64,000 bases of DNA from Vreelandella piezotolerans (GTDB lineage Bacteria > Pseudomonadota > Gammaproteobacteria > Pseudomonadales > Halomonadaceae). The stretch is taken from assembly GCF_012427705.1 (NCBI RefSeq), contig NZ_CP048602.1, forward strand, positions 558,001-622,000, read 5' to 3'. This document shows positions 1 to 64,000 of this stretch, piece by piece. Numbering within the stretch: position 1 is the stretch's first letter; each line of letters starts with the position of its first letter. The notes beneath the pieces are model-generated. The model worked only from the letters and a program-made list of their open reading frames with translations. It was not told the origin of the DNA and ran no database searches. The position numbers and the translations under genes are program-made.

Positions 1-365
1 TTGGTTTCGGTGTACTGCTGGTCGTCGGTAATACCATTCGCTTGTCGGTGGAGAGCCGACGCCGTGAAATCGAAGTGGTCATGCTGATCGGCGCAACGCA
101 CGCCTTCGTGCGTCGCCCGTTCCTGTACAGTGGAGCCTGGTATGGCGCTGGAGGCGGGCTCTTGGCGCTGGGTCTGTTGGCCTTGGGCAATCACTGGCTA
201 TCGCTGCCGGTGGCGGCGCTCGCGGCAAGCTATGGCGCTAGCTTCACCTTGCCGCAGTTGGACGTGACAGGCTCTACAATTCTGCTATCTTGCAGTACAC
301 TACTTGGCTGGCTGGGAGCTTGGCTTGCCGTCACGCGCCACCTTTCCAGCATACGCCCGCGCTGA
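1..365 (+). CDS. ftsX: Cell division protein FtsX, C-terminal part (5' end outside window)
   Basis: This is the permease-like partner of FtsE. It sits in the inner membrane at the division septum and regulates peptidoglycan hydrolases through EnvC-type partners. About 120 codons are visible, read in the frame starting at base 3, before the TGA at 363-365. The visible part has the FtsX C-terminal layout: a hydrophobic segment at the window edge, the cytoplasmic motif SRRREIEVVMLIGAT, then two more hydrophobic segments with a periplasmic loop between them, ending in a basic tail. The next gene is rpoH, the classic ftsYEX-rpoH order. The N-terminal half is missing only because the window starts inside the gene. 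Confidence 0.9.
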   Translation, partial: GFGVLLVVGNTIRLSVESRRREIEVVMLIGATHAFVRRPFLYSGAWYGAGGGLLALGLLALGNHWLSLPVAALAASYGASFTLPQLDVTGSTILLSCSTLLGWLGAWLAVTRHLSSIRPR

Positions 366-607
366 GCATGCGTCTGTCGCGTTGTCATCTTCACGTTATA
401 GGCAGTACATAGACTCCGCGATATTGTCCATGTGGGCAGTCACGGGAATTTCTACCCCCGTGGCGTGATCGATGCCAACTGTGCGTCGATCGTTTGAACC
501 TTTGGGTTCGACTAAGGTCTTAAGGTTAACGCAAGACGTTTGGCTGCGCACATTCACGCGACGCCAGCACGTCAACCACGATAGGTTTTAAGGGAGACCA
601 TCTGCAC
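366..607 (+). promoter_or_regulatory. rpoH upstream region with a putative sigma-E-type promoter
   Basis: This 242-bp gap between ftsX and rpoH has no coding potential. It contains TGAACCT (495-501), 15 nt, then GTCTTAA (517-523), which resembles the sigma-E (RpoE) consensus GGAACTT-N15/16-GTCNAA. rpoH is a sigma-E target in E. coli, so the match is plausible but inferred. A short inverted repeat CACGGG/CCCGTG (441-446/457-462) lies upstream. An AAGGGAG stretch about 11 nt before the ATG at 608 is the likely ribosome-binding site. No terminator for ftsX is evident. Confidence 0.4.
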
Positions 608-1477
608 ATGAGCACTAGTCTTCTACCGGTGGGACAGCTTTCACCAGGCAATGACCTGGGTGGCTACATTCAAGCGGTGAATGGCATCGCGGTGCTGAGC
701 GTCGAAGAGGAGCGCGAGCTGGCGTTCCGTCTTTACGATGAGGGCGATCTAGAGGCAGCACGTCGATTGGTGCTATCGCACCTTCGTTTCGTGGTGCACA
801 TTGCTCGCAGCTACTCCGGTTACGGTCTGCCGCAAGCGGACTTGATTCAGGAAGGCAACGTCGGTTTGATGAAAGCCGTCAAGCGCTTCGATCCCAATCA
901 AGGGGTACGCTTGGTGTCGTTTGCCGTGCACTGGATCAAAGCCGAAATTCATGAGTTCGTGCTGCGTAACTGGCGTATCGTCAAAATCGCCACCACCAAG
1001 GCGCAGCGTAAGCTGTTTTTCAATCTGCGTAGCGCGAAAAAGCGTTTGGCATGGCTGAACAACGACGAGGTCGACGCAATTGCCAAAGATCTCGACGTGA
1101 AACCGGAAGTCGTGCGCGATATGGAAGGGCGCCTCTCGGCATTCGACGCAGGGTACGACGCATCGCCCAGTGACGACGAAGAGAGTACGTATCAAGCGCC
1201 AGCGTACTTCCTCGATGACGCTTCCGCTGACCCGGCGACACAGCTCGAAGACAGCGACTTCGAGGAAGACGCCACGCGCCGTCTTCAACTGGCACTCAAA
1301 GCGTTGGACGAGCGCTCGCGGGACATTTTGCAGCGCCGCTGGCTCACCGATGACAAAGCCACGTTGCACGATTTGGCCGACGTGTATGGCGTTAGCGCTG
1401 AGCGCATTCGCCAGCTCGAAAAGAACGCCATGAAGAAGCTACGTCAGAAAATGGGCGACGCGGCCATCGCTGCGTAA
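608..1477 (+). CDS. rpoH: RNA polymerase sigma-32 factor RpoH (heat shock)
   Basis: This is the alternative sigma factor that directs RNA polymerase to heat-shock promoters. At 289 residues it has the usual length. Region 2 spans about residues 57-125 and includes [20 protein letters not shown] and the region 2.4 stretch [19 protein letters not shown]. The RpoH-specific box QRKLFFNLR at about 132-140, important for turnover by FtsH and for core binding, separates it from sigma-70 and sigma-38. Region 4 has the helix-turn-helix [20 protein letters not shown] near the C-terminus. It follows ftsX, as in E. coli. A perfect bidirectional terminator separates it from the convergent slmA. Regulation by mRNA structure and by sigma-E is likely from the family, not shown here. 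Confidence 0.97.
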
Positions 1478-1496
1478 CACTCACGCCTCACGCAGG

Positions 1497-1533
1497 AAAA
1501 CGCCCCGCCGGTATCGTTACGGCGGGGCGTTTT
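1497..1533. terminator. Bidirectional intrinsic terminator between rpoH and slmA
   Basis: A 14-bp perfect inverted repeat (AAAACGCCCCGCCG at 1497-1510 with its complement at 1520-1533) encloses a 9-nt loop. The A/T ends give a U-tract on either strand, so it can end both rpoH (plus) and slmA (minus) transcripts. Confidence 0.85.
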
Positions 1534-1570
1534 CATTTGCTTTGTGCATGTGCTGAGAGCACGCGCCTCA

Positions 1571-2179
1571 TTATGCGGGTTGGGAAGCGTTTCTAAATAG
1601 CTGGCCCGAGAGTAGCGTCCACTGATCCTCCCAATACTCGGTAGGCAGCCGCTTGAAGTCGCTGCGGACGTATTGCGAAATACGCCCTTCGGCCTGGGCG
1701 ATGAGCAGGTTGGCCGCTGCCGAGGCGGTGATGCTGGTGCGCTGCCCTTCACGCAGCTCGGCCTCACGGAGCACCTGCTTGAGCTGCGTTTCCAAGCGCT
1801 CGAAGAGCTGGTGTACCCGCTGGCGCAGCCGAGCGGTCTCTCCAGTGAGAACATCGCCGCCCAGTACCCTGGCAAGCCCAGGGTTCTTCTCGGCAAACCC
1901 GAGCAAGAGCGAGAGAATCGTCCCGCAGCGGGTCGTGGCATCAGGAATATCGTCGAGAATGCGGGTGATCCTGGCGAAAATGCTCTCTTCGATGAAGTCG
2001 ATCAAGCCTTCGAACATGCGCGCCTTGCTGGGAAAATGGCGATACAGCGCTGCCTCGGAAACGCCCACTTGCCGCGCCAGGGCGGCCGTGGTGATGCGTT
2101 TACCGCTATCTTCTTCCAACATGATGGCCAGCGCCTGCAGTATCTGCTCGCGGCGGCGAGGTTTGCTATCGTCACTCAT
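1571..2179 (-). CDS. slmA: Nucleoid occlusion factor SlmA (TetR family)
   Basis: SlmA binds chromosomal sites and antagonises FtsZ assembly over unsegregated DNA. The 202-residue protein has an N-terminal TetR helix-turn-helix (about residues 27-50, [20 protein letters not shown]) followed by [20 protein letters not shown], which closely matches SlmA, and an all-helical dimerisation and FtsZ-binding domain. The neighbouring coaBC-dut-algC-argB-slmA order is the standard context of slmA in gammaproteobacteria. It differs from many genomes in lacking pyrE in this block. It is probably cotranscribed with argB, 21 nt upstream. Confidence 0.93.
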
Positions 2180-2200
2180 GACTCGTGCCCTCCGTCGCGA

Positions 2201-3157
<957 letters not shown>

Positions 3158-3197
3158 TCACAGCGTGTTTAACACGTCGCGCGTTCTAAAGGCGCGA

Positions 3198-4586
3198 TCA
3201 TGTCGTTGTGGTGGCCGGTATGGTCAGTGTCGGTGCGATGCCGTGGAGCGCTTCGGCAAAACGCCCACGGATGCGAGCAAGTGCAGCGCTATCCTTTCCT
3301 TCGAAACGCAGCACCAGGGCGGGCGTCGTATTCGAGGCGCGGCATAAACCCCAGCCGTCGGGGTAATCGACGCGAATGCCATCCAGCGTGGTTTTGATAC
3401 CTTCGCCGAAGTCGCCCTCTCTGGCAAGCGTCTCGATAATGGTAAATTTTTTGTCATCGGCCACGCTGATGTTGATTTCGGGCGTGCTCACATCCTGAGG
3501 AAATTGGTCGAAGAAGGTATCCGCATCCCCTGGGAATTGGGCAAGAATCTCCAGCAGCCGGGCGGCTGAGTAGAGACCGTCGTCAAAACCGTACCAGCGC
3601 TCTTTGAAAAAAAGGTGGCCACTCATCTCACCGCCGAGCAGTGCCCCCGTCTCTTTCATGCGCGCTTTGATGAGCGAGTGCCCGGTGCGCCACATCTCGG
3701 GTTCACCCCCAGCCTCGCTAACCACCTTGGCCAAGTTGCCGGTGCACTTGATATCGAAGACCACCTTGGCGCCAGGGTTGCGCGACAGCATATCGGTGGC
3801 AAAGTGCATCATCAGGTGGTCGGGGTAAATCATGCGTCCACGAGGCGTCACGACGCCCAGGCGGTCACCGTCGCCGTCGAAGGCCAGGCCGATGTCGGCT
3901 CCGCTGTGTTGAACGTGGTGAATCAGGTCTTGGAGGTTTTCAGGCTTGCCGGGGTCGGGGTGATGATTAGGAAAGCGCCCATCGATCTCGGCATAGAGCG
4001 GCGTGGTCGTTACTCCCAATCGCTCGAGCAACTGCGGGCCTAGCTCGCCAGCCACCCCGTTGCCGCAATCCACCACGGCGCTAAGCGGGCGCGTAACCTT
4101 CACATCACTCAAGATGCGTTCCAGATAGGTGGCGCGCAGATCGTGGTGGCGCACGCGACCGTCGCCTTGGGTGAAGTTACCTGCTTGAATGCGCTCAAAG
4201 AGCGCAGTAATTGCGTCGCCCGATAAGGTGTCGCCCGCCAGGACGATCTTGAAGCCATTGTAATCCGGCGGGTTGTGGCTACCGGTGAGCATCACGCCTG
4301 AGCAGCTCTCTGCGAGCGTGTGAGTGGCAAAATAGAGAACCGGCGTGGGCACCATGCCGATATCGATCACGTCTCTTCCCGCGGCCTGCAGGCCGCGAAT
4401 GAGCGCCGCCTGCAGGCGTGGCCCAGACGTGCGGCCGTCCCGCGCCACAATCACCGTGTGTTCGCCGCGAGCGGCCGCTTCGGAGCCGACGGCGCGGCCA
4501 ATCAGCTCGGTGGTGGCATCGTCGAGCGTGTCATCGACGACGCCGCGAATGTCATAGGCGCGAAATATCGAAGCGGGTACGGTCAT
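3198..4586 (-). CDS. algC: Phosphomannomutase/phosphoglucomutase AlgC
   Basis: This alpha-D-phosphohexomutase interconverts mannose-6-P/mannose-1-P and glucose-6-P/glucose-1-P for LPS and exopolysaccharide precursors. The protein is 462 residues from ATG 4586, which has CAAGGA six nt upstream; an ATG one codon earlier and one seven codons earlier are less well placed. It shows the catalytic phosphoserine loop TGSHNPPDYNGFK (Ser about 103), the metal loop DGDGDRLG (about 240), the sugar-binding GEMSGHLFF (about 320) and the C-terminal phosphate-binding RASNTTPALVLR. It lies between argB and dut on the same strand. Confidence 0.93.
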   Translation of the reverse strand: MTVPASIFRAYDIRGVVDDTLDDATTELIGRAVGSEAAARGEHTVIVARDGRTSGPRLQAALIRGLQAAGRDVIDIGMVPTPVLYFATHTLAESCSGVMLTGSHNPPDYNGFKIVLAGDTLSGDAITALFERIQAGNFTQGDGRVRHHDLRATYLERILSDVKVTRPLSAVVDCGNGVAGELGPQLLERLGVTTTPLYAEIDGRFPNHHPDPGKPENLQDLIHHVQHSGADIGLAFDGDGDRLGVVTPRGRMIYPDHLMMHFATDMLSRNPGAKVVFDIKCTGNLAKVVSEAGGEPEMWRTGHSLIKARMKETGALLGGEMSGHLFFKERWYGFDDGLYSAARLLEILAQFPGDADTFFDQFPQDVSTPEINISVADDKKFTIIETLAREGDFGEGIKTTLDGIRVDYPDGWGLCRASNTTPALVLRFEGKDSAALARIRGRFAEALHGIAPTLTIPATTTT

Positions 4587-4628
4587 CATCGATCCTTGAA
4601 AAGGCAAAAGGGGGCGTCGTAAGGCGAG

Positions 4629-5090
4629 CTATTGGCGACCGGTGCTGCCGAAACCGCCGCCGCCGCGGGAGGAGTCGTTGAAGCGCTCGACGATGTCGAG
4701 GTCGGCCTGCACCACGGGCACCAAGACGTACTGGGCCAGCCGCTCGAACGGCGTCACGGTGAAGCTGTGTTGGCCTCGGTTCCAAACCGAGATCATCAGC
4801 TCTCCCTGATAGTCGGAGTCGATCAAACCCACCAGGTTGCCCAGTACGATGCCGTGTTTATGGCCCAGGCCCGAGCGTGGCAAAATCATGCCCGCTAAGC
4901 CCGAGTCTTCAATATAGATGGCAAGCCCGGTTCGCACGAGCTGGCATTCGCCGGGGGCGAGCGTCAACGGCTCATCCAGCAACGCCCGCAAGTCCATGCC
5001 CGCAGAGCCTGTCGTGGCATAGGTGGGGAGATAGTCGTGGAGGCGCTCGTCCAGGACGTTGCACTGTAGGCGAGGGCGGGAACTGCTCAT
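4629..5090 (-). CDS. dut: Deoxyuridine triphosphatase Dut
   Basis: Dut hydrolyses dUTP to dUMP and pyrophosphate, keeping uracil out of DNA and supplying dTMP synthesis. The 153-residue trimeric dUTPase has its conserved motifs: [27 protein letters not shown] (catalytic Asp), RLAQYVLVP, and the glycine-rich C-terminal arm [12 protein letters not shown] that closes over the nucleotide. It follows coaBC by only 2 nt on the same strand, the conserved coaBC-dut pair. Confidence 0.97.
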
Positions 5091-5092
5091 GG

Positions 5093-6373
5093 TTAGGCTC
5101 CAGAAGAGGTCAAAGAGAGGTGGGTGAGGGCGTGCCGAACGATCAGCGCGGCCAGCTGCGTTTTAGGCTGTGGCGGTGCGACGAGTCGGTCACTGCCGTC
5201 GGATGTTCGCCATAGCAGCAGCGCCGCGTTGTCGTCGCTGCCAAATCCCAGCCCCTGTTGGGAAACATCATTAGCGACGATCATATCGAGCCCTTTGCGG
5301 GCGAGCTTATCCTGGGCGTAACGCTCGATGTCTTGGGTCTCGGCGGCAAAGCCCACGACAAAGGGGCGCTGGCCGTCCGGTAGCGCCGCCACATCGGCAA
5401 TGATGTCGGGATTTTTCACCAGCGTGAGCGTTAGGGTGTCCTGGTCGTCGGTTTTTTTCAGCTTGTGCTCGGCCGCGTTGGCGGCGCGGTAGTCGGCTAC
5501 CGCTGCGCAGCCAATGAACAGCGCGGCGGTTGGCGCGAGATCGAGCGCTGCCTCGTGCATCTGCAGGGCCGTGTCGACGTTGAGCCGCTCGACGCCTGTC
5601 GGCGTGGGTAGGTTCACCGGCCCGCTGATCAGCGTCACTCGTGCGCCTTGCGCGGCCGCCTCGGCCGCCAGGGCATAGCCCATCTTCCCCGAGCTGTGAT
5701 TCGACAGGTAGCGGACAGGGTCTAGCGCCTCCCGCGTGGGTCCAGCGGTAATCACGACATGGGGGGCGCTGGCCGAGGGGGTAATGGGCGGTGCAAAATG
5801 GCGGCTCACGGCCTCCAGAATCTCATCAGGCTCGCTCATGCGCCCTGGGCCGACATCGCCGCAGGCTTGATCGCCCGCAGCAGGGCCTATCAGCTGCCAG
5901 CCGTCGCTGGCCAGCTGTGACACGTTGCGCTGAGTGGCGGGGTGGCGCCACATGGCTTGATTCATCGCTGGCGCGATGAGGCGCGGCGCCTCGGACGCCA
6001 AACAGAGCGTGGTCAATAAGTCATCCGCCATGCCGTGCACCAATCGTGCGATCAGATCGGCCGTGGCGGGCGCGATCACGATGGCGTCGGCCCAGCGGGC
6101 CAGCTCGATATGGCCCATGCCGGCTTCCGCTTCTGGATCTAGCAGCGACGTACGCACCGGCTCCCCCGAGAGCGCCTGAAGTGTCAGCGGCGTAATGAAG
6201 GCCTGAGCGCCCTCCGTCATTACCACGCGAACCTCGCAGCCCGCCTGCTTGAGCAGTCGTACGATCAGCGCGCTTTTATACGCTGCAATGCCCGCGCTAA
6301 CGCCGAGCAGCAGGCGCTTACCCGCAAGTGACGACGTACGTGATGACAAAGGGGAATGCGAAAATGAGGCCAT
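5093..6373 (-). CDS. coaBC: Bifunctional phosphopantothenoylcysteine decarboxylase/synthetase CoaBC
   Basis: CoaBC carries out two steps of coenzyme A synthesis: CTP-dependent joining of cysteine to 4'-phosphopantothenate (CoaB), then FMN-dependent decarboxylation (CoaC). The 426-residue protein has the N-terminal flavoprotein domain with the active-site His region [22 protein letters not shown] and the substrate-binding APAMNQAMW. The C-terminal CoaB half contains [20 protein letters not shown] followed by SGKMGYALA. It is the first gene of the minus-strand dut-algC-argB-slmA run and is divergent from radC; the 182-bp gap should hold both promoters. Confidence 0.96.
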
Positions 6374-6555
6374 GGTCGGCAGTCCAGTGTGACGATCAAC
6401 AAGGCGCTTACCATACCATTTGACCGATTATTTTGGCATGCTCGGCAAATGTAGGGGCTAGGTATAGTGAGGCGGCGCCATTGAGTTGGCGTTTGAAGGC
6501 GGCGCTCTCTCTTTAACTAGGCCGATAACGGCAGTGCATGGGCAAGGAGGCGTGG

Positions 6556-7230
6556 ATGGGAATCAATCATTGGCCCGAGGGGGAGCGGCCGCGGGAAAAA
6601 CTGCTGACGATGGGCGCGCAGGCTCTCTCGGATGCTGAGCTTCTCGCCATTTTTCTGCGCGTTGGCGTACAAGGACGCTCTGCGGTGGATTTAGCGCGGG
6701 ACTTGCTGACCAGCTTTGGTGGTTTAAGGCAGTTGCTGGAAGCCGACCAAGCCCAGTTCTGTGCCGCTCGGGGATTGGGGAATGCCAAGTTTGCTCAGCT
6801 ACAGGCCACCCTGGAGCTTTCGCGGCGTCATTTGGCCAGTCAGCTGGCCCGGGGTAACGCGCTGACGTCGCCAGCGCTGGTGCGTCACTATTTGAGTTCT
6901 CAACTCCGTCACTTGGGACACGAGGAGTTTGCGGTCCTTTTTTTGGACACTCAGCACCGAATTATTCGCTATGAATCCCTATTTCGCGGTACCCTAGACA
7001 GCGCATCCGTTTATCCCCGCGAAGTTGCCAAGCGTGCGTTGGAACTACACGCTGGTGCTGTCATCCTGGCCCACAATCACCCCTCGGGTGTAGCGGAGCC
7101 CAGTGATGCCGATCGACGTATCACCGAGCGCTTGAAAGATGCCCTTGCACTCTTTGACGTGCGGGTTCTCGATCATTTCGTGGTAGGAGACGGAGACGTG
7201 GTGTCCTTTGCCGAGCGTGGCTGGCTATAG
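6556..7230 (+). CDS. radC: RadC family JAB-domain protein (UPF0758)
   Basis: This is the widespread RadC/YicR family. Its role in DNA repair has been questioned, and its biochemical function remains uncertain. From ATG 6556 it is 224 residues; AAGGAGG ends 5 nt upstream, which favours this start over an ATG 18 nt earlier. The N-terminal half contains a helix-hairpin-helix-like region ([15 protein letters not shown]...RGLGNAK). The C-terminal JAB/MPN domain keeps the metalloprotease signature HNHPSG followed by PSDAD. It stands between coaBC (divergent) and rpmB, the conserved coaBC-radC-rpmB-rpmG order. Confidence 0.93.
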
Positions 7231-7337
7231 TCATCAACTCAGCAGGAGAAAACGCGCGGCGGGTCGTAGGGCCGATGCCCCTTTTCTAAGTAAATTGTCC
7301 AGAAACGCGCTTTTTTGGCCTTTTTGGGCGGTTTCGC

Positions 7338-7366
7338 TTGCTGGTAGCCAGGTGCTCTGGTATAAA
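7338..7366 (+). promoter_or_regulatory. Putative sigma-70 promoter of rpmB-rpmG with extended -10
   Basis: TTGCTG (7338-7343), a 17-nt spacer and TATAAA (7361-7366) preceded by TGG form an extended -10 promoter. It lies about 130 bp before rpmB in the otherwise empty 263-bp gap 7231-7493. The same TGGTATAAA string occurs upstream of rpsB, another ribosomal protein gene. Confidence 0.6.
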
Positions 7367-7493
7367 GTGCCACCTTTGAACTTGGGTTGAATAACGGATT
7401 TGGGTACAGCTAGGCGGTTAACTGCGTCGACTCCCTCCCTGCTCCGGTTTGCCCGACAGTTTTGAACAACTCGCCAAGCGGTTGGAGGCTCTC

Positions 7494-7730
7494 ATGTCCA
7501 AAGTATGTCAGGTTACCGGCAAGCGTCCGGTAACTGGTAACAACGTTTCTCACTCCCAGCGTAAGACACGTCGTCGTTTCTTGCCGAACCTGCACACCCA
7601 TCGTTTTTGGGTTGAATCCGAAAACCGCTTCGTCAAGCTGCGCGTTTCCTCTAAAGGCATGCGCATCATCGACAAGAAAGGTATCGAGACGGTTCTGGCC
7701 GATATCCGCAAACGCGGCGACGCAATCTAA
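7494..7730 (+). CDS. rpmB: 50S ribosomal protein L28
   Basis: L28 is a component of the large ribosomal subunit. The 78-residue protein starts [20 protein letters not shown] and contains [16 protein letters not shown], near-identical to gammaproteobacterial L28. The ATG at 7494 is preceded by TTGGAGG; an in-frame ATG 15 codons earlier would add residues foreign to L28. It is transcribed with rpmG, 37 nt downstream. Confidence 0.97.
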
Positions 7731-7767
7731 GCGAGCTTTTGCTACGCACTTTTGGGAGAGTTAAACC

Positions 7768-7923
7768 ATGCGCGATAAGATCAAGCTGGTGTCTAGTGCC
7801 GGTACTGGCCACTTCTACACCACTGATAAGAACAAGCGGAACACCCCGGATAAGTTCGAATTCAAGAAATACGACCCGGTGGTCCGTAAGCACGTTATCT
7901 ACAAGGAAGCCAAGATCAAGTAA
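7768..7923 (+). CDS. rpmG: 50S ribosomal protein L33
   Basis: This 51-codon gene starts at ATG 7768 ([20 protein letters not shown]) and ends at TAA 7921-7923 (...[10 protein letters not shown]). It matches the short L33 of gammaproteobacteria, including the [17 protein letters not shown] stretch. It has no CxxC pairs, so it is the zinc-independent type. GGGAGAG upstream serves as ribosome-binding site. A clear intrinsic terminator follows about 45 nt after the stop. Confidence 0.95.
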
Positions 7924-7968
7924 TCGCGGTTACGATGATCGGCTTTCACCGCAGGCGAGCGCCTGTTG

Positions 7969-7995
7969 AAAAACCCGGCCCAAAGCCGGGTTTTT
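7969..7995 (+). terminator. Intrinsic terminator after rpmB-rpmG
   Basis: An 11-bp perfect stem (AAAAACCCGGC at 7969-7979, complement at 7985-7995) has a 5-nt loop, and the right arm ends in TTTTT. It ends the rpmBG transcript before mutM. Confidence 0.85.
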
Positions 7996-8059
7996 GCATG
8001 TCTGTCGTTAGGGCGCTGACGGGTCATCTGTCATGGCGCTGTCATCATAGGCTTTCATC

Positions 8060-8887
8060 ATGCCCGAATTGCCTGAAGTAGAAACCACGCGACGTGGCAT
8101 TGCCCCCTATATCGAAGGGCAAGAGATTACCGAAGTGCGGGTGCGCCAGCCGCGCCTGCGGGTGCCAGTGCCTGACGATCTGGCCGATCGGCTGATCGGC
8201 GCGCGCGTCGGCGAGCTTTCACGCCGTGCCAAGTATTTGCAGATGCCGCTGGCCACACCCAAAGGCAGCGCCACGCTGCTGTGGCACCTGGGCATGTCGG
8301 GAAGCCTGCGTATTGCGCGCCTGGGCGACGTGCCCAAAAAACACGATCATGTGGACGTCGTGACGGCTAGCGGTTACGTGCTGCGCTATCATGATCCGCG
8401 GCGGTTCGGTTTCGTCGATTGGCGGCAGGGCGACGGCAGTCGCGATACCCGCCTTGCTCACTTGGGCCCCGAGCCGCTCAGCGAGGCCTTCGACGGCCAG
8501 TGGCTCTACCGCTTGTCCCGCGACAAGCGCGTAGCGGTCAAGCCTTTTCTGATGGATAACCGCGTGGTGGTGGGCGCGGGCAATATCTACGCCGCCGAAG
8601 CGCTGTTCATGGCGGGCATCGACCCGCGCCGTGCGGCGGGGCGTATTTCCCGAGCCCGCTACGATGCGCTGGCGGCCGCCGTCAAAGAGGTATTGACGGC
8701 AGCCATTACCCAAGGCGGCACGACGCTGCGCGATTTTGTCAGCGGCCAGGGTGAGCCCGGCTACTTTGCCCAGCGGCTCAACGTTTACGGACGTCACGGG
8801 CAACCCTGTTTACGCTGCGGAAGCGAGCTGAGACGTATCACTCTGGGCCAGCGGGCCAGCGTGTTCTGCCCTGGCTGCCAGCGTTAA
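8060..8887 (+). CDS. mutM: Formamidopyrimidine-DNA glycosylase MutM (Fpg)
   Basis: MutM excises 8-oxoguanine and formamidopyrimidines and nicks the abasic site. The 275-residue protein begins [14 protein letters not shown], where Pro2 (after Met removal) is the catalytic nucleophile and Glu3 assists. A conserved lysine lies in RRAKYLQM. The helix-two-turn-helix contains [17 protein letters not shown]. The C-terminal zinc finger has two CxxC pairs (CLRCG and CPGC). It follows rpmG, a conserved association. Confidence 0.97.
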
Positions 8888-8966
8888 GCGTCGCCTCGCG
8901 CGGCGACCCATTTTGCTTATTTGAGCAGCGCTAGAGCGCTGCCCGCCTGCTTTTTTGGAGATTGTT

Positions 8967-10157
8967 GTGACTCAACGCCTGCGCCTGAACAAGAACGCCG
9001 ATCGCCGCTTGAAGGCTGGCCATCTGTGGATCTACTCCAACGAAGTCGATATCAAAGAGACGCCGTTAAAGAACTTCGCGGCGGGTGAGTCCGCGCTCGT
9101 AGAGGCCTCCAACGGAAAAACGTTGGGCGTGGCCTACGTGAATCCGCACTCGTTGATCTGTGCGCGTATCATGTCTCGAGACCCGGAAATGCGCCTGGAC
9201 CGCTCGCTGTTCGTGCATCGCTTCAATCAGGCGCTGGCGCTGCGTCAGCGTCTCTTCGATCAGCCCTTCTATCGTCTGATTCATGGGGAAGGCGACCTGC
9301 TGCCGGGGCTAGTCATCGACCGCTTTGGCGACGTGCTGGTGGTGCAGCTCAACACGGCGGGTATGCAGGCATTGGCGGAGGAGATCGTCGATGCACTGGA
9401 GAAAGTCGTCAAACCAAGCACGATCGTGTTTCGCAACGACACCGGTGGCCGCCGCCAGGAGGGCCTGGAAGCCCACGTGGAGGTGGTCAAAGGCACGCTA
9501 CCCGATGAAGTGCTGCTGGTCGAGAATGGCGTGACCTTTGCCGTCCCGGTGCTGAATGGCCAGAAAACCGGCTGGTTCTATGACCATCGTGTCAACCGCG
9601 CCTGGCTCAACGGCCAAGTGGCTGGCAAACGCGTGCTGGATGTCTTCAGCTACGTGGGTGGCTGGGGCGTCCAGGCAGCCGCCAGCGGCGCCTCCGAAGT
9701 GCTCTGCGTGGACGCCTCTGGCGCGGCGCTGGAGCAAGTGGCGCGCAACGCCGAGCTGAACGGTGTCCAAGAGCAGGTGGCCATCGGCGAAGGCGACGCC
9801 TTCGAAGCCCTGGCGGCGCTGAAGGCCGATGGCGAGCAGTTCGACGTGGTGATTCTCGATCCGCCGGCGTTCATCAAAAAGCGCAAGGACATCCCCAACG
9901 GTGAGCGCGCCTACTCGCGTCTCAACCGTGAAGCGATGCGTCTGTTGGGCCGCGACGGCCTGCTGCTGTCGGCGTCGTGCTCCATGCACTTGGCGTCCGA
10001 GCGGTTGGTCGACGTGGTGCGCGGTGCGGTGCGCCATCAGGATCGTCACGGACAGGTCATCTTCCAGGGCCACCAAGGGCCGGATCACCCGGTACACCCG
10101 GCCATTCCAGAAACGGCCTATTTGAAGGCGCTGGGTGTTCGCGTCTTCCGCGATTAA
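8967..10157 (+). CDS. rlmI: Class I SAM-dependent rRNA methyltransferase (RlmI-like)
   Basis: This is probably the 23S rRNA m5C1962 methyltransferase. I prefer the GTG at 8967 (M-TQRLRLNKNADRRL), which has TTGGAG 6 nt upstream; an in-frame TTG 12 nt earlier overlaps that site. The 396-residue protein has an N-terminal PUA-type domain (GHLWIYSNEVD). A Rossmann methyltransferase domain carries the SAM-binding stretch VLDVFSYVGGWGVQAA, the motif IV LDPPAFIKKRKD and the catalytic cysteine region SASCSMHL. It lies 79 bp after mutM. Confidence 0.88.
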   Translation: MTQRLRLNKNADRRLKAGHLWIYSNEVDIKETPLKNFAAGESALVEASNGKTLGVAYVNPHSLICARIMSRDPEMRLDRSLFVHRFNQALALRQRLFDQPFYRLIHGEGDLLPGLVIDRFGDVLVVQLNTAGMQALAEEIVDALEKVVKPSTIVFRNDTGGRRQEGLEAHVEVVKGTLPDEVLLVENGVTFAVPVLNGQKTGWFYDHRVNRAWLNGQVAGKRVLDVFSYVGGWGVQAAASGASEVLCVDASGAALEQVARNAELNGVQEQVAIGEGDAFEALAALKADGEQFDVVILDPPAFIKKRKDIPNGERAYSRLNREAMRLLGRDGLLLSASCSMHLASERLVDVVRGAVRHQDRHGQVIFQGHQGPDHPVHPAIPETAYLKALGVRVFRD

Positions 10158-10205
10158 TCATCCGCAAATCGTCGTCATGAGGTAGGTAGACAGGGAGCGA
10201 GTCAC

Positions 10206-10643
10206 ATGGAGTGGGCACTGCCAGACCCGTTTGTCATTGACCTGGAGGTGCTGCCAGAGGCGATCGATGCCTACCAGCACGTCAACAACAGCGAGTACTT
10301 GCGCTGGGTCGAGCAAATTAGCTGGGCCCACTCCGAGGCATTGGGGCTCTCTCTCGAGCGTTACCGAACGCTGGATAGGGCGATGGTGGTCCATCGTCAC
10401 GAGCTGGACTACCTCGCGCCAGCCTTTTTAGGGGATGCGCTGCAGCTCGCGACCTGGATCGTCGCGTGCGACGGGCGTTTTAGTCTGACGCGTCGCTTCC
10501 AGCTCAAGCGTGTCGACGATGGCAAAACGCTGCTCAATGCCCGTACTCGCTTTGCCTGCGTGGCACTCTCCAGCGGTCGTCCAAAGCGCCTGCCCGAGGA
10601 GTATCAGCGTCTCTATGGTAGTGCGGTAGTAGAGGAAGGGTGA
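10206..10643 (+). CDS. Hotdog-fold acyl-CoA thioesterase (YbgC/FadM-like)
   Basis: This 145-residue protein has the 4-hydroxybenzoyl-CoA thioesterase fold. The signature DAYQHVNNSEYLRWVEQISW (about residues 21-40) corresponds to the DxxGHVNNxxY active-site motif, with Asp and His in the expected places. The second half (HRHELDYLAPAFLGDALQLATWI) matches the hotdog strands. It is predicted to hydrolyse acyl-CoA or a similar thioester; the substrate cannot be told. It follows rlmI by 48 bp and is closed by a terminator at 10705-10730. Confidence 0.8.
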   Translation: MEWALPDPFVIDLEVLPEAIDAYQHVNNSEYLRWVEQISWAHSEALGLSLERYRTLDRAMVVHRHELDYLAPAFLGDALQLATWIVACDGRFSLTRRFQLKRVDDGKTLLNARTRFACVALSSGRPKRLPEEYQRLYGSAVVEEG

Positions 10644-10704
10644 TGCGCTACTGAGTGGCGTCGATTTTTTCGTGCGCTGCGCTCAAGCGCTAGATCTTTC
10701 TGTC

Positions 10705-10731
10705 AAAAAACGCCTTAGCCGGCGTTTTTTT
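10705..10731 (+). terminator. Intrinsic terminator after the thioesterase gene
   Basis: A 10-bp perfect stem (AAAAAACGCC at 10705-10714, complement at 10721-10730) has a 6-nt loop and runs into TTTTTTT. Confidence 0.8.
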
Positions 10732-10822
10732 CGTTTTGATTCATAGGGGTGGTGGTTCTCACCGGCTGTGCTGTAATGCAGTGAGCGACGTGTCGTTCAT
10801 CCGGATTGTGGAGAGTTCAGTC

Positions 10823-11941
10823 ATGAAAATTGCCGTTCCCAAAGAGATCAAAAATCACGAGTACCGTGTTGCACTCACACCCACAGGGGTACGCGAGCTA
10901 ACCGGGCGTGGCCATCATGTCTGCGTGGAAAGCGGGGCGGGCGAAGGCGCAGGCTTTCCCGATAGTGCTTATCAAAGCGCGGGAGCCACCATCGAACAGG
11001 TCGTGGAGGCGCTGTGGCAACACGCCGAGCTGATCTTGAAAGTAAAAGAGCCGCAGCCAGAGGAAGTCGCGCGTCTCACCCCTGAGCATACGCTGTTTAC
11101 CTACTTGCACTTGGCCGCTGAACAGTCGCTCACCCAAGGGCTAATGGACAGCGGTGCCACCTGTATTGCGTACGAAACCATTACCGATGCCAAAGGCGGT
11201 CTGCCGCTACTTGCCCCCATGAGTACCGTGGCGGGTCGAATGGCCGTGCAGGCGGGGGCGCACAGCCTGGAGAAAGCGCAGGGCGGCTCCGGTGTGCTGC
11301 TGCCGGGGGTCCCCGGTGTGTCGCCGGGCAAGGTGACGGTGATCGGCGGCGGTGTCGTCGGTGAAAACGCCGCCCGCATGGCACTCGGCCTGGGCGCGGA
11401 CGTCACGATTTTGGACAAATCCATTGCCCGGCTGGAGGTGTTGGATGATCGCTATCAAGGGCGCATCAAGACCGTTTACTCCACGGCCGATGCGTTGGAT
11501 CACGCGGCCAGGGAGTCGGACATGATCGTGGGCGCCGTGCTCATTCCTGGGGCTGCAGCACCCAAGCTGATCACGCGCGCCATGCTGGCAGACATGAAGC
11601 CGGGGAGCGTGCTGGTCGACGTGGCGATCGATCAGGGCGGCTGCTTTGAAACCAGCAAGCCCACCACCCACGCCGAGCCCACCTATCTCGTGGATGGCAT
11701 CGTGCATTACTGTGTGGCCAACATGCCCGGCGCCGTGGCACGTACGTCTACGCTAGGGCTGACCAACGCCACGCTGCCGTTCGTGCTGGCACTCGCCGAC
11801 AAAGGCTGGCAAAAGGCGCTCGCCGACGATGCGCACTTCTTGCCCGGCCTGAACGTTCATAATGGCCAGATCACTTACCGTGCGGTCGCCGAGGCCTTTG
11901 GCTTGGCGAGCGTCGACCCCAGCAGTGTGGTGGGGCGATAA
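10823..11941 (+). CDS. ald: Alanine dehydrogenase Ald
   Basis: Ald catalyses NAD-dependent, reversible deamination of L-alanine to pyruvate and ammonia. The 372-residue protein (start MKIAVPKEIKNHEYR at ATG 10823, after GGAGAG) shows the substrate-binding LILKVKEPQ (Lys) and TYLHLA (catalytic His). The NAD Rossmann motif is VIGGGVVGENAARMALGLGA. Other family motifs are APMSTVAGRMA and MPGAVARTST. An in-frame start 29 codons upstream gives a tail foreign to the family and overlaps the preceding terminator region. It appears monocistronic and converges on slyX. Confidence 0.95.
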   Translation: MKIAVPKEIKNHEYRVALTPTGVRELTGRGHHVCVESGAGEGAGFPDSAYQSAGATIEQVVEALWQHAELILKVKEPQPEEVARLTPEHTLFTYLHLAAEQSLTQGLMDSGATCIAYETITDAKGGLPLLAPMSTVAGRMAVQAGAHSLEKAQGGSGVLLPGVPGVSPGKVTVIGGGVVGENAARMALGLGADVTILDKSIARLEVLDDRYQGRIKTVYSTADALDHAARESDMIVGAVLIPGAAAPKLITRAMLADMKPGSVLVDVAIDQGGCFETSKPTTHAEPTYLVDGIVHYCVANMPGAVARTSTLGLTNATLPFVLALADKGWQKALADDAHFLPGLNVHNGQITYRAVAEAFGLASVDPSSVVGR

Positions 11942-11963
11942 AGGGCTGAAGCGTGTCTAATGC

Positions 11964-12212
11964 TCAATAGTGGGGCGGAACGTCATCTTCAGGGCGAAAG
12001 CTGCCTTGGCTATCGCCTGCTTGGAGCGCCTGATGCTGTTCACGTAGCCGTTCGCGCATCAAGGCGCTGAGTTGCTCGAGTTTTTCCAAGCGTCGTTCTT
12101 GCTGGGCGACCGCTTGGTCGAGCGTATCCAGCCAGTGCTCTTGATAAGCCAGCCGACTCTCCAACGATTCAAGACGTTGAGTGAGCTCGGCAGGCGATAA
12201 ATCGTTTGTCAT
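11964..12212 (-). CDS. slyX: SlyX family protein
   Basis: This 82-residue protein is mostly a predicted coiled coil (LTQRLESLESRLAYQEHWLDTL, then QQERRLEKLEQLSALMRERL) and ends in the typical PPHY. That is the SlyX signature. The family's molecular function is not established. It is divergent from the cold-shock-domain gene; the 110-bp gap presumably carries both promoters. Confidence 0.88.
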   Translation of the reverse strand: MTNDLSPAELTQRLESLESRLAYQEHWLDTLDQAVAQQERRLEKLEQLSALMRERLREQHQALQAGDSQGSFRPEDDVPPHY

Positions 12213-12322
12213 GATAACATCGTCACCTTGTGTAGTATGCTCGGTACTGTTAGGAATGGGCCTGGTAGTTCGAGTATTGTCCTTCGTCTGTTACCCATAC
12301 AACAAGAGAGCTTTCATCATCT

Positions 12323-12853
12323 ATGAACCCAAAAGTTGTTTTTCGCTGTTTCTTTATCAGTATCTTACTGGCCGCCCCCACGCCGCTTTTGTTGGCGGGG
12401 ATTGTTCATTTAACCAATGCACCGATGGCTGAACAGTGGCTAGCTGGCGCGGCGTTTAGTGTGTATGCCGCCGTCGCCCTTGGCTGCTTTGTCATGTTGT
12501 TCATTGGCACGTTAGCCGCCGCTGCCCTGGCGCCGCCCATGGTGGTCAAAGCGGACGTTGCCCGAGTGAAACCAGCACCGCGTCAGCCTCAAGCGACGTC
12601 GCCGGTAGCGGACGATGATGAAGAAGACATCATCGATCCCAACGATGGCCGTGAAGAGGGAGAGGTCAAGTGGTTCAATACCAATAAGGGTTACGGCTTC
12701 ATTACCCGCGATAACGGAGAGGACGTATTCGTTCACTTTCGTGCCATCCGTGGCCGCGGCCCACGGATGCTGGCCGAAGGCCAAATCGTTCGCTATCACG
12801 TGATCAAAAACGATCGTGGCCTGCAGGCCGATGATGTGAGTATTATCGAGTAA
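12323..12853 (+). CDS. Membrane-anchored cold-shock-domain protein
   Basis: This 176-residue protein has two predicted membrane helices (about residues 7-30 and 40-70), a Pro/Ala-rich acidic linker ([13 protein letters not shown]), and a C-terminal cold-shock domain from about residue 110 ([19 protein letters not shown]). The nucleic-acid-binding motifs RNP1 (KGYGFITR) and RNP2 (DVFVHF) are intact. The fold binds single-stranded nucleic acid; here it would face the cytoplasm from the inner membrane. It is not a DUF1294 fusion, in which the domain order is reversed. Function is unknown. A terminator follows at 12884-12909. Confidence 0.82.
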
Positions 12854-12883
12854 GCGTTCTCACAGCGTCCCTTGCTGGTAGAG

Positions 12884-12909
12884 AAAACCCCCGCATTGGC
12901 GGGGGTTTT
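12884..12909. terminator. Terminator between the cold-shock-domain gene and the convergent dapE-linked gene
   Basis: An 11-bp perfect stem (AAAACCCCCGC at 12884-12894, complement at 12899-12909) has a 4-nt ATTG loop and A/T ends on both sides, so it can work in both directions. Confidence 0.85.
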
Positions 12910-12914
12910 TGCAT

Positions 12915-13304
12915 TTAGCGGCCCGAATCGGGCCATTCGATGGCACGCTCTTGGCCGCTGGGTAGAACTTGCCAAAAACGGTCAGGGTCATCGCCGGGAT
13001 GCCAGCCGCCTAGCGAGCAGCGAACTTCCACCTGCAGCGCCTCAGCGGCATGCTGAGCGCACTCCTGATCGGTATGCCACGGCGTCTGGTTGCTGTCGAA
13101 CCAGAGGCTGGCAAAGCCATCGGCGGCGTTATCCACCAGGAGTACCGGGACGCTATCGCCTTGGTGTTGGCCGCGGGTTTTCCATTTGCCTTTGCCCGCT
13201 GGACTAAGCGGCGGTGCACTGAGCACCTCGGCCAGCCAGGCGTTGACGTCATCCAGCGTGGCCTGCGCCAGATACACTTCTATGTCTGGAAACCGCTCCA
13301 TCAT
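12915..13304 (-). CDS. Conserved hypothetical protein translationally coupled to dapE
   Basis: This is a 129-residue soluble protein without signal peptide or membrane segment (start [20 protein letters not shown]). Its ATG overlaps the dapE stop as ATGA, which indicates translational coupling. A longer same-frame reading into dapE gives arginine-rich out-of-frame sequence and was cut. Visible features are a Gly/Lys-rich stretch ([12 protein letters not shown]), [18 protein letters not shown], and a Trp-rich C-terminus ([15 protein letters not shown]). I do not recognise a domain of known function. Position suggests a link to dapE expression or to the same pathway, but that is only context. 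Confidence 0.75.
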
Positions 13305-14473
13305 ACGCGTACCTCGTCGGTGGTCAGCAGCGCCTGAAGCGTCGCTTCGTAAATACGGCTCAGCTCGTCCAAGTCGCTGGCGCGCACCCGTTCGTTCACC
13401 TTGTGGATAGTATCGTTGAGTGGGCCAAGCTCGACGACTTGGGCGCCCAAGGTGGCAATGAAGCGACCATCCGAGGTGCCGCCGCTGGTGGAGAGTTGCG
13501 GGCGTTCGCCGGTGACGGCTTCTACGCCGCGAATCGTGGCATCCACGAGCTCGCCTTCTGCGGTCAGGAAGGGCTCGCCGTTCAACGTCCAATCCAGATG
13601 ATACTCGAGGCCATGCGCATCCAAGATCGCTTCGGTGCGTGAGCGTAATTCGTCGTGGGTGACGTCGGTGGAGTAACGGAAGTTGAACACGACTTCCACG
13701 TCACCTGGAATCACGTTGGTGGCGCCCGTTCCAGCACGCACGTTGGAGATCTGAAAACTGGTCGCAGGGAAGAAGTCATTGCCCGCGTCCCAATGCTCGT
13801 TGACGAGCGCATCCAGCGCAGGCATCGCCTGATGGATAGGGTTGCGTGCCAAGTGAGGGTAGGCCACATGGCCCTGCACGCCTTTGACGTGAAGCACGCC
13901 GCCCAAAGAGCCGCGCCGCCCGGTTTTGATCACATCGCCTAGGCGAGCGGTAGAGGAGGGCTCGCCCACGATGCAGTAGTCCAAACGCTCATTGCGCTCG
14001 CGAAGATGCTCGACCACTGCGCGGGTGCCGTCGATGGCAGGCCCCTCCTCGTCGGAGGTAATCAAAAACGCGATCCGCCCCTCGTGGTCGGGGTAGCGGG
14101 CGACAAAGCGCTCCACTGCCGTCAGCATCGCTGCCAGGCTGCCTTTCATGTCCGCTGCGCCGCGCCCGCAGAGCATGCCCTGGTCGTCGATACAGGGCTC
14201 GAACGGCGGGAATTCCCAGTTGGTATGGGGGCCGCTGGGCACCACATCGGTGTGTCCGGCAAACGCGATCACCGGCCCGTGGTGGCCGCGCACGGCCCAA
14301 AAATTCTTTACATCACCAAAGGGGAGCTGCTCGATATGGAAACCGAGCGCCGTTAAGCGCTCGATCATCAGGTCTTGGCAGCCTTCATCGTCGGGTGTCA
14401 CCGATGCCCGGCTCAGCAGGTCGAACGCCAGCGTGAGCGTCGGCGACAGTGAGTCAGGCTCAGTTATGGGCAT
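13301..14473 (-). CDS. dapE: Succinyl-diaminopimelate desuccinylase DapE
   Basis: DapE hydrolyses N-succinyl-LL-diaminopimelate to LL-DAP and succinate in the lysine and peptidoglycan pathway. The 390-residue M20 metallopeptidase shows the zinc ligands [11 protein letters not shown] (His about 71), GRGAADMKG (bridging Asp), the catalytic [13 protein letters not shown], and [12 protein letters not shown]. The C-terminal His ligand lies in [14 protein letters not shown]. It overlaps dapD upstream by 14 nt and the downstream unknown gene by 4 nt, so these genes are translationally coupled. Confidence 0.96.
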
Positions 14474-15485
14474 GTAGCGCCTCGTTCAGCGCGATGGCGC
14501 TTTTATTGGTCAAGCACTCGATGCGGCCATTTTGTGAGTTGCGACGCAGCAGCAGGTCGTCTTGGCCTGCCAGCTCGCGGGCGGCGACGGTGTTGACGTC
14601 TTGGCCCTGGTCATCCAACAGCGTCACTTTGGAGCCTGCGGTGATGTACAGACCCGCTTCTACGGTACAGCGGTCGCCCAGCGGAATACCGATACCGGCA
14701 TTGGCGCCGATGAGGCAGCCCTCGCCCACCTTGATGATGATGTTGCCACCGCCCGAGAGCGTGCCCATGGTGGAGCAGCCGCCGCCCAGATCGGAGCCTT
14801 TGCCGACCATGACGCCGGCAGAGATACGCCCTTCGATCATGCCGGGGCCTTCGGTGCCCGCGTTGAAGTTGACGAACCCTTCGTGCATGACCGTGGTGCC
14901 CTCGCCCAGGTAAGCGCCCAGGCGCACGCGGGCGGTGTCGCCGATGCGGATGCCGCTAGGCACCACGTAATCGGTCATTTTGGGGAATTTATCGACACAG
15001 TCGACGGACAGCGCACGGCCAGCCAGGCGTGCCTTGAGGCGGCGGGCGGGCAGCTCTTCGATGTCGATGGCGCCTTCGTTGGTCCAGGCGATGTTACGCA
15101 GCAAGCCGAACATACCGGTCAGGTCCAGGCCGTGGGGCTTCACCAGGCGGTGGGACAGCAGGTGCAGCTTCAAGTACACCTCAGGTGCGGTTTGCGGCGG
15201 CTGATCGCTCTCTAAGAACATCGCCACCAGCGGACGCTGGCTCGCCGCCAGTGACTCTGCCAGTGCGGCTTGGTCGGAGTGGCCTGCCGCTTCCAGCGCT
15301 TTGGCCAAGCGGGTGCAATCTTCTGGCAGGAAACTGACCGGGGCATTGCCTGTTGGTGCGTCCAGGGCTTCCTTGGCCGCTGCGACCAGGCGCTCGTCTG
15401 GGTGGAATAGTGGAGCCGGGTAGTAGATTTCCAGCCAGTCGCCCTGGGTGTTTTGGGTGCCGATTCCAAGCGCGAAGCTCAGCAT
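14460..15485 (-). CDS. dapD: Tetrahydrodipicolinate N-succinyltransferase DapD
   Basis: DapD transfers succinate from succinyl-CoA to tetrahydrodipicolinate, opening the succinylase branch of DAP synthesis. At 341 residues it belongs to the long class found in Pseudomonas and actinobacteria, not the shorter E. coli type. The C-terminal half has left-handed beta-helix hexapeptide repeats ([40 protein letters not shown]). It lies between the ArsC-like gene and dapE on the same strand. The dapC-arsC-dapD-dapE order is typical. Confidence 0.95.
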
Positions 15486-15527
15486 AACGCGTATTCCTTA
15501 GAGGTTGGTGAGAGGTGTCGGTCAGGA

Positions 15528-15872
15528 TTAGCCACTTAGCGAATCGTAGTCGCCGTCTTGATAGCCGATCATGATGGTACCGTCGTCGAGTTCCAAAAGC
15601 GGCCGCTTGAGCAGCGTGGGGTGCTGAAGCAACAGCTGGCGCGCCGAGTTGGCATCAAAATCCTTCTCTTCATCGGAGAGCTCGCGCCAGGTCTTACTCC
15701 GCTTGTTGATCACCTCGACCAGCGGCGCGCGATTCAAGATGTGTTCGAGCAGTGCCGCCGACAGGCCATCTTTACGCAGGTCGTGGGTTTTATACATCAG
15801 CGCTTTGTCGTCCAGCGCTTTGCGTGCTTTGCGGCAGGTGTCGCAGTTGTGAATCATATAGAGCGTCAGCAT
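15528..15872 (-). CDS. ArsC family protein (YffB/Spx-like)
   Basis: This 114-residue thioredoxin-fold protein starts MLTLYMIHNCDTCRKA, with a CxxC (CDTC) near the N-terminus and KRPLLELDDGTIMIGY near the C-terminus. It groups with the YffB/ArsC-like proteins that commonly sit beside dapD and dapE. It lacks the hallmarks needed to call it a true arsenate reductase, and the role of the family in the DAP neighbourhood is unclear. It lies 42 nt upstream of dapD and 33 nt downstream of dapC. Confidence 0.85.
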   Translation of the reverse strand: MLTLYMIHNCDTCRKARKALDDKALMYKTHDLRKDGLSAALLEHILNRAPLVEVINKRSKTWRELSDEEKDFDANSARQLLLQHPTLLKRPLLELDDGTIMIGYQDGDYDSLSG

Positions 15873-15905
15873 ACAGCCTCCTTTCGTCGTCTTGGTCGGC
15901 GCGGG

Positions 15906-17102
15906 CTAGCCGCGTTCGAGCAGTTGGCGAAGACGCGTGGCCGCTTCCAGCGTCGGTTCGAGCTCCGCCACTAGGGCTAAGCGTAGCCGCCCAGCACCGG
16001 GATTATGGCCGTGTTGTCCTGGGCGGCCCATCAAGCTGCCGGGAAGTACGCTCACGTGCTGCTCGCTGAATAGCCGTTGACTAAAGGCGATATCGTCACC
16101 GCCCGTAACCGCAGGCCAGAGGTAGAAGCTCGCCTCGGGCGTGGGGAAATCCATCACCGGGGCGAGCACCTCCGTGACCGCACTGAATTTCTTACGGTAG
16201 GCGTCGCGGTTGGCCCGTACGTGGGCTTCGTCCTGCCAAGCAGCGATGGACGCGTGCTGCAGCGGTAGCGACATGGCGCAGCCGTGATAGGTGCGGTAGC
16301 GCTTGAACGGGGCGAGCAGGTCTGCATCGCCTGCCACGAAGCCCGAGCGCAGCCCCGGCAGGTTGGAGCGTTTGGAGAGCGAGTGAAACACCACGCAGCG
16401 GCGGTAGTCGTCGCGGCCAAGCTCGGCGCAGGCTTGCAGCAGCCCCGGCGGCGGTGTGCTCTCGTCCAGATAAAGCTCGGAGTAGCATTCGTCGGAGGCG
16501 ATGATGAAGTCGTGCTCGTCGGCCAGGGCAATCAACTCTTTGAATTCGGCCAGCGGTGTGACCGCGCCGGTCGGGTTGCCCGGCGAGCAAATAAACACGA
16601 TCTGCACGTCGCGCCAAGTGTCGGCGCTGACCGCAGAAAAATCGGGACGAAAGCCGTTCTCGGCCGTGCAGTCCAGGTAGAGCGGCTGGCCGCCTGCCAG
16701 TAGCGTCGCCCCTTCGTAAATCTGGTAGAACGGATTGGGCACGGCGACCTGGGCAGGGCGAGTGCGGTCCAGCGCTGCCTGCACGAAGGCAAAGATGGCC
16801 TCGCGGGTGCCGTTCACGGGCAGAACTTGGCGTTCGGCGTCTAGGCCGGCGAGGCCAAAGCGCTGGGTGGCCCAGGCAGCGATGGTCTCACGTAGCGCGG
16901 GCAGGCCGTTGGTGGCCGGGTAGCGGGCCATCTCGAGCTGGTGGGCAACGAGGGCATCCAGCGCGCCCTGGTAAGGCACATGCTGGGGTTCGCCGATCGT
17001 CAGCGGAATGTGCGTCAGCCCCGCCGGGGGCGTGAGTGTCGCTTTGAGAGCGGCCAGCTTTTCAAACGGATAGGGATGAAGGGCGTTGAGATCTGGGTTC
17101 AT
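15906..17102 (-). CDS. dapC: Succinyldiaminopimelate transaminase DapC
   Basis: This PLP-dependent class I/II aminotransferase converts N-succinyl-2-amino-6-oxopimelate to N-succinyl-LL-DAP. I set the start at ATG 17102 (MNPDLNALHPYPFEKLAAL, 398 residues), which matches the family N-terminus; a reading 36 codons longer adds unrelated sequence. The PLP lysine lies in HSLSKRSNLPGLRSGF, and the NPTG motif in CSPGNPTGAV. It is followed by the ArsC-like gene and dapD, completing three of the succinylase-branch genes in this window. Confidence 0.93.
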   Translation of the reverse strand: MNPDLNALHPYPFEKLAALKATLTPPAGLTHIPLTIGEPQHVPYQGALDALVAHQLEMARYPATNGLPALRETIAAWATQRFGLAGLDAERQVLPVNGTREAIFAFVQAALDRTRPAQVAVPNPFYQIYEGATLLAGGQPLYLDCTAENGFRPDFSAVSADTWRDVQIVFICSPGNPTGAVTPLAEFKELIALADEHDFIIASDECYSELYLDESTPPPGLLQACAELGRDDYRRCVVFHSLSKRSNLPGLRSGFVAGDADLLAPFKRYRTYHGCAMSLPLQHASIAAWQDEAHVRANRDAYRKKFSAVTEVLAPVMDFPTPEASFYLWPAVTGGDDIAFSQRLFSEQHVSVLPGSLMGRPGQHGHNPGAGRLRLALVAELEPTLEAATRLRQLLERG

Positions 17103-17224
17103 GGCGCGTCCGTTGAGAGCGTGAAGGCGGGAGCTGTGAGCAAAACCATTTATCGAACCACCGATTATAGGCAAGCCCTGGGGCAGGCTCAAACCTAACC
17201 ACCAGGGCATGGCATCTTTCTGGT

Positions 17225-19900
17225 TTAGACGCCTAGTACTTCAATCAGCCGTTCACGAAGCTGCTGCTGGCGTTCGGGGTCGGTGAGCGGCTCGCCTGCC
17301 TTGGTGGTAATGAAGAACACGTCCTCTACTCGCTCGCCCAACGTAGCGATCTTGGCGGCCGAGAGGGCGATATCCTGCTCCATGAAGATGCGCCCTACCC
17401 GAGCGAGAAGGCCGGGGCGGTCGGGGGCGGTCAGCTCCAGCAGGGTGCGCTCGTTGGCTGGGTCCTGTTCGATCACCACTTCGGTAGGCACTTTGAAGTG
17501 CTTGAGCTGTCGCGGGGTGTGGCGGGTGACGATCTCGGGGTAGTCATCCGGGTCGTCCAGCTCTTCAACCAGGTGGCTGCGCATCTCTTCGATACGCTCT
17601 GAGTCACGAATCGGCTGGCCATGGCTATCCAGTACGATAAAGGTGTTCAGCGTCCAGTCGTTGTGGGACGTGGCAATCCGTGCATCGTGGATGGACAGCC
17701 CTAGCTGCTCCATGGCGGCGGCCGTGGCGGCAAACAGATCATCCGCCGAGCGGGTGTGGATGAAGACCTTGGTACCGCCCTCGGCCATGTCGGCGGTGGG
17801 TGCACTGATCAGCACTAGCGGCAGCGGTGAGGGCTGGTGGTTGAGAATGCCTTGGGTCTGCCAGACGATCTCGCTGGGTGCGTACTGCAGGAAGTAGTCC
17901 TCCCCCAGCGATTCCCAAAGCCGGTCGATGTGAGCGCTATCGACACCCACCGTTTGCAGTAGCGAGCGCGCTTCGGTGCGCGTTTCGCGTACCCAGTCGT
18001 CGCGATCTGGCGGATTTTTCAGGCCGCGCCGCAGGGCGCGCTTGGTTTCCGCGTGAAGTTGGCGCAACAGCGACGCCCGCCAGCCGTTCCACAGCGTTGG
18101 GTTGGTCGCGTTAATGTCGGCGACGGTGAGCACGTAAAGGTAGTCCAGGCGGGTCTCGTCGCGCACGATCAGCGCAAAGTCGCGGATGACGTCCGGGTCG
18201 CTGATGTCGCGCTTTTGCGCGGTCATCGACATCAGCAGGTGGTGCTCCACCAGCCAGCTCACCAAGTTGGTGTCGTGCTGGGAAATGTGGTGGCGATGAC
18301 AAAACTGCTCGACGTCTCGCGCACCGATTTCGGAGTGATCGCCGCCACGGCCTTTGCCAATGTCGTGGAACAAGCCTGCGATCCACAGCAAGTCGAGCTT
18401 GGGCAACTGGTGGATGAGCGTCGCTGCCACGGGGAAGTCGCCTTTGGCCTCTGGCTTGCGGAAGCCGTGCAGGAATTTCAGCAGGCGCAGGGTGTGGGCA
18501 TCGACCGTGTAGATATGGAACAGATCGTGCTGCATCAGCCCCACGGCGCGGCCAAACTCCGGCAGGTACTTGCCGAGAATGCCGTAGCGGTTCATTCGCC
18601 GCAGTTGGCGAGGAACGTTTCCCGGTGCCCGCATAAGGGCCATGAAGAGCCGCTGGTGACGCGGCTCTTCCCGGTAGTGATCGTCGATTTGATGACGGTG
18701 GTCACGAATCAGCCGAATGGTATCGGCGCGTACCCCCTCGATCTCCGGGTGTTTGGCCATTAGCAGGAAGAGTTCCAGCATGGCCGCCGGTCGCTCGCGG
18801 AACAGGTTGCGCGAGCGCACTTGGATGTAGCCGCCTTTGGTTTCGAAGCGCTCGTTGAGCTTGACGGTTTCCAACGACTCTTTACCGCGCAGAATGACTT
18901 CGTCGAAATGCTGCAAGAGCATGTCGTTGAGTCCGGCGAGGGCCGTTACATGGCGGTAGTAGCGCTTCATGAACTGTTCGACGGCGAGTCGTTCGGGAGT
19001 GTCCTTGAAGCCGAACATCTCGGCAATGGTGCGCTGATGATCGAACAGCAGCCGATCTTCGGCCCGGCCCGTGAGCATGTGCAGAGCGTAGCGCACCTGC
19101 CAGAGAAATGCTTGACCCTGGCTGAGAATGCGCAGCTCGGCGTCGTTCATGAAGCCGTTGGCGACGATGTCGGTGTACTGCTCGGTGCCGAAATGGCGCT
19201 TGGCCACCCAGCCAATCATTTGGATATCGCGCAGGCCACCGGGGGAGCTTTTGAGGTTGGGCTCCAGGTGATACTCGGAATTGTTGTAGCGGTAGTGGCG
19301 GGCGATCTGTTCCTGCCACTTGGCCTCGAAAAATCGGTCGGCAGGCCACAGGTTCGTTGCGCTCAAGCGCTCGCGCATCTTTTCGCGCAAGCTTTCCGGC
19401 CCGGCGATGAGGCGTGACTCCAGCAGGTTGGTGATCACCGTGACGTCCGCTTCGGCTTCGCGCTCGCAGTCGTTGAGTGAGCGCACGCTATGGCCAATCT
19501 CGAGGCCGATATCCCACAAAAAGGTGATGAAGGCGCTCAGCGGCTCACGGTAGGGGGAGTCATCGTCGTGTTCGAGCAATAGGAGCAGGTCGATGTCCGA
19601 GTGGGGGTGTAGTTCTCCACGCCCGTAACCACCCACCGCTACCAGCGCGACCCCGTCGTCGGGCCAGGCATGCTGCGCCCAGGCGATGGCAAGCAGCTGG
19701 TCGAGATACCATGCACGGCCGCGTACCAGATCGCGAATATCGGCCCCAGCGCGAAACTGCTCGTCCAGCCGCGCCTGAATGTCCCGTAAGGCCGCTTTGA
19801 ACGGCGCAATGGGCGAGCGTGATCCGGCAAGCTCGGTGCGAAACAGGTCGAGATCGAAAAGCGACGTGTCCGGCTCGAACCGGTAGTGGTGAAGAAGCAT
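17225..19900 (-). CDS. glnD: Bifunctional uridylyltransferase/uridylyl-removing enzyme GlnD
   Basis: GlnD is the nitrogen sensor that uridylylates PII proteins when glutamine is low and removes UMP when it is high. The 891-residue protein has the N-terminal nucleotidyltransferase motif GGYGRGELHPHSDIDLLLLL (about 93-112). A central HD domain carries WIAGLFHDIGKGRGGDH. Two C-terminal ACT domains (VFIHTRSADDLFAATAAAME; LELTAPDRPGLLARVGRIFM) bind glutamine. The start codon shares one base with the map stop (TGATG). map-glnD-dapC is a conserved order. The 122-bp gap to dapC may hold the dapC promoter. Confidence 0.97.
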   Translation of the reverse strand: MLLHHYRFEPDTSLFDLDLFRTELAGSRSPIAPFKAALRDIQARLDEQFRAGADIRDLVRGRAWYLDQLLAIAWAQHAWPDDGVALVAVGGYGRGELHPHSDIDLLLLLEHDDDSPYREPLSAFITFLWDIGLEIGHSVRSLNDCEREAEADVTVITNLLESRLIAGPESLREKMRERLSATNLWPADRFFEAKWQEQIARHYRYNNSEYHLEPNLKSSPGGLRDIQMIGWVAKRHFGTEQYTDIVANGFMNDAELRILSQGQAFLWQVRYALHMLTGRAEDRLLFDHQRTIAEMFGFKDTPERLAVEQFMKRYYRHVTALAGLNDMLLQHFDEVILRGKESLETVKLNERFETKGGYIQVRSRNLFRERPAAMLELFLLMAKHPEIEGVRADTIRLIRDHRHQIDDHYREEPRHQRLFMALMRAPGNVPRQLRRMNRYGILGKYLPEFGRAVGLMQHDLFHIYTVDAHTLRLLKFLHGFRKPEAKGDFPVAATLIHQLPKLDLLWIAGLFHDIGKGRGGDHSEIGARDVEQFCHRHHISQHDTNLVSWLVEHHLLMSMTAQKRDISDPDVIRDFALIVRDETRLDYLYVLTVADINATNPTLWNGWRASLLRQLHAETKRALRRGLKNPPDRDDWVRETRTEARSLLQTVGVDSAHIDRLWESLGEDYFLQYAPSEIVWQTQGILNHQPSPLPLVLISAPTADMAEGGTKVFIHTRSADDLFAATAAAMEQLGLSIHDARIATSHNDWTLNTFIVLDSHGQPIRDSERIEEMRSHLVEELDDPDDYPEIVTRHTPRQLKHFKVPTEVVIEQDPANERTLLELTAPDRPGLLARVGRIFMEQDIALSAAKIATLGERVEDVFFITTKAGEPLTDPERQQQLRERLIEVLGV

Positions 19901-20691
19901 CAGGCGTTCAAAAAGCTAAAGTCTTCGTCGCTGCGTGCGGTCAGCACGTCAACGCCGGTGTCGGTGACAAGCAGGGTGTGCTCCCACTGCGCCGACAGGC
20001 TGCGGTCTTTCGTGACGGCGGTCCAACCATCCCGCAGGACCTTGGTTTTGTAGCCACCTACGTTGATCATCGGCTCGATGGTGAAGCACATGCCCGCCTC
20101 CAGGCGAATGTCGGCATCCGGTGCATAGCCGTCGTAGTGCAAGAACTGCGGATCTTCGTGAAAGTCCGCGCCAATGCCGTGGCCGCAGAAGTCGCGCACC
20201 ACGGAGTAGCCGTGAGCTTCGGCATGCTGCTGGATCACCCGGGCCAGCTCGGAAAGGCGTACGCCGGGCTTCACTAGCTCGATGCTTTTATATAGGCACT
20301 CCTGGGTGATGCGGCACAGTCGTTCACCCTGAATGGTGTCGCCAATCACGAACATGACACTGGAGTCGCCGTGGTAGCCGTCTGGCGTGCGCACGGTGAT
20401 GTCCAGGTTCATGATGTCGCCGTTTTTGAGCTTTTTGCCATCATCGGGAATGCCGTGGCATACCACGTGATTGATCGAGGTGCAGGTCGCTTTAGGGAAA
20501 CCGTGATAGTTCAGCGGTGCTGGCGTCGAGCCCAGTTCGTTGACGATGTACGCATGGCACAAGCGGTCGATCTCACCGGTGCTGATACCCGCTGTGACGT
20601 GGGGAGTGATCATTTCGATAACGCTGGCTGCCTGGCGACCGGCTTCGCGCATTTTCTCGATTTCAGAAGGCGTCTTGATAGGAACGTTCAT
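19900..20691 (-). CDS. map: Methionine aminopeptidase Map (type I)
   Basis: Map removes the initiator methionine from nascent proteins. The 263-residue enzyme starts MNVPIKTPSEIEKMREAGR. It carries the dinuclear metal ligands in NLDITVRTPDGYHGDSS (two Asp), CGHGIGADFHEDPQ (His), GMCFTIEPM (Glu) and SAQWEHTLLV (Glu). VVCHGIPD holds the substrate-side His. It is divergent from rpsB, the standard map/rpsB arrangement, and is translationally linked to glnD by a 1-nt overlap. Confidence 0.97.
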   Translation of the reverse strand: MNVPIKTPSEIEKMREAGRQAASVIEMITPHVTAGISTGEIDRLCHAYIVNELGSTPAPLNYHGFPKATCTSINHVVCHGIPDDGKKLKNGDIMNLDITVRTPDGYHGDSSVMFVIGDTIQGERLCRITQECLYKSIELVKPGVRLSELARVIQQHAEAHGYSVVRDFCGHGIGADFHEDPQFLHYDGYAPDADIRLEAGMCFTIEPMINVGGYKTKVLRDGWTAVTKDRSLSAQWEHTLLVTDTGVDVLTARSDEDFSFLNA

Positions 20692-20777
20692 GAATTCTCG
20701 ATGTGGCTTCTGGGTGAGTGATGAGTGGCAAATTCAGCGTCTAAACGCGCCTGCGACTTCATCTTGGCAATGATCTA

Positions 20778-20786
20778 TGGTATAAA
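20778..20786 (+). promoter_or_regulatory. Putative extended -10 promoter of rpsB
   Basis: TGGTATAAA (20778-20786) is an extended -10 element; no good -35 is seen at the 17-nt spacing. It is identical to the element before rpmB. It implies a leader of roughly 220 nt before rpsB. Confidence 0.5.
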
Positions 20787-20794
20787 GCCGCGCG

Positions 20795-21013
20795 CTTTCC
20801 TGCAATCGCCATCCCTCGCTTCTTTCCAGGGCGGCGGCGCGTGGAAAGAGTAACGAGATCGCAACCCAGCACCGCTGAGTTGCACGACAGCAAGCCTTGA
20901 AAACACACATGCACCGGCACATGGTCCCGGGTGCCTCTAGCGACGTTCGTCGGCGCTACTGGTCGGATCCATGGGGTGCGTGGAGGCCTAACCCGAGTTT
21001 CAGGAGTTTTACC
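20795..21013 (+). promoter_or_regulatory. Long structured rpsB leader, candidate S2 autoregulatory site
   Basis: The roughly 220-nt untranslated leader between the predicted promoter and rpsB contains several short hairpins, for example GCAAC/GTTGC with CAG/CTG inside around 20859-20881, and GGCAC/GTGCC around 20913-20932. In E. coli and relatives the rpsB-tsf operon is repressed by S2 binding its leader. By analogy this region is the likely target, though no S2 site was demonstrated. The GGATCC-containing stretch just upstream shows nothing else recognisable. Confidence 0.4.
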
Positions 21014-21766
21014 ATGTCTCACGTCAATATGCGTGACCTGCTGAAAGCAGGTGCTCACTTCGGTCACCAGACCAAGTACTGGAACCCGAAGATGGGTAAA
21101 TTCATCTTCGGCGCGCGCAACAAGATTCACATCATCAACCTCGAGCACACCCTGCCGGCGCTGAACGAAGCGATCGACGTGGTCGAGAAGATGGCGGCGT
21201 CCAACAACAAGATTTTGTTCGTTGGTACCAAGCGCAGCGCCAGCAAGATCATCAAAGAAGAAGCGAATCGCGTTGGCCAGCCGTTCGTCAACCATCGCTG
21301 GTTGGGCGGCATGCTGACCAACTTCAAGACCATTCGTCAGTCCATCAAACGTCTGCGTGATCTGGAAACCATGCGCGAAGACGGTACCTTCGAGAAGCTG
21401 ACCAAGAAAGAAGTCTTGATGGCCACGCGTGAGCAAGAGAAGCTCGAGCGTTCTATCGGCGGTATCAAGAACATGGGCGGCCTGCCGGACGCGCTGTTCG
21501 TGATCGACGTTGATCACGAGCGCATTGCGATCAACGAAGCCAACAAGCTGGGCATCCCGGTCATTGGCGTGGTCGATACCAACTCCAACCCGGATGGCGT
21601 TGATTACGTGATCCCGGGCAACGATGACTCCATCCGCGCTATCCAGATCTACGTGAAGGCGATTGCCGACGCGTGTGGTCGCGCGAAAGAAGGTCGTCCG
21701 GACGAGTTCGTCGAAGTGACTGAAGAAGAAGCCGCTTCTGCCGACACAAACGCTGCTGCCGAGTAA
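21014..21766 (+). CDS. rpsB: 30S ribosomal protein S2
   Basis: S2 is a component of the small ribosomal subunit. From ATG 21014 ([19 protein letters not shown]), with CAGGAG upstream, the protein is 250 residues. It contains the family signature [20 protein letters not shown] and a coiled-coil insert ([19 protein letters not shown]). An ORF reading 39 codons further upstream runs through the leader and is not supported. tsf follows after a possible partial terminator. Confidence 0.97.
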
Positions 21767-21807
21767 GGCTGCAGTGGTGCGGCGGGCAGGTGAGCCGCAT
21801 CGTATCA

Positions 21808-21829
21808 GAGGGGGCCTTATGCCCCCTTT
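21808..21829 (+). terminator. Terminator or attenuator between rpsB and tsf
   Basis: AGGGGGC...GCCCCCT forms a 7-bp GC-rich stem with a short CTTAT loop, followed by a T-run. In other gammaproteobacteria most transcription stops or pauses between rpsB and tsf with partial read-through. End coordinates are approximate to a base. Confidence 0.65.
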
Positions 21830-21978
21830 TTCCCGCTTTGGGTTCGCCCAGGCGGGCCGATCATGCCGGATCAATGCCGGCAAGCGCTCTGCACAGTGAT
21901 ACGCAACGGTCATCTATCGTGCTTATACTCTGTAGCGCGTTTAACTCTCAGTTAGAACCATTTCCGAGGTGAAATCTC

Positions 21979-22848
21979 ATGGCAGCTATCAGCGCCTCTC
22001 AGGTTAAGGAACTGCGCGAACGTACCGGTCTTGGCATGATGGAGTGTAAAAAAGCACTCACCGAAGCCGACGGTGACATTGAAGTCGCGATCGAAAACCT
22101 GCGTAAAAGCTCTGGTCTTAAAGCCGCGAAGAAAGCGGGTCGTACAGCTGCAGAAGGTGCGGTGGTGACTCGCGTAGCAGACGATGGCAGCTACGGCGTC
22201 ATGGTCGAAATCAACTCTGAAACCGACTTCGTTGCTCGTGACGATAACTTCATCGGCTTCGCCAACAAGATCGCCGATGCGTTCTTTGCAGCGAAGAGCG
22301 AAGACGTTGCCGCCGTGATGGCGGGTGATCTCGAGTCCGCTCGTGAGCAGTTGGTTCAGAAAATCGGCGAAAACATCGGCGTGCGTCGTGCCGTGGTCGT
22401 CAATGCCGTTGACGGTGGTTTGGTAGGCGAATACGTGCACGGCGGCCGCATTGGTGTCTTGACCGTCCTGAAAGGCGGCACCAGCGAAGCGGCCAAAGAC
22501 GTTGCCATGCACGTCGCGGCGATCAACCCGGCCGTTGCGCATCCGGAAGAGATGCCGCAAGAGCAGCTGGACAAAGAGAAAGCGATCATCCTGGCCCAGC
22601 CGGACATGGCCGGTAAGCCTGAGCAGATCGCTGAGAAGATGGTTCAAGGCCGCCTGAAGAAGTACCTGGCTGAGAACAGCCTGACCGAGCAGCCGTTCGT
22701 CAAAGACCCAAACCAGTCCGTGGCTGAATTCGTCAAAGCCGCCGGTGGCGAAGTGGTCAGCTTCACTCGCTTCGAAGTGGGCGAAGGCATCGAAAAAGAA
22801 GAAGTCGACTTCGCGAAAGAAGTCATGGAACAGGCTGGCCGTCGCTAA
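21979..22848 (+). CDS. tsf: Translation elongation factor Ts
   Basis: EF-Ts is the guanine-nucleotide exchange factor for EF-Tu. The 289-residue protein has the N-terminal UBA-like domain and the conserved [16 protein letters not shown]. The core has the [18 protein letters not shown] segment that contacts EF-Tu and the [18 protein letters not shown] loop. GAGGTG lies just upstream of the ATG. A hairpin follows before pyrH. Confidence 0.97.
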
Positions 22849-22872
22849 GGTCAGAGGTTCCAGTTAGAAGAT

Positions 22873-22894
22873 GGCGTGCGCGCGAGCGCACGCC
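22873..22894 (+). terminator. Strong hairpin between tsf and pyrH (weak terminator)
   Basis: A 9-bp perfect stem GGCGTGCGC/GCGCACGCC with a GCGA tetraloop is followed by TTCGTGT and not by a run of T. It may pause or partly terminate transcription, or protect the tsf mRNA end. Confidence 0.4.
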
Positions 22895-22970
22895 TTCGTG
22901 TATCCGGCCCCTGTGAAATACAGGCGCTGCCTCGCCCACCTGTGCCCAGGTCTGCCCCAGGAGAGATGCC

Positions 22971-23741
22971 ATGTCACGTGATGTTCAAGAGTCTACCCCC
23001 ACTGCTGCTACCAAAATCGATAAGTCGAAGTCGAAGTACAAGCGTATTTTGCTGAAGCTGTCGGGCGAAGCGCTGATGGGTGAGCACGATTTTGGTATCG
23101 ATCCGAAGGTGTTGGATCGCATGGCGCTGGAAATTGGCCAGTTGGTGGGGATTGGCGTCCAAGTCGGTATCGTCATTGGGGGGGGTAACCTGTTCCGTGG
23201 CGCGGCGCTCAACGAAGCCGGCATGGATCGGGTCACGGGTGATCACATGGGAATGCTGGCAACGGTCATGAATGCGCTCGCGATGCGCGATGCGCTGGAG
23301 CGCTCCAATATACGCTCCCGCGTGATGTCAGCGATTCCCATGAGCGGTGTGGTGGAGCATTACGACCGCCGCACGGCCATCCGTTATTTGACCTCGGGTG
23401 ACGTGGTGCTGTTCTCCGCGGGCACCGGAAACCCCTTCTTTACTACGGACTCCGCGGCCTGTTTGCGCGGCATCGAAGTGGACGTAGACGTCGTCATCAA
23501 GGCCACCAAAGTAGACGGCGTGTACAATAAGGATCCGGTGAAGCACCCCGACGCCGTAAAATACGACCAGCTCTCCTATGACGATGCTCTGGATCAGAAG
23601 CTGGGGGTAATGGATTTGACCGCAATCTGCCTGGTACGTGACCATAATATGCCGGTGCGGGTATTTGATATGAACAAGCCTGGTGCCCTGCTCAACCTCG
23701 TGGTTGGGGGCAAGGAAGGCACGCTGATAGACAGAGGGTAA
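22971..23741 (+). CDS. pyrH: Uridylate kinase PyrH (UMP kinase)
   Basis: PyrH phosphorylates UMP to UDP. The 256-residue amino acid kinase-fold enzyme has [15 protein letters not shown], the glycine-rich [13 protein letters not shown] and the [14 protein letters not shown] motif. The ATG follows AGGAGAGATGCC. It carries about 20 extra N-terminal residues (Ser/Thr/Lys-rich) before the core, so a later start cannot be excluded, but the ribosome-binding site supports this one. frr follows after 4 nt. Confidence 0.96.
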
Positions 23742-23745
23742 CAAC

Positions 23746-24303
23746 GTGATCAACGACATCAAGAAAGATGCAGAGTCTCGCATGAAGAAGAGCGTTGAGG
23801 CGCTGCACAGCAACTTCAACAAGATCCGCACGGGCCGTGCTCACCCCAGCATCCTGGATGCCGTGACCGTCGAGTATTACGGGGGCCAAGTACCGCTGAA
23901 TCAGGTGGCATCGGTGAACGTCGAAGATGCGCGTACCTTGACCGTGGCGCCCTGGGAGCAGGGCATGGTGCCGAAAATCGAAAAAGCGATCATGACCTCT
24001 GATCTGGGTCTGAACCCGTCCAGCGCCGGTAACGTGATTCGTGTGCCGATGCCGATGCTGACCGAAGAGACCCGTAAAGGCTACATCAAGCAGGCACGTA
24101 GCGAAGCGGAAACTGCCCGCGTGGCCGTGCGCAACGTTCGCCGCGATGCCAACGGTGACTTCAAATCCTTGCTCAAGGATAAAGAGATCACCGAAGACGA
24201 TCAGCGTCAGGGCGAAGACGAGATCCAGAAGCTGACCGATAAATATATCGCTGAGATCGACAAGGCGCTGACCGCAAAAGAACAGGATCTCATGCAGGTA
24301 TAA
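23746..24303 (+). CDS. frr: Ribosome recycling factor
   Basis: RRF splits post-termination ribosomes together with EF-G. The 185-residue protein starts at GTG 23746 ([16 protein letters not shown]), close behind pyrH. It shows the family motifs [43 protein letters not shown] and [12 protein letters not shown] hairpin (24321-24345) without a T-run follows. Confidence 0.97.
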
Positions 24304-24390
24304 CGCCTGCGTTCACTTTGCCACGGGCGGCTTGGCCGTCCGTGGGCCATCGCTTGGCTTACTTATGACTGATCTTTGGTGCGAGAACCC

Positions 24391-25176
24391 ATGACGTCTC
24401 CGCAGCTTCCCCAAGAGCAGCCGGGCGGCACGACGCTTTCTCGATCCGAGGAAGCGCTGCCGTCCCATGTTGCTATCATTATGGATGGTAACAACCGCTG
24501 GGCGCGGGCACGGGGGCTGTCGGGAGTGCGCGGCCACCGTGCGGGTGTCGAAGCCGTACGTGCGGTGATCGAGCGTGCGGCCGAGCGAGGCGTGCAAACG
24601 CTGAGCTTGTTCGCCTTCTCCAGTGAGAACTGGAAGCGCCCAGCCGCCGAGGTGAACGCGCTCATGGAGCTGTTTTTGATGGCGCTCAAACGTGAGGTCA
24701 AAAAGCTCAACGAGCGCAATATCCGCCTCTCGATTATTGGTGAGCAGCGCGGCTTTTCCCATGCAATTCAAAAGCATATCCAGCGTGCCGAAGCGCTGAC
24801 CGCCGAGAATACGGGCATGCACCTAGTGATCGCTGCCAACTACGGCGGCCAGTGGGACATCGCCCGAGCCGCCCGCGAGCTCGCCGAGCAGGTGGCGGCC
24901 GGAGAGCTGTCGGCCGACGACATCGACGAAGCACGCTTGGATGCGGCCATGAACACCGACGCCGTGCCGCCGGTGGATCTGTGCATTCGCACCAGCGGCG
25001 AGCAGCGGCTCTCGAACTTCATGCTATGGCAGTTGGCCTATGCCGAACTGCATTTTTCGCCCTTGCTTTGGCCAGATTTCGATGGGGCGGCCTTCGACAA
25101 AGCGCTCGACGATTTTTGCTTACGACGTCGCCGTTTTGGAATGACTGACGAACAAATAGAGGCGCAAGGTGCTTAA
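24391..25176 (+). CDS. uppS: Undecaprenyl diphosphate synthase UppS
   Basis: UppS is the cis-prenyltransferase that makes the C55 lipid carrier for peptidoglycan and O-antigen. From ATG 24391 it has 261 residues; TTG 24376 is a weaker in-frame alternative. It has the catalytic HVAIIMDGNNRWARARG, where Asp and the following residues bind the diphosphate, FSSENWKRP, and the C-terminal RTSGEQRLSNFMLWQ. The long N-terminal tail before HVAIIMDG is poorly conserved. The stop overlaps cdsA by 8 nt. Confidence 0.96.
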   Translation: MTSPQLPQEQPGGTTLSRSEEALPSHVAIIMDGNNRWARARGLSGVRGHRAGVEAVRAVIERAAERGVQTLSLFAFSSENWKRPAAEVNALMELFLMALKREVKKLNERNIRLSIIGEQRGFSHAIQKHIQRAEALTAENTGMHLVIAANYGGQWDIARAARELAEQVAAGELSADDIDEARLDAAMNTDAVPPVDLCIRTSGEQRLSNFMLWQLAYAELHFSPLLWPDFDGAAFDKALDDFCLRRRRFGMTDEQIEAQGA

Positions 25177-25990
25177 ACAGCGGATGATCACCGCAGCCTG
25201 GTTGGCGCCCGTGACGCTAATCGGTCTGTTTGGCTTACAGGGAGGTACCTTTGCGCTGTTTACGGCGTTGATCGTGCTATTGGGTACCTGGGAGTGGACC
25301 AACCTGGCAGGCGTAGGCGCGTCGCGCACGCGGATGGCGCTGGTCGCGGGGATGGCGATACTGTTGGCGCTGCTGTGGCTGGGCGGTGCGGCGTATGCGG
25401 TGTGGCCGCTATGGCTGGCGGCCGCCGGTTGGCTGCTCAATCTTTACTGGGTGACGCATTACCCGCAAAGTAGTCAGCAGTGGCATACCACGTCGCGTCG
25501 CCTGCTAATGGGTGTGTGGGTGCTGCTACCGTGCTGGGTAGGCTTCAACGTACTGCGCGAGAGCGGGGCGGTGTGGCTGCTGTTCGTGTTACTGTTGGTT
25601 TGGACGGCCGATATTGGTGCCTATTTTGCCGGACGCCGCTGGGGCAAGCGCAAGCTGGCACCGCGGGTGAGCCCAGGAAAATCCTGGGAGGGTGTCTACG
25701 GCGGGTTGGCCGCTACGACGCTGCTGGCGTTGCTATTTGCCGCCTGGCAGCCATTGGGTGTACTGGGTGGCGTCGCACTGGTAGCGATTACCGCGGTGGT
25801 CACGCTCACCTCCGTGTTGGGTGACCTGTTCGAAAGTATGTTGAAGCGCTACCGCAATATCAAAGACTCCAGCCAGCTACTGCCGGGCCACGGCGGTGTG
25901 TTGGATCGTATCGATAGCCTCACGGCGGCCATTCCCATCTTCGCGCTGTTCTATCTGCAGGTGCTATCCCTTCAGGTGAGCGCGCTATGA
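25169..25990 (+). CDS. cdsA: Phosphatidate cytidylyltransferase CdsA
   Basis: CdsA makes CDP-diacylglycerol from phosphatidate and CTP, the branch point of phospholipid synthesis. The 273-residue polytopic inner-membrane protein starts at GTG 25169 ([17 protein letters not shown]), overlapping uppS. It has about eight hydrophobic segments and ends with the CDS signature [20 protein letters not shown] (about 228-247). It overlaps dxr by 4 nt (ATGA). Confidence 0.96.
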
Positions 25991-27183
25991 GTCATGCCTC
26001 GATTCAATCGGTCACCGTACTGGGTGCCACTGGCTCCATTGGGAAAAGTACGCTGGACGTCATCGCGCGCCATCCTGATCGCTACCGGGTCCATGCACTG
26101 ACAGCGCATACCTCGAAAGAGGCACTGCTGGAACAGTGTCATACATATAGCCCCCGCTTTGCCGTGCTGGATGACGCCGCCGATGCCGATTGGCTGCAGC
26201 AGGCGCTTCGCCAAGCAGGCTCTGATACCCTGGCGCTGGCGGGGCAGGAAGCATTGTGCGATGTCGCCCGTGCCCCTGAGGTCGATATCGTCATGGCGGC
26301 AATCGTTGGAGCGGCGGGACTGTTGCCCGCGCTGGCGGCGGCCGAGGCGGGTAAGCGCGTACTGCTCGCCAATAAAGAAGCCCTGGTGATGAGTGGGGCG
26401 CTGTTCATGGACGCCGTGTCGCGTTCAGGGGCCACGCTACTGCCGATCGATTCTGAACATAATGCCATCTATCAGTGTCTACCCTGCGAGCATCGCGGTG
26501 GATTGGCCAAGCACGGCGTGCGTCAGCTACTGTTGACGGCTTCCGGCGGGCCCTTTCGTAACTGGTCGGCCGAGCAGATCGCACGTGCCACGCCCGAGCA
26601 AGCTTGCGCCCATCCTAACTGGTCCATGGGGCGAAAAATCTCGGTGGATAGCGCCACGCTGATGAACAAAGGTCTCGAGTTGATCGAGGCGTGCTGGCTC
26701 TTTGATGCCTCGCCCGAGCAGATTCAAGTGGTCGTTCATCCCCAGAGCGTCATTCACTCCATGGCGGCCTATGACGATGGTTCGGTAATCGCGCAGTTGG
26801 GCAATCCCGATATGCGCACGCCCATCGCTTATGGTTTGGCTTGGCCCGAGCGGATCGACGCCGGTGTAGAAGCACTTGACCTGTTCCAGGTGGCGCGACT
26901 CGATTTCGAGGCTCCCGATGAAGCGCGCTTTCCTTGTCTGCGTCTCGCCCGTGAGGCGATGCAGGCCGGTGGTGCCGCCCCGGCCATCTTGAATGCAGCC
27001 AATGAAGTGGCCGTCGAGGCATTTTTAGCGGGAAGCATTGCGTTTGGCGCGATTCCGGAGCTCGTCGCCGATGTCATGGCGCTGCCCTACCGCGGCGAGG
27101 CCGATTCTTTGGAGTGCGTGCTGGCGGCGGATCGCTGGGCGCGCGAACAGGCGGCACTTACCCTACGTCAGTCAATCGCTTAG
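25987..27183 (+). CDS. dxr: 1-deoxy-D-xylulose-5-phosphate reductoisomerase Dxr (IspC)
   Basis: Dxr catalyses the first committed step of the MEP isoprenoid pathway, feeding UppS encoded just upstream. The 398-residue NADPH-dependent enzyme shows the nucleotide-binding [30 protein letters not shown], the metal and substrate site [13 protein letters not shown] and the flexible loop [20 protein letters not shown]. The start overlaps the cdsA stop. Confidence 0.97.
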
Positions 27184-27226
27184 CCTCAGCTAATGCTGAG
27201 CAGCGCGTCGTGCAAAGGAGCGAAAA

Positions 27227-28585
27227 GTGGGCCTGATACAGAATATCTTAGCCGTCATTGTGGTGCTGGGACTGCTCGTGACCTTTCATGAATTCGGGCA
27301 TTTTTGGGTCGCGCGTCGCTGCGGCGTCAAAGTGCTGCGCTTTTCAGTAGGGTTTGGTAAACCGCTATGGTCGACGGTGGATCGTCACGGCACTGAGTTT
27401 GCGGTGGCGGCCATTCCGCTGGGCGGGTACGTCAAAATGCTTGACGAGCGCGAAGCGCCGGTGCCAGACGACCAGTTGGAGCAAGCCTTCAATCGCAAAA
27501 CCGTATGGCAGCGCATTGCCATCGTCGCTGCGGGTCCCATCGCCAACTTTTTGCTCGCCATCGTCGCCTACTGGGCACTGTTCGTGGCGGGAACGACCAC
27601 GGTGGCACCGCTCGTCGGCGACGTTACTCCGAACTCGCCGGCTGCGCAGGCGGGCTTGGCGCAGGGCAGTGAAATCACCGCTATCCAGGGCGAGCCAACG
27701 CGCTCTTGGGAAGAGATCAATCTGAAGCTGGTGTCCATGATCGGCTATAGCGGCGAGCTCACCATCGAGGCAACGCCAGAGGGGGCGAGTGCCACACGCC
27801 GCTATCAACTGCCAATCAGTAACTACATGGTGCGCCAGGATCCGCCTCAACCGTTGCAAACACTGGGCTTTTCACCCTGGCGCCCTGACATACCAGCAGT
27901 GCTCGGTCAGGTCGTTTCTGGGCAGGCGGCCGATGTCGCAGGGCTTCAACCGGGGGATCGTATCGTGTCGCTCGATGGCGAACCCATCGATGATTGGATG
28001 CAGTTCGTCGCTGTGATTCGCGACAGCGCGGGTGAGACCTTAAGCGTTGCGTACCAGCGTGGAGGCGAACAGGGCACGCTCTCGCTCACGCCAGGACGTA
28101 ATACGCTGGAGAGTGGTGACGAGGTTGGGTACATTGGAGCCGGTGCAGAGCCGTTTAGCTGGCCTGAGTCGCTGCAACGCGAAATTCGCTATGGGCCGAT
28201 CGAAGCCGTCGGCCAAGCGCTGTCGCGCACCGGTGAAATGGTTCTACTGACGGTAGATGCGATCCGAAAGATGCTGGTGGGGCTTATCTCCCCCTCTAAC
28301 CTCTCCGGGCCGATCACCATTGCACAAATCTCCGGCGACTCGGCACGCGCGGGGCTCGAAGCCTTCGTAGGCTTCCTCGCCTATCTGTCGATTAGCCTAG
28401 GGGTGCTGAATTTGCTGCCCATCCCCGTGCTCGATGGCGGTCATCTGCTTTACTATTTCGTCGAGGTGTTACGTGGGCGGCCGGTATCCGAGCAAACACA
28501 AGCGATAGGGCTGCGCATCGGGCTCGCCATGGTCGGTACCCTGATGCTAATGGCGCTCTATTTCGATTTGATGCGCCTGTGGTAA
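27227..28585 (+). CDS. rseP: Site-2 intramembrane metalloprotease RseP
   Basis: RseP cleaves anti-sigma factor RseA within the membrane to release sigma-E and also clears signal peptides. The 452-residue protein starts at GTG 27227 with AAAGGAG upstream. The zinc site HEFGHFWVARR is in the first membrane helix. Two periplasmic PDZ domains follow (GDVTPNSPAAQAGLAQGSEI; SGQAADVAGLQPGDRIVSLD). The third zinc ligand lies in LNLLPIPVLDGGHLL near the C-terminus. Its place before bamA matches its outer-membrane stress role. Confidence 0.96.
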   Translation: MGLIQNILAVIVVLGLLVTFHEFGHFWVARRCGVKVLRFSVGFGKPLWSTVDRHGTEFAVAAIPLGGYVKMLDEREAPVPDDQLEQAFNRKTVWQRIAIVAAGPIANFLLAIVAYWALFVAGTTTVAPLVGDVTPNSPAAQAGLAQGSEITAIQGEPTRSWEEINLKLVSMIGYSGELTIEATPEGASATRRYQLPISNYMVRQDPPQPLQTLGFSPWRPDIPAVLGQVVSGQAADVAGLQPGDRIVSLDGEPIDDWMQFVAVIRDSAGETLSVAYQRGGEQGTLSLTPGRNTLESGDEVGYIGAGAEPFSWPESLQREIRYGPIEAVGQALSRTGEMVLLTVDAIRKMLVGLISPSNLSGPITIAQISGDSARAGLEAFVGFLAYLSISLGVLNLLPIPVLDGGHLLYYFVEVLRGRPVSEQTQAIGLRIGLAMVGTLMLMALYFDLMRLW

Positions 28586-28685
28586 TAACGCGTGTAGCGC
28601 GCTGGATGCCTTGTCATCTGCCTGCACAAATGTATATGGTGCCTGTCTTAACCGACGGGCAGACCAACGCGAGCGAACTGACTGC

Positions 28686-31037
28686 ATGAAAATCAAGACC
28701 CTTGGAATGGCGGCACTCTTGCTGGTAGGCGCCAGCGGCGCCCAAGCACAATCCTTTGACGTTTCAGACATTCGTGTGGAAGGACTGCAGCGGGTTTCCG
28801 CCGCCTCGGTCTTTAATGCGTTCCCGGTGAGCGCCAACGACCGTGTCGACGAGCAGCAGCTCGCCGCGGCCGCCCGTGACCTGTTCGCCACCGGTTTGTT
28901 CGAAGACGTCTCGTTGGCCCGGGAAGGCGATGTGCTGGTGATCCAAGTGGTCGAGCGCCCCACCATCGCGCGCTTGAACATCGAAGGTAACGACCAGATC
29001 TCTGATGAAGACCTGCGCAACGGGCTACGCCAGTCGGGTTTGTCGGAAGGGCAGGTCCTACAGCTCTCGACGCTCGAAGAGATCGAGCGTGAGCTCGAGG
29101 GCGTCTATCAATCCCAGGGGCGTTACAGCGCTAGCATCGACGTTAACGTCGAGGAGATCGACGAAGGCCGCGTTCAGGTCAACATCGATATCAACGAAGG
29201 CGAAGTGGCCAAGATCCGCCAGATCAATATCGTCGGTAACCAGGATTTCGACGATGAGACGCTGCGCGACGTCTTCGAGCTGAACGACCGCCCAGGGCGT
29301 ATCTTTGGCTGGTTCTCCAAAGACGAGTACTCCCGCGAAGCGCTCTCTGGCGATATCGAGCGTCTGCGTTCGTTCTATTTGGATCGTGGCTACGTCAACT
29401 TCGATGTGACGTCGACCCAGGTATCGATTGGCCCCGAGAAGTCCGACATCTTCATTACGCTCAATGTCGATGAGGGCAGCCAGTACCGCGTAGGCGATAT
29501 CCGCTTTGCCGGTGATTTGCAGATCAGCGAAAACGAAGCCCGCAACCTGCTCGAAATCAACAGCGGCGATATCTTCTCCCGTGGCGATGTCAACGCCTCG
29601 ACGGAAGCGCTGCGCCAGCGTCTGGGCGCGGAAGGCTTCGCCTTTGCCGAGGTGCAGGGCATTCCTGAAGTGGCCGATGACGGTGAAACGGTCGATCTCG
29701 TGATTGCTGTGAATCCAGGTCAGCGCGCTTACGTGCGTCGAATCGAGTTCTACGGTAATACCACGACCCAGGACGAAGTATTGCGCCGCGAGATGATCCA
29801 GCTCGAAGGCGCACCGGCATCGACGGAGTCGATCACGCAGTCGCGTCAGCGTCTGGAGCGTTTGGGCTTCTTTAGCCAAGTGGAAGTCGACACGCAGCCG
29901 GTACCGGGTGAGCCCGATCTGCTGGACGTGACTTATAACGTGGAAGAGCAGCCCTCCGGTTCGGTCTCTGCAAGCGTCGGCTTCTCGCAGAGCGCGGGCG
30001 TGATTTACGGGGTCGGCCTGGCTCAAAACAACTTCCTTGGCACCGGTAACCGTGTCAACGTCGGCGCCCAACGCAGTGACACCTTCACCAGCGTCAACTT
30101 CGCCTTCACCGATCCTTACTGGACGCTGGACGGCATCTCTCGCGGGTACAACGTGTTCTACCGCGAAACCGACTACGCCGACTCCGATATCTCGACGTTC
30201 TCGACCGATGCCTACGGTGCCGGTATCAACTTCGGCTACCCCATCAGCGAGTTGTCTCGCCTGAACTTCGGTGCCAGCGTCGAAGACGTCACGGTGAAAA
30301 CCTACTTCGACACTGCCTCGGAAATCCGCCGCTATGTGGAAGATGAAGGCGAAAATGCGCAAAGCCTGAAGTTGACCGCGAGCTGGACACGCAACAACCT
30401 GAACCGGGGCATCATGCCGACCGCCGGTAATTACCAGCGCGTCTCGTTGGAAACCGGCGTGCCGGGTAGCGATGCGGAGTACTACAAACTCCAGGCCCGC
30501 GCGCAGCAGCTCTTCCCGTTTAACGATGACGAAACCTGGGCGCTGAAGTTCAGCGGTAATTTGGGCTACGCCGATACGCTGGGCAGCAACGATCCCTACC
30601 CGTTCTACGAAAACTTCTATGCAGGCGGCCTGGGCTCGGTGCGTGGTTTTACCTCCAACACCTTGGGCGAGCGCACCACGCCCGCCCGTGAGGGTGGCCG
30701 TGACCGCACCTTGGGCGGTAACGTACTGGTAGAAGGCTCCGCCGAAGTGCTTTTCCCGATGCCGTTCGTCGAGAACCAGCGCTCGGTACAGCCCTCGCTG
30801 TTCTTGGATGCAGGTAACACCTTCCTGAGCTCGTGCTACGACGTGCTGGAAGCGGATGCAGGACGCCAGCAGTGCAGCTCGGGCGTTGACCTTGGCGATC
30901 TGCGCTACAGCGTGGGCGTTGGCCTCTCGTGGCTGACGCCGGTAGGCCCGCTGACCTTTAGCGTGGCCGAGCCGCTGAACGACGAAAGTGGTGATGATAC
31001 GCAGTTCTTCCAGTTCTCGCTGGGTCAAACGTTCTAA
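28686..31037 (+). CDS. bamA: Outer membrane protein assembly factor BamA
   Basis: BamA is the essential core of the BAM complex, which inserts beta-barrel proteins into the outer membrane. From ATG 28686 (MKIKTLGMAALLLVGASGA) it has 783 residues with a signal peptide cut after AQA. Five POTRA domains span about residues 23-420, the first beginning FDVSDIRVEGLQRVSAASVF. The 16-strand barrel includes the L6 VRGF motif (GGLGSVRGFTSNTLGER) and ends FFQFSLGQTF, with the C-terminal Phe typical of outer membrane proteins. A reading 25 codons further upstream lacks a signal-peptide start. Confidence 0.97.
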   Translation: MKIKTLGMAALLLVGASGAQAQSFDVSDIRVEGLQRVSAASVFNAFPVSANDRVDEQQLAAAARDLFATGLFEDVSLAREGDVLVIQVVERPTIARLNIEGNDQISDEDLRNGLRQSGLSEGQVLQLSTLEEIERELEGVYQSQGRYSASIDVNVEEIDEGRVQVNIDINEGEVAKIRQINIVGNQDFDDETLRDVFELNDRPGRIFGWFSKDEYSREALSGDIERLRSFYLDRGYVNFDVTSTQVSIGPEKSDIFITLNVDEGSQYRVGDIRFAGDLQISENEARNLLEINSGDIFSRGDVNASTEALRQRLGAEGFAFAEVQGIPEVADDGETVDLVIAVNPGQRAYVRRIEFYGNTTTQDEVLRREMIQLEGAPASTESITQSRQRLERLGFFSQVEVDTQPVPGEPDLLDVTYNVEEQPSGSVSASVGFSQSAGVIYGVGLAQNNFLGTGNRVNVGAQRSDTFTSVNFAFTDPYWTLDGISRGYNVFYRETDYADSDISTFSTDAYGAGINFGYPISELSRLNFGASVEDVTVKTYFDTASEIRRYVEDEGENAQSLKLTASWTRNNLNRGIMPTAGNYQRVSLETGVPGSDAEYYKLQARAQQLFPFNDDETWALKFSGNLGYADTLGSNDPYPFYENFYAGGLGSVRGFTSNTLGERTTPAREGGRDRTLGGNVLVEGSAEVLFPMPFVENQRSVQPSLFLDAGNTFLSSCYDVLEADAGRQQCSSGVDLGDLRYSVGVGLSWLTPVGPLTFSVAEPLNDESGDDTQFFQFSLGQTF

Positions 31038-31053
31038 TTGAAGGAGTAACACC

Positions 31054-31557
31054 ATGGTGCGTAAACTGACTGCTGCTGTGTGTCTATTAGGGGCGATGAC
31101 CCTACCGGCGTATGCCGCTGAAGTTGCGGTACTGGACTGGCGTGCGGCGCTGATGAATACACAGTCGGCTCAATCTTCGCTGAGTCAGCTCGAAGGGCAA
31201 ATCGGTAGCCAGCAGCGTGAAGCCGAGGCGCTGGGCGGCGAGTTACAGCAGTTGCAGACGCGTCTGCAGCAGGAAGGGGAGACCATGTCTCAATCGGAGC
31301 GCGAGTCGCTGATTGCCGAGCTGCAGCAGAAGGGCGGTCGCTTCGAGCAGCTGCGCCGTGAAGTGCTGCAAGCGCAACAGGCCTCCGAGCAGCAATTCTT
31401 GCAAGGGGCCGAAGCCAAACTGGAGCAGGCCGTCGAGCAAGTGCTCGAACGTCATAACATTGACGTCCTCGTAGAGCCGCAAGGTGTGCTGCACTCCTCG
31501 ACGGATCTACCCAACGTGACCAACGAAGTCACCCAGATTTTCGATTCGCTGAACTAA
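31054..31557 (+). CDS. skp: Periplasmic chaperone Skp/OmpH
   Basis: Skp is a jellyfish-like trimeric chaperone that carries unfolded outer membrane proteins to BamA. The 167-residue protein has a signal peptide ending AYA, a short beta segment (EVAVLDWRAALMNT), a long Gln/Glu-rich coiled coil (about 45-120) and the C-terminal VLERHNIDVLVEPQGVLHSS. AAGGAG precedes the ATG. It sits directly between bamA and lpxD as in E. coli. Confidence 0.95.
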   Translation: MVRKLTAAVCLLGAMTLPAYAAEVAVLDWRAALMNTQSAQSSLSQLEGQIGSQQREAEALGGELQQLQTRLQQEGETMSQSERESLIAELQQKGGRFEQLRREVLQAQQASEQQFLQGAEAKLEQAVEQVLERHNIDVLVEPQGVLHSSTDLPNVTNEVTQIFDSLN

Positions 31558-31570
31558 TTTAATGACCCTC

Positions 31571-31589
31571 GGTGCGGCTTGGCCGCACC
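31571..31589 (+). repeat. Hairpin between skp and lpxD
   Basis: GGTGCGGC-TTG-GCCGCACC is an 8-bp perfect inverted repeat with a 3-nt loop and no T-run. The core CGGCTTGGCCG also occurs in the hairpin after frr (24321-24345). It could moderate read-through from skp into lpxD or stabilise mRNA ends. Confidence 0.5.
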
Positions 31590-31608
31590 ACTGCTTCCTT
31601 GGGCTCCC

Positions 31609-32646
31609 ATGACGCACGCTTCTTACACTCTCACCCTTGCGGACATCGCACGTCACCTCGGCGTTGATTTCGAAGGCGACGACCATCAGCCCATCCGCGG
31701 TTTGGCAACGCTCAAGGAAGCAGCGTCGGATCAGGTCGCGTTTCTTGCCAATCGCGCCTACTTGAAAGACTTGGCCACCACCCAGGCGGCGGCCGTGCTG
31801 CTGCACCCAGAGCATGGCAAGAACTGCCCGGTGCCGCGCTTGGAGATGGAGAACCCCTACTTGGGTTACGCCAAACTGTCGCAACTGTTCGATCCGTTAC
31901 CGGCGCGAGACGTGCCGGGCATCCATCCCACCGCCATGGTCGCCGATGGCGTCATGCTGGGAGACGGTGTCTGCGTGCAAGCGAATGCAGTGATCGAGCC
32001 TGGCGTCGTGCTAGGAGATCGCGTGGTCGTTGGGGCAGGTAGCGTGATTGGCGCGGACTGCGTGATTGGCGATGACACGCGGCTGCACGCCAATGTGACC
32101 GTGTGTCACGGCGTCGTGATGGGCAAGCGCGTCATTCTACAAAGCGGCTGCGTGATTGGCGGCGACGGCTTCGGTTTTGCCCACGATGGGGCTGGCTGGC
32201 ACAAGATTGCTCAGCTGGGCGGCGTGGTGCTCGGCGATGATGTGGAGGTCGGAAGCTGTTCCAGTATCGACCGAGGCGCGTTGGGCGATACCGTAATTGG
32301 CAACGATGTCAAAATCGACAGCCAAGTGCAGATTGCCCATAACGTCACCATTGGTGACCATAGCGCGCTAGCTGGCTGCGTCGGCATTGCAGGCTCTACC
32401 AAAGTGGGTAAGCACTGCATGTTGGGCGGCGGCGTGGGGCTCTCGGGCCACCTGACCATCTGCGATGGGGTGCAGGTCACAGGCATGAGTTTGGTCACCA
32501 ACTCGATTCACGAACCGGGGGTGTACTCGTCGGGTACCGGTGCCATGAGCAACACCCAATGGCGCAAAAATGCAGTGCGCTTCAAGCAGCTCGACGATAT
32601 CGCCAAGCGTTTGGCGCGGGTAGAAAAAAGCCAGCGTGAATCGTGA
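31609..32646 (+). CDS. lpxD: UDP-3-O-acylglucosamine N-acyltransferase LpxD
   Basis: LpxD adds the second 3-hydroxyacyl chain to the lipid A precursor from acyl-ACP. From ATG 31609 (MTHASYTLTLADIARHLG) it has 345 residues; a TTG ten codons earlier is less likely. The N-terminal uridine-binding domain is followed by left-handed beta-helix hexapeptide repeats. The catalytic-His region is VIGGDGFGFAHDGAGWHKIA. A C-terminal helix ends the protein. A promoter-like element follows before fabZ. Confidence 0.95.
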   Translation: MTHASYTLTLADIARHLGVDFEGDDHQPIRGLATLKEAASDQVAFLANRAYLKDLATTQAAAVLLHPEHGKNCPVPRLEMENPYLGYAKLSQLFDPLPARDVPGIHPTAMVADGVMLGDGVCVQANAVIEPGVVLGDRVVVGAGSVIGADCVIGDDTRLHANVTVCHGVVMGKRVILQSGCVIGGDGFGFAHDGAGWHKIAQLGGVVLGDDVEVGSCSSIDRGALGDTVIGNDVKIDSQVQIAHNVTIGDHSALAGCVGIAGSTKVGKHCMLGGGVGLSGHLTICDGVQVTGMSLVTNSIHEPGVYSSGTGAMSNTQWRKNAVRFKQLDDIAKRLARVEKSQRES

Positions 32647-32674
32647 AGAAAGAAGGATTTCCTAAGGGAGTGGC

Positions 32675-32702
32675 TTGAGGCTTCATAGCAGAAGGTTATA
32701 AT
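32675..32702 (+). promoter_or_regulatory. Putative sigma-70 promoter upstream of fabZ
   Basis: TTGAGG (32675-32680), 16 nt, then a consensus TATAAT (32697-32702) lie in the 135-bp gap before fabZ. It would give an internal start for fabZ-lpxA-lpxB-rnhB-dnaE. Confidence 0.55.
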
Positions 32703-32781
32703 CCACTGCCTTTTTACCAGTAGGATTGCTGGTACGTGCCTGACACTGCTCAGGCCTTTCGTCATTTTAGAGGTCGTTACG

Positions 32782-33225
32782 ATGGTTATGGATATCAACG
32801 AAATTCGCGAATACTTGCCCCACCGCTACCCGTTCTTGCTGGTGGATCGAGTCACGCAGTTAACCGTGGGCGAAACCATCGTTGCGTACAAAAACGTGAG
32901 CATCAATGAGCCGTTCTTCAACGGCCATTTTCCTCACCATCCCATCATGCCCGGCGTACTGGTCGTTGAAGCGCTAGCACAGGTATGCGGTATCCTTGGG
33001 TTCAAGACGGTCAACAAGCTGCCGGCCGACGGCTATGTCTATTACCTCGTAGGCAGCGACAACGTACGCTTCAAGCGTCCTGTCATGCCAGGTGACCAGC
33101 TAACGCTCGAAGCCAACGTCATTCGCGGCAAACGGGGCATTTGGAAGTTTGCCTGCCGTGCCACTGTCGACGGCGAGCTGGCCTGCGAAGCGGAAATCAT
33201 TTGTGCCGAGAGGAAGGTGGCTTGA
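32782..33225 (+). CDS. fabZ: 3-hydroxyacyl-ACP dehydratase FabZ
   Basis: FabZ dehydrates beta-hydroxyacyl-ACP in fatty acid elongation and competes with LpxA for its substrate. The 147-residue hotdog enzyme shows [13 protein letters not shown] and the active-site [20 protein letters not shown] (catalytic His, with Glu in the following helix). ATG 32782 or 32788 are both possible. Its stop TGA is shared with the TTG start of lpxA. Confidence 0.97.
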
Positions 33226-33989
33226 TACATCCTACTGCTTTGGTCGACCCAGCGGCACGGCTTGCCGATGACGTCGAGGTTGGCCCGTTTAGCGTGATTG
33301 GGGCAGACGTCACGATTGGCGCAGGTTCGGTCATTGGCCCCCATGTGGTGGTGAAAGGCCCCACGATACTGGGGGAGCGCACGCGTATCTTCCAGTTCGC
33401 CTCGGTGGGCGAAGACTGCCAGGACAAGAAATACGCGGGCGAACCAACGCGTCTCGTGATGGGTGACGATAACGTGATCCGAGAGGGGGTCACGCTGCAT
33501 CGTGGTACCGTGCAAGACCGCAGCGAGACCACTATCGGCTCGCGCAATCTGTTTATGGCATACGTACATGTCGGCCATGACTGTGTCATTGGTAACGACT
33601 GCATCTTGGCCAACCAAGTGACCTTGGCGGGTCACGTGACGCTGGGCGATCACGCCATTTTGGGCGGCTTGTCCGCCGTGCATCAGTTCTGCCACTTTGG
33701 GGAGCACGCCATGGCGGGCGGCGGCTCGATCATTACCAAAGACACGCCTGCCTACGTCATGATCAATGGTAATCCCGCAGAGGCGCGTGGCTTGAACTTG
33801 GTCGGCTTGAAGCGCCGCGGGTTTAGCCGTGAAGCGATCGCTGCGCTGACCTCCGCTTACAAGCTGGTGTATCGTCAAGGCTTGACCGTCGAACAAGCAG
33901 TCAGCGAAATGCGCAGCCGCTTCGATCTGCCGGAAGTCACGCAGTTTGCAGACTCCATTGAGCGCTCGACCCGCGGTATCGTTCGCTAA
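33222..33989 (+). CDS. lpxA: UDP-N-acetylglucosamine acyltransferase LpxA
   Basis: LpxA catalyses the first step of lipid A synthesis, transfer of 3-hydroxyacyl from ACP to UDP-GlcNAc. The start is a TTG at 33222 that overlaps the fabZ stop (TTGA). It gives [20 protein letters not shown], exactly the family N-terminus, and 255 residues, with GAGAGGAAGGT upstream. No in-frame ATG fits. Hexapeptide beta-helix repeats fill the first two-thirds, with the catalytic His region in [20 protein letters not shown] helical C-terminus follows. The rare start and overlap suggest translational coupling to fabZ. Confidence 0.95.
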
Positions 33990-34018
33990 CTCTTCTCTTA
34001 ACCGGCTCTCCCGTCACT

Positions 34019-35194
34019 ATGACACTGCAGCGCGTATACCTTGTGGCAGGCGAACTCTCCGGCGATATCCTCGGTGCGGGACTGATGCAGGCGCTGCGCG
34101 CCCGCCATCCCCAGGTGGAGTTTCGCGGCATGGGCGGCCCTCGTATGGAGGCCCAAGGCTTGAAGAGCCGCTTTCCTCTCGAAACCCTTTCGGTGATGGG
34201 CTTGGTCGAGGTACTCAAGCACCTGCCCGAACTCATCCGTGTGCGCCGTACCCTGCGTGAAGAGGCGCTGGCTTGGCAGCCGGACATCATGATCGGCATC
34301 GACGCCCCCGACTTCAATATCGGCCTGGAGAAGCAACTTCGTGCCGCGGGTATCACGACGGCCCATTACGTGAGCCCCTCGGTATGGGCGTGGCGTCAGG
34401 GGCGTATGAAGAAAATCGCCAACGCGGTGGATGCCATGCTCACGCTGCTGCCTTTCGAGGCGGATTTCTACCATCGCCACCACGTTCCCGTGGCCTTCGT
34501 TGGTCATCCGTTGGCCGACGAACTGCCGCTGGAAAATGATCGCGAGGCGGCCCGCCGTGCGCTGGGCTTGGACCCGGGCGCACCGGTATTAGCGCTACTG
34601 CCCGGCTCTCGGCGGAACGAAGTTCGTTTCATGGGGGCCACCTTCTTGGAGGCGGTGACGCTGCTGTGCCAGCGCCACACGGAGTTGCAGGTGGTGATCC
34701 CTGCGGCCACCGCTCAGCGCTATACCGAGCTTGGCGCGCTGTTGGCAGGCTACCCCGCGTTGGCCCAGCGGATCACGCTGCTGGAGGGCCAAGCCCGCGA
34801 GGCGATGGTCGCCAGCGATGCGGTACTGCTGACCTCCGGTACGGCGGCGCTAGAGGCCATGCTGTGCCATCGCGCCATGCTGGTGGCGTATAAAATGGCA
34901 CCCGCGACCCATTGGCTCGCCAAACGACTGGTGAAAACCCAGTGGATCTCGCTGCCGAATTTGATTGCTCAGGAGAGCGTGGTACCAGAGCTGATTCAGC
35001 ACGCGGCGACGCCGGAGGCGATTGCCGAGCAGTTAGACCAGCGACTGAGCGATGCCGAGACGCGTCACGCACTAGAAGCGCGCTTTGCCTCGATGCATGC
35101 CACGTTGCAACGCACGGCCAGCGAGCGCGCCGCGCAGGCGATTACCGCTTTGGTTGCAGGCGAGCCGCTGGAGGCTAAATCGGATGCCGACTAA
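34019..35194 (+). CDS. lpxB: Lipid-A-disaccharide synthase LpxB
   Basis: LpxB joins UDP-2,3-diacylglucosamine and lipid X to make the lipid A disaccharide. The 391-residue GT19 glycosyltransferase shows [19 protein letters not shown] at the N-terminus, [47 protein letters not shown] and [13 protein letters not shown]. It overlaps rnhB by 11 nt. Confidence 0.96.
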
Positions 35195-35801
35195 ACCAGC
35201 CGACTTTCCACCGCTGGTGGTGGAGTATGCGGGGGATTTCCTGGCGGGGGTCGATGAAGTCGGTCGTGGGCCGTTGGTGGGGAGCGTCGTCGCCGCCGCC
35301 GTGATTCTTGACCCCAAGGCGCCCATCGTTGGGTTGACCGACTCCAAAAAGCTCACTGCCCGCAGGCGTGAGTCGTTGGATGTGCTCATTCGCGAGCATG
35401 CCCTCGCGTTTGCCGTGGCAGAGGCGAGCGCTGAAGAGGTCGACTCGCTCAATATCTATCATGCGACGCATCTGGCCATGCGGCGCGCGGTGGATGCCCT
35501 ACGTCCCCAGGCCGAGTACTTGCTGGTGGATGGCAATCGGCTGCCGGGGCATGCGCTGCCGGGGCAGGCCGTGGTGAAGGGTGACGCTCGTCATCCCGCG
35601 ATTGCCGCCGCCTCGATTCTGGCCAAGGTGGCGCGGGATGCGCAAATGGCCGAGCTGGATCTGCGCTATCCTGAATACGGGTTTGCCCGCCACAAAGGGT
35701 ACCCCACCAAGGAACACTTGGCGGCGCTGGAAGCCCACGGTGCACTGGCCGAGCACCGGAAGAGCTTCGCGCCCGTACAGCGCCAGTTAGCGCTGCTGTA
35801 G
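35184..35801 (+). CDS. rnhB: Ribonuclease HII
   Basis: RNase HII removes ribonucleotides from DNA and RNA-DNA hybrids. From ATG 35184 ([19 protein letters not shown]), after GGAGG, it has 205 residues; a 33-codon upstream extension lies inside lpxB in another frame. The catalytic residues are in [12 protein letters not shown] (Asp, Glu), VDGNRLPG (Asp) and SILAKVARD (Asp). The family tyrosine lies in [13 protein letters not shown]. It is followed by dnaE after 42 nt. Confidence 0.96.
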
Positions 35802-35843
35802 TCGCACACTTCATTTCATTTAGCGTTCAATGCTGAGAGTCCC

Positions 35844-39347
<3,504 letters not shown>

Positions 39348-39355
39348 TCACCTAG

Positions 39356-39383
39356 CGTACGAGCGCCCCAGGGCGCTCGTACG
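39356..39383 (+). terminator. Perfect hairpin after dnaE
   Basis: A 12-bp perfect inverted repeat CGTACGAGCGCC/GGCGCTCGTACG with a CCAG loop lies 8 nt after the dnaE stop. No T-run follows, so it is a Rho-assisted terminator or mRNA-end hairpin candidate. Confidence 0.5.
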
Positions 39384-39402
39384 GAATTGAGCGGGCATTG
39401 CC

Positions 39403-39430
39403 TTGCGTGGCAGGGTCAGGGTGCGATAAT
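39403..39430 (+). promoter_or_regulatory. Putative promoter of accA
   Basis: TTGCGT (39403-39408), 16 nt, then GATAAT (39425-39430) preceded by TGC lie about 65 bp before the accA ATG and after the dnaE hairpin. Confidence 0.4.
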
Positions 39431-39493
39431 GGCGCCCAATATGCTCGTTTCGACAAGGCTTATTTTTTTATAGGCAGCTTACAGGCAGAGCCG

Positions 39494-40450
39494 ATGAATC
39501 CTAACTATCTCGATTTTGAACAGCCCGTTGCCGAACTCCAGGCAAAAATTGAGGAGCTGCGTTTGGTGAGTTCTGACAGCCAAGTGAATCTCTCCGATGA
39601 GATTTCACGGCTGGAGGAGAAGAGCCGCAAGTTAACGGAATCCATCTTCAAAGACCTGACACCGTGGCAGGTGTCGCAGCTCTCGCGGCACCCCCAGCGT
39701 CCTTACACGCTGGACTACCTAGCGCACATCTTCACCGATTTCGACGAGCTGCACGGCGACCGTAACTTTGCCGACGATGCCGCTTTGGTCGGCGGGGTCG
39801 CCCGTTTGAACGACGCCCCGGTCATGGTGATTGGGCATCAGAAAGGTCGCGACGTGAAAGAGAAAGTGCGCCGTAATTTCGGCATGCCGCGTCCGGAAGG
39901 CTATCGCAAGGCCTGCCGTCTGATGGAGATGGCCGAGCGTTTCAAGATGCCGATCCTGACGTTCATCGACACCCCAGGGGCCTACCCGGGTATCGACGCC
40001 GAAGAGCGCGGCCAGTCGGAAGCGATTGCTTATAACTTGGCGGTCATGTCACGTTTGAAGACGCCGATCGTCTCCACCGTGGTAGGCGAGGGTGGCTCCG
40101 GTGGAGCGCTGGCGATCGGTGTGTGCGACGAGTTGCACATGCTGCAGTACTCGACCTACTCGGTGATTTCTCCGGAAGGCTGCGCCTCCATTTTGTGGAA
40201 GAGCGCCGAGAAAGCCTCCGACGCGGCTCAGGCCATGGGCATTACGGCCGAGCGTTTGAAGGAGCTGGGCTTCGTGGACTCGTTGATCAAAGAGCCGCTG
40301 GGCGGCGCTCATCGTCACCCGATCGATACCGCAGCGCGGGTTAAAGAAGCGCTGTCGGCCAGCCTCGAACGCCTGCAGGCGCTGGATAGCGACGCCCTGC
40401 TAGAGCGCCGCTATGCGCGGCTGATGAGCTATGGCGCCCCAGCCGCCTAA
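39494..40450 (+). CDS. accA: Acetyl-CoA carboxylase carboxyltransferase alpha subunit AccA
   Basis: AccA with AccD transfers the carboxyl group from biotin to acetyl-CoA, giving malonyl-CoA. From ATG 39494 ([19 protein letters not shown]) it has 318 residues; a reading 32 codons longer crosses the promoter region. Conserved stretches include [57 protein letters not shown] and [12 protein letters not shown]. It overlaps tilS by 20 nt. Confidence 0.97.
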
Positions 40451-41720
40451 ACGGCTGTTAGGCCTGCTCGAAGACGCCCTGGCGGAGACCCCGCCAGGGC
40501 GTTGCGTTTGGGTTGCCCTCTCCGGCGGCTTGGACTCCTCGTTGCTGCTGGCGCTGGCTGCCGAGGTGTGTCGCGGCAGCGGCAATAGACTGCGCGCGTT
40601 GCACGTCAATCACGGTCTTCAAGCCGCCTCCAATGACTTCGAAAGCCACTGTCAGCGGCTGTGCCAGCGCCTGAGCGTCCCACTCACCATCGAGCGTGTG
40701 GCCGTGGACGTCAAGGGAGACGGTGTGGAAGCCGCCGCCCGGCGTGCCCGCTACGCGGCCTTTGCGCTGCATGTGCCTGCGGGTGACACCCTATGGCTGG
40801 CGCAGCACCAGGACGATCAGGCAGAAACGCTGCTGCTGGCAGCGTTGCGGGGTAGCGGCATTCGTGGGCTGGCAGGCATGCCATTTCGACGGGAGTGGCA
40901 GGGCATCACGCTGCTGCGCCCGTGGCTTGGCGTCACGCGTCAAACCCTGGCCGATACGGCCCACGCGCTGTCGCTTGATTGGTGTGAAGACCCCAGCAAT
41001 CGCGATATAGCATTCGATCGCAACCGCTTGCGCCATGAGATCCTGCCAACGCTGACTCAGCGCTGGCCAGGGGCGGTGCGCTCCCTGGCCCAAAGTGCAG
41101 GCTTGGCTGGTGAGGCCGATACGCTGCTCGCCAGCTACGCTGCCGATGAGCTGGCCGGACTCACGTTAGCGCCGGGCTGTCTCGACGCGTCGGCACTGAT
41201 GGCGCTGCCACTACCCCGCCAGCGCCTGCTGGTGCGCACACTCTGCCAGCAATGCGGGCTGCCGACGCCTCCCCAGGCACGCTTGACCAGCCTGCTCGGC
41301 CAGCTCAGCGCTGCCCAGGATGCCCAGGTGCTCGTCGAGTGGTCCGGTGCCCAGGCGCGGGTATGGCGGCGCAGGCTGTATCTGATGGCGCCATTGGTTG
41401 CGCTGCCAAATTGGCAAACGCCGTGGAACGGCGCTCCGGGGGTTTCAACGCCACTGGGGCCGCTGCAGCTGCGCTTGAGCGTCGATGGCGACCGCACCGC
41501 CCCCGTTGTGCTGCGCTGGCGACAGGGCGGCGAGATGCTCGACCTGCCTGGGCGCGGTCGGCGTGATCTCAAACGCTGGCTGCAAGAGAGGGCGCTACCA
41601 CCCTGGGAGCGCAGGCGTTTGGTGATCGTCATGGCAGGAGAGCGCTGTCTAGGTGTGCTCCAACCGCCTGCCAAGGTACTTTGGCAGGCGGAGGGGGTCA
41701 CGTTCGAGCACGAGCCTTAG
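40431..41720 (+). CDS. tilS: tRNA(Ile)-lysidine synthetase TilS
   Basis: TilS converts C34 of the AUA-decoding tRNA-Ile to lysidine, an essential modification. The 429-residue protein has the PP-loop ATPase motif [13 protein letters not shown] (about 24-36), LHVNHGLQ and [21 protein letters not shown]-terminal TilS domains follow. Its start lies in the accA 3' end, and it ends 4 nt inside the convergent ppx. A perfect 11-bp inverted repeat (41664-41674/41681-41691) lies in its last codons. Confidence 0.95.
41664..41691. terminator. Inverted repeat at the tilS/ppx convergence
   Basis: An 11-bp perfect stem (CCGCCTGCCAA and its complement) with a GGTACT loop lies inside the tilS 3' end, about 25 bp downstream of the ppx stop on the minus strand. 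The genes overlap by 4 nt, so any terminator for ppx must lie within tilS; this is the best candidate, without a clear T-run. Confidence 0.4.
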
Positions 41721-43264
41721 GTCGGTATGTTCAAATGAAGCGTCAAACCTGCGTTGGTCATGAACGCCTGCTCCTGCTCTAAATCAGTGCTGAGCAGCGT
41801 TGGTTCATCGCTGGGGGGCAGCGTGATGGTCATCGTTTCACCTTGATGATCCACCGTGATCTCGGGCGGGATCGGCGCGCCTTCCGGGCGCGAGTGGTTG
41901 ATCAAGACCGCGAGACGCAGCAAGCGCGCCAGTTTGACTGCGCTGGCCTGCTGGGACGCCGGCAGCGCTTGCCACTCTTTAATGGGGAATTTACGCCGAT
42001 GGGCACGCACCAAAAACGCCAGCAACCGCTGCTCGGGGCGTGAAAATCCGGCTAGGTCGGAGTGCTCCAATAGATAAGCGCCGTGGCGATGAAACTGGCT
42101 ATGGGAGATGGCCAGACCGATTTCATGCACATGGCTAGCCCACGTCAGGTAGTGGCCCTGCTCGGCGGTCAACCCCCACGGCTTTTTAATCGCTTCGAAC
42201 AGACGATTGGCCGTGTCGGCGACGTTGTCCGCCTGGCGCGTATCGACGTCGTAGACCCGTTTGAGCATCTCCAACGTGTTGGAGCGGGTGTCTTCGGCGC
42301 TATTGCGTCCCGCCATGTCGTACAGGACTCCTTCACGCAGCGCGCCATCTGCAAAGCGCATCTGTTCGAGGTCGAACGCCTCGAAGATAGCGCTCAAGAT
42401 GGCAATGCCTGCAGGGAAAACGCGCGCACGATCAGGCTTCAATCCCTCCAATTCCACTTTGTCGAGCTGTTTGCATTTTAGCAGCCGCTCGCGCAGCTTC
42501 TTGAGCCCGCTGCGTGTGATTACGCCTTCTTGTGGCGTGTCGCCATAGGCGAACAGGACGCTAGCGGCGGCCTTGATCGTGCCGCTGGAGCCAACGGGGT
42601 CGTCCCACCCCAGGCGCTGGTAGGGACGCTGTATATTGGCCAGCTCCGAGAGGGCCGCCAGCTCGGCGCGACGCATACGTTTTTCCGTCAGATCGCCATC
42701 GGCGAAAAAACGGCTGGTAAAGGTAACGCACCCCATGCGCAGACTCTCCAGCGCTTTGGGCTCGAAGGCTTCGCCAATAATGAATTCGGTAGAGCCACCG
42801 CCAATATCGACAATCAAGCGTCGGCCGCTTTCGGCCAGCGCGTGGGCGGCGCCCAGATAGATCAGACGGGCTTCTTCACGCCCGGCGATGATTTCGATGG
42901 CGTGGCCGAGCTGCGCCTCCGCTCGTTCGATGAACGTTTGGCTATTATGGGCGTCTCGCAGCGCGTTGGTCCCCACGATGCGCAGGTGAGACCCCTCAAT
43001 ATCGGTCAAAAACGGCGCAAATCGGCCCAGACAGTCGAGCGCGCGCTGCATGGCGGCTTCGCTGAGATAACCGTTTTCGTCGAGTCCTGCCGCCAGTTGG
43101 ACCTTCTCGCCCAGGCGTGCCACGACTTGCAATCGTTCATTTTGGTAATTAGCCACCAGCAGGTGAAAGCTATTGGAGCCCAGGTCAATGGCGGCTAGGC
43201 GCTGCGGCTCGCCGCTCTCGAACTCGGCAGGGGCGGCGATGGGGAGCGAAATGTCCTTGGGCAT
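41717..43264 (-). CDS. ppx: Exopolyphosphatase Ppx (Ppx/GppA family)
   Basis: Ppx releases phosphate from the ends of inorganic polyphosphate. The 515-residue protein has the ASKHA-fold Ppx/GppA N-terminus with LAAIDLGSNSFHLLVANYQN, the second phosphate-binding loop LIVDIGGGSTEFII, and an HD-like C-terminal domain (YLTWASHVHEIGLAISHSQF). Length and domain layout match Ppx, though GppA (pppGpp phosphatase) activity cannot be excluded from sequence. It is divergent from rho across a 477-bp gap. Confidence 0.92.
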   Translation of the reverse strand: MPKDISLPIAAPAEFESGEPQRLAAIDLGSNSFHLLVANYQNERLQVVARLGEKVQLAAGLDENGYLSEAAMQRALDCLGRFAPFLTDIEGSHLRIVGTNALRDAHNSQTFIERAEAQLGHAIEIIAGREEARLIYLGAAHALAESGRRLIVDIGGGSTEFIIGEAFEPKALESLRMGCVTFTSRFFADGDLTEKRMRRAELAALSELANIQRPYQRLGWDDPVGSSGTIKAAASVLFAYGDTPQEGVITRSGLKKLRERLLKCKQLDKVELEGLKPDRARVFPAGIAILSAIFEAFDLEQMRFADGALREGVLYDMAGRNSAEDTRSNTLEMLKRVYDVDTRQADNVADTANRLFEAIKKPWGLTAEQGHYLTWASHVHEIGLAISHSQFHRHGAYLLEHSDLAGFSRPEQRLLAFLVRAHRRKFPIKEWQALPASQQASAVKLARLLRLAVLINHSRPEGAPIPPEITVDHQGETMTITLPPSDEPTLLSTDLEQEQAFMTNAGLTLHLNIPT

Positions 43265-43741
43265 GAGCTATCCTTCAAATTGGCTATGCCAAGGTTGCTG
43301 CGACCTCTGGCTATTGTCAATTGCCAAAGGCTTGCGTTTGTCGCGGGGCTTGACTACCATCGAGCTACTGGCTTGATCCGAGTTGGCTTGTTCGTCTAAA
43401 CAAGCGCACTGACTCGGGCACCCCGAGCAGTACGTACCCAGATGGCATCAGCCAGATGTCCAAGTCGTCAGACAACCCGCTGAAACGCATTCTCCGTGCC
43501 AATCAGATTAGCTAGTTTATTTGCACCCTCATGCTAAGCAGTCAGTGATACCGCTTTTACGTATTAGGTATCGTTATGGCGACTGCCCGGCTTTTACCAC
43601 GCGAGCGTGTGCCTAAATGGGGTCTGAACGCATCACTCGGCGCTTAGCCCTATGATATTGACCCTATGATATCGGCCAAGCCTCCTGTCTTATTCCTGGC
43701 GCTTAGCGCCTAGCTTTCATGAGCAATTTTCTAACACACCG
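43265..43741 (+). promoter_or_regulatory. Long non-coding region ahead of rho (candidate autoregulatory leader)
   Basis: 477 bp hold no gene comparable to those around it. Visible items are a tandem direct repeat CCCTATGATAT (43648-43658 and 43662-43672, 14-nt period); GGCGCTTAG occurring at about 43640 and again near 43703, the latter inside the palindrome-like GGCGCTTAGCGCC; and a 23-codon ORF (ATG 43576 to TAG 43647) with a poor ribosome-binding site. rho of E. coli is autoregulated by Rho-dependent attenuation in a long leader that also has a short ORF. The same is inferred here. Confidence 0.45.
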
Positions 43742-45001
43742 ATGAATCTCACTGAACTCAAGCAAAAAACCGTTCCCGAGCTGCTCGATATCGCCCGTGA
43801 AATGGGCATCGACAACCTGGCCCGTTCGCGCAAACAGGACATCATTTTCGCCATCCTCAAGAAGCATGCCAAAAGCGGCGAGGATATTTATGGCGACGGT
43901 GTGCTGGAAATTCTTCAGGATGGCTTCGGCTTCCTGCGTAGCGCCGACAGTTCGTACCTCGCCGGACCGGACGATATCTACGTATCGCCTTCACAGATTC
44001 GTCGTTTCAATCTGCGCAAGGGCGACTCCATTTCCGGCAAAATTCGTCCGCCCAAAGAGGGCGAGCGCTATTTTGCGCTGCTCAAAGTCAGCCAGATCAA
44101 CTTTGATCGTCCGGAAAATGCCAAGCACAAGATTCTCTTCGAGAACCTGACGCCGCTGTTTCCGAACGACCGTCTGCGTATGGAGATCGGCAACGGGTCG
44201 ACCGAAGATCTGACCGCCCGGATCATCGATCTGACCGCGCCCATCGGTAAAGGTCAGCGCGGCCTGCTGGTGTCTCCCCCGAAAGCGGGTAAGACACTGA
44301 TGCTGCAGAACATCGCGACCTCGATCACGCGCAATAACCCCGAGTGTCATCTGATCGTGCTACTGATCGACGAGCGCCCGGAGGAAGTCACCGAGATGTC
44401 CCGCACCGTGCGCGGTGAAGTGGTCGCCTCCACCTTCGATGAGCCGCCTGCCCGCCACGTACAGGTAGCCGAAATGGTCATCGAAAAAGCCAAGCGCTTA
44501 GTTGAGCACAAGAAAGACGTGGTGATCCTGCTCGACTCCATCACTCGCTTGGCGCGTGCTTACAACACCGTCGTACCCAGCTCTGGCAAGGTGCTCACCG
44601 GTGGTGTGGATGCCCATGCACTCGAGAAGCCGAAACGCTTCTTTGGGGCGGCGCGTAATATCGAAGAGGGCGGCAGCCTGACGATCATCGCCACCGCGCT
44701 GGTCGATACCGGCTCGAAAATGGACGAAGTCATCTTCGAAGAGTTCAAGGGCACCGGTAACATGGAAGCGCACCTTGACCGCAAACTGGCGGAGAAGCGT
44801 GTCTTCCCGGCGATCAACATTCGCCGCAGCGGCACTCGCCGTGAGGATCTATTGGCCTCTGAAGATGAAATGCAGCGTATGTGGATCCTACGAAAACTGC
44901 TCAACCCGATGGAAGATACCGCAGCCACCGAGTTCTTGATCGATCGTCTGAAAGACACCAAGACCAATCTCGAATTCTTCGAAGCCATGAAGCGCCGTTA
45001 A
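43742..45001 (+). CDS. rho: Transcription termination factor Rho
   Basis: Rho is the hexameric RNA-dependent ATPase that terminates untranslated transcripts. At 419 residues it matches the E. coli length. The N-terminal helical domain ([20 protein letters not shown]) is followed by the primary RNA-binding OB fold ([20 protein letters not shown]). The Walker A motif is [10 protein letters not shown] (about 178-187), Walker B is [16 protein letters not shown], and the Q-loop/R-loop region contains [15 protein letters not shown]. ubiD follows after 60 bp. Confidence 0.98.
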
Positions 45002-45061
45002 GGCGCTCCAGGGTGGCGGTACCGCTATCAGGCATCAGACAGCCGGGTTGAGGAGAGGGCA

Positions 45062-46555
45062 TTGAAGTACAACGATCTGCGTGACTTTATCGCAGCGCTG
45101 GAGGCGCAGGGTGAACTTAAGCGCATCACGGCCGAAGTAGATCCCTACTTGGAAATCACCGAAATCTGCGACCGCACGCTGCGTGCCGGTGGTCCTGCAC
45201 TGCTGTTCGAAAATGTGAAGGGTCACGACATGCCGCTGTTGGGAAACCTGTTCGGCACCCCAAAACGGGTCGCGCTGGGCATGGGGCAGGATTCAGTCGA
45301 GGCGCTGCGCGAAGTGGGCAAGCTCTTGGCATTTTTGAAGGAGCCAGACCCGCCCAAAGGGTTAAAAGACGCTTGGGACAAATTGCCGATCTTCAAGCAA
45401 GTGCTCAGCATGGGGCCCAAGAGCGTCAAGCGTGCGCCGGTTCAGGAAGTCGTTTACGAAGGCGATGACGTGGACTTGGGGCGCTTGCCGATTCAGCACT
45501 GCTGGCCGGGCGATGCGGCACCGCTGGTCACGTGGCCGCTGGTGATCACCAAAGGCCCCCATAAAAAGCGCCAAAACCTGGGCATCTATCGCCAGCAAAA
45601 GATCGGAAAGAATCGCCTGATCATGCGCTGGCTCTCCCATCGCGGCGGCGCGCTGGATTTTCTCGAGTTCCAAAAAGCCCATCCCGGCGAACCGTTCCCC
45701 GTCGCGGTGGCGTTAGGCGCCGACCCGGCGACCATTCTCGGTGCGGTGACGCCCGTGCCGGACACGCTCTCCGAATATGCCTTTGCAGGCCTGCTGCGCG
45801 GCTCGCGCACCGAGCTAGTGAAATGTGGCCATGCGGACCTCGACGTGCCCGCCTCCAGCGAAATCATCCTGGAAGGGTTCATCTATCCGGATGACATGGC
45901 GCCAGAAGGGCCGTTTGGTGACCACACTGGGTACTACAACGAGGTGGATCACTTTCCCGTTTTCACTGTGACACGCATGACCATGCGTCGCGACGCCATC
46001 TATCACTCCACGTACACTGGCCGTCCCCCCGATGAGCCTGCCATTTTAGGTGTGGCGCTCAACGAAGTGTTCGTGCCCATCCTATGCAAGCAGTTTCCTG
46101 AGATCGTCGACTTCTACTTGCCTCCGGAAGGGTGCTCTTACCGCATGGCGGTCGTCACCATGAAGAAGCAGTACCCTGGTCACGCCAAGCGCGTGATGAT
46201 GGGCGTATGGAGCTTCTTGCGCCAGTTCATGTACACCAAATTCGTCATCGTGCTGGATGACGATGTGGATGCACGAAATTGGGAAGACGTGATGTGGGCG
46301 ATCACCACGCGTATGGACCCTGCTCGAGACACCGTCATGGTCGAAAATACCCCCATCGACTACCTCGACTTTGCGTCGCCAGTGTCTGGGCTTGGCTCAA
46401 AAATGGGATTGGACGCGACCAATAAATGGCCCGGCGAAACCGACCGCGAGTGGGGGACGCCCATCGTCATGGACGAAGCGGTGAAAACCCGTGTCGACGA
46501 GCGCTGGGGCGAACTGGGCATTGATATTCCGCTACCCACACCGCGTCATGGTTAA
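45062..46555 (+). CDS. ubiD: 4-hydroxy-3-polyprenylbenzoate decarboxylase UbiD
   Basis: This prenylated-FMN decarboxylase acts in ubiquinone synthesis. The 497-residue protein begins [20 protein letters not shown] at a TTG (45062) preceded by GAGGAGAGG, the best-supported start. It shows the UbiD features [32 protein letters not shown] (catalytic Glu/Asp region), [20 protein letters not shown] and [17 protein letters not shown]. rho-ubiD-fre is the standard gene order. Confidence 0.95.
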
Positions 46556-46597
46556 GCGGATGTGCGGGGCCGAACGACTTTCCACAAAGAGGCTTTC

Positions 46598-47362
46598 ATG
46601 AGCGCTACGTTAACGTGCAAAACGCTAACCTGCCAAGTCACCGCCGTCGAGGACCTCAATCCCGACGTGTTCCAAGTGACGCTTGCCGGTCGCGCTGAGG
46701 CAATGCAGCATGCGCCCGGTCAGTACCTCGAGCTAATGCTGGACGAGGCCACGTGGGTGCCCTTCTCGATTGCGAGCTGCGACAGAGGCGACGGCACGCT
46801 GGAGTTACAGATTCAGCACTGGCCCGAGCGAGATAACTCCCAACGTCTACGCCAACTGCTACAGGTGGCGAATCAGCTCACCGTTCGTTTGCCGAGCGGA
46901 GAGTGCGTGTTGGATACCCAGAGTGAGCGTCCGCTACTGCTGATTGCCGCAGGGACGGGGTTCGCCCAGATGAAGGCCATCGTCGAGGCTGCCCTGCGTG
47001 ACCAGCCCACACGACCCATTTCGCTATGGTGGGCAAACCGTGAGCACCGTGACCTGTATGCCGAAGACCTCGCCTGCGCATGGGCACAGCAGCATGACCA
47101 AATAGCGTTCCATGCCGTTACCGAGTTTCCGCTCACCGAGCCGCTCGCTTCTGGAGAACGCATCGTCCATCACCAAGGTCGCGTCGACTTGGTGTTGGAG
47201 AGTGAGCTTGCCAAGGCCCCCATCCAGCCAAGCGACTGCGATGTCTACCTCTCGGGCTCGCCCGGCATGGTGTACGCTTGCGTGGACGTGCTGGAACGTT
47301 TTGGGGTGAGCAGTGCGCAAATGTTTTCGGATGTGTTTGCCTACGCTCCTCGGCCTCACTAA
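46598..47362 (+). CDS. fre: NAD(P)H-flavin reductase (Fre/LuxG-like)
   Basis: Fre reduces free flavins with NAD(P)H. It often follows ubiD, where reduced FMN is needed to make the prenylated FMN cofactor (via UbiX). From ATG 46598 (MSATLTCKTLTCQVTAVEDL) after AAAGAGG it is 254 residues, somewhat longer than E. coli Fre. The ferredoxin reductase fold shows HAPGQYLELMLDEATWVPFS (flavin), LLIAAGTGFAQMKAI (nucleotide) and YLSGSPGMVYACVD. No iron-sulfur domain is present. A 22-bp AT-rich inverted repeat (47357-47383) covers the stop codon. Confidence 0.9.
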   Translation: MSATLTCKTLTCQVTAVEDLNPDVFQVTLAGRAEAMQHAPGQYLELMLDEATWVPFSIASCDRGDGTLELQIQHWPERDNSQRLRQLLQVANQLTVRLPSGECVLDTQSERPLLLIAAGTGFAQMKAIVEAALRDQPTRPISLWWANREHRDLYAEDLACAWAQQHDQIAFHAVTEFPLTEPLASGERIVHHQGRVDLVLESELAKAPIQPSDCDVYLSGSPGMVYACVDVLERFGVSSAQMFSDVFAYAPRPH

Positions 47363-47427
47363 AATGATTGATCACTTTTAGTGTACGGCTTAAGCCGTCA
47401 ACTCGATCCGCTATTGAGGAGGCTGTC

Positions 47428-47556
47428 ATGGCCCATCACGACGACAATTTCAAAGACGATTCTGGCATTCTGCCGATCATACTGGGCATCGTGGTCTTGG
47501 TCGGTATGAGTGCACTGCCCGCCACGATTGGTTGGATCCAAGCGTTCGGCAGCTAA
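47428..47556 (+). CDS. Small single-pass membrane protein, function unknown
   Basis: A 42-residue ORF starts at ATG 47428 directly after GAGGAGG, the strongest ribosome-binding site in the area. The charged N-terminus (MAHHDDNFKDDSG) precedes one hydrophobic helix (ILPIILGIVVLVGMSALPAT) and a short tail with a single Trp. It lies 65 nt after fre and may share its transcript. It is not aromatic-rich, unlike the two ORFs downstream. No family is recognised. The strong ribosome-binding site and coherent membrane segment argue that it is real. Confidence 0.65.
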   Translation: MAHHDDNFKDDSGILPIILGIVVLVGMSALPATIGWIQAFGS

Positions 47557-47593
47557 TCACTTGCTCATGGGCAACCCGCACGCAAATTCTCGG

Positions 47594-47625
47594 TTGCCAT
47601 TTGGCGCCTGCGCAGGCAGGATAAA
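47594..47625 (+). promoter_or_regulatory. Putative promoter/operator region of the aromatic leader
   Basis: TTGCCA (47594-47599) and GATAAA (47620-47625) are the best -35/-10 candidates, but at a poor 20-nt spacing. Between them lies a 12-bp perfect palindrome GCCTGCGCAGGC (47606-47617), a possible repressor site. It does not match the TyrR or TrpR consensus I know. Confidence 0.3.
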
Positions 47626-47658
47626 GACAGTTCGTCATTAATCGATTGAGGAAGTCCC

Positions 47659-47799
47659 ATGCTACACGGCACGTTGTCATCAAGCGTCACCGCCAAACCG
47701 GAAACGGTGGCGTACGCTTGGGCGAGCGTCGGTGTCACTCAATTCGGTTACTATGCAGCGTATTGGTTTAGCCACGGTGTGCCCCTGGCTGACGCTTAG
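47659..47799 (+). CDS. Candidate aromatic leader peptide 1 upstream of the DAHP synthase gene
   Basis: This is a 46-codon ORF (ATG 47659, TAG 47797-47799) with ribosome-binding site GAGGAAG 4 nt upstream. Residues 19-37 carry Tyr19, Trp21, Phe29, Tyr31, Tyr32, Tyr35, Trp36 and Phe37, with the core FGYYAAYWF, an unusually dense cluster of the three end products of the pathway. A strong hairpin begins 6 nt after the Phe37 codon: GGTGTGCC, CTGGC and GACGCT (47776-47796) pair with AGCGTC, GCCAG and GGCACACC (47798-47820). Its right arm can instead pair with 47825-47835. An intrinsic terminator follows at 47843-47880. This is leader-peptide attenuator architecture, though I could not find a clear antiterminator that disrupts the terminator's left arm. 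Confidence 0.65.
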   Translation: MLHGTLSSSVTAKPETVAYAWASVGVTQFGYYAAYWFSHGVPLADA

Positions 47800-47835
47800 C
47801 GTCGCGCCAGCAGGCACACCGCTCCGGTTGCCTGC
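47776..47835 (+). promoter_or_regulatory. Mutually exclusive hairpins of the aromatic attenuator
   Basis: Hairpin 1:2 pairs 47776-47796 with 47798-47820 in three blocks of 8, 5 and 6 bp, and includes the leader-1 stop codon. Hairpin 2:3 pairs GCAGGCACACCG (47810-47821) with CGGTTGCCTGC (47825-47835), about 11 bp with one bulge. They share 47810-47820 and cannot coexist. A ribosome stalled at the Tyr-Trp-Phe codons would cover the start of 1 and favour 2:3. Confidence 0.6.
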
Positions 47836-47842
47836 CGCATGC

Positions 47843-47886
47843 AAAGAAGCCTCGGTGGGTAACTCCACCGAGGCTTCTTTCGTTTT
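47843..47886 (+). terminator. Intrinsic terminator in the leader, upstream of the DAHP synthase gene
   Basis: A 16-bp perfect stem (AAAGAAGCCTCGGTGG at 47843-47858, complement at 47865-47880) has a 6-nt loop, followed by CGTTTT. It is among the strongest terminators in the window, yet it lies 220 bp upstream of the DAHP synthase start, as expected for an attenuator. Confidence 0.85.
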
Positions 47887-47928
47887 ACGCAACCACATTT
47901 CATACGTCATTCATTCAGGAGCTGCACC

Positions 47929-48102
47929 ATGTCTTACCGCGCATACTTTATCGCTAGTCTGAACGCCATCCGTTATATCGGCTATGGCTGGCGATTTAGC
48001 GTCGCGCGGTCGGTGCTAGCTGCCACCTCCGACCGTGCCCATTTGGGTGGCAAGTTGGTGATGCGATGTCACGCGCTATGCCCTACGAATTCGGAGAGTT
48101 AA
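47929..48102 (+). CDS. Candidate aromatic leader peptide 2, coupled to the DAHP synthase gene
   Basis: This is a 57-codon ORF (ATG 47929, TAA 48100-48102) with AGGAG 7 nt upstream. Its first half is aromatic-rich: Tyr3, Tyr6, Phe7, Tyr16, Tyr19, Trp21, Phe23, with the core YIGYGWRF. A hairpin, GCGCGGTCGG (48004-48013) with CCGACCGTGC (48029-48038), 10 bp including one GU, starts 6 nt after the Phe23 codon, the same spacing as in leader 1. A competing pairing is TGCCACC (48021-48027) with GGTGGCA (48046-48052). The stop lies 3 nt before the DAHP synthase ATG, whose ribosome-binding site is inside this ORF, so translation is likely coupled. TTAGCGTCGCGC at 47996 repeats leader-1 sequence 200 nt upstream. 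No U-tract follows these hairpins. Confidence 0.55.
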   Translation: MSYRAYFIASLNAIRYIGYGWRFSVARSVLAATSDRAHLGGKLVMRCHALCPTNSES

Positions 48103-48105
48103 CTG

Positions 48106-49179
48106 ATGAATGCCCCTATCCATACTGCCAATACTGCTTGCCCCACGACTGCCCCGGCTTCCTCGCTCATGTCTGCAACGGCTCTGCCGCTACCCGCTGA
48201 GCTGCGTCAGCGGGTGAGTGTGAACAGCACGCTCCGTTCCCAAATCGATCAGCAGCGCCAAGCGGTGCAGCGTATTCTCAACGGGCATGATGATCGCCTG
48301 CTCGTCGTGGTAGGACCCTGCTCCATCCACGATCCGGATGCTGCCCTGGAGTACGCGGATCGTTTGGCCGCGCTCAGCGACGAGGTGCGCGAACGGATTC
48401 TGCCGGTGATGCGGGTGTACGTTGAGAAGCCGCGCACTACGGTCGGTTGGAAAGGGCTGGCCTACGATCCCGATCTGGATGGTAGCGGTGATTTGCCGCG
48501 CGGTATGACACTATCTCGTGAATTGATGCACGCCGTCGCCTCCCGCGGCCTGCCGATAGCCACCGAGCTATTGCAGCCGATGCTGGCCCCCTACCTGGAT
48601 GACCTGCTGAGCTGGGTGGCGATTGGGGCGCGCACCACGGAGTCCCAGCTACACCGTGAATTGGCTAGCGATCTCAGCGCTGCCGTAGGCTTCAAAAATG
48701 CCACCAGCGGTGACGTGCAGGTGGCCATCGATGCCATGCAGGCGGCGGCCCACTCCCATCAGCGTTTTGCCATGGATAGTCAGGGCCGCCCGATCATGCA
48801 GGAGACCGCAGGCAACCCACACACCCATGTGGTATTACGTGGTGGTCACGGTGAACCTAATTACCAAGCGCACCATGTGCGCCGCGCCGTGAATACGCTA
48901 TGCGAGGCGGGCCAGAATCCGCGCTTGATGGTGGACTGTAGCCACGCCAACGCCCGTAAGGATCACCGCCGCCAAAGTGAAGTCATGCTGGACGTATTGG
49001 CTCAGCGTCAAGCGGGCGACGCAAATTTGGTGGCATTGATGCTAGAGAGTCATTTGTACGAAGGCAAACAAGCGTTGACGCCCAGTGCGCTACGCTACGG
49101 CGTCTCGGTCACTGATGCCTGCGTCAGCTGGGAGACCACCGAGCGCTTGCTGAAAACCGCCGCGGAACGACTGACCTAG
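48106..49179 (+). CDS. aroF: Class I 3-deoxy-7-phosphoheptulonate (DAHP) synthase
   Basis: This enzyme condenses phosphoenolpyruvate and erythrose-4-phosphate, the first step of the shikimate pathway to Trp, Tyr and Phe. The 357-residue protein of the AroFGH family shows VVVGPCSIHDPDAALEYADR, VYVEKPRTTVGWKGL, IGARTTESQLHRELAS, GFKNATSGD and MVDCSHANARKDH, which together hold metal and PEP ligands. An N-terminal tail of about 30 residues (Thr/Ala/Pro-rich) precedes the core. Which aromatic amino acid inhibits it cannot be told, so the symbol is by family. The upstream tandem leader ORFs and terminator suggest control by aromatic amino acid supply. Confidence 0.93.
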   Translation: MNAPIHTANTACPTTAPASSLMSATALPLPAELRQRVSVNSTLRSQIDQQRQAVQRILNGHDDRLLVVVGPCSIHDPDAALEYADRLAALSDEVRERILPVMRVYVEKPRTTVGWKGLAYDPDLDGSGDLPRGMTLSRELMHAVASRGLPIATELLQPMLAPYLDDLLSWVAIGARTTESQLHRELASDLSAAVGFKNATSGDVQVAIDAMQAAAHSHQRFAMDSQGRPIMQETAGNPHTHVVLRGGHGEPNYQAHHVRRAVNTLCEAGQNPRLMVDCSHANARKDHRRQSEVMLDVLAQRQAGDANLVALMLESHLYEGKQALTPSALRYGVSVTDACVSWETTERLLKTAAERLT

Positions 49180-49240
49180 CGCGTTGACTGACCCGGCCAG
49201 CCCCGTATCATAAGGACTCCTTTCGATCACGAGGTTGGCC

Positions 49241-49750
49241 ATGGCCTTTACCCTTGAACAGCACGACCCTGCTACGTACCGTCGCAAAGCCCGTATCATC
49301 AGCGTGGCAATGGCCGGGCAACTGATCATTTTTGGCCTGCTGTTTTCCATGCTGCTCACCGCTACCTTTGGAAGCAGCATCTGGCTGAACGCGCTGGGCG
49401 TTCTGCTGGGCCTGCTCGCCACCAGCGCCATGTTCGCTGCGCTCAGAGAGCGCCCGTGGATGGCCGAAATGCGCTACGTTTGGCAGCTCAAGCACCACTT
49501 GTCGCGCATTAGTAGCTATCTGCAGCCGCTGCGCCGTGCGGTGGAACAGGATAATCGTTTAGCGCTGGATATTCTGACCTTCTACCACCAAGGCATGGCT
49601 CAACTGGCAGAACTGAACGGCCGCACCACCGATGACGATGCCGAACGGCTCGCAGAAAAAATGCAGGTCAAAGTAAAGCGTGACGAACTAGGGCTACCCA
49701 AAGAGGTAGCCACGTTCGACCCGCACGACCTGAGCGCTTTTAAGAAGTAA
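49241..49750 (+). CDS. DUF3087-like membrane protein
   Basis: This 169-residue protein (ATG 49241, MAFTLEQHDPATYRRKARI) has two membrane helices (about residues 20-42 and 48-66) and a soluble helical C-terminal half (MRYVWQLKHHLSRISSYLQP). The start RKARIISVAMAGQL and the pattern fit the DUF3087 family of gammaproteobacteria, known only as hypothetical. An in-frame TTG two codons earlier is an alternative start. Confidence 0.72.
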   Translation: MAFTLEQHDPATYRRKARIISVAMAGQLIIFGLLFSMLLTATFGSSIWLNALGVLLGLLATSAMFAALRERPWMAEMRYVWQLKHHLSRISSYLQPLRRAVEQDNRLALDILTFYHQGMAQLAELNGRTTDDDAERLAEKMQVKVKRDELGLPKEVATFDPHDLSAFKK

Positions 49751-49798
49751 GTGGTGTAATAAGCCATGAAATGAGGGATTCGATAGGGAGCACGTTCG

Positions 49799-50527
49799 AT
49801 GAAGGCTAATACGGCATCACTACGACTCGCCACCGCGGTAGCGACCGCGATACTGCTGGGCGGCTGCGCCACCAGTGCGCCAGTCGATGAGCAGCCAGTG
49901 AAAACCACCGTGCAGAGCAGCGCGCCGCTGCTGCCTTCGGTGCTGTTTCCCGGCAGCGCCGAGCGTTTTCAGGCCTGGAACTGCCAACCAGCCAATCAAG
50001 ACTTGGTCACGGCTGTCAATGGGAACGAGTTACGGCTGTGGTCGTTACACGGTGCGTGGCGATTGCCTCAAGCCGTAGTGGCCAGCGGTGCCCGTTATCA
50101 GGATGGCGATATCAGCTTCTGGAATCGCGGCGATCGGGCGCAAATCGAAACGCCGCGAGGGCAGCTACAATGCCATCAAGGGGTTCAGCGGGAGATTGCC
50201 ACGCGTGGCAGCCACCCGGGTGTGATGTTGTTAGCCCGCGGTAACGAGCCCGGCTGGACGATCGAACTGGCGAACGATGCGCCCGTCATGACCTGGACCA
50301 CTAATTACGGCAGCGACACGGCGACCATGCCCTATATGGTCAGCGTGATGGATAACGACGCGGGCCGGGTGGTGATCGAGAATGCCAACGCCGAGCAGTT
50401 TTTCCGCGTACGTATTGAATCAGGTGCCTGTTTCGACGACATGAGTGGCGAACCCTATCCTGCTCGCGTGACGTTCACCATTGATGGCGAACAATATAAA
50501 GGATGTGCACAAGGCATTGCGCCGTAG
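49799..50527 (+). CDS. COG3650-type predicted lipoprotein
   Basis: This 242-residue protein has a type II signal peptide with lipobox LLGGC (Cys about 23), so it is predicted to be lipidated and anchored in the envelope. The C-terminal half contains ARGNEPGWTIELANDAPVMT and a paired-cysteine region (GACFDDMSGEPYPARV; YKGCAQG), typical of the COG3650 family whose members carry GNEPxW. Function is unknown. The gene converges on the YdjM-like gene. Confidence 0.72.
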   Translation: MKANTASLRLATAVATAILLGGCATSAPVDEQPVKTTVQSSAPLLPSVLFPGSAERFQAWNCQPANQDLVTAVNGNELRLWSLHGAWRLPQAVVASGARYQDGDISFWNRGDRAQIETPRGQLQCHQGVQREIATRGSHPGVMLLARGNEPGWTIELANDAPVMTWTTNYGSDTATMPYMVSVMDNDAGRVVIENANAEQFFRVRIESGACFDDMSGEPYPARVTFTIDGEQYKGCAQGIAP

Positions 50528-50550
50528 CCTGTCATGGCCTTGTACGGCCA

Positions 50551-51621
50551 CTAGCAGCGATAGAGGAACGGCTCTGCGCGCCACTGTGGCTCTACGTAGT
50601 CGCTGGCGCACAGGGCCGATACATCGCCGCCTGCCCGGGCGGCAAGACGTGCCAGTGTCGCCAAGTGCAGTCCTCTGGGGCTGCGTACTTCTTCACTGAT
50701 CGCAACGGGTACCCAGCGATCGCCTTCTCGGGTTGCTAGGGTAAAGTTGAAAGGATGAAAACCGGGAAAGCCTAGCCGAATGTCAGTGGCGATAATCGTC
50801 TCTTGCCCATCGATGTGACGTGTCTCGAAACGTAAGAACGGCCCAGTGAACCATGTAAGCCGCTGGCCTAGCGGCCCCTCCAGAGCACTTGGCTCCAGCT
50901 CGACGTTACGACGCAACGGCTCCAAGGCTGGGGCCCGTTCACGATCGAACACGCTGATCAAACTCTCGTAATAACGATCATCGTCGATGACCGTCGCCCG
51001 CCATAGCGCGATGTTGAACGGCGTCGGTTGAATCAGTACGGGAGCCGTCTGTAAATCTGCGTCGGCCAGTGTCGGTGCAAGACGTTGCTCCACGCTCCAC
51101 TTGGCGCCAGCCGCTGCTATGAGATAAACGCAGGAGATGGCTAGCCCCGCTCGGCAAGCGCTGTGTACCTTGCCGGAGACGCTGGCAATGGTGAGCGCTA
51201 TCAGCAGCGGCAGCGTGTAAAAAGGGTCGATGATGAAGACGATAGGCCACGCGACCGGTGGCGCGTCCAGCGGCCATAGCAGTTGTGTGCCATAGGTGGT
51301 GAGCGAATCGAGCAGCGGGTGCGTCACCAATATCAGCGTAAAAAAACTCCACCAGCGGCCAAACGAGATGTCCTGCGGTGGCGCGAAGCGAGCGCAGAGC
51401 ACGGCTAGCAGCGTGGCAAGGCCCGTCAATACGAACAGGGAATGGCTGAAGCCACGGTGCTCGGTGACGTTGGCAATGGCGTCGCCATAATCCAGCGCCA
51501 CGTCCAAATCGGGTAGAGTACCCAGTAGCGCACCTATGACGATGGCCTTTCTGCCCAGGCGCTTACCCAATACCACCCCTCCGACGGCTGCCCCAAGCGC
51601 TGCTTGCGTAATCGAATCCAC
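50551..51621 (-). CDS. YdjM-like inner membrane protein (metal-dependent hydrolase family, DUF457)
   Basis: The preferred start is GTG 51621 (M-DSITQAALGAAVGGVVLGKR), with GAGGAGAGG upstream, giving 356 residues; an ATG 12 codons earlier is possible. The N-terminal half has five or so hydrophobic helices with conserved acidic and His residues (GTLPDLDVALDYGDAI; EHRGFSHSLFVL; THPLLDSLTTYGTQLLWPLD), the pattern of YdjM/DUF457 proteins. The C-terminal half is soluble. Some E. coli relatives are LexA-regulated, but no LexA box was found here. Confidence 0.78.
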   Translation of the reverse strand: MDSITQAALGAAVGGVVLGKRLGRKAIVIGALLGTLPDLDVALDYGDAIANVTEHRGFSHSLFVLTGLATLLAVLCARFAPPQDISFGRWWSFFTLILVTHPLLDSLTTYGTQLLWPLDAPPVAWPIVFIIDPFYTLPLLIALTIASVSGKVHSACRAGLAISCVYLIAAAGAKWSVEQRLAPTLADADLQTAPVLIQPTPFNIALWRATVIDDDRYYESLISVFDRERAPALEPLRRNVELEPSALEGPLGQRLTWFTGPFLRFETRHIDGQETIIATDIRLGFPGFHPFNFTLATREGDRWVPVAISEEVRSPRGLHLATLARLAARAGGDVSALCASDYVEPQWRAEPFLYRC

Positions 51622-51798
51622 AGACCTCTCCTCGACGAGCCGATAGCGAATCGTCATAGTTACTTGGCATGACGCACGAGATGCACCACCATGACATTAT
51701 TGTACAGCACATCTATCTTATATTTTAATGTGGCACTCTTGTCTATGTTTTGAGGGTGCCACATGACCCGCGCGACAACGTGCGCTACGGTTTTACAG

Positions 51799-51806
51799 GA
51801 TATAAT
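51799..51806 (+). promoter_or_regulatory. Putative -10 element of gloA
   Basis: GATATAATT places a consensus TATAAT at 51801-51806, about 29 nt before the gloA ATG. No convincing -35 is visible. The 213-bp gap 51622-51834 shows nothing else. Confidence 0.4.
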
Positions 51807-51834
51807 TACCCTTTTTCGATGAAGAGGAAATGAC

Positions 51835-52275
51835 ATGCAGTTTTTACATACCATGGTACGTGTCAGTGACTTGGACGCCTCGCTTCACTTTTATTGTGAG
51901 TTGCTGGGCCTCAAAGAAGTGCGCCGTAAAGAGAACGAAAAAGGTCGCTTTACACTGGTGTTTCTGGCGGCGCCCGACGACGAAGCCCGCTCCGAGCGCC
52001 TTACTGCCCCCGAGCTCGAGTTGACCTACAACTGGGACCCGGAAGAGTACACGGGTGGCCGTAATTTCGGCCATTTGGCCTACCGAGTCGACGATATTTA
52101 TGGCCTTTGCCAGAAACTTCAGGATAACGGCGTGACCATTAACCGTCCGCCCCGCGACGGCCACATGGCGTTCGTGAAGTCGCCCGACGGCATCTCTGTC
52201 GAGCTGTTACAAAAAGGCGATGCATTGTCTCCCCAGGAGCCTTGGGCCTCCATGGAAAACACGGGTAGCTGGTAA
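51835..52275 (+). CDS. gloA: Glyoxalase I (lactoylglutathione lyase) GloA
   Basis: GloA isomerises the methylglyoxal-glutathione hemithioacetal to S-lactoylglutathione. The 146-residue vicinal-oxygen-chelate protein has metal ligands as in E. coli Ni-dependent GloA: His in [14 protein letters not shown], Glu in [15 protein letters not shown], His in [14 protein letters not shown] and Glu in [22 protein letters not shown] precedes the ATG. It is followed after 34 nt by the META-domain lipoprotein gene. Confidence 0.95.
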
Positions 52276-52309
52276 GTAGCTGGTAAAACGCATAAGGAGT
52301 ACGAACAAG

Positions 52310-52762
52310 GTGAAAGGACAAACCCGCCATATCATCATGGGAATGGGGCTTGCGCTGCTGCTGAGCGCTTGTGGCAGCACACCGCAGCAAGAGCGAACGG
52401 ATGTACCGCAGGGCGGCACGCTCTCTGGGCCGGTAGTGGAGCAGCGCTGGAACTTACTGCTGGTAGGGACCGATGAGCGGCTCTCCATGCCCGAGACACC
52501 GTTCTTTCGCATTGGACGCGACGGGAAGGTTAACGGCTCTGATGGCTGCAACCAGTTCACCGGTAAGGTGAGTTTAGGTGAAAGCCAACGCATCTCGTTT
52601 AGCGAGCTGGCCTCTACCCGAATGGCGTGTCCGAACATGGAGGACGCCAAGCGGGTGACTGATATGCTAGATAATGCCTATCGGTATTTGATCGACCATG
52701 ACCGGTTGGTGTTCTTCGGACCAGATAGCCGCGTCCTCGGCGGTTGGCGAGAAGCTAACTAA
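52310..52762 (+). CDS. META/HslJ-domain lipoprotein
   Basis: This 150-residue protein starts at GTG 52310. The signal peptide with lipobox LLLSAC (Cys about 19) predicts a lipoprotein. The rest is a META domain: RWNLLLVGTD, FRIGRDGKVNGSDGCNQFTG, RISFSELASTRMACPNMED and FFGPDSRVLGGW. In E. coli HslJ this domain is linked to heat shock and novobiocin resistance; the mechanism is unknown. A hairpin spans its stop and that of the convergent gene. Confidence 0.85.
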   Translation: MKGQTRHIIMGMGLALLLSACGSTPQQERTDVPQGGTLSGPVVEQRWNLLLVGTDERLSMPETPFFRIGRDGKVNGSDGCNQFTGKVSLGESQRISFSELASTRMACPNMEDAKRVTDMLDNAYRYLIDHDRLVFFGPDSRVLGGWREAN

Positions 52763-52779
52763 GCCGCTATCGGCTTAGT
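52758..52779. terminator. Compact hairpin spanning two convergent stop codons
   Basis: ACTAAGCCG-CTAT-CGGCTTAGT is a 9-bp perfect inverted repeat that contains the stop of the META lipoprotein gene (52760-52762) and the stop of the minus-strand oxidoreductase gene (52775-52777). It is the only candidate terminator between them; T-runs are short. Confidence 0.5.
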
Positions 52780-53956
52780 CAGTAAAAGGCGGGTTGAAGC
52801 GGGCAAGAAAGCGCGCATCGATCCGCTGTTTCCACTGCCATACCCAGCGGCCCGAAAAGCCTATGGACCCACGGCTGGCAATCGCGTGGCCGTCGCCGGT
52901 GCCAATCAGTGCTAGCACGCGACGCGGAGGCTGCCACGGGGTGAGCGTTAAACCGTGGCAGGCGGCCCGCAGATTCTCTGCTAATGCGGGGCCCATACGC
53001 ACCGCATAAACGCCTGCCTTAGGGAGTGGGGAGGAGCGCAGCGCAGCGCAGTCGCCAGCGGCAAAAATGCCGCGCTGGCCAGTCACTTGAAGCGCCTCGT
53101 CCACAGAAATAAAGCCTTTCTCATCCAGCGGCAGCGCCGTTCGTTGCAGCCACGTTTGGCCCACGGCGCCGGTCGCCCAGAGTACGATATCCGCTTCGAT
53201 GTGCTCACCAGTGTCGGTTTGCACACCGCCAGGTACCAAGGCGCGCCCCCGCACTCCTGTGAGGACGCGCACGCCCGCACGTGTGAGCGCTCGCGCCGTT
53301 AACCAGCGAGGCAGCCAGCCAGCGCCAGGCAGCAGCGTTTTGGCGGCGCTGATCAGCTCGCCTTGCCAGTGAATGTCCGGGCGCTGCTGGCGAAGCTGCG
53401 CCAAGACGCTCATCAGCGTCTCGCAGCCTGCTGCGCCGCCGCCTACGCTCACAACGTTCTGATGCGCTCCTGCAGGCAGTTTAGCCACCTCTTCGCGTAA
53501 TGCTTGCCAACAGTGGTGCAACGAGCTGAGCGGGCGCATGGCCAGCAGCGTGGGCGACGTACTCTCCTCAATACCTTTTGGCCCGATACCCTCATCGCTT
53601 TGCGGGGCAATAACTTGAGGCAACGTGAGCGTCGAGCCGACGTTGAAGGAGGCCACGTCAAACGCAATCACACTGCCATCCGCCAGCGTTACTTGACGCT
53701 CGCTCGTGCATAACGCCACGGCTGGAGAAGCAATAAAGCGAGCCCCCGCCCGCTGGCAGAGCGCCGCGATATCCATCTGAGTCTCCCGCAGCGTGTACTC
53801 CCCAGAGAGCCACGCAGGCACGCTGCCCGAGTAGGCGGCCAGTTGGCTGTCGCTCACGACGGTGATCGACACCGCTTTATCCGGGCGTTGAGCAAACGCC
53901 TCCAGTACGAAGGCATGGGCGTGACCCGCGCCGATGAGCAGTAGCTGCCGTGTCAT
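52775..53956 (-). CDS. FAD-dependent oxidoreductase of the SelD-associated type (TIGR03169-like)
   Basis: This 393-residue NDH-2-like flavoprotein starts MTRQLLLIGAGHAHAFVLEA (FAD Rossmann). It has YSGSVPAWLSGEYTLRE, LCQRAGARFIASPAV, the second Rossmann VVSVGGGAAGCETLM and the FAD-binding GIFAAGDCAAL. This combination matches the family that is often fused to the N-terminus of selenide, water dikinase (SelD). Here it stands alone and the SelD part is absent. It is the last gene of the eight-gene minus-strand operon; its ATG overlaps the stop of the VTT-flavoprotein gene (ATGA). The substrate is unknown. Confidence 0.78.
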   Translation of the reverse strand: MTRQLLLIGAGHAHAFVLEAFAQRPDKAVSITVVSDSQLAAYSGSVPAWLSGEYTLRETQMDIAALCQRAGARFIASPAVALCTSERQVTLADGSVIAFDVASFNVGSTLTLPQVIAPQSDEGIGPKGIEESTSPTLLAMRPLSSLHHCWQALREEVAKLPAGAHQNVVSVGGGAAGCETLMSVLAQLRQQRPDIHWQGELISAAKTLLPGAGWLPRWLTARALTRAGVRVLTGVRGRALVPGGVQTDTGEHIEADIVLWATGAVGQTWLQRTALPLDEKGFISVDEALQVTGQRGIFAAGDCAALRSSPLPKAGVYAVRMGPALAENLRAACHGLTLTPWQPPRRVLALIGTGDGHAIASRGSIGFSGRWVWQWKQRIDARFLARFNPPFTD

Positions 53957-56097
53957 TGGCCCTCACCGCGCCGCCAGCTAAAGTACTTCTGCAGCAGTGC
54001 CAACACTCGCTCCGGCTTATGGGCGTTTTTCCAAACGCCTGCGGTGGCTTTGGCGGCTTCGCCTAGCGTGGGGTAGGGGTGAATGGTGCCGAGCAGTTTA
54101 TTCAGCCCCAGCCCGTGCTTCATGGCGATGGTGAACTCGCCCAGCCACTCCCCGGCGTTCTCCGCGACGATCGTCGCCCCCAGAATTTTGTCTTTGCCGG
54201 GCACGGTGAGCGCCTTGATAAAGCCTTCGGACGCGCCTTCGGCAATGGCGCGGTCGCTTTCGCTCATGGCGTAGCGGGTCACTTCAAAGGCGACACCTTT
54301 CGCGGTGGCCTCTTTTTCGTTGAGACCCACTCGCGCTACTTCCGGCTGAACATAGGTAACGGCGGGCATAAAGCGGTAGTCCACCGCGAAGCTTTTCAGC
54401 TCGCCAAACAGCGCATTCACGGCGGCGTGCCACGCCTGATGGGCGGCCGCATGGGTAAGCTGGTAGGGGCCTGCTAAGTCGCCGCAGGCCCAGATGTTGG
54501 GCAGGCGCGTCTGCAGCCGCTCGTTGAGCGCCAGCGTGCCGATATCCGTGGTGGTAATTCCTAGCGCTTCCAGCCCTAACCCCTCCACGTTGGCCTGACG
54601 GCCTGCGCTCACCAAAAGGTAATCGAACGCCAGAGTATTGCGCTCACCCTCGTGCTCGATCACCAACTGATACTCACCGTCCGTTTGGTTCACCTCCAGC
54701 GCTTTCGCGCTGGTCATCACCGTTACGCCCTCTTGGGTGAGGGTGCGCTCCACGTGCTCGCTGACCTCGTTATCCTCTCGGCCCAGTAACTGTGGCGCGC
54801 ACTCGACCAAGGTGACCTGGCTGCCCAGGCGGGCAAAGCTTTGGCTGAGTTCGCAGCCAATCGCCCCGCCGCCAAGCACCACCAACCGTTTGGGCAGCTC
54901 GGTGAGCGACCAAAGGTTTTCAGAGGTGAGCAGCGGCGCGTGCTCGATACCGGGTAGGGGCGGCACGCGGGGGCGCGCCCCGGTGGCCAGCACGATATGG
55001 CGAGCGGTGAGGGTTTGTTCACCCACGCGAATTTCCCACGGCGATACCAGGGTGGCGTGCGCTTGATACACCTCCACTCCGAGCTTGGTGTAGCGCTCGA
55101 CGCTGTCATGGGGCTCGATATCGCGGATGGCCTGATGCACATGCCCCATCACCTTGGAGAAATCCACGCGGGGCTCGCTGGCGCTCACGCCAAAGCGGTG
55201 CGCCGTGCGAATGTCATGGGCCGCGCGAGCCGCCCGGATCAATGCTTTCGAGGGAACGCAGCCCGTATTGAGACAGTCGCCGCCCATCTTGTGTTTTTCG
55301 ACCAGGGCCACCTTGGCCTTCACGGCGCTGGCGATATAGCTAGTGACTAACCCCGCCGAGCCGCCGCCAATCACCACGATGTCGTAATCGAAGCGGCTAG
55401 GGCGCGTGAAGCCTTTATAGGCGTTGCGCTTTTGCACCAACACCGCAATGCGCCGGGCCACCCAAGGGAACACCGCCAGCAGCGCAAACGAGGCAATGAG
55501 CCAAGGCGAAATAATGCCGCTCAGGCTTTCCAGCTCGCCGAGCTGGCCGCCCGCATTCACGTACACCGCCGTGCCAGGCAGCATGCCCAGCTGGCTCACC
55601 CAGTAAAACGTGGTGGTTTTAATCCGCGTCAGCCCCATGACGAGGTTGATCATGAAAAACGGAAAAATGGGCACCAAACGCAGGGTGAACAGATAAAACG
55701 TGCCATCCTTCTCGACGCCCCGGTTCACCGTGTCGAACTGGCGGGGAAAGCGTTTTTCGATGGGCTGCCGAAACAGAAAACGGGAAAGCAGAAAGGCGAG
55801 CGTCGCGCCGATGGCGCTGGCAAACGAGATGATGAGCAGCCCCCAGCCCAATCCAAACAGTGCACCCCCCAGCAGGGTGAGCAGGGTAGCACCGGGGAGT
55901 GACAGGGCCGTCATGACCACATACACCGCAAAGAACATACCCGCCACCTGCCAAGGCGATTGCTGAAAAGCTGCCTGAAAATCGCTGCGGTAGGTTTGCA
56001 GGGTGTCCAGCGTGAAAAACGAATGGGCGCCGCTAGCGTAGAAGCCAATCACGGCCAATAGCAGTAGGGCAAACATCAGCAGGCGCTGACGGTTCAT
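53953..56097 (-). CDS. VTT (TVP38/TMEM64) membrane domain fused to a pyridine nucleotide-disulfide oxidoreductase
   Basis: This is a 714-residue fusion. Residues 1-220 form a DedA/VTT-type membrane domain with helices and the loop LPGATLLTLLGGALFGLGWG. After RPSRFDYDIVVIGGGSAGLV (about 235) comes a dihydrolipoamide dehydrogenase-like enzyme with the redox disulfide GGDCLNTGCVPSKALI, an NADH-binding domain (LVVLGGGAIGCELSQSFARL), FAD motif IWACGDLAGPYQLTHAA and the active-site His in IHPYPTLGEA. It lacks the N-terminal metal-binding domain and C-terminal cysteine pair of mercuric reductase, so mercury reduction is unlikely. It is probably anchored with the flavin domain in the cytoplasm. Confidence 0.85.
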   Translation of the reverse strand: MNRQRLLMFALLLLAVIGFYASGAHSFFTLDTLQTYRSDFQAAFQQSPWQVAGMFFAVYVVMTALSLPGATLLTLLGGALFGLGWGLLIISFASAIGATLAFLLSRFLFRQPIEKRFPRQFDTVNRGVEKDGTFYLFTLRLVPIFPFFMINLVMGLTRIKTTTFYWVSQLGMLPGTAVYVNAGGQLGELESLSGIISPWLIASFALLAVFPWVARRIAVLVQKRNAYKGFTRPSRFDYDIVVIGGGSAGLVTSYIASAVKAKVALVEKHKMGGDCLNTGCVPSKALIRAARAAHDIRTAHRFGVSASEPRVDFSKVMGHVHQAIRDIEPHDSVERYTKLGVEVYQAHATLVSPWEIRVGEQTLTARHIVLATGARPRVPPLPGIEHAPLLTSENLWSLTELPKRLVVLGGGAIGCELSQSFARLGSQVTLVECAPQLLGREDNEVSEHVERTLTQEGVTVMTSAKALEVNQTDGEYQLVIEHEGERNTLAFDYLLVSAGRQANVEGLGLEALGITTTDIGTLALNERLQTRLPNIWACGDLAGPYQLTHAAAHQAWHAAVNALFGELKSFAVDYRFMPAVTYVQPEVARVGLNEKEATAKGVAFEVTRYAMSESDRAIAEGASEGFIKALTVPGKDKILGATIVAENAGEWLGEFTIAMKHGLGLNKLLGTIHPYPTLGEAAKATAGVWKNAHKPERVLALLQKYFSWRRGEGQ

Positions 56098-56151
56098 GGC
56101 AGGCTCCTTGGAAAAAGGGGGGCTGACTCAGTGCTCAAATGGAGGGGTTCC

Positions 56152-56775
56152 TTACACGTTGGCGTGGCGCTGCCGCTGCCAGCGCTGCCAATCTTCGGGG
56201 CGGTCGATGTCCCACATGGTATCTGGGTAGGCGGCTTCCAGGCCCAGCGCCGCCAGGCGCGCTTGCGTCACGCTCAGTACCTGTTCGGTGCCCCAGGGAA
56301 TGTCTTCAAACAGGCTGGGGTGATCCTGGTGGCTGCCAATCAGCCCGTAGCCGCCATCCTCAGCCGGTAGAATTACCACGGCAAAGGTGCTCAAGGCTGC
56401 TCGGCAGCGCTTGAGCATGGCGCTGATAATGCTGGGGCAGTCAGTGCCCATCACCATGGCGGGGCCGTCGGTGCTGTTCAGTGCATGGCGAACGCGCCTG
56501 CCCACATCGCCCTGCTGCTGGGCGGCCAAGGCCATGCCGTGTTGGGCCTGAAGCTCTAAAAATAGCGGGTGGTGGTGGTCTAACGAGGTCCACAGCGTGA
56601 CATTCTCCGCCCCCAGCGCTTCGCAGCCGGTGGCAACACAGTGGCGCACCATGGCGGCGTGGGCTTCGGCGGCGCCCTCTGCGCCCAAGCAGGGGATCAA
56701 ACGCGTCTTGGCCTGACCCGGCAGCGGTGCTTTGGCCAGCAGGTGCAGGTGGGGCGCGGCGGGCTTAACGTGCAT
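56152..56775 (-). CDS. TIGR04282/DUF2064 family glycosyltransferase-like protein (rSAM/selenodomain-associated transferase 1)
   Basis: This 207-residue protein starts at ATG 56775 (MHVKPAAPHLHLLAKAPLPG), with AAGGAG 8 nt upstream, inside the end of the preceding gene. Its nucleotide-sugar-transferase-like fold shows LLAKAPLPGQAKTRLIP, VMGTDCPSII, LPAEDGGYGLIG and SLFEDIPWGTEQVLSVT, the DUF2064 pattern. The family was named for co-occurrence with a radical SAM protein and selenium-domain proteins and is now annotated in arsenosugar biosynthesis. No radical SAM gene is in the window. Donor and acceptor are unknown. Confidence 0.8.
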   Translation of the reverse strand: MHVKPAAPHLHLLAKAPLPGQAKTRLIPCLGAEGAAEAHAAMVRHCVATGCEALGAENVTLWTSLDHHHPLFLELQAQHGMALAAQQQGDVGRRVRHALNSTDGPAMVMGTDCPSIISAMLKRCRAALSTFAVVILPAEDGGYGLIGSHQDHPSLFEDIPWGTEQVLSVTQARLAALGLEAAYPDTMWDIDRPEDWQRWQRQRHANV

Positions 56776-57484
56776 CGCGGTACTCCTTAGCCAGTTGTGT
56801 GGCGCTGACACCGCGCCAATAGCGGTAGCGTAGCCGCCACATCAGGCGAATGGTGGGCCAAGCGCCGAACTCGTCCCAGCGCCTGCCCGAGCTTATCACC
56901 TTCTGGCGCAGGCAGGCGGGGGATGAATGGGCCTTCAGCCGTTTGCTGAGTTCGATGTCCTCCATCAGCGGCTGATCGGGAAAGCCGCCCAGTGCGAAAA
57001 ACGTGTCCCGGCGCACAAAGATGCCCTGGTCACCGGTGGCGATACCACTGAGTCGCGAACGTAGGTTCATCAAGCTCGCGACCACTGGCAGCCAGCGGCT
57101 TTTGCCCGCGAGCTGAATATCGAACCGCCCCCAGGCGTGTTGGGCAACCGCCTGCTGTAGATTCGTCACCGCACGCTGCTCTTTGTCGGGCGGTAGTCGA
57201 GTATCGGCATGCAGAAAGAGCAATGCCAGGCCGCGGGCGTTTTGCGCCCCCAGGTTCATCTGACGTGCGCGCCCAGGTTCACTCTTCAGGACCGTATCGG
57301 CAAGTGGCGCGGCCAAGGCCACGCTGGCATCGGTGCTGCCGCCATCCACGACGATGAGTTCAACGCCTGAGGCGCGCAGCAGCTGTAGCCGCGTGAGCGT
57401 TGCCTGAATACCGGCTGCTTCATTGAGCATGGGAATGATGATACTCAGTGACAAAGGCGTAGGGTGCGGATCAGCCAAGGGCAA
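56765..57484 (-). CDS. TIGR04283 family GT2 glycosyltransferase (rSAM/selenodomain-associated transferase 2)
   Basis: This family 2 glycosyltransferase has SLSIIIPMLNEAAGIQATLT, LIVVDGGSTDASVALA, LKSEPGRARQMNLGAQNARG, LLFLHADTRLPP, GDQGIFVRRDTFFALGGFP and LMEDIELSKRLKA. I favour a TTG start at 57484 (239 residues) because AGGAGG lies 8 nt upstream. The ATG at 57523 gives 13 more residues but has no ribosome-binding site and reaches deeper into the ABC ATPase gene. It is coupled to the DUF2064 gene by an 11-nt overlap. The pair occurs together in many genomes. Confidence 0.8.
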   Translation of the reverse strand: MPLADPHPTPLSLSIIIPMLNEAAGIQATLTRLQLLRASGVELIVVDGGSTDASVALAAPLADTVLKSEPGRARQMNLGAQNARGLALLFLHADTRLPPDKEQRAVTNLQQAVAQHAWGRFDIQLAGKSRWLPVVASLMNLRSRLSGIATGDQGIFVRRDTFFALGGFPDQPLMEDIELSKRLKAHSSPACLRQKVISSGRRWDEFGAWPTIRLMWRLRYRYWRGVSATQLAKEYRDAR

Positions 57485-58106
57485 TGATCGGTCCTCCTGC
57501 GGCGGTGGCATCGGCGTCGTCATGGGTGACGAGTAGAGCGGGTAGGCCCGCTTCCCGCAGTTGACTGAAGACCAGCGCGCGCATCTCTTGGCGTAGGGTC
57601 GTATCCAGCTTGGAGAAGGGTTCGTCCAGTAATACGGCGCGGGGTTGGGAGAGCAGCAGCCGCATCAATGCCACCCTAGCCTGCTGCCCGCCAGAAAGCG
57701 TGGCCGGATCGCGGGCTTCAAACCCCGCAAGCCCTATCTGGTCGAGCGCCTTGGCAATCTGGGCACTTTTCTGCGGGCTTCTACGGGGCAGGCCAAAGCG
57801 CAGGTTGCCGCCGACACTCAAATGGGGAAACAGCAACGGGTCTTGAAACAGTAACCCCACGCCGCGCTGCTCGGCGGGCAGGTGTAGTATGTTGGTATCC
57901 CCAAGGCGAACCCGCCCCTGGGCGGTGAACGTGTTGGGTAAAAAACCGGCGATAAACGCTAGTAGCGTCGATTTACCAGAACCCGAGGGACCCATCACGG
58001 TGAGCACGTCGCCTGGGGCCACCGTTGCATCGACTGTCAACAGCAGGCGTTCAGCTAAGTGAATGCTTACTTGCTCGAGGGTCAGGGCGTTGGCAGCGTT
58101 ATTCAT
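57471..58106 (-). CDS. ynjD: ABC transporter ATP-binding protein (YnjD-like)
   Basis: This 211-residue ABC ATPase has Walker A VMGPSGSGKST (about 34-44), Q-loop VGLLFQDPLLFPHL, signature LSGGQQARVALMRLL and Walker B RAVLLDEPFSKLD, with the H-loop in LLVTHDD. It resembles the ThiQ/YnjD importers. It is encoded directly after a double-length permease and a periplasmic binding protein, so together they form one importer. The symbol follows the E. coli ynjBCD homologues; the substrate there is also unknown. Confidence 0.82.
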   Translation of the reverse strand: MNNAANALTLEQVSIHLAERLLLTVDATVAPGDVLTVMGPSGSGKSTLLAFIAGFLPNTFTAQGRVRLGDTNILHLPAEQRGVGLLFQDPLLFPHLSVGGNLRFGLPRRSPQKSAQIAKALDQIGLAGFEARDPATLSGGQQARVALMRLLLSQPRAVLLDEPFSKLDTTLRQEMRALVFSQLREAGLPALLVTHDDADATAAGGPIIALG

Positions 58107-58130
58107 GAGGTTCCTTATCCACAGGGCGTC

Positions 58131-59819
58131 TTAACCTTGGCGTTTAACGTTAAGAGGTGTGCGTCTTGGAGCGCCCAGCCACCTTGGCAAGGCGACGGCG
58201 ATCATAAAGCCGACGAGCGGCAGGCCCGCTTGCACCAGCGCCCATACGCCGATTAAGCGGCGGTTTCCCCCGGAGGCCAGCGCCACGGCTTCGGTGGTCA
58301 CCGTTGGGACTCTGCCTGCGCCTAATAGTTGGGTGGGTAAATATTGGCCAATACTGACCGCCAAACCCACCGCCACGGCGGTCAGCAGCGGGGCGAGCAG
58401 GAGTGGCAGCCGCACGCGCCAAAACGCCCTGCGGCGCGAGACGCCCAGCGACTGCGCAATGTAGAGCCAGCGCGGATCCAAGCGGCGGTAGGCCTCGGCT
58501 AGCGAGAGATACACATAAGGCAGCACGAACAGCAGGTGGCCCGCTACCACCAGCGCTAGCTGAGGGAGAATGCCCAGGCGCTCGGCGGCCACCACTAAGC
58601 CATATAAAAATGCGATTTGCGGCACCAGCAGTGGCAAATAGAGCAGCCAGAGCGAACGGGTAGGGTGAATCTGCTGGCGCTGTTCATTTTCGAGAGTGGC
58701 GACGACCAACACGGCCGCCACGCCGGTCGAAAGCAGGGCAATGAGTGCGGTATGGGTCAGTGGGCCAGCCAGCATGCTGACACTGCGCTGCCAGTGGTCG
58801 ACGGTAAGCGACTGCGGTAGCAGCTCAGGAAAACGCCAGAACCCGGCCACCGAGAAGAGCCCAAGCCCCGCCAGCGAGGCCAGCGCGGCGGCGCTTGCCA
58901 GAGCAAGCCCTACGCGTCCGAACACACGAACGGCGGCGTCTCCCCGCGTGCGCTCGCCATTGATCAACCAGCGCTGGCTCAGCCTGCGGGCTAGCTGCTC
59001 CAACAGCCACCAGCTCAGCAGCGCGGCCAGCGTTACGCCCAGCTGCAGTACTGCCGCCGCCGACGCCATGAAGCGACGGGTGAGGTCGGGGTCGCTAAAC
59101 CAGCCAAGAATCGAGACGCTCAAGGTAGGTGGCAAGCGCGGCCCCAAAATCAGCGCCATATCCACCACGGAGGTCGCATAAGCAATCACTGCATACACCG
59201 GTAGGCGGATGAGTGGATAGAGCGACGGCAGCACCCCTTTGAGCCAAGCAACCGTGGGCGAGTAGCCCAACGATCGTGCCAGCCGCAGGCGCTGCTCGGC
59301 CTGGAGCTGAGGCAGTGCCGCGAGGCTCATTAGCAGCAGAAAGGGCGCTTCCTTCAAGACGAGGCCAAGCGTGAGCGCAAGCCCCCACGGATCGTTGACG
59401 ATCAGCGCATCGGGGGGCGCCTCCCAGCCGGAGAGCCACGGGGAGATCAGTCGTGCCATCAGCCCAGAAGGCGCAATCAGAAAAGCAAAGCCAAACGCCA
59501 CCGCCGCGTGGGGAATCGCCAGCAAAGGTGACACTAACCGGCGCAGGCTGCGGTCCAGCCAAGTGCCTTGGCTGGCAGCTAAAAACAGCACGACGATGAG
59601 CAGCGCTAACGCCGTACTGGCCAGGCCGCTGGCAAAACTCACCGCCACCGAGCGGCCAAGCCCCGGCTGTGCGAAAAGCATTTGCCAAGCAAAGAGGTTG
59701 GCCTGATCGCTCCCCAGTACCGGCAAGTAGCCAAAGGCGGGCAGTAGTACCATGCCAAGCCCCGCGGTGACGGGTATCACCAGTAGGGCAATGATCACGA
59801 TCGGCGCTAGCCGTAGCAT
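58131..59819 (-). CDS. ynjC: ABC transporter permease, fused double unit (YnjC-like)
   Basis: This 562-residue membrane protein has about 12 hydrophobic segments in two homologous permease halves, like ThiP and YnjC. The cytoplasmic coupling loops can be seen near EQRLRLARSLGYSPTVAWLK in the first half and AEAYRRLDPRWLYIAQSLGV in the second. It pairs with the downstream ATPase and the upstream binding protein. The substrate is unknown; thiamine, suggested by ThiP similarity, is not supported by any gene here. Confidence 0.83.
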   Translation of the reverse strand: MLRLAPIVIIALLVIPVTAGLGMVLLPAFGYLPVLGSDQANLFAWQMLFAQPGLGRSVAVSFASGLASTALALLIVVLFLAASQGTWLDRSLRRLVSPLLAIPHAAVAFGFAFLIAPSGLMARLISPWLSGWEAPPDALIVNDPWGLALTLGLVLKEAPFLLLMSLAALPQLQAEQRLRLARSLGYSPTVAWLKGVLPSLYPLIRLPVYAVIAYATSVVDMALILGPRLPPTLSVSILGWFSDPDLTRRFMASAAAVLQLGVTLAALLSWWLLEQLARRLSQRWLINGERTRGDAAVRVFGRVGLALASAAALASLAGLGLFSVAGFWRFPELLPQSLTVDHWQRSVSMLAGPLTHTALIALLSTGVAAVLVVATLENEQRQQIHPTRSLWLLYLPLLVPQIAFLYGLVVAAERLGILPQLALVVAGHLLFVLPYVYLSLAEAYRRLDPRWLYIAQSLGVSRRRAFWRVRLPLLLAPLLTAVAVGLAVSIGQYLPTQLLGAGRVPTVTTEAVALASGGNRRLIGVWALVQAGLPLVGFMIAVALPRWLGAPRRTPLNVKRQG

Positions 59820-59855
59820 GGTTCAGTGAGTCGCACGCGACGAGGAGGAGTGCGC

Positions 59856-61073
59856 TTAGTTGACACCGTAACGCTCGAGCCAAGCATCCTGTAGGGCGTT
59901 CATCCAGCTAGGATGGGGTTCTGCCAGGGTGTTGGATAGCGCATCGACCGGCAGCGCCGAGGGATGACGGTCACCCTGCTCGAAGAGTGCCTGGTCGCTT
60001 GGCTCGAGCTGCTGAATGGCCAGCACGCTGCGGTCGCCCCACATGCTGAGCGACTGCTTCTGGGCCTGCGCTTCCGGGGAGAGCAGGAAGTTGGCTAGCG
60101 CCATCGCGCCCGCTTTATGCGGCGAGTTGTAGGGAATGGCTACGAAGTGCACGTTGCCTAGGGTGCCGCCTTCGAGTACGTAGCTGCGCACGCTTTGCGG
60201 CAGTTCATACTCCATCACCGCTACGGCAGCGTCGGTGGGGTAGAACGAGAAAGCGAGGCTGAGTTCACCGTCGCTCATCAGCGTACGAAGGTTAGGGCCG
60301 GATTCGGGAAAGCTGCGCCCGCTGCGCCATAAATGTGGGTGAAGCTCGTCCAAGTAGGCCCACAGCGGCGCGGTGATCTCTTCGAATGTGGTCTCGTCGA
60401 CAGGGGCATAGAGCGCGTCAGCTTGGTCGGTGAGCTCGATCAGCGCCTGTTTTAGGAACGTACTGCCGGTAAAGTCGGGGATACGCGGATAGCTGAACTG
60501 TCCAGGATTCGCTCTGGCCCAGGTGAGTAATTCCTCGATGCTTTGGGGCGGCGTATCGGTTTGGGCGCTGTCGTAGTAGAAGGTGATTTGCGCCTTGCCC
60601 CAGGGGGACTCGTAGCCTTCGGTGGGTAGAGTGAAGTCGGTGACGACTTCGGGATTCTCGTCAGGATAGGTAAGAGCGAAGTTCGGCAGCGACGCCGCAA
60701 AAGGCCCAAACAGCAGGTCTTGCTCACGCATGGCGGCGAAGTTTTCGCCGTTGATCCAAATAAGATCAATGCTGCCATCGCTATCGTTGCCCGCCTGCTG
60801 TTCACCCAGCACCCGTGCCACGGCGCTGCTGGTATCGTCGAGCTTCACGTGCTCTACGCGAACGCCGTAGCTCTCCTGCATCTGCTCTGCGACCCAGGCA
60901 ATATAGCGGTTGGTGCGCGCATCGCCGCCCCAGGCATTCCAGTACACGGTTTGGCCGTCGGCGGCGTCCAGTACGCTCTCCCACTCTTGCGGGTCGGGCG
61001 TGGCAACCGCAGGCGCGGCTAGGCTTATCAGAGCAAACGCCACGGCGGTGGCCAGAGCAGAGCGTGGTTTCAT
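59856..61073 (-). CDS. ynjB: ABC transporter substrate-binding protein (YnjB-like)
   Basis: This periplasmic binding protein has 405 residues from ATG 61073 (MKPRSALATAVAFALISLAA), with GAGG 6 nt upstream; an ATG five codons earlier has no better site. A signal peptide is cut near AVA. The core has VYWNAWGGDARTNRYIAWVA, DLIWINGENFAAMREQDLLF and YESPWGKAQITFYYD, which strongly resemble YnjB (type 2 binding fold). It should deliver an unknown solute to the YnjC/YnjD transporter. Confidence 0.85.
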   Translation of the reverse strand: MKPRSALATAVAFALISLAAPAVATPDPQEWESVLDAADGQTVYWNAWGGDARTNRYIAWVAEQMQESYGVRVEHVKLDDTSSAVARVLGEQQAGNDSDGSIDLIWINGENFAAMREQDLLFGPFAASLPNFALTYPDENPEVVTDFTLPTEGYESPWGKAQITFYYDSAQTDTPPQSIEELLTWARANPGQFSYPRIPDFTGSTFLKQALIELTDQADALYAPVDETTFEEITAPLWAYLDELHPHLWRSGRSFPESGPNLRTLMSDGELSLAFSFYPTDAAVAVMEYELPQSVRSYVLEGGTLGNVHFVAIPYNSPHKAGAMALANFLLSPEAQAQKQSLSMWGDRSVLAIQQLEPSDQALFEQGDRHPSALPVDALSNTLAEPHPSWMNALQDAWLERYGVN

Positions 61074-61097
61074 CGCACACCTCATCAAATCAGTTGG

Positions 61098-62147
61098 TTA
61101 TAGAGCGGTTTGTAGGCACTGAAGTTCACTGTGAACATGGTCGATAATGGGCAGTGAGAGGTAGTGTTCCACGCGGTCGCGCACGTGGTCGATCACGGCG
61201 GCATCGGTGAGCTCCGCCGACCAATCCTCTCCCCGGCGCTCGCTATCCTGGCGTTGCAGGTGCTGAGCGCGCCACTTGGCACACCACGTCAGCGACCATA
61301 GCCACGTCGCGCGCCGACAGGCAATTAGCGTATTCACGCTGGGAAGCACGATATCAGGCGTGGCGGCCATGGCCGTCTGCCAGCGGCGATAGAACGCAAT
61401 GACCTCGTCCAAGCTGAGCACCGCCTGGCTGTTAAGGTCCCAGGTGGTCGAGGTGTAGAGTGAGGTATGGGCTAAATCGATGCCCGGCAGTCCGTAGCGG
61501 CATTTTTCGAGATCGACGAGTATGGCGCGCCCCTGGTCCTTGACCAAAAAATTGCCGGGGTGGGTATCGAAGCTGATCAGCGTAGCGGCGGCGTCATCCA
61601 GCGTGCTGGGCAGTAAATCCAGCTCCTGTTGAATACGCAGATGAATGCTGCTGGGAAGCTGGGCGTCGTCGAGCCATTTTGCCTGCAGAGACACTTCTTC
61701 CACCATGGCCTGCCAAGGTGATTTGGGGGCCAGTAACGGCGGGCGGTGGCGAGGCAGCGGCTGGCGGTGCAGGCTGGCGAGGGTGTCGGCAATGGCAGGC
61801 AGGTCCTGGGGAAGTTCGGCCAAGCGCCCGCGAATTGCCTCGACCAGCAGCGCGCCGCGTGGTAGCGATTCGCTGGGCGGTAGTACGCCCTGCAACCGAG
61901 GCGTATGTCCGCCTTGGCTGGCCCGTTCATAGCAGGCGGCTTGATAGGCCAAGTTCTCTTCTGGCGGCAGATTCATCTGGCTCTGTTTGGGCAGCCGAGC
62001 CACCCAGTCATCGGCGTCTCGGTGGATCCACACGTGGTCGTGTGCTAGGCCCGTATCCGCCATGGGCGTCAGCGAACGGTAGTCGATCTTTGCTTGCTGC
62101 AGCGTACTGCCCAATGCCTTCAGGCGCGCCTCAGAGAGTGTCGGCAT
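61098..62147 (-). CDS. APH-fold phosphotransferase (choline/thiamine kinase-like)
   Basis: This 349-residue protein has the aminoglycoside phosphotransferase fold. The catalytic loop reads SFDTHPGNFLV, so the Asp and Asn are in place, but the first His of the usual HGDLHPGN motif is Ser. The metal-binding DxD-type segment is ILVDLEKCRYGLPGIDLAH. The substrate could be a small alcohol such as choline, thiamine or a sugar. It is the first gene of the eight-gene operon, 24 nt before ynjB, so it may phosphorylate the imported compound; that is inference from position. Confidence 0.72.
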   Translation of the reverse strand: MPTLSEARLKALGSTLQQAKIDYRSLTPMADTGLAHDHVWIHRDADDWVARLPKQSQMNLPPEENLAYQAACYERASQGGHTPRLQGVLPPSESLPRGALLVEAIRGRLAELPQDLPAIADTLASLHRQPLPRHRPPLLAPKSPWQAMVEEVSLQAKWLDDAQLPSSIHLRIQQELDLLPSTLDDAAATLISFDTHPGNFLVKDQGRAILVDLEKCRYGLPGIDLAHTSLYTSTTWDLNSQAVLSLDEVIAFYRRWQTAMAATPDIVLPSVNTLIACRRATWLWSLTWCAKWRAQHLQRQDSERRGEDWSAELTDAAVIDHVRDRVEHYLSLPIIDHVHSELQCLQTAL

Positions 62148-62202
62148 AAAGCGTTCCGTGTGATTGACGAGAGGTCATGTCATGAATGGTCGACGCGTGC
62201 GA

Positions 62203-62219
62203 CTGTCAGTCAGTGACAG
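62203..62219. repeat. Inverted repeat upstream of the phosphotransferase operon
   Basis: CTGTCA-GTCAG-TGACAG lies about 60 bp upstream of the first gene of the minus-strand operon in the 201-bp gap 62148-62348. It could be an operator. No clear promoter was identified there. Confidence 0.35.
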
Positions 62220-62300
62220 CATGACGTTTAACCTTACACGGTTCGTCATAAAAAACGATGGCCATGCAGGTCGTCGCGTGAAAAAGGCGATGTAGATACG

Positions 62301-62327
62301 ACAACGGCACCCAGTAGGTGCCGTTGT
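62301..62327 (-). terminator. Hairpin downstream of valS
   Basis: ACAACGGCACC and its complement (62301-62311/62317-62327) form an 11-bp perfect stem 22 bp after the valS stop. A T-run on the minus strand comes only later (about 62281-62285), so termination strength is uncertain. Confidence 0.5.
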
Positions 62328-62348
62328 GAGACTGTCATGAGCGGGGGA

Positions 62349-64000
62349 TTACATCGCGGCAATCTTCGCTTGCTGCTCTTCCAACAACTTTTTGGCGGAC
62401 TGGTACTCTGCCAGTTTGCCGCGCTCCTTCTCGATCACGGCGTCGGGGGCTTTGGCAATGAAACCTTCGTTGCTCAGTTTCTTCTCGATACCGCCGATGA
62501 GCTTATCCTGCTTCTCGATCTCTTTGGCGAGGCGGGCAAGCTCCGCGTCTTTATCGATCAGGTCTGCCATCGGTACCAACACTTCCATATCGCCGACCAG
62601 CTGGGTGGCCGAAAGCGGGGCGTCTTCTGGGTTGGCCAGCCAGGTCACGCTCTCCAGTTTCGCCAGCTTGGCCAGGAAGCGGCGGTTCTGCTCCAGGCGC
62701 TCGGCGTCCTCGGGCTGGCCTTTGGTCAGCAGCACGTCCAGCGGCTTACCAGGGGCAATGTTCATCTCGGCGCGGATGTTGCGCACGGCGATGATCACGC
62801 CTTTCAGCCATTCGATGTCGCGGGTGGCCTGCTCGTCGATCTTGCTATCGTCGGCTTCCGGCCACGCCTGGTGCATGATGGAGGCGCCGTCGCCCATGTA
62901 GGTGCCCGTCAGGGGAGCCACCCGCTGCCAGATCTCTTCCGAAATGTAGGGCATCATCGGGTGGGCCAGGCGCAGAATGGTTTCCAGTACCCGCACCAGG
63001 GTGCGGCGGGTGCCGCGTTTGGCTCTATCGCTGGCCGCCTCGTCCCAGAGGACCGGCTTGGAAAGCTCCAGGTACCAGTCGCAGTACTCGTTCCAGACGA
63101 ACTCGTAAAGTGCCTGGGACGCGTGGTCGAAACGGTACTCGTCCATGGCTTTGGTGACCTGCGCTTCGGTTTTCTGTAGCTGGGAGATGATCCAGCGGTC
63201 CGCCAGCGAGAGCTCCACTTCCTCGCCCAAGGTGCCACAGTCCTCGCCCTCGGCGTTCATTAGCACGTAGCGCGAGGCGTTCCAGAGCTTGTTACAGAAG
63301 TTGCGGTAGCCATCCAGGCGGTTCATGTCGAACTTGATATCGCGCCCGGTAGTGGCCTGTGAAAGGAACGTAAAGCGCAGCGCATCGGTGCCGTGGGGCT
63401 CGATGCCGTCTTTAAATTCCTCTTTGGTGGCTTTGGCAATCGCCTTGGCTTTCTGGGGCTGCATCATGTTGCCGGTGCGCTTTTCCAGCAGCGCGTCCAG
63501 GCTGATGCCGTCGATCAAGTCGATGGGGTCCAGCACGTTGCCCTTGGACTTGGACATCTTCTGGCCCTGACCATCGCGTACCAGGCCGTGGACGTAAACG
63601 GTCTTGAAGGGGACTTCACCGGTAAATTTCAGCGTCATCATGATCATCCGGGCGACCCAGAAGAAGATGATGTCGAAACCGGTGACCAGCACGCTGGAGG
63701 GGTGGAAGGTTTCCAGCTCCGGCGTTTTCTCCGGCCAGCCGAGGGTGCCAAACGTCCATAGGCCCGAGCTGAACCAGGTGTCCAGCACGTCTTCGTCCTG
63801 GGTCAGTACGACGTCAGCGCCGAGGCCATGCTTCTCGCGGGCTTCCTCTTCAGTTCGAGCCACGTACACATTGCCGTCGGCGTCGTACCAGGCAGGAATG
63901 CGGTGGCCCCACCACAGTTGGCGGGAGATACACCAGTCCTGCAGGTCGCGCATCCAGGCGAAATACATGTTTTCGTAGTTCTTCGGCACGAACTGAATGT
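62349..64000 (-). CDS. valS: Valyl-tRNA synthetase ValS, C-terminal part (5' end outside window)
   Basis: This class I aminoacyl-tRNA synthetase charges tRNA-Val. About 550 C-terminal codons are visible. The reading continues past the apparent start at 63989 to the window edge ([18 protein letters not shown]). It shows [20 protein letters not shown], the KMSKS loop [16 protein letters not shown], the anticodon-binding domain ([33 protein letters not shown]) and the C-terminal coiled-coil tRNA arm ([20 protein letters not shown]). The HIGH motif lies outside the window. Confidence 0.97.

Follow-up and report, generated by a model that had tools for sequence, protein, structure and literature searches.

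The aroF gene of Vreelandella piezotolerans (48106..49179, forward strand) encodes a class I DAHP synthase of the AroFGH type, and the question raised by this locus is what the 549-nt gap in front of it does. The gap was analysed within a 64,000-nt stretch of DNA (the window). It holds a short reading frame (ORF1), an intrinsic terminator and a second short reading frame (ORF2), all on the forward strand. An earlier note on this DNA had located both frames with their ribosome-binding sites, the 16-bp terminator and the gap, all of which were found again at the same positions. It had suggested that ribosomes stalling at mixed Tyr/Trp/Phe codons sense the aromatic amino acids. The present analysis suggests a leader in two parts that would read the supply of all three; the probability that the ORF1 element is a transcription attenuator and that ORF2 is a real conserved element is put at about 0.8.

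Promoter and ORF1 leader peptide

The comparison covered 81 aroF loci of the Halomonas group, with the relatives picked by AroF similarity alone (the best 80 of 254). An alignment of 21 loci showed a sigma70-like promoter (TTGCCA-17-CAGGAT, 47594..47622, forward strand) upstream of ORF1. A promoter-type pattern occurs there in 76 of the 81 loci, and the spacer is 17 nt in 74. The RNA probably starts near 47629, which would give a leader of about 477 nt from promoter to aroF. The consensus scan of the window did not pick up this conserved promoter, and it reported no terminator at 47843-47887; its negatives are given little weight, since a plain hairpin, evident from sequence and fold, went unreported.

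ORF1 (47659..47799, forward strand; ribosome-binding site GAGGAAG) is translatable and encodes a 46-aa leader peptide rich in the products of the pathway. Its sensing cluster F-G-Y-Y-A-A-Y-W-F (47743..47769) has 6 aromatic residues in 9; among the 797 ORFs of 20-100 aa that the two strands of the window contain, no other is so aromatic-dense. A counterpart of ORF1 was found at all 81 Halomonas-group loci, each with Phe, Trp and Tyr within the cluster (codons -18 to -10). An aromatic codon stands at position -11 in 81/81 loci, at -10 in 80/81 and at -12 in 72/81; by contrast, each of the codons -9 to -1 is aromatic in just 0-3 of the 81. The last aromatic codon lies 30 nt before the stop in 75 loci, including the window. 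The order of the aromatics differs between loci (for example, YAAYWF, WYGYF, PGYRYWF and WWFGYGFYF), whereas their presence is constant.

Competing helices and the terminator

Downstream of the cluster, the intrinsic terminator (47843..47887, forward strand) is recognised from sequence and fold in the window and from the alignment of loci. It has 16-bp arms (47843-47858 and 47865-47880), a 6-nt loop (47859-47864) and an interrupted U-tract. Four forward-strand segments could pair around it: segment 1 (47775..47783), segment 2 (47811..47821; partner of 1 or of 3), segment 3 (47826..47837; the antiterminator strand) and segment 4 (47853..47864), which is the terminator loop plus the right half of the left arm. 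The earlier note had seen no convincing antiterminator; 47826-47837 with 47853-47864 is one, mutually exclusive with the terminator and conserved by compensatory change.

In the alignment of loci, helices 1:2, 2:3 and 3:4 are 89.1%, 95.0% and 88.0% paired, and pairing falls to 24-62% when the partners are slid by 1-3 columns. Both sides changed in 4 pairs of helix 1:2 (reached in 3 of 500 shuffles) and in 25 cells (0/500), and in 3 pairs of helix 3:4 (28/500) and in 17 cells (0/500), although kinship among sequences can outscore shuffles even without structure. The slid controls of helix 2:3 were not clean: the covariation score was 0.107 at slide -3 and 0.057 at slide -2 against 0.045 in register, and slide +3 had 7 double-change cells against 4. 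For helix 3:4, slide +1 had 16 such cells in 2 pairs against 17 in register. The wobble base of a Gly codon (47778) and its partner show five further standard pair types, with 77 of 79 paired, and coding fails to explain these changes.

In computation, the fold is decided by the position of the ribosome. As the A site passes from ORF1 codon -11 to codon -10, the mean computed probability of helix 1:2 drops from 0.67 to 0.01, and that of helix 2:3 rises from 0.17 to 0.91; the latter reaches 0.93 where segment 3 ends. The equilibrium fold to segment 4 is less decisive (from stall to stop, a drop of more than 0.2 in only 42 of 81 rows and a rise in 1), and therefore the switch leans on helix 2:3 forming first. 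The predicted switch point matches the position at which the aromatic cluster stops. The Phe codon at -10 sits at this boundary in the model, and stalling there may not antiterminate.

The following mechanism is proposed. ORF1 would be translated by a ribosome close behind the RNA polymerase. When Tyr-, Trp- or, at the upstream codons, Phe-tRNA is scarce, the ribosome would pause no later than codons -12/-11. Segment 1 would then be free, helix 1:2 would form, and segment 3 would be left for segment 4. Helix 3:4 would block the terminator, and aroF would be transcribed. When charged tRNA is plentiful, the ribosome would advance over segment 1, helix 2:3 would pair, and the terminator would form. 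This reading is supported by the conserved codons, by compensatory changes in the three competing helices and by the location of the predicted switch point at the end of the cluster, and the stalling proposed earlier thus gains support for ORF1. The ORF1 element is very probably a trivalent ribosome-mediated transcription attenuator.

ORF2 and its conserved motif

ORF2 (47929..48102, forward strand; ribosome-binding site AGGAG) encodes a 57-aa second leader peptide (..YIGYGWRF..). Its stop codon ends 3 nt upstream of the aroF ATG, and the aroF Shine-Dalgarno region (48091..48096) lies within its end. Both frames had been described as packed with aromatic codons; this is unique to ORF1, whereas the density of ORF2 (4 in 9) is unexceptional, as at least 4 is reached by 30 of the 797 ORFs of the window. 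Nevertheless, TGGCGATTT is present at 78 of the 81 Halomonas-group loci, and 76 of these 78 have an in-frame ATG without interruption. ORF2 is absent at L046 and L047 and frame-disrupted at L043 and L044. The alignment with relatives, named beforehand as the test that could refute the proposal, thus showed conservation of the short frames, the aromatic codons and the stems.

The invariant TGGCGATTTA (47989..47998, forward strand; row-by-row alignments of 78 and 28 rows) encodes Trp-Arg-Phe, always with the rare CGA and TTT in the 78 rows. In nucleotides, GCGATTTA is constant (CGA 78/78 and TTT 78/78), and CGA makes up 98 of the 2237 Arg codons in aroF of the same loci. GCGATTTA is kept although the Trp codon is lost in L093, L120 and L121. 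The codon-position entropies outside the stems (0.68, 0.93 and 0.96) indicate little amino-acid constraint. A further motif, CGATGT (48064..48069), is conserved at 90% or more in every column; inspection by eye found no pairing partner for it or for GCGATTTA.

A pseudoknot downstream of the motif

Alternative hairpins had been noted after each ORF. The structure after ORF2 is best read as an H-type pseudoknot, recognised by covariation on the forward strand. Stem A pairs 48006-48013 with 48029-48036 (98.9% of cells paired, with both-side changes in two pairs), and stem B pairs 48022-48027 with 48046-48051 (97.0%, with such changes in three pairs). Together, 98.1% are paired, the 5 pairs changed on both sides are reached in 0 of 500 shuffles, and the spacings are gap-free in 78 rows. 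Slide -1 has 10 double-change cells in 1 pair against 11 in 5 pairs in register.

The pseudoknot includes CTCCGA (48027..48032, forward strand), a possible anti-Shine-Dalgarno that is weak across the family. The helix with the Shine-Dalgarno is 71.4% paired, and its both-side-changed pairs are below chance (500 of 500 shuffles reach the count). The best partner of the Shine-Dalgarno is the pseudoknot, not the codon run, in the window; it is the pseudoknot in 26 of 46 Vreelandella-like rows and in 9 of 32 others. Any predicted rise in Shine-Dalgarno access on stalling was seen in 33/46 Vreelandella-like rows, 15/32 others and 4/11 loci matching the Rfam entry RF00627. Access in the stalled state with pseudoknot exceeded that with the ribosome edge past stem A by more than 0.2 in 19/46, 1/32 and 1/11, respectively. 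Stalling is thus predicted to release the aroF Shine-Dalgarno in the window and in some of the Vreelandella-like loci; as a general rule, such release is unsupported beyond these.

Two other candidates were set aside. Inspection found no T-run suited to a second intrinsic terminator between the ORF2 motif and aroF, and ORF2 is therefore not a second attenuator of the ORF1 type; the consensus scan also reports no terminator after ORF2, though the same scan missed the first one. For -1 frameshifting at ORF2 (the pseudoknot lies about 8 nt past the TTT codon), no slippery heptamer was seen by inspection, and the distance from stop to aroF ATG differs in frame among loci.

How ORF2 might act

ORF2 would be carried by read-through transcripts. 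With a ribosome paused at the ..Y-G-W-R-F cluster of ORF2, the pseudoknot further downstream would stay folded, whereas a ribosome in motion would open it and end translation at the aroF start codon. For the window and many Vreelandella-like loci, the folded pseudoknot would sequester the CCUCC anti-Shine-Dalgarno, and the aroF start site would be free of any ribosome that is held at the cluster. ORF2 is probably a second ribosome-read switch; an action on the initiation of aroF translation is the likeliest of its effects, but a more tentative suggestion. Equally tentative is the wider reading of two aromatic ribosome-read switches in series, with ORF1 acting on aroF transcription and ORF2 on the translation or survival of the message. 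ORF2 might then represent a novel type of leader element in the Halomonas group and some Pseudomonas-like genomes, in which a stalled ribosome would keep the pseudoknot, and the invariant adjoining GCGAUUUA would be read by some partner.

Somewhat less probably, ORF2 influences mRNA decay or Rho-dependent termination and not the initiation of aroF translation. In this reading, the single-stranded GAUUUA next to the stable pseudoknot would be open to cleavage, or to the loading of Rho, when it is not covered by a stalled ribosome. The RNase E consensus is RN/WUU, and both the fixity of GCGATTTA at the nucleotide level and its survival of the loss of the Trp codon fit a recognition or cleavage site; however, the Halomonas-group stop codon adjoining aroF speaks for a link with translation. 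ORF2 could instead serve mainly translational coupling by re-start at aroF, with the aromatic codons only tuning the flow. The ORF2 stop lies -8 to +4 nt from the aroF ATG in 77 of the 78 Halomonas-group loci, and the frame is open for 32-37 codons from the Trp codon in all 78. Coupling is nevertheless unlikely to be the main role, as it predicts less AroF on starvation, the opposite of the ORF1 attenuator, and the stop is 44-48 nt upstream of aroF in 11 of 11 loci of family f21.

TnaC arrests the ribosome with free tryptophan. That the ORF1 and ORF2 peptides likewise arrest ribosomes themselves, rather than report tRNA charging, is very improbable: Trp-Arg-Phe is invariant in ORF2 at 78 loci, but the variable order of the ORF1 aromatics suits codon sensing, and Trp is lost from ORF2 at the three loci named above.

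Relation to RF00627 and wider distribution

The Rfam entry RF00627 ('Pseudomonas sRNA P15') has 15 matches among 194 genomes, and in all 15 cases an aroF homologue follows and an aromatic ORF1 is present; besides the Halomonas-group loci, 14 of 14 matching loci have the ORF1 counterpart. The score exceeds 70 bits in 10 of the 194 genomes, whereas the window scores 29.3 bits, below the curated 70-bit cut-off. P15 is the counterpart of the ORF1 element, and the Rfam structure can be read as the state with helix 2:3 and the terminator. The fold check for the antiterminator among the matching loci covered four (L083, L085, L088 and L091).

P15 was reportedly named by Livny et al. in 2006, and the entry is typed as a gene, sRNA. 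ORF1 with its terminator might accordingly be a free-standing small RNA gene, with aroF transcribed from its own promoter past the terminator; the terminated leader RNA would be about 255 nt long given a start near 47629, and it may well be stable. This is highly unlikely, and a stand-alone small RNA was set aside, since each RF00627 match precedes aroF. The aromatic codons and competing helices are also kept, ORF1 is preceded by a conserved promoter, and the terminator and ORF2 are only 48 nt apart. The consensus scan reports no promoter past the terminator, a weak argument from a scan that missed the conserved one. A by-product role of the terminated leader as a small RNA is compatible with the attenuator.

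Such leaders are present in families f1, f20, f21, f38 and f43, and also in f36 (L159). Two aromatic ORFs also precede aroF at divergent single loci of f20, f38 and f36, where the peptides differ greatly; if the two switches do act in series, the tandem arrangement would be old. Aromatic-dense ORFs are absent from four paralogous aroF loci (L082 and L164-L166).

Comparison with known leaders and implications

Ribosome-mediated transcription attenuators of the trp/phe type are known in E. coli. They are outlined in PMC11802643, and they share with this leader a product-rich short peptide, competing helices and an intrinsic terminator. Unlike them, this leader has three amino acids in one cluster and controls a DAHP synthase. 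It also has one more inversion: stalling would give helix 1:2 and the 3:4 antiterminator, and completion would give helix 2:3 and the terminator. An untranslated leader is therefore predicted to read through.

The B. subtilis rtpA (anti-TRAP) leader combines a T-box acting on transcription with a Trp-codon leader peptide acting on translation. It resembles this leader in having one element at each level, and differs in the T-box as first element and in sensing Trp only. The aroR-aroF attenuator of Corynebacterium glutamicum likewise places a leader peptide with aromatic residues ahead of a DAHP synthase gene; as far as PMC11802643 and PMC4046766, which cite Neshat et al. 2014, describe it, the peptide contains Phe-Tyr-Phe only and answers Phe limitation, not Tyr, and it is a single leader in an unrelated bacterium. 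P15 shares its place before aroF and differs in being treated by Rfam as an sRNA gene; a riboswitch was proposed on synteny grounds, according to the relevant passage of PMC2527527. The LEU element before leuA in Actinobacteria also joins a leader peptide of regulatory codons to a conserved pseudoknot before a biosynthetic gene. Its leucine codons pair with the leuA Shine-Dalgarno, the authors favour a binding protein, and the available passages describe no preceding transcription attenuator (PMC1262725). ORF2 has the leader peptide and the conserved pseudoknot; pairing of the codon run with the Shine-Dalgarno was not found. No description of this leader in Halomonas or Pseudomonas was recognised in the open-licence literature, an absence that weighs little.

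E. coli DAHP synthase genes are under TyrR/TrpR repression; the leader would be a feedback mechanism of another kind for the entry step of aromatic synthesis. It also suggests a likely role for an Rfam small RNA (P15), and the two-stage control, by transcription and then at the pseudoknot, would be directly testable. Halomonas and Pseudomonas are production hosts, in which efforts to increase the flux into aromatics could begin with this leader.

Organization and conservation of the aroF leader

The class I DAHP synthase gene aroF (AroFGH type) starts at 48106 and, like the leader features before it, is located on the + strand. A conserved promoter (47594-47622) precedes the first aromatic leader ORF, ORF1 (47659-47799); a 16-bp terminator (47843-47880) separates it from the second, ORF2 (47929-48102). 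The genome is one contig of 3.95 Mb. AroF relatives were collected by a protein scan with one genome per species; the best 80 of 254 were retained, the closest named one being from Vreelandella (Halomonas) aquamarina (94%), and the window completed a set of 81 loci of the Halomonas group. The earlier note had read the two short ORFs and their stems as a tandem leader, and the comparison with Halomonas relatives bore this out: ORF1 was present in 81/81 loci and the TGGCGATTT of ORF2 in 78/81, and the helices were kept with changes on both sides. The exceptions were L046 and L047, without ORF2, and L059, without the Trp codon. An uninterrupted in-frame ATG for ORF2 was found in 76/78 loci, the frame being disrupted in L043 and L044. 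From the Trp codon the frame continued for 32-37 open codons in the 78 loci, and its stop ended at -8 to +4 nt relative to the aroF ATG in 77 of them and at +17 in one. L046, L047 and L106, in which ORF2 is absent and aroF lies close behind the ORF1 terminator, are natural ORF1-alone cases.

Upstream of aroF, the region 43742-47362 carries rho, ubiD and a gene for an FAD/NAD-binding oxidoreductase. Counterparts of a 42-aa ORF (47428-47556), which contains a single probable membrane segment (..MSALPATIGWIQ..), precede the leader in several Halomonas-group loci; a Pfam search with this ORF at E 0.01 gave zero matches. The second DAHP synthase of this genome (L082, G000:C1:2231555-2232553) shares 46% identity, and no ORF with at least 4 aromatics in 9 residues was found in the 800 nt upstream of it.

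Competing helices downstream of the ORF1 codon cluster

Folding with an advancing ribosome edge revealed competing helices among four segments: 1:2 (47775-47783 with 47813-47821), 2:3 (47811-47816 with 47829-47834) and 3:4 (47826-47837 with 47853-47864). Segment 4 comprises the loop of the terminator and the adjoining part of its left arm, and 3:4 is therefore the missing antiterminator, of which the earlier note had found no convincing example. Over the 81 loci, 3:4 was 88.0% paired. Helices 1:2 and 2:3 were 89.1% and 95.0% paired, whereas control partners shifted by 1-3 columns were 24-62% paired. The cells changed on both sides numbered 25 for 1:2, 4 for 2:3 and 17 for 3:4, with 0/500 shuffles reaching the count in each case. 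Counted as pairs changed on both sides, the values were 4 for 1:2 (3/500 shuffles), 2 for 2:3 (29/500) and 3 for 3:4 (28/500), which makes 1:2 the strongest of the three. Some slid controls were not clean: 3:4 at +1 had 16 double-change cells (vs 17), 2:3 at +3 had 7 (vs 4), and 2:3 at -3 and -2 scored higher in covariation than the unshifted helix. Among the individual pairs, the outermost of 1:2 was formed in 13/81 rows and an inner one of 3:4 in 14/81. The terminator appeared 78% paired on this alignment, an unreliable figure, because gaps misalign its right arm in part of the rows.

Counted back from the ORF1 stop codon, an aromatic codon occupied position -11 in 81/81 loci, -10 in 80/81 and -12 in 72/81; each position from -9 to -1 had one in 0-3 of 81. 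The front edge of the ribosome was set at +16 from the P-site codon, an assumed general value. With this edge, the predicted folds were dominated by 1:2 for A-site codons -16 to -11 and by 2:3 from -10 on; mean P(1:2) was 0.67 at -11 and 0.01 at -10, with P(2:3) going from 0.17 to 0.91 over the same step. The end of the aromatic codons thus coincides with the predicted switch point. Phe, Trp and Tyr occurred together within -18 to -10 in 81/81 loci, with Phe on the switch boundary (-10) in 79/81. Within -18 to -11, 47 loci had all three, 33 had Trp and Tyr, and 1 had Phe and Tyr, and therefore almost every locus has Trp and Tyr codons at the decisive position. The proposed switch would require 2:3 to form first, an order that transcription would favour.

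An invariant word and a predicted pseudoknot in ORF2

A gap-free alignment of 75 columns links the Halomonas group with a locus of family f21, and TGGCGATTTA was invariant in the 78 rows of alignment A1 and the 28 rows of alignment A3. Its CGA and TTT codons were present in 78/78 loci; the aroF genes of the same loci use CGA for 98/2237 Arg codons and TTT for 59/209 Phe codons. Three loci of family f43, genus g94 (L093, L120 and L121) have lost the Trp codon of ORF2, whereas GCGATTTA is retained and GCGATTTAGC is kept letter for letter. The word survives this loss, and therefore the nucleotides are constrained by something other than the codon.

Downstream of the word, crossing helices A and B showed 98.1% pairing, both sides had changed in 5 pairs (0/500 shuffles), and the spacings (8, 1 and 9 nt) were gap-free in 78 rows; a control slid by -1 had 10 double-change cells vs 11, but confined to one pair. 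As judged from this alignment, the helices are a predicted H-type pseudoknot. A second conserved word follows about 40-95 nt after the first, CGATGT in the Halomonas group (48064-48069) and CGAACAC in the f21 and f43 g94 loci examined; inspection by eye found no pairing partner.

Distribution and relation to known elements

R1, a model of this ORF2 core, matched 68/121 genomes of the window's family and, at E <= 0.1, 25/390 genomes of the order; among 274 genomes of the class, only the window's own genome was matched. Nineteen of the 25 order-level matches had E below 1e-6, of which 14 came from the family of the window and 5 from a single f21 genus; one in genome G036 had E 0.01, and the five in other families (E 0.04-0.08) are probably chance matches. 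For 14 of the 25, a position relative to aroF coordinates was available, and 14/14 lay just upstream of the gene. ORF2 with GCGATTTA was kept in 11/11 f21 loci examined; the following sequence was pseudoknot-type in 4 and different in 7.

The window scored 29.3 bits against Rfam RF00627 ('Pseudomonas sRNA P15'), below the 70-bit cut-off. This family matched 15 of 194 genomes of the order, 10 above the cut-off (controls 0/14), and all 15 matches precede an aroF homologue with an aromatic ORF1 (L094 included). Going by the Rfam name, f21, home of most strong matches, is presumably Pseudomonadaceae. Related arrangements are described in passages of earlier papers: aromatic-codon leader peptides before DAHP synthase in Corynebacterium glutamicum (PMC11802643, PMC4046766), a leader peptide with a pseudoknot before leuA in Actinobacteria (PMC1262725), and predicted aroF and aroH elements listed for Shewanella (PMC2659441). 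The main text of a premature-terminator survey (PMC2965389) mentions neither aroF nor P15. In the open-licence literature searched, no trivalent aromatic leader before aroF, no tandem of two, and no interpretation of P15 as an attenuator of aroF was found.

Forty further upstream stretches were hand-picked from the aroF matches listed. A dense aromatic ORF (at least 5 aromatics in 9 residues) was found in 16/40: f20 12/12 (for example, FFWWFGYGFYFS), f38 2/2, f43 1/2, the other being a paralogue, and f36 1/1. The remaining 24, including three deliberately taken paralogues, had no such ORF by this test. In 3 of the 16, a second aromatic ORF lies closer to aroF: L137 (f20; ..GWRFISGWRY, with GCGATTTA), L149 (f38; ..WWYAFGICWRFYRY) and L159 (f36; ..FYSYFGNFYGFYWF..). 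The first ORF of L159 reads MTELKML..NAYFYFWQFR, the tandem spans about -362 to -76 before the aroF homologue, and its two ORFs are separated by a terminator-like hairpin of 14-16 bp with a run of eight T. This is the layout of the window with almost zero shared sequence, and the tandem looks independent.

Possible role of ORF2

Among 142 sites, the best predicted partner of the aroF Shine-Dalgarno in the window was CCUCC within the pseudoknot, as it was in 26/46 Vreelandella-like and 9/32 other rows. A stall at the ORF2 Trp was predicted to raise the unpaired probability of the Shine-Dalgarno from 0.14 to 0.46 in the window, and some rise was predicted in 33/46 Vreelandella-like loci, 15/32 others and 4/11 RF00627-match loci. 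The anti-Shine-Dalgarno:Shine-Dalgarno helix showed 71.4% pairing, and its number of double-changed pairs was below chance. ORF2 might instead act via mRNA decay or Rho, a reading somewhat less probable than an effect on aroF initiation. The preferred reading of these folding models, with a probability of about 0.4, is that ORF2 may act on the translation of aroF.
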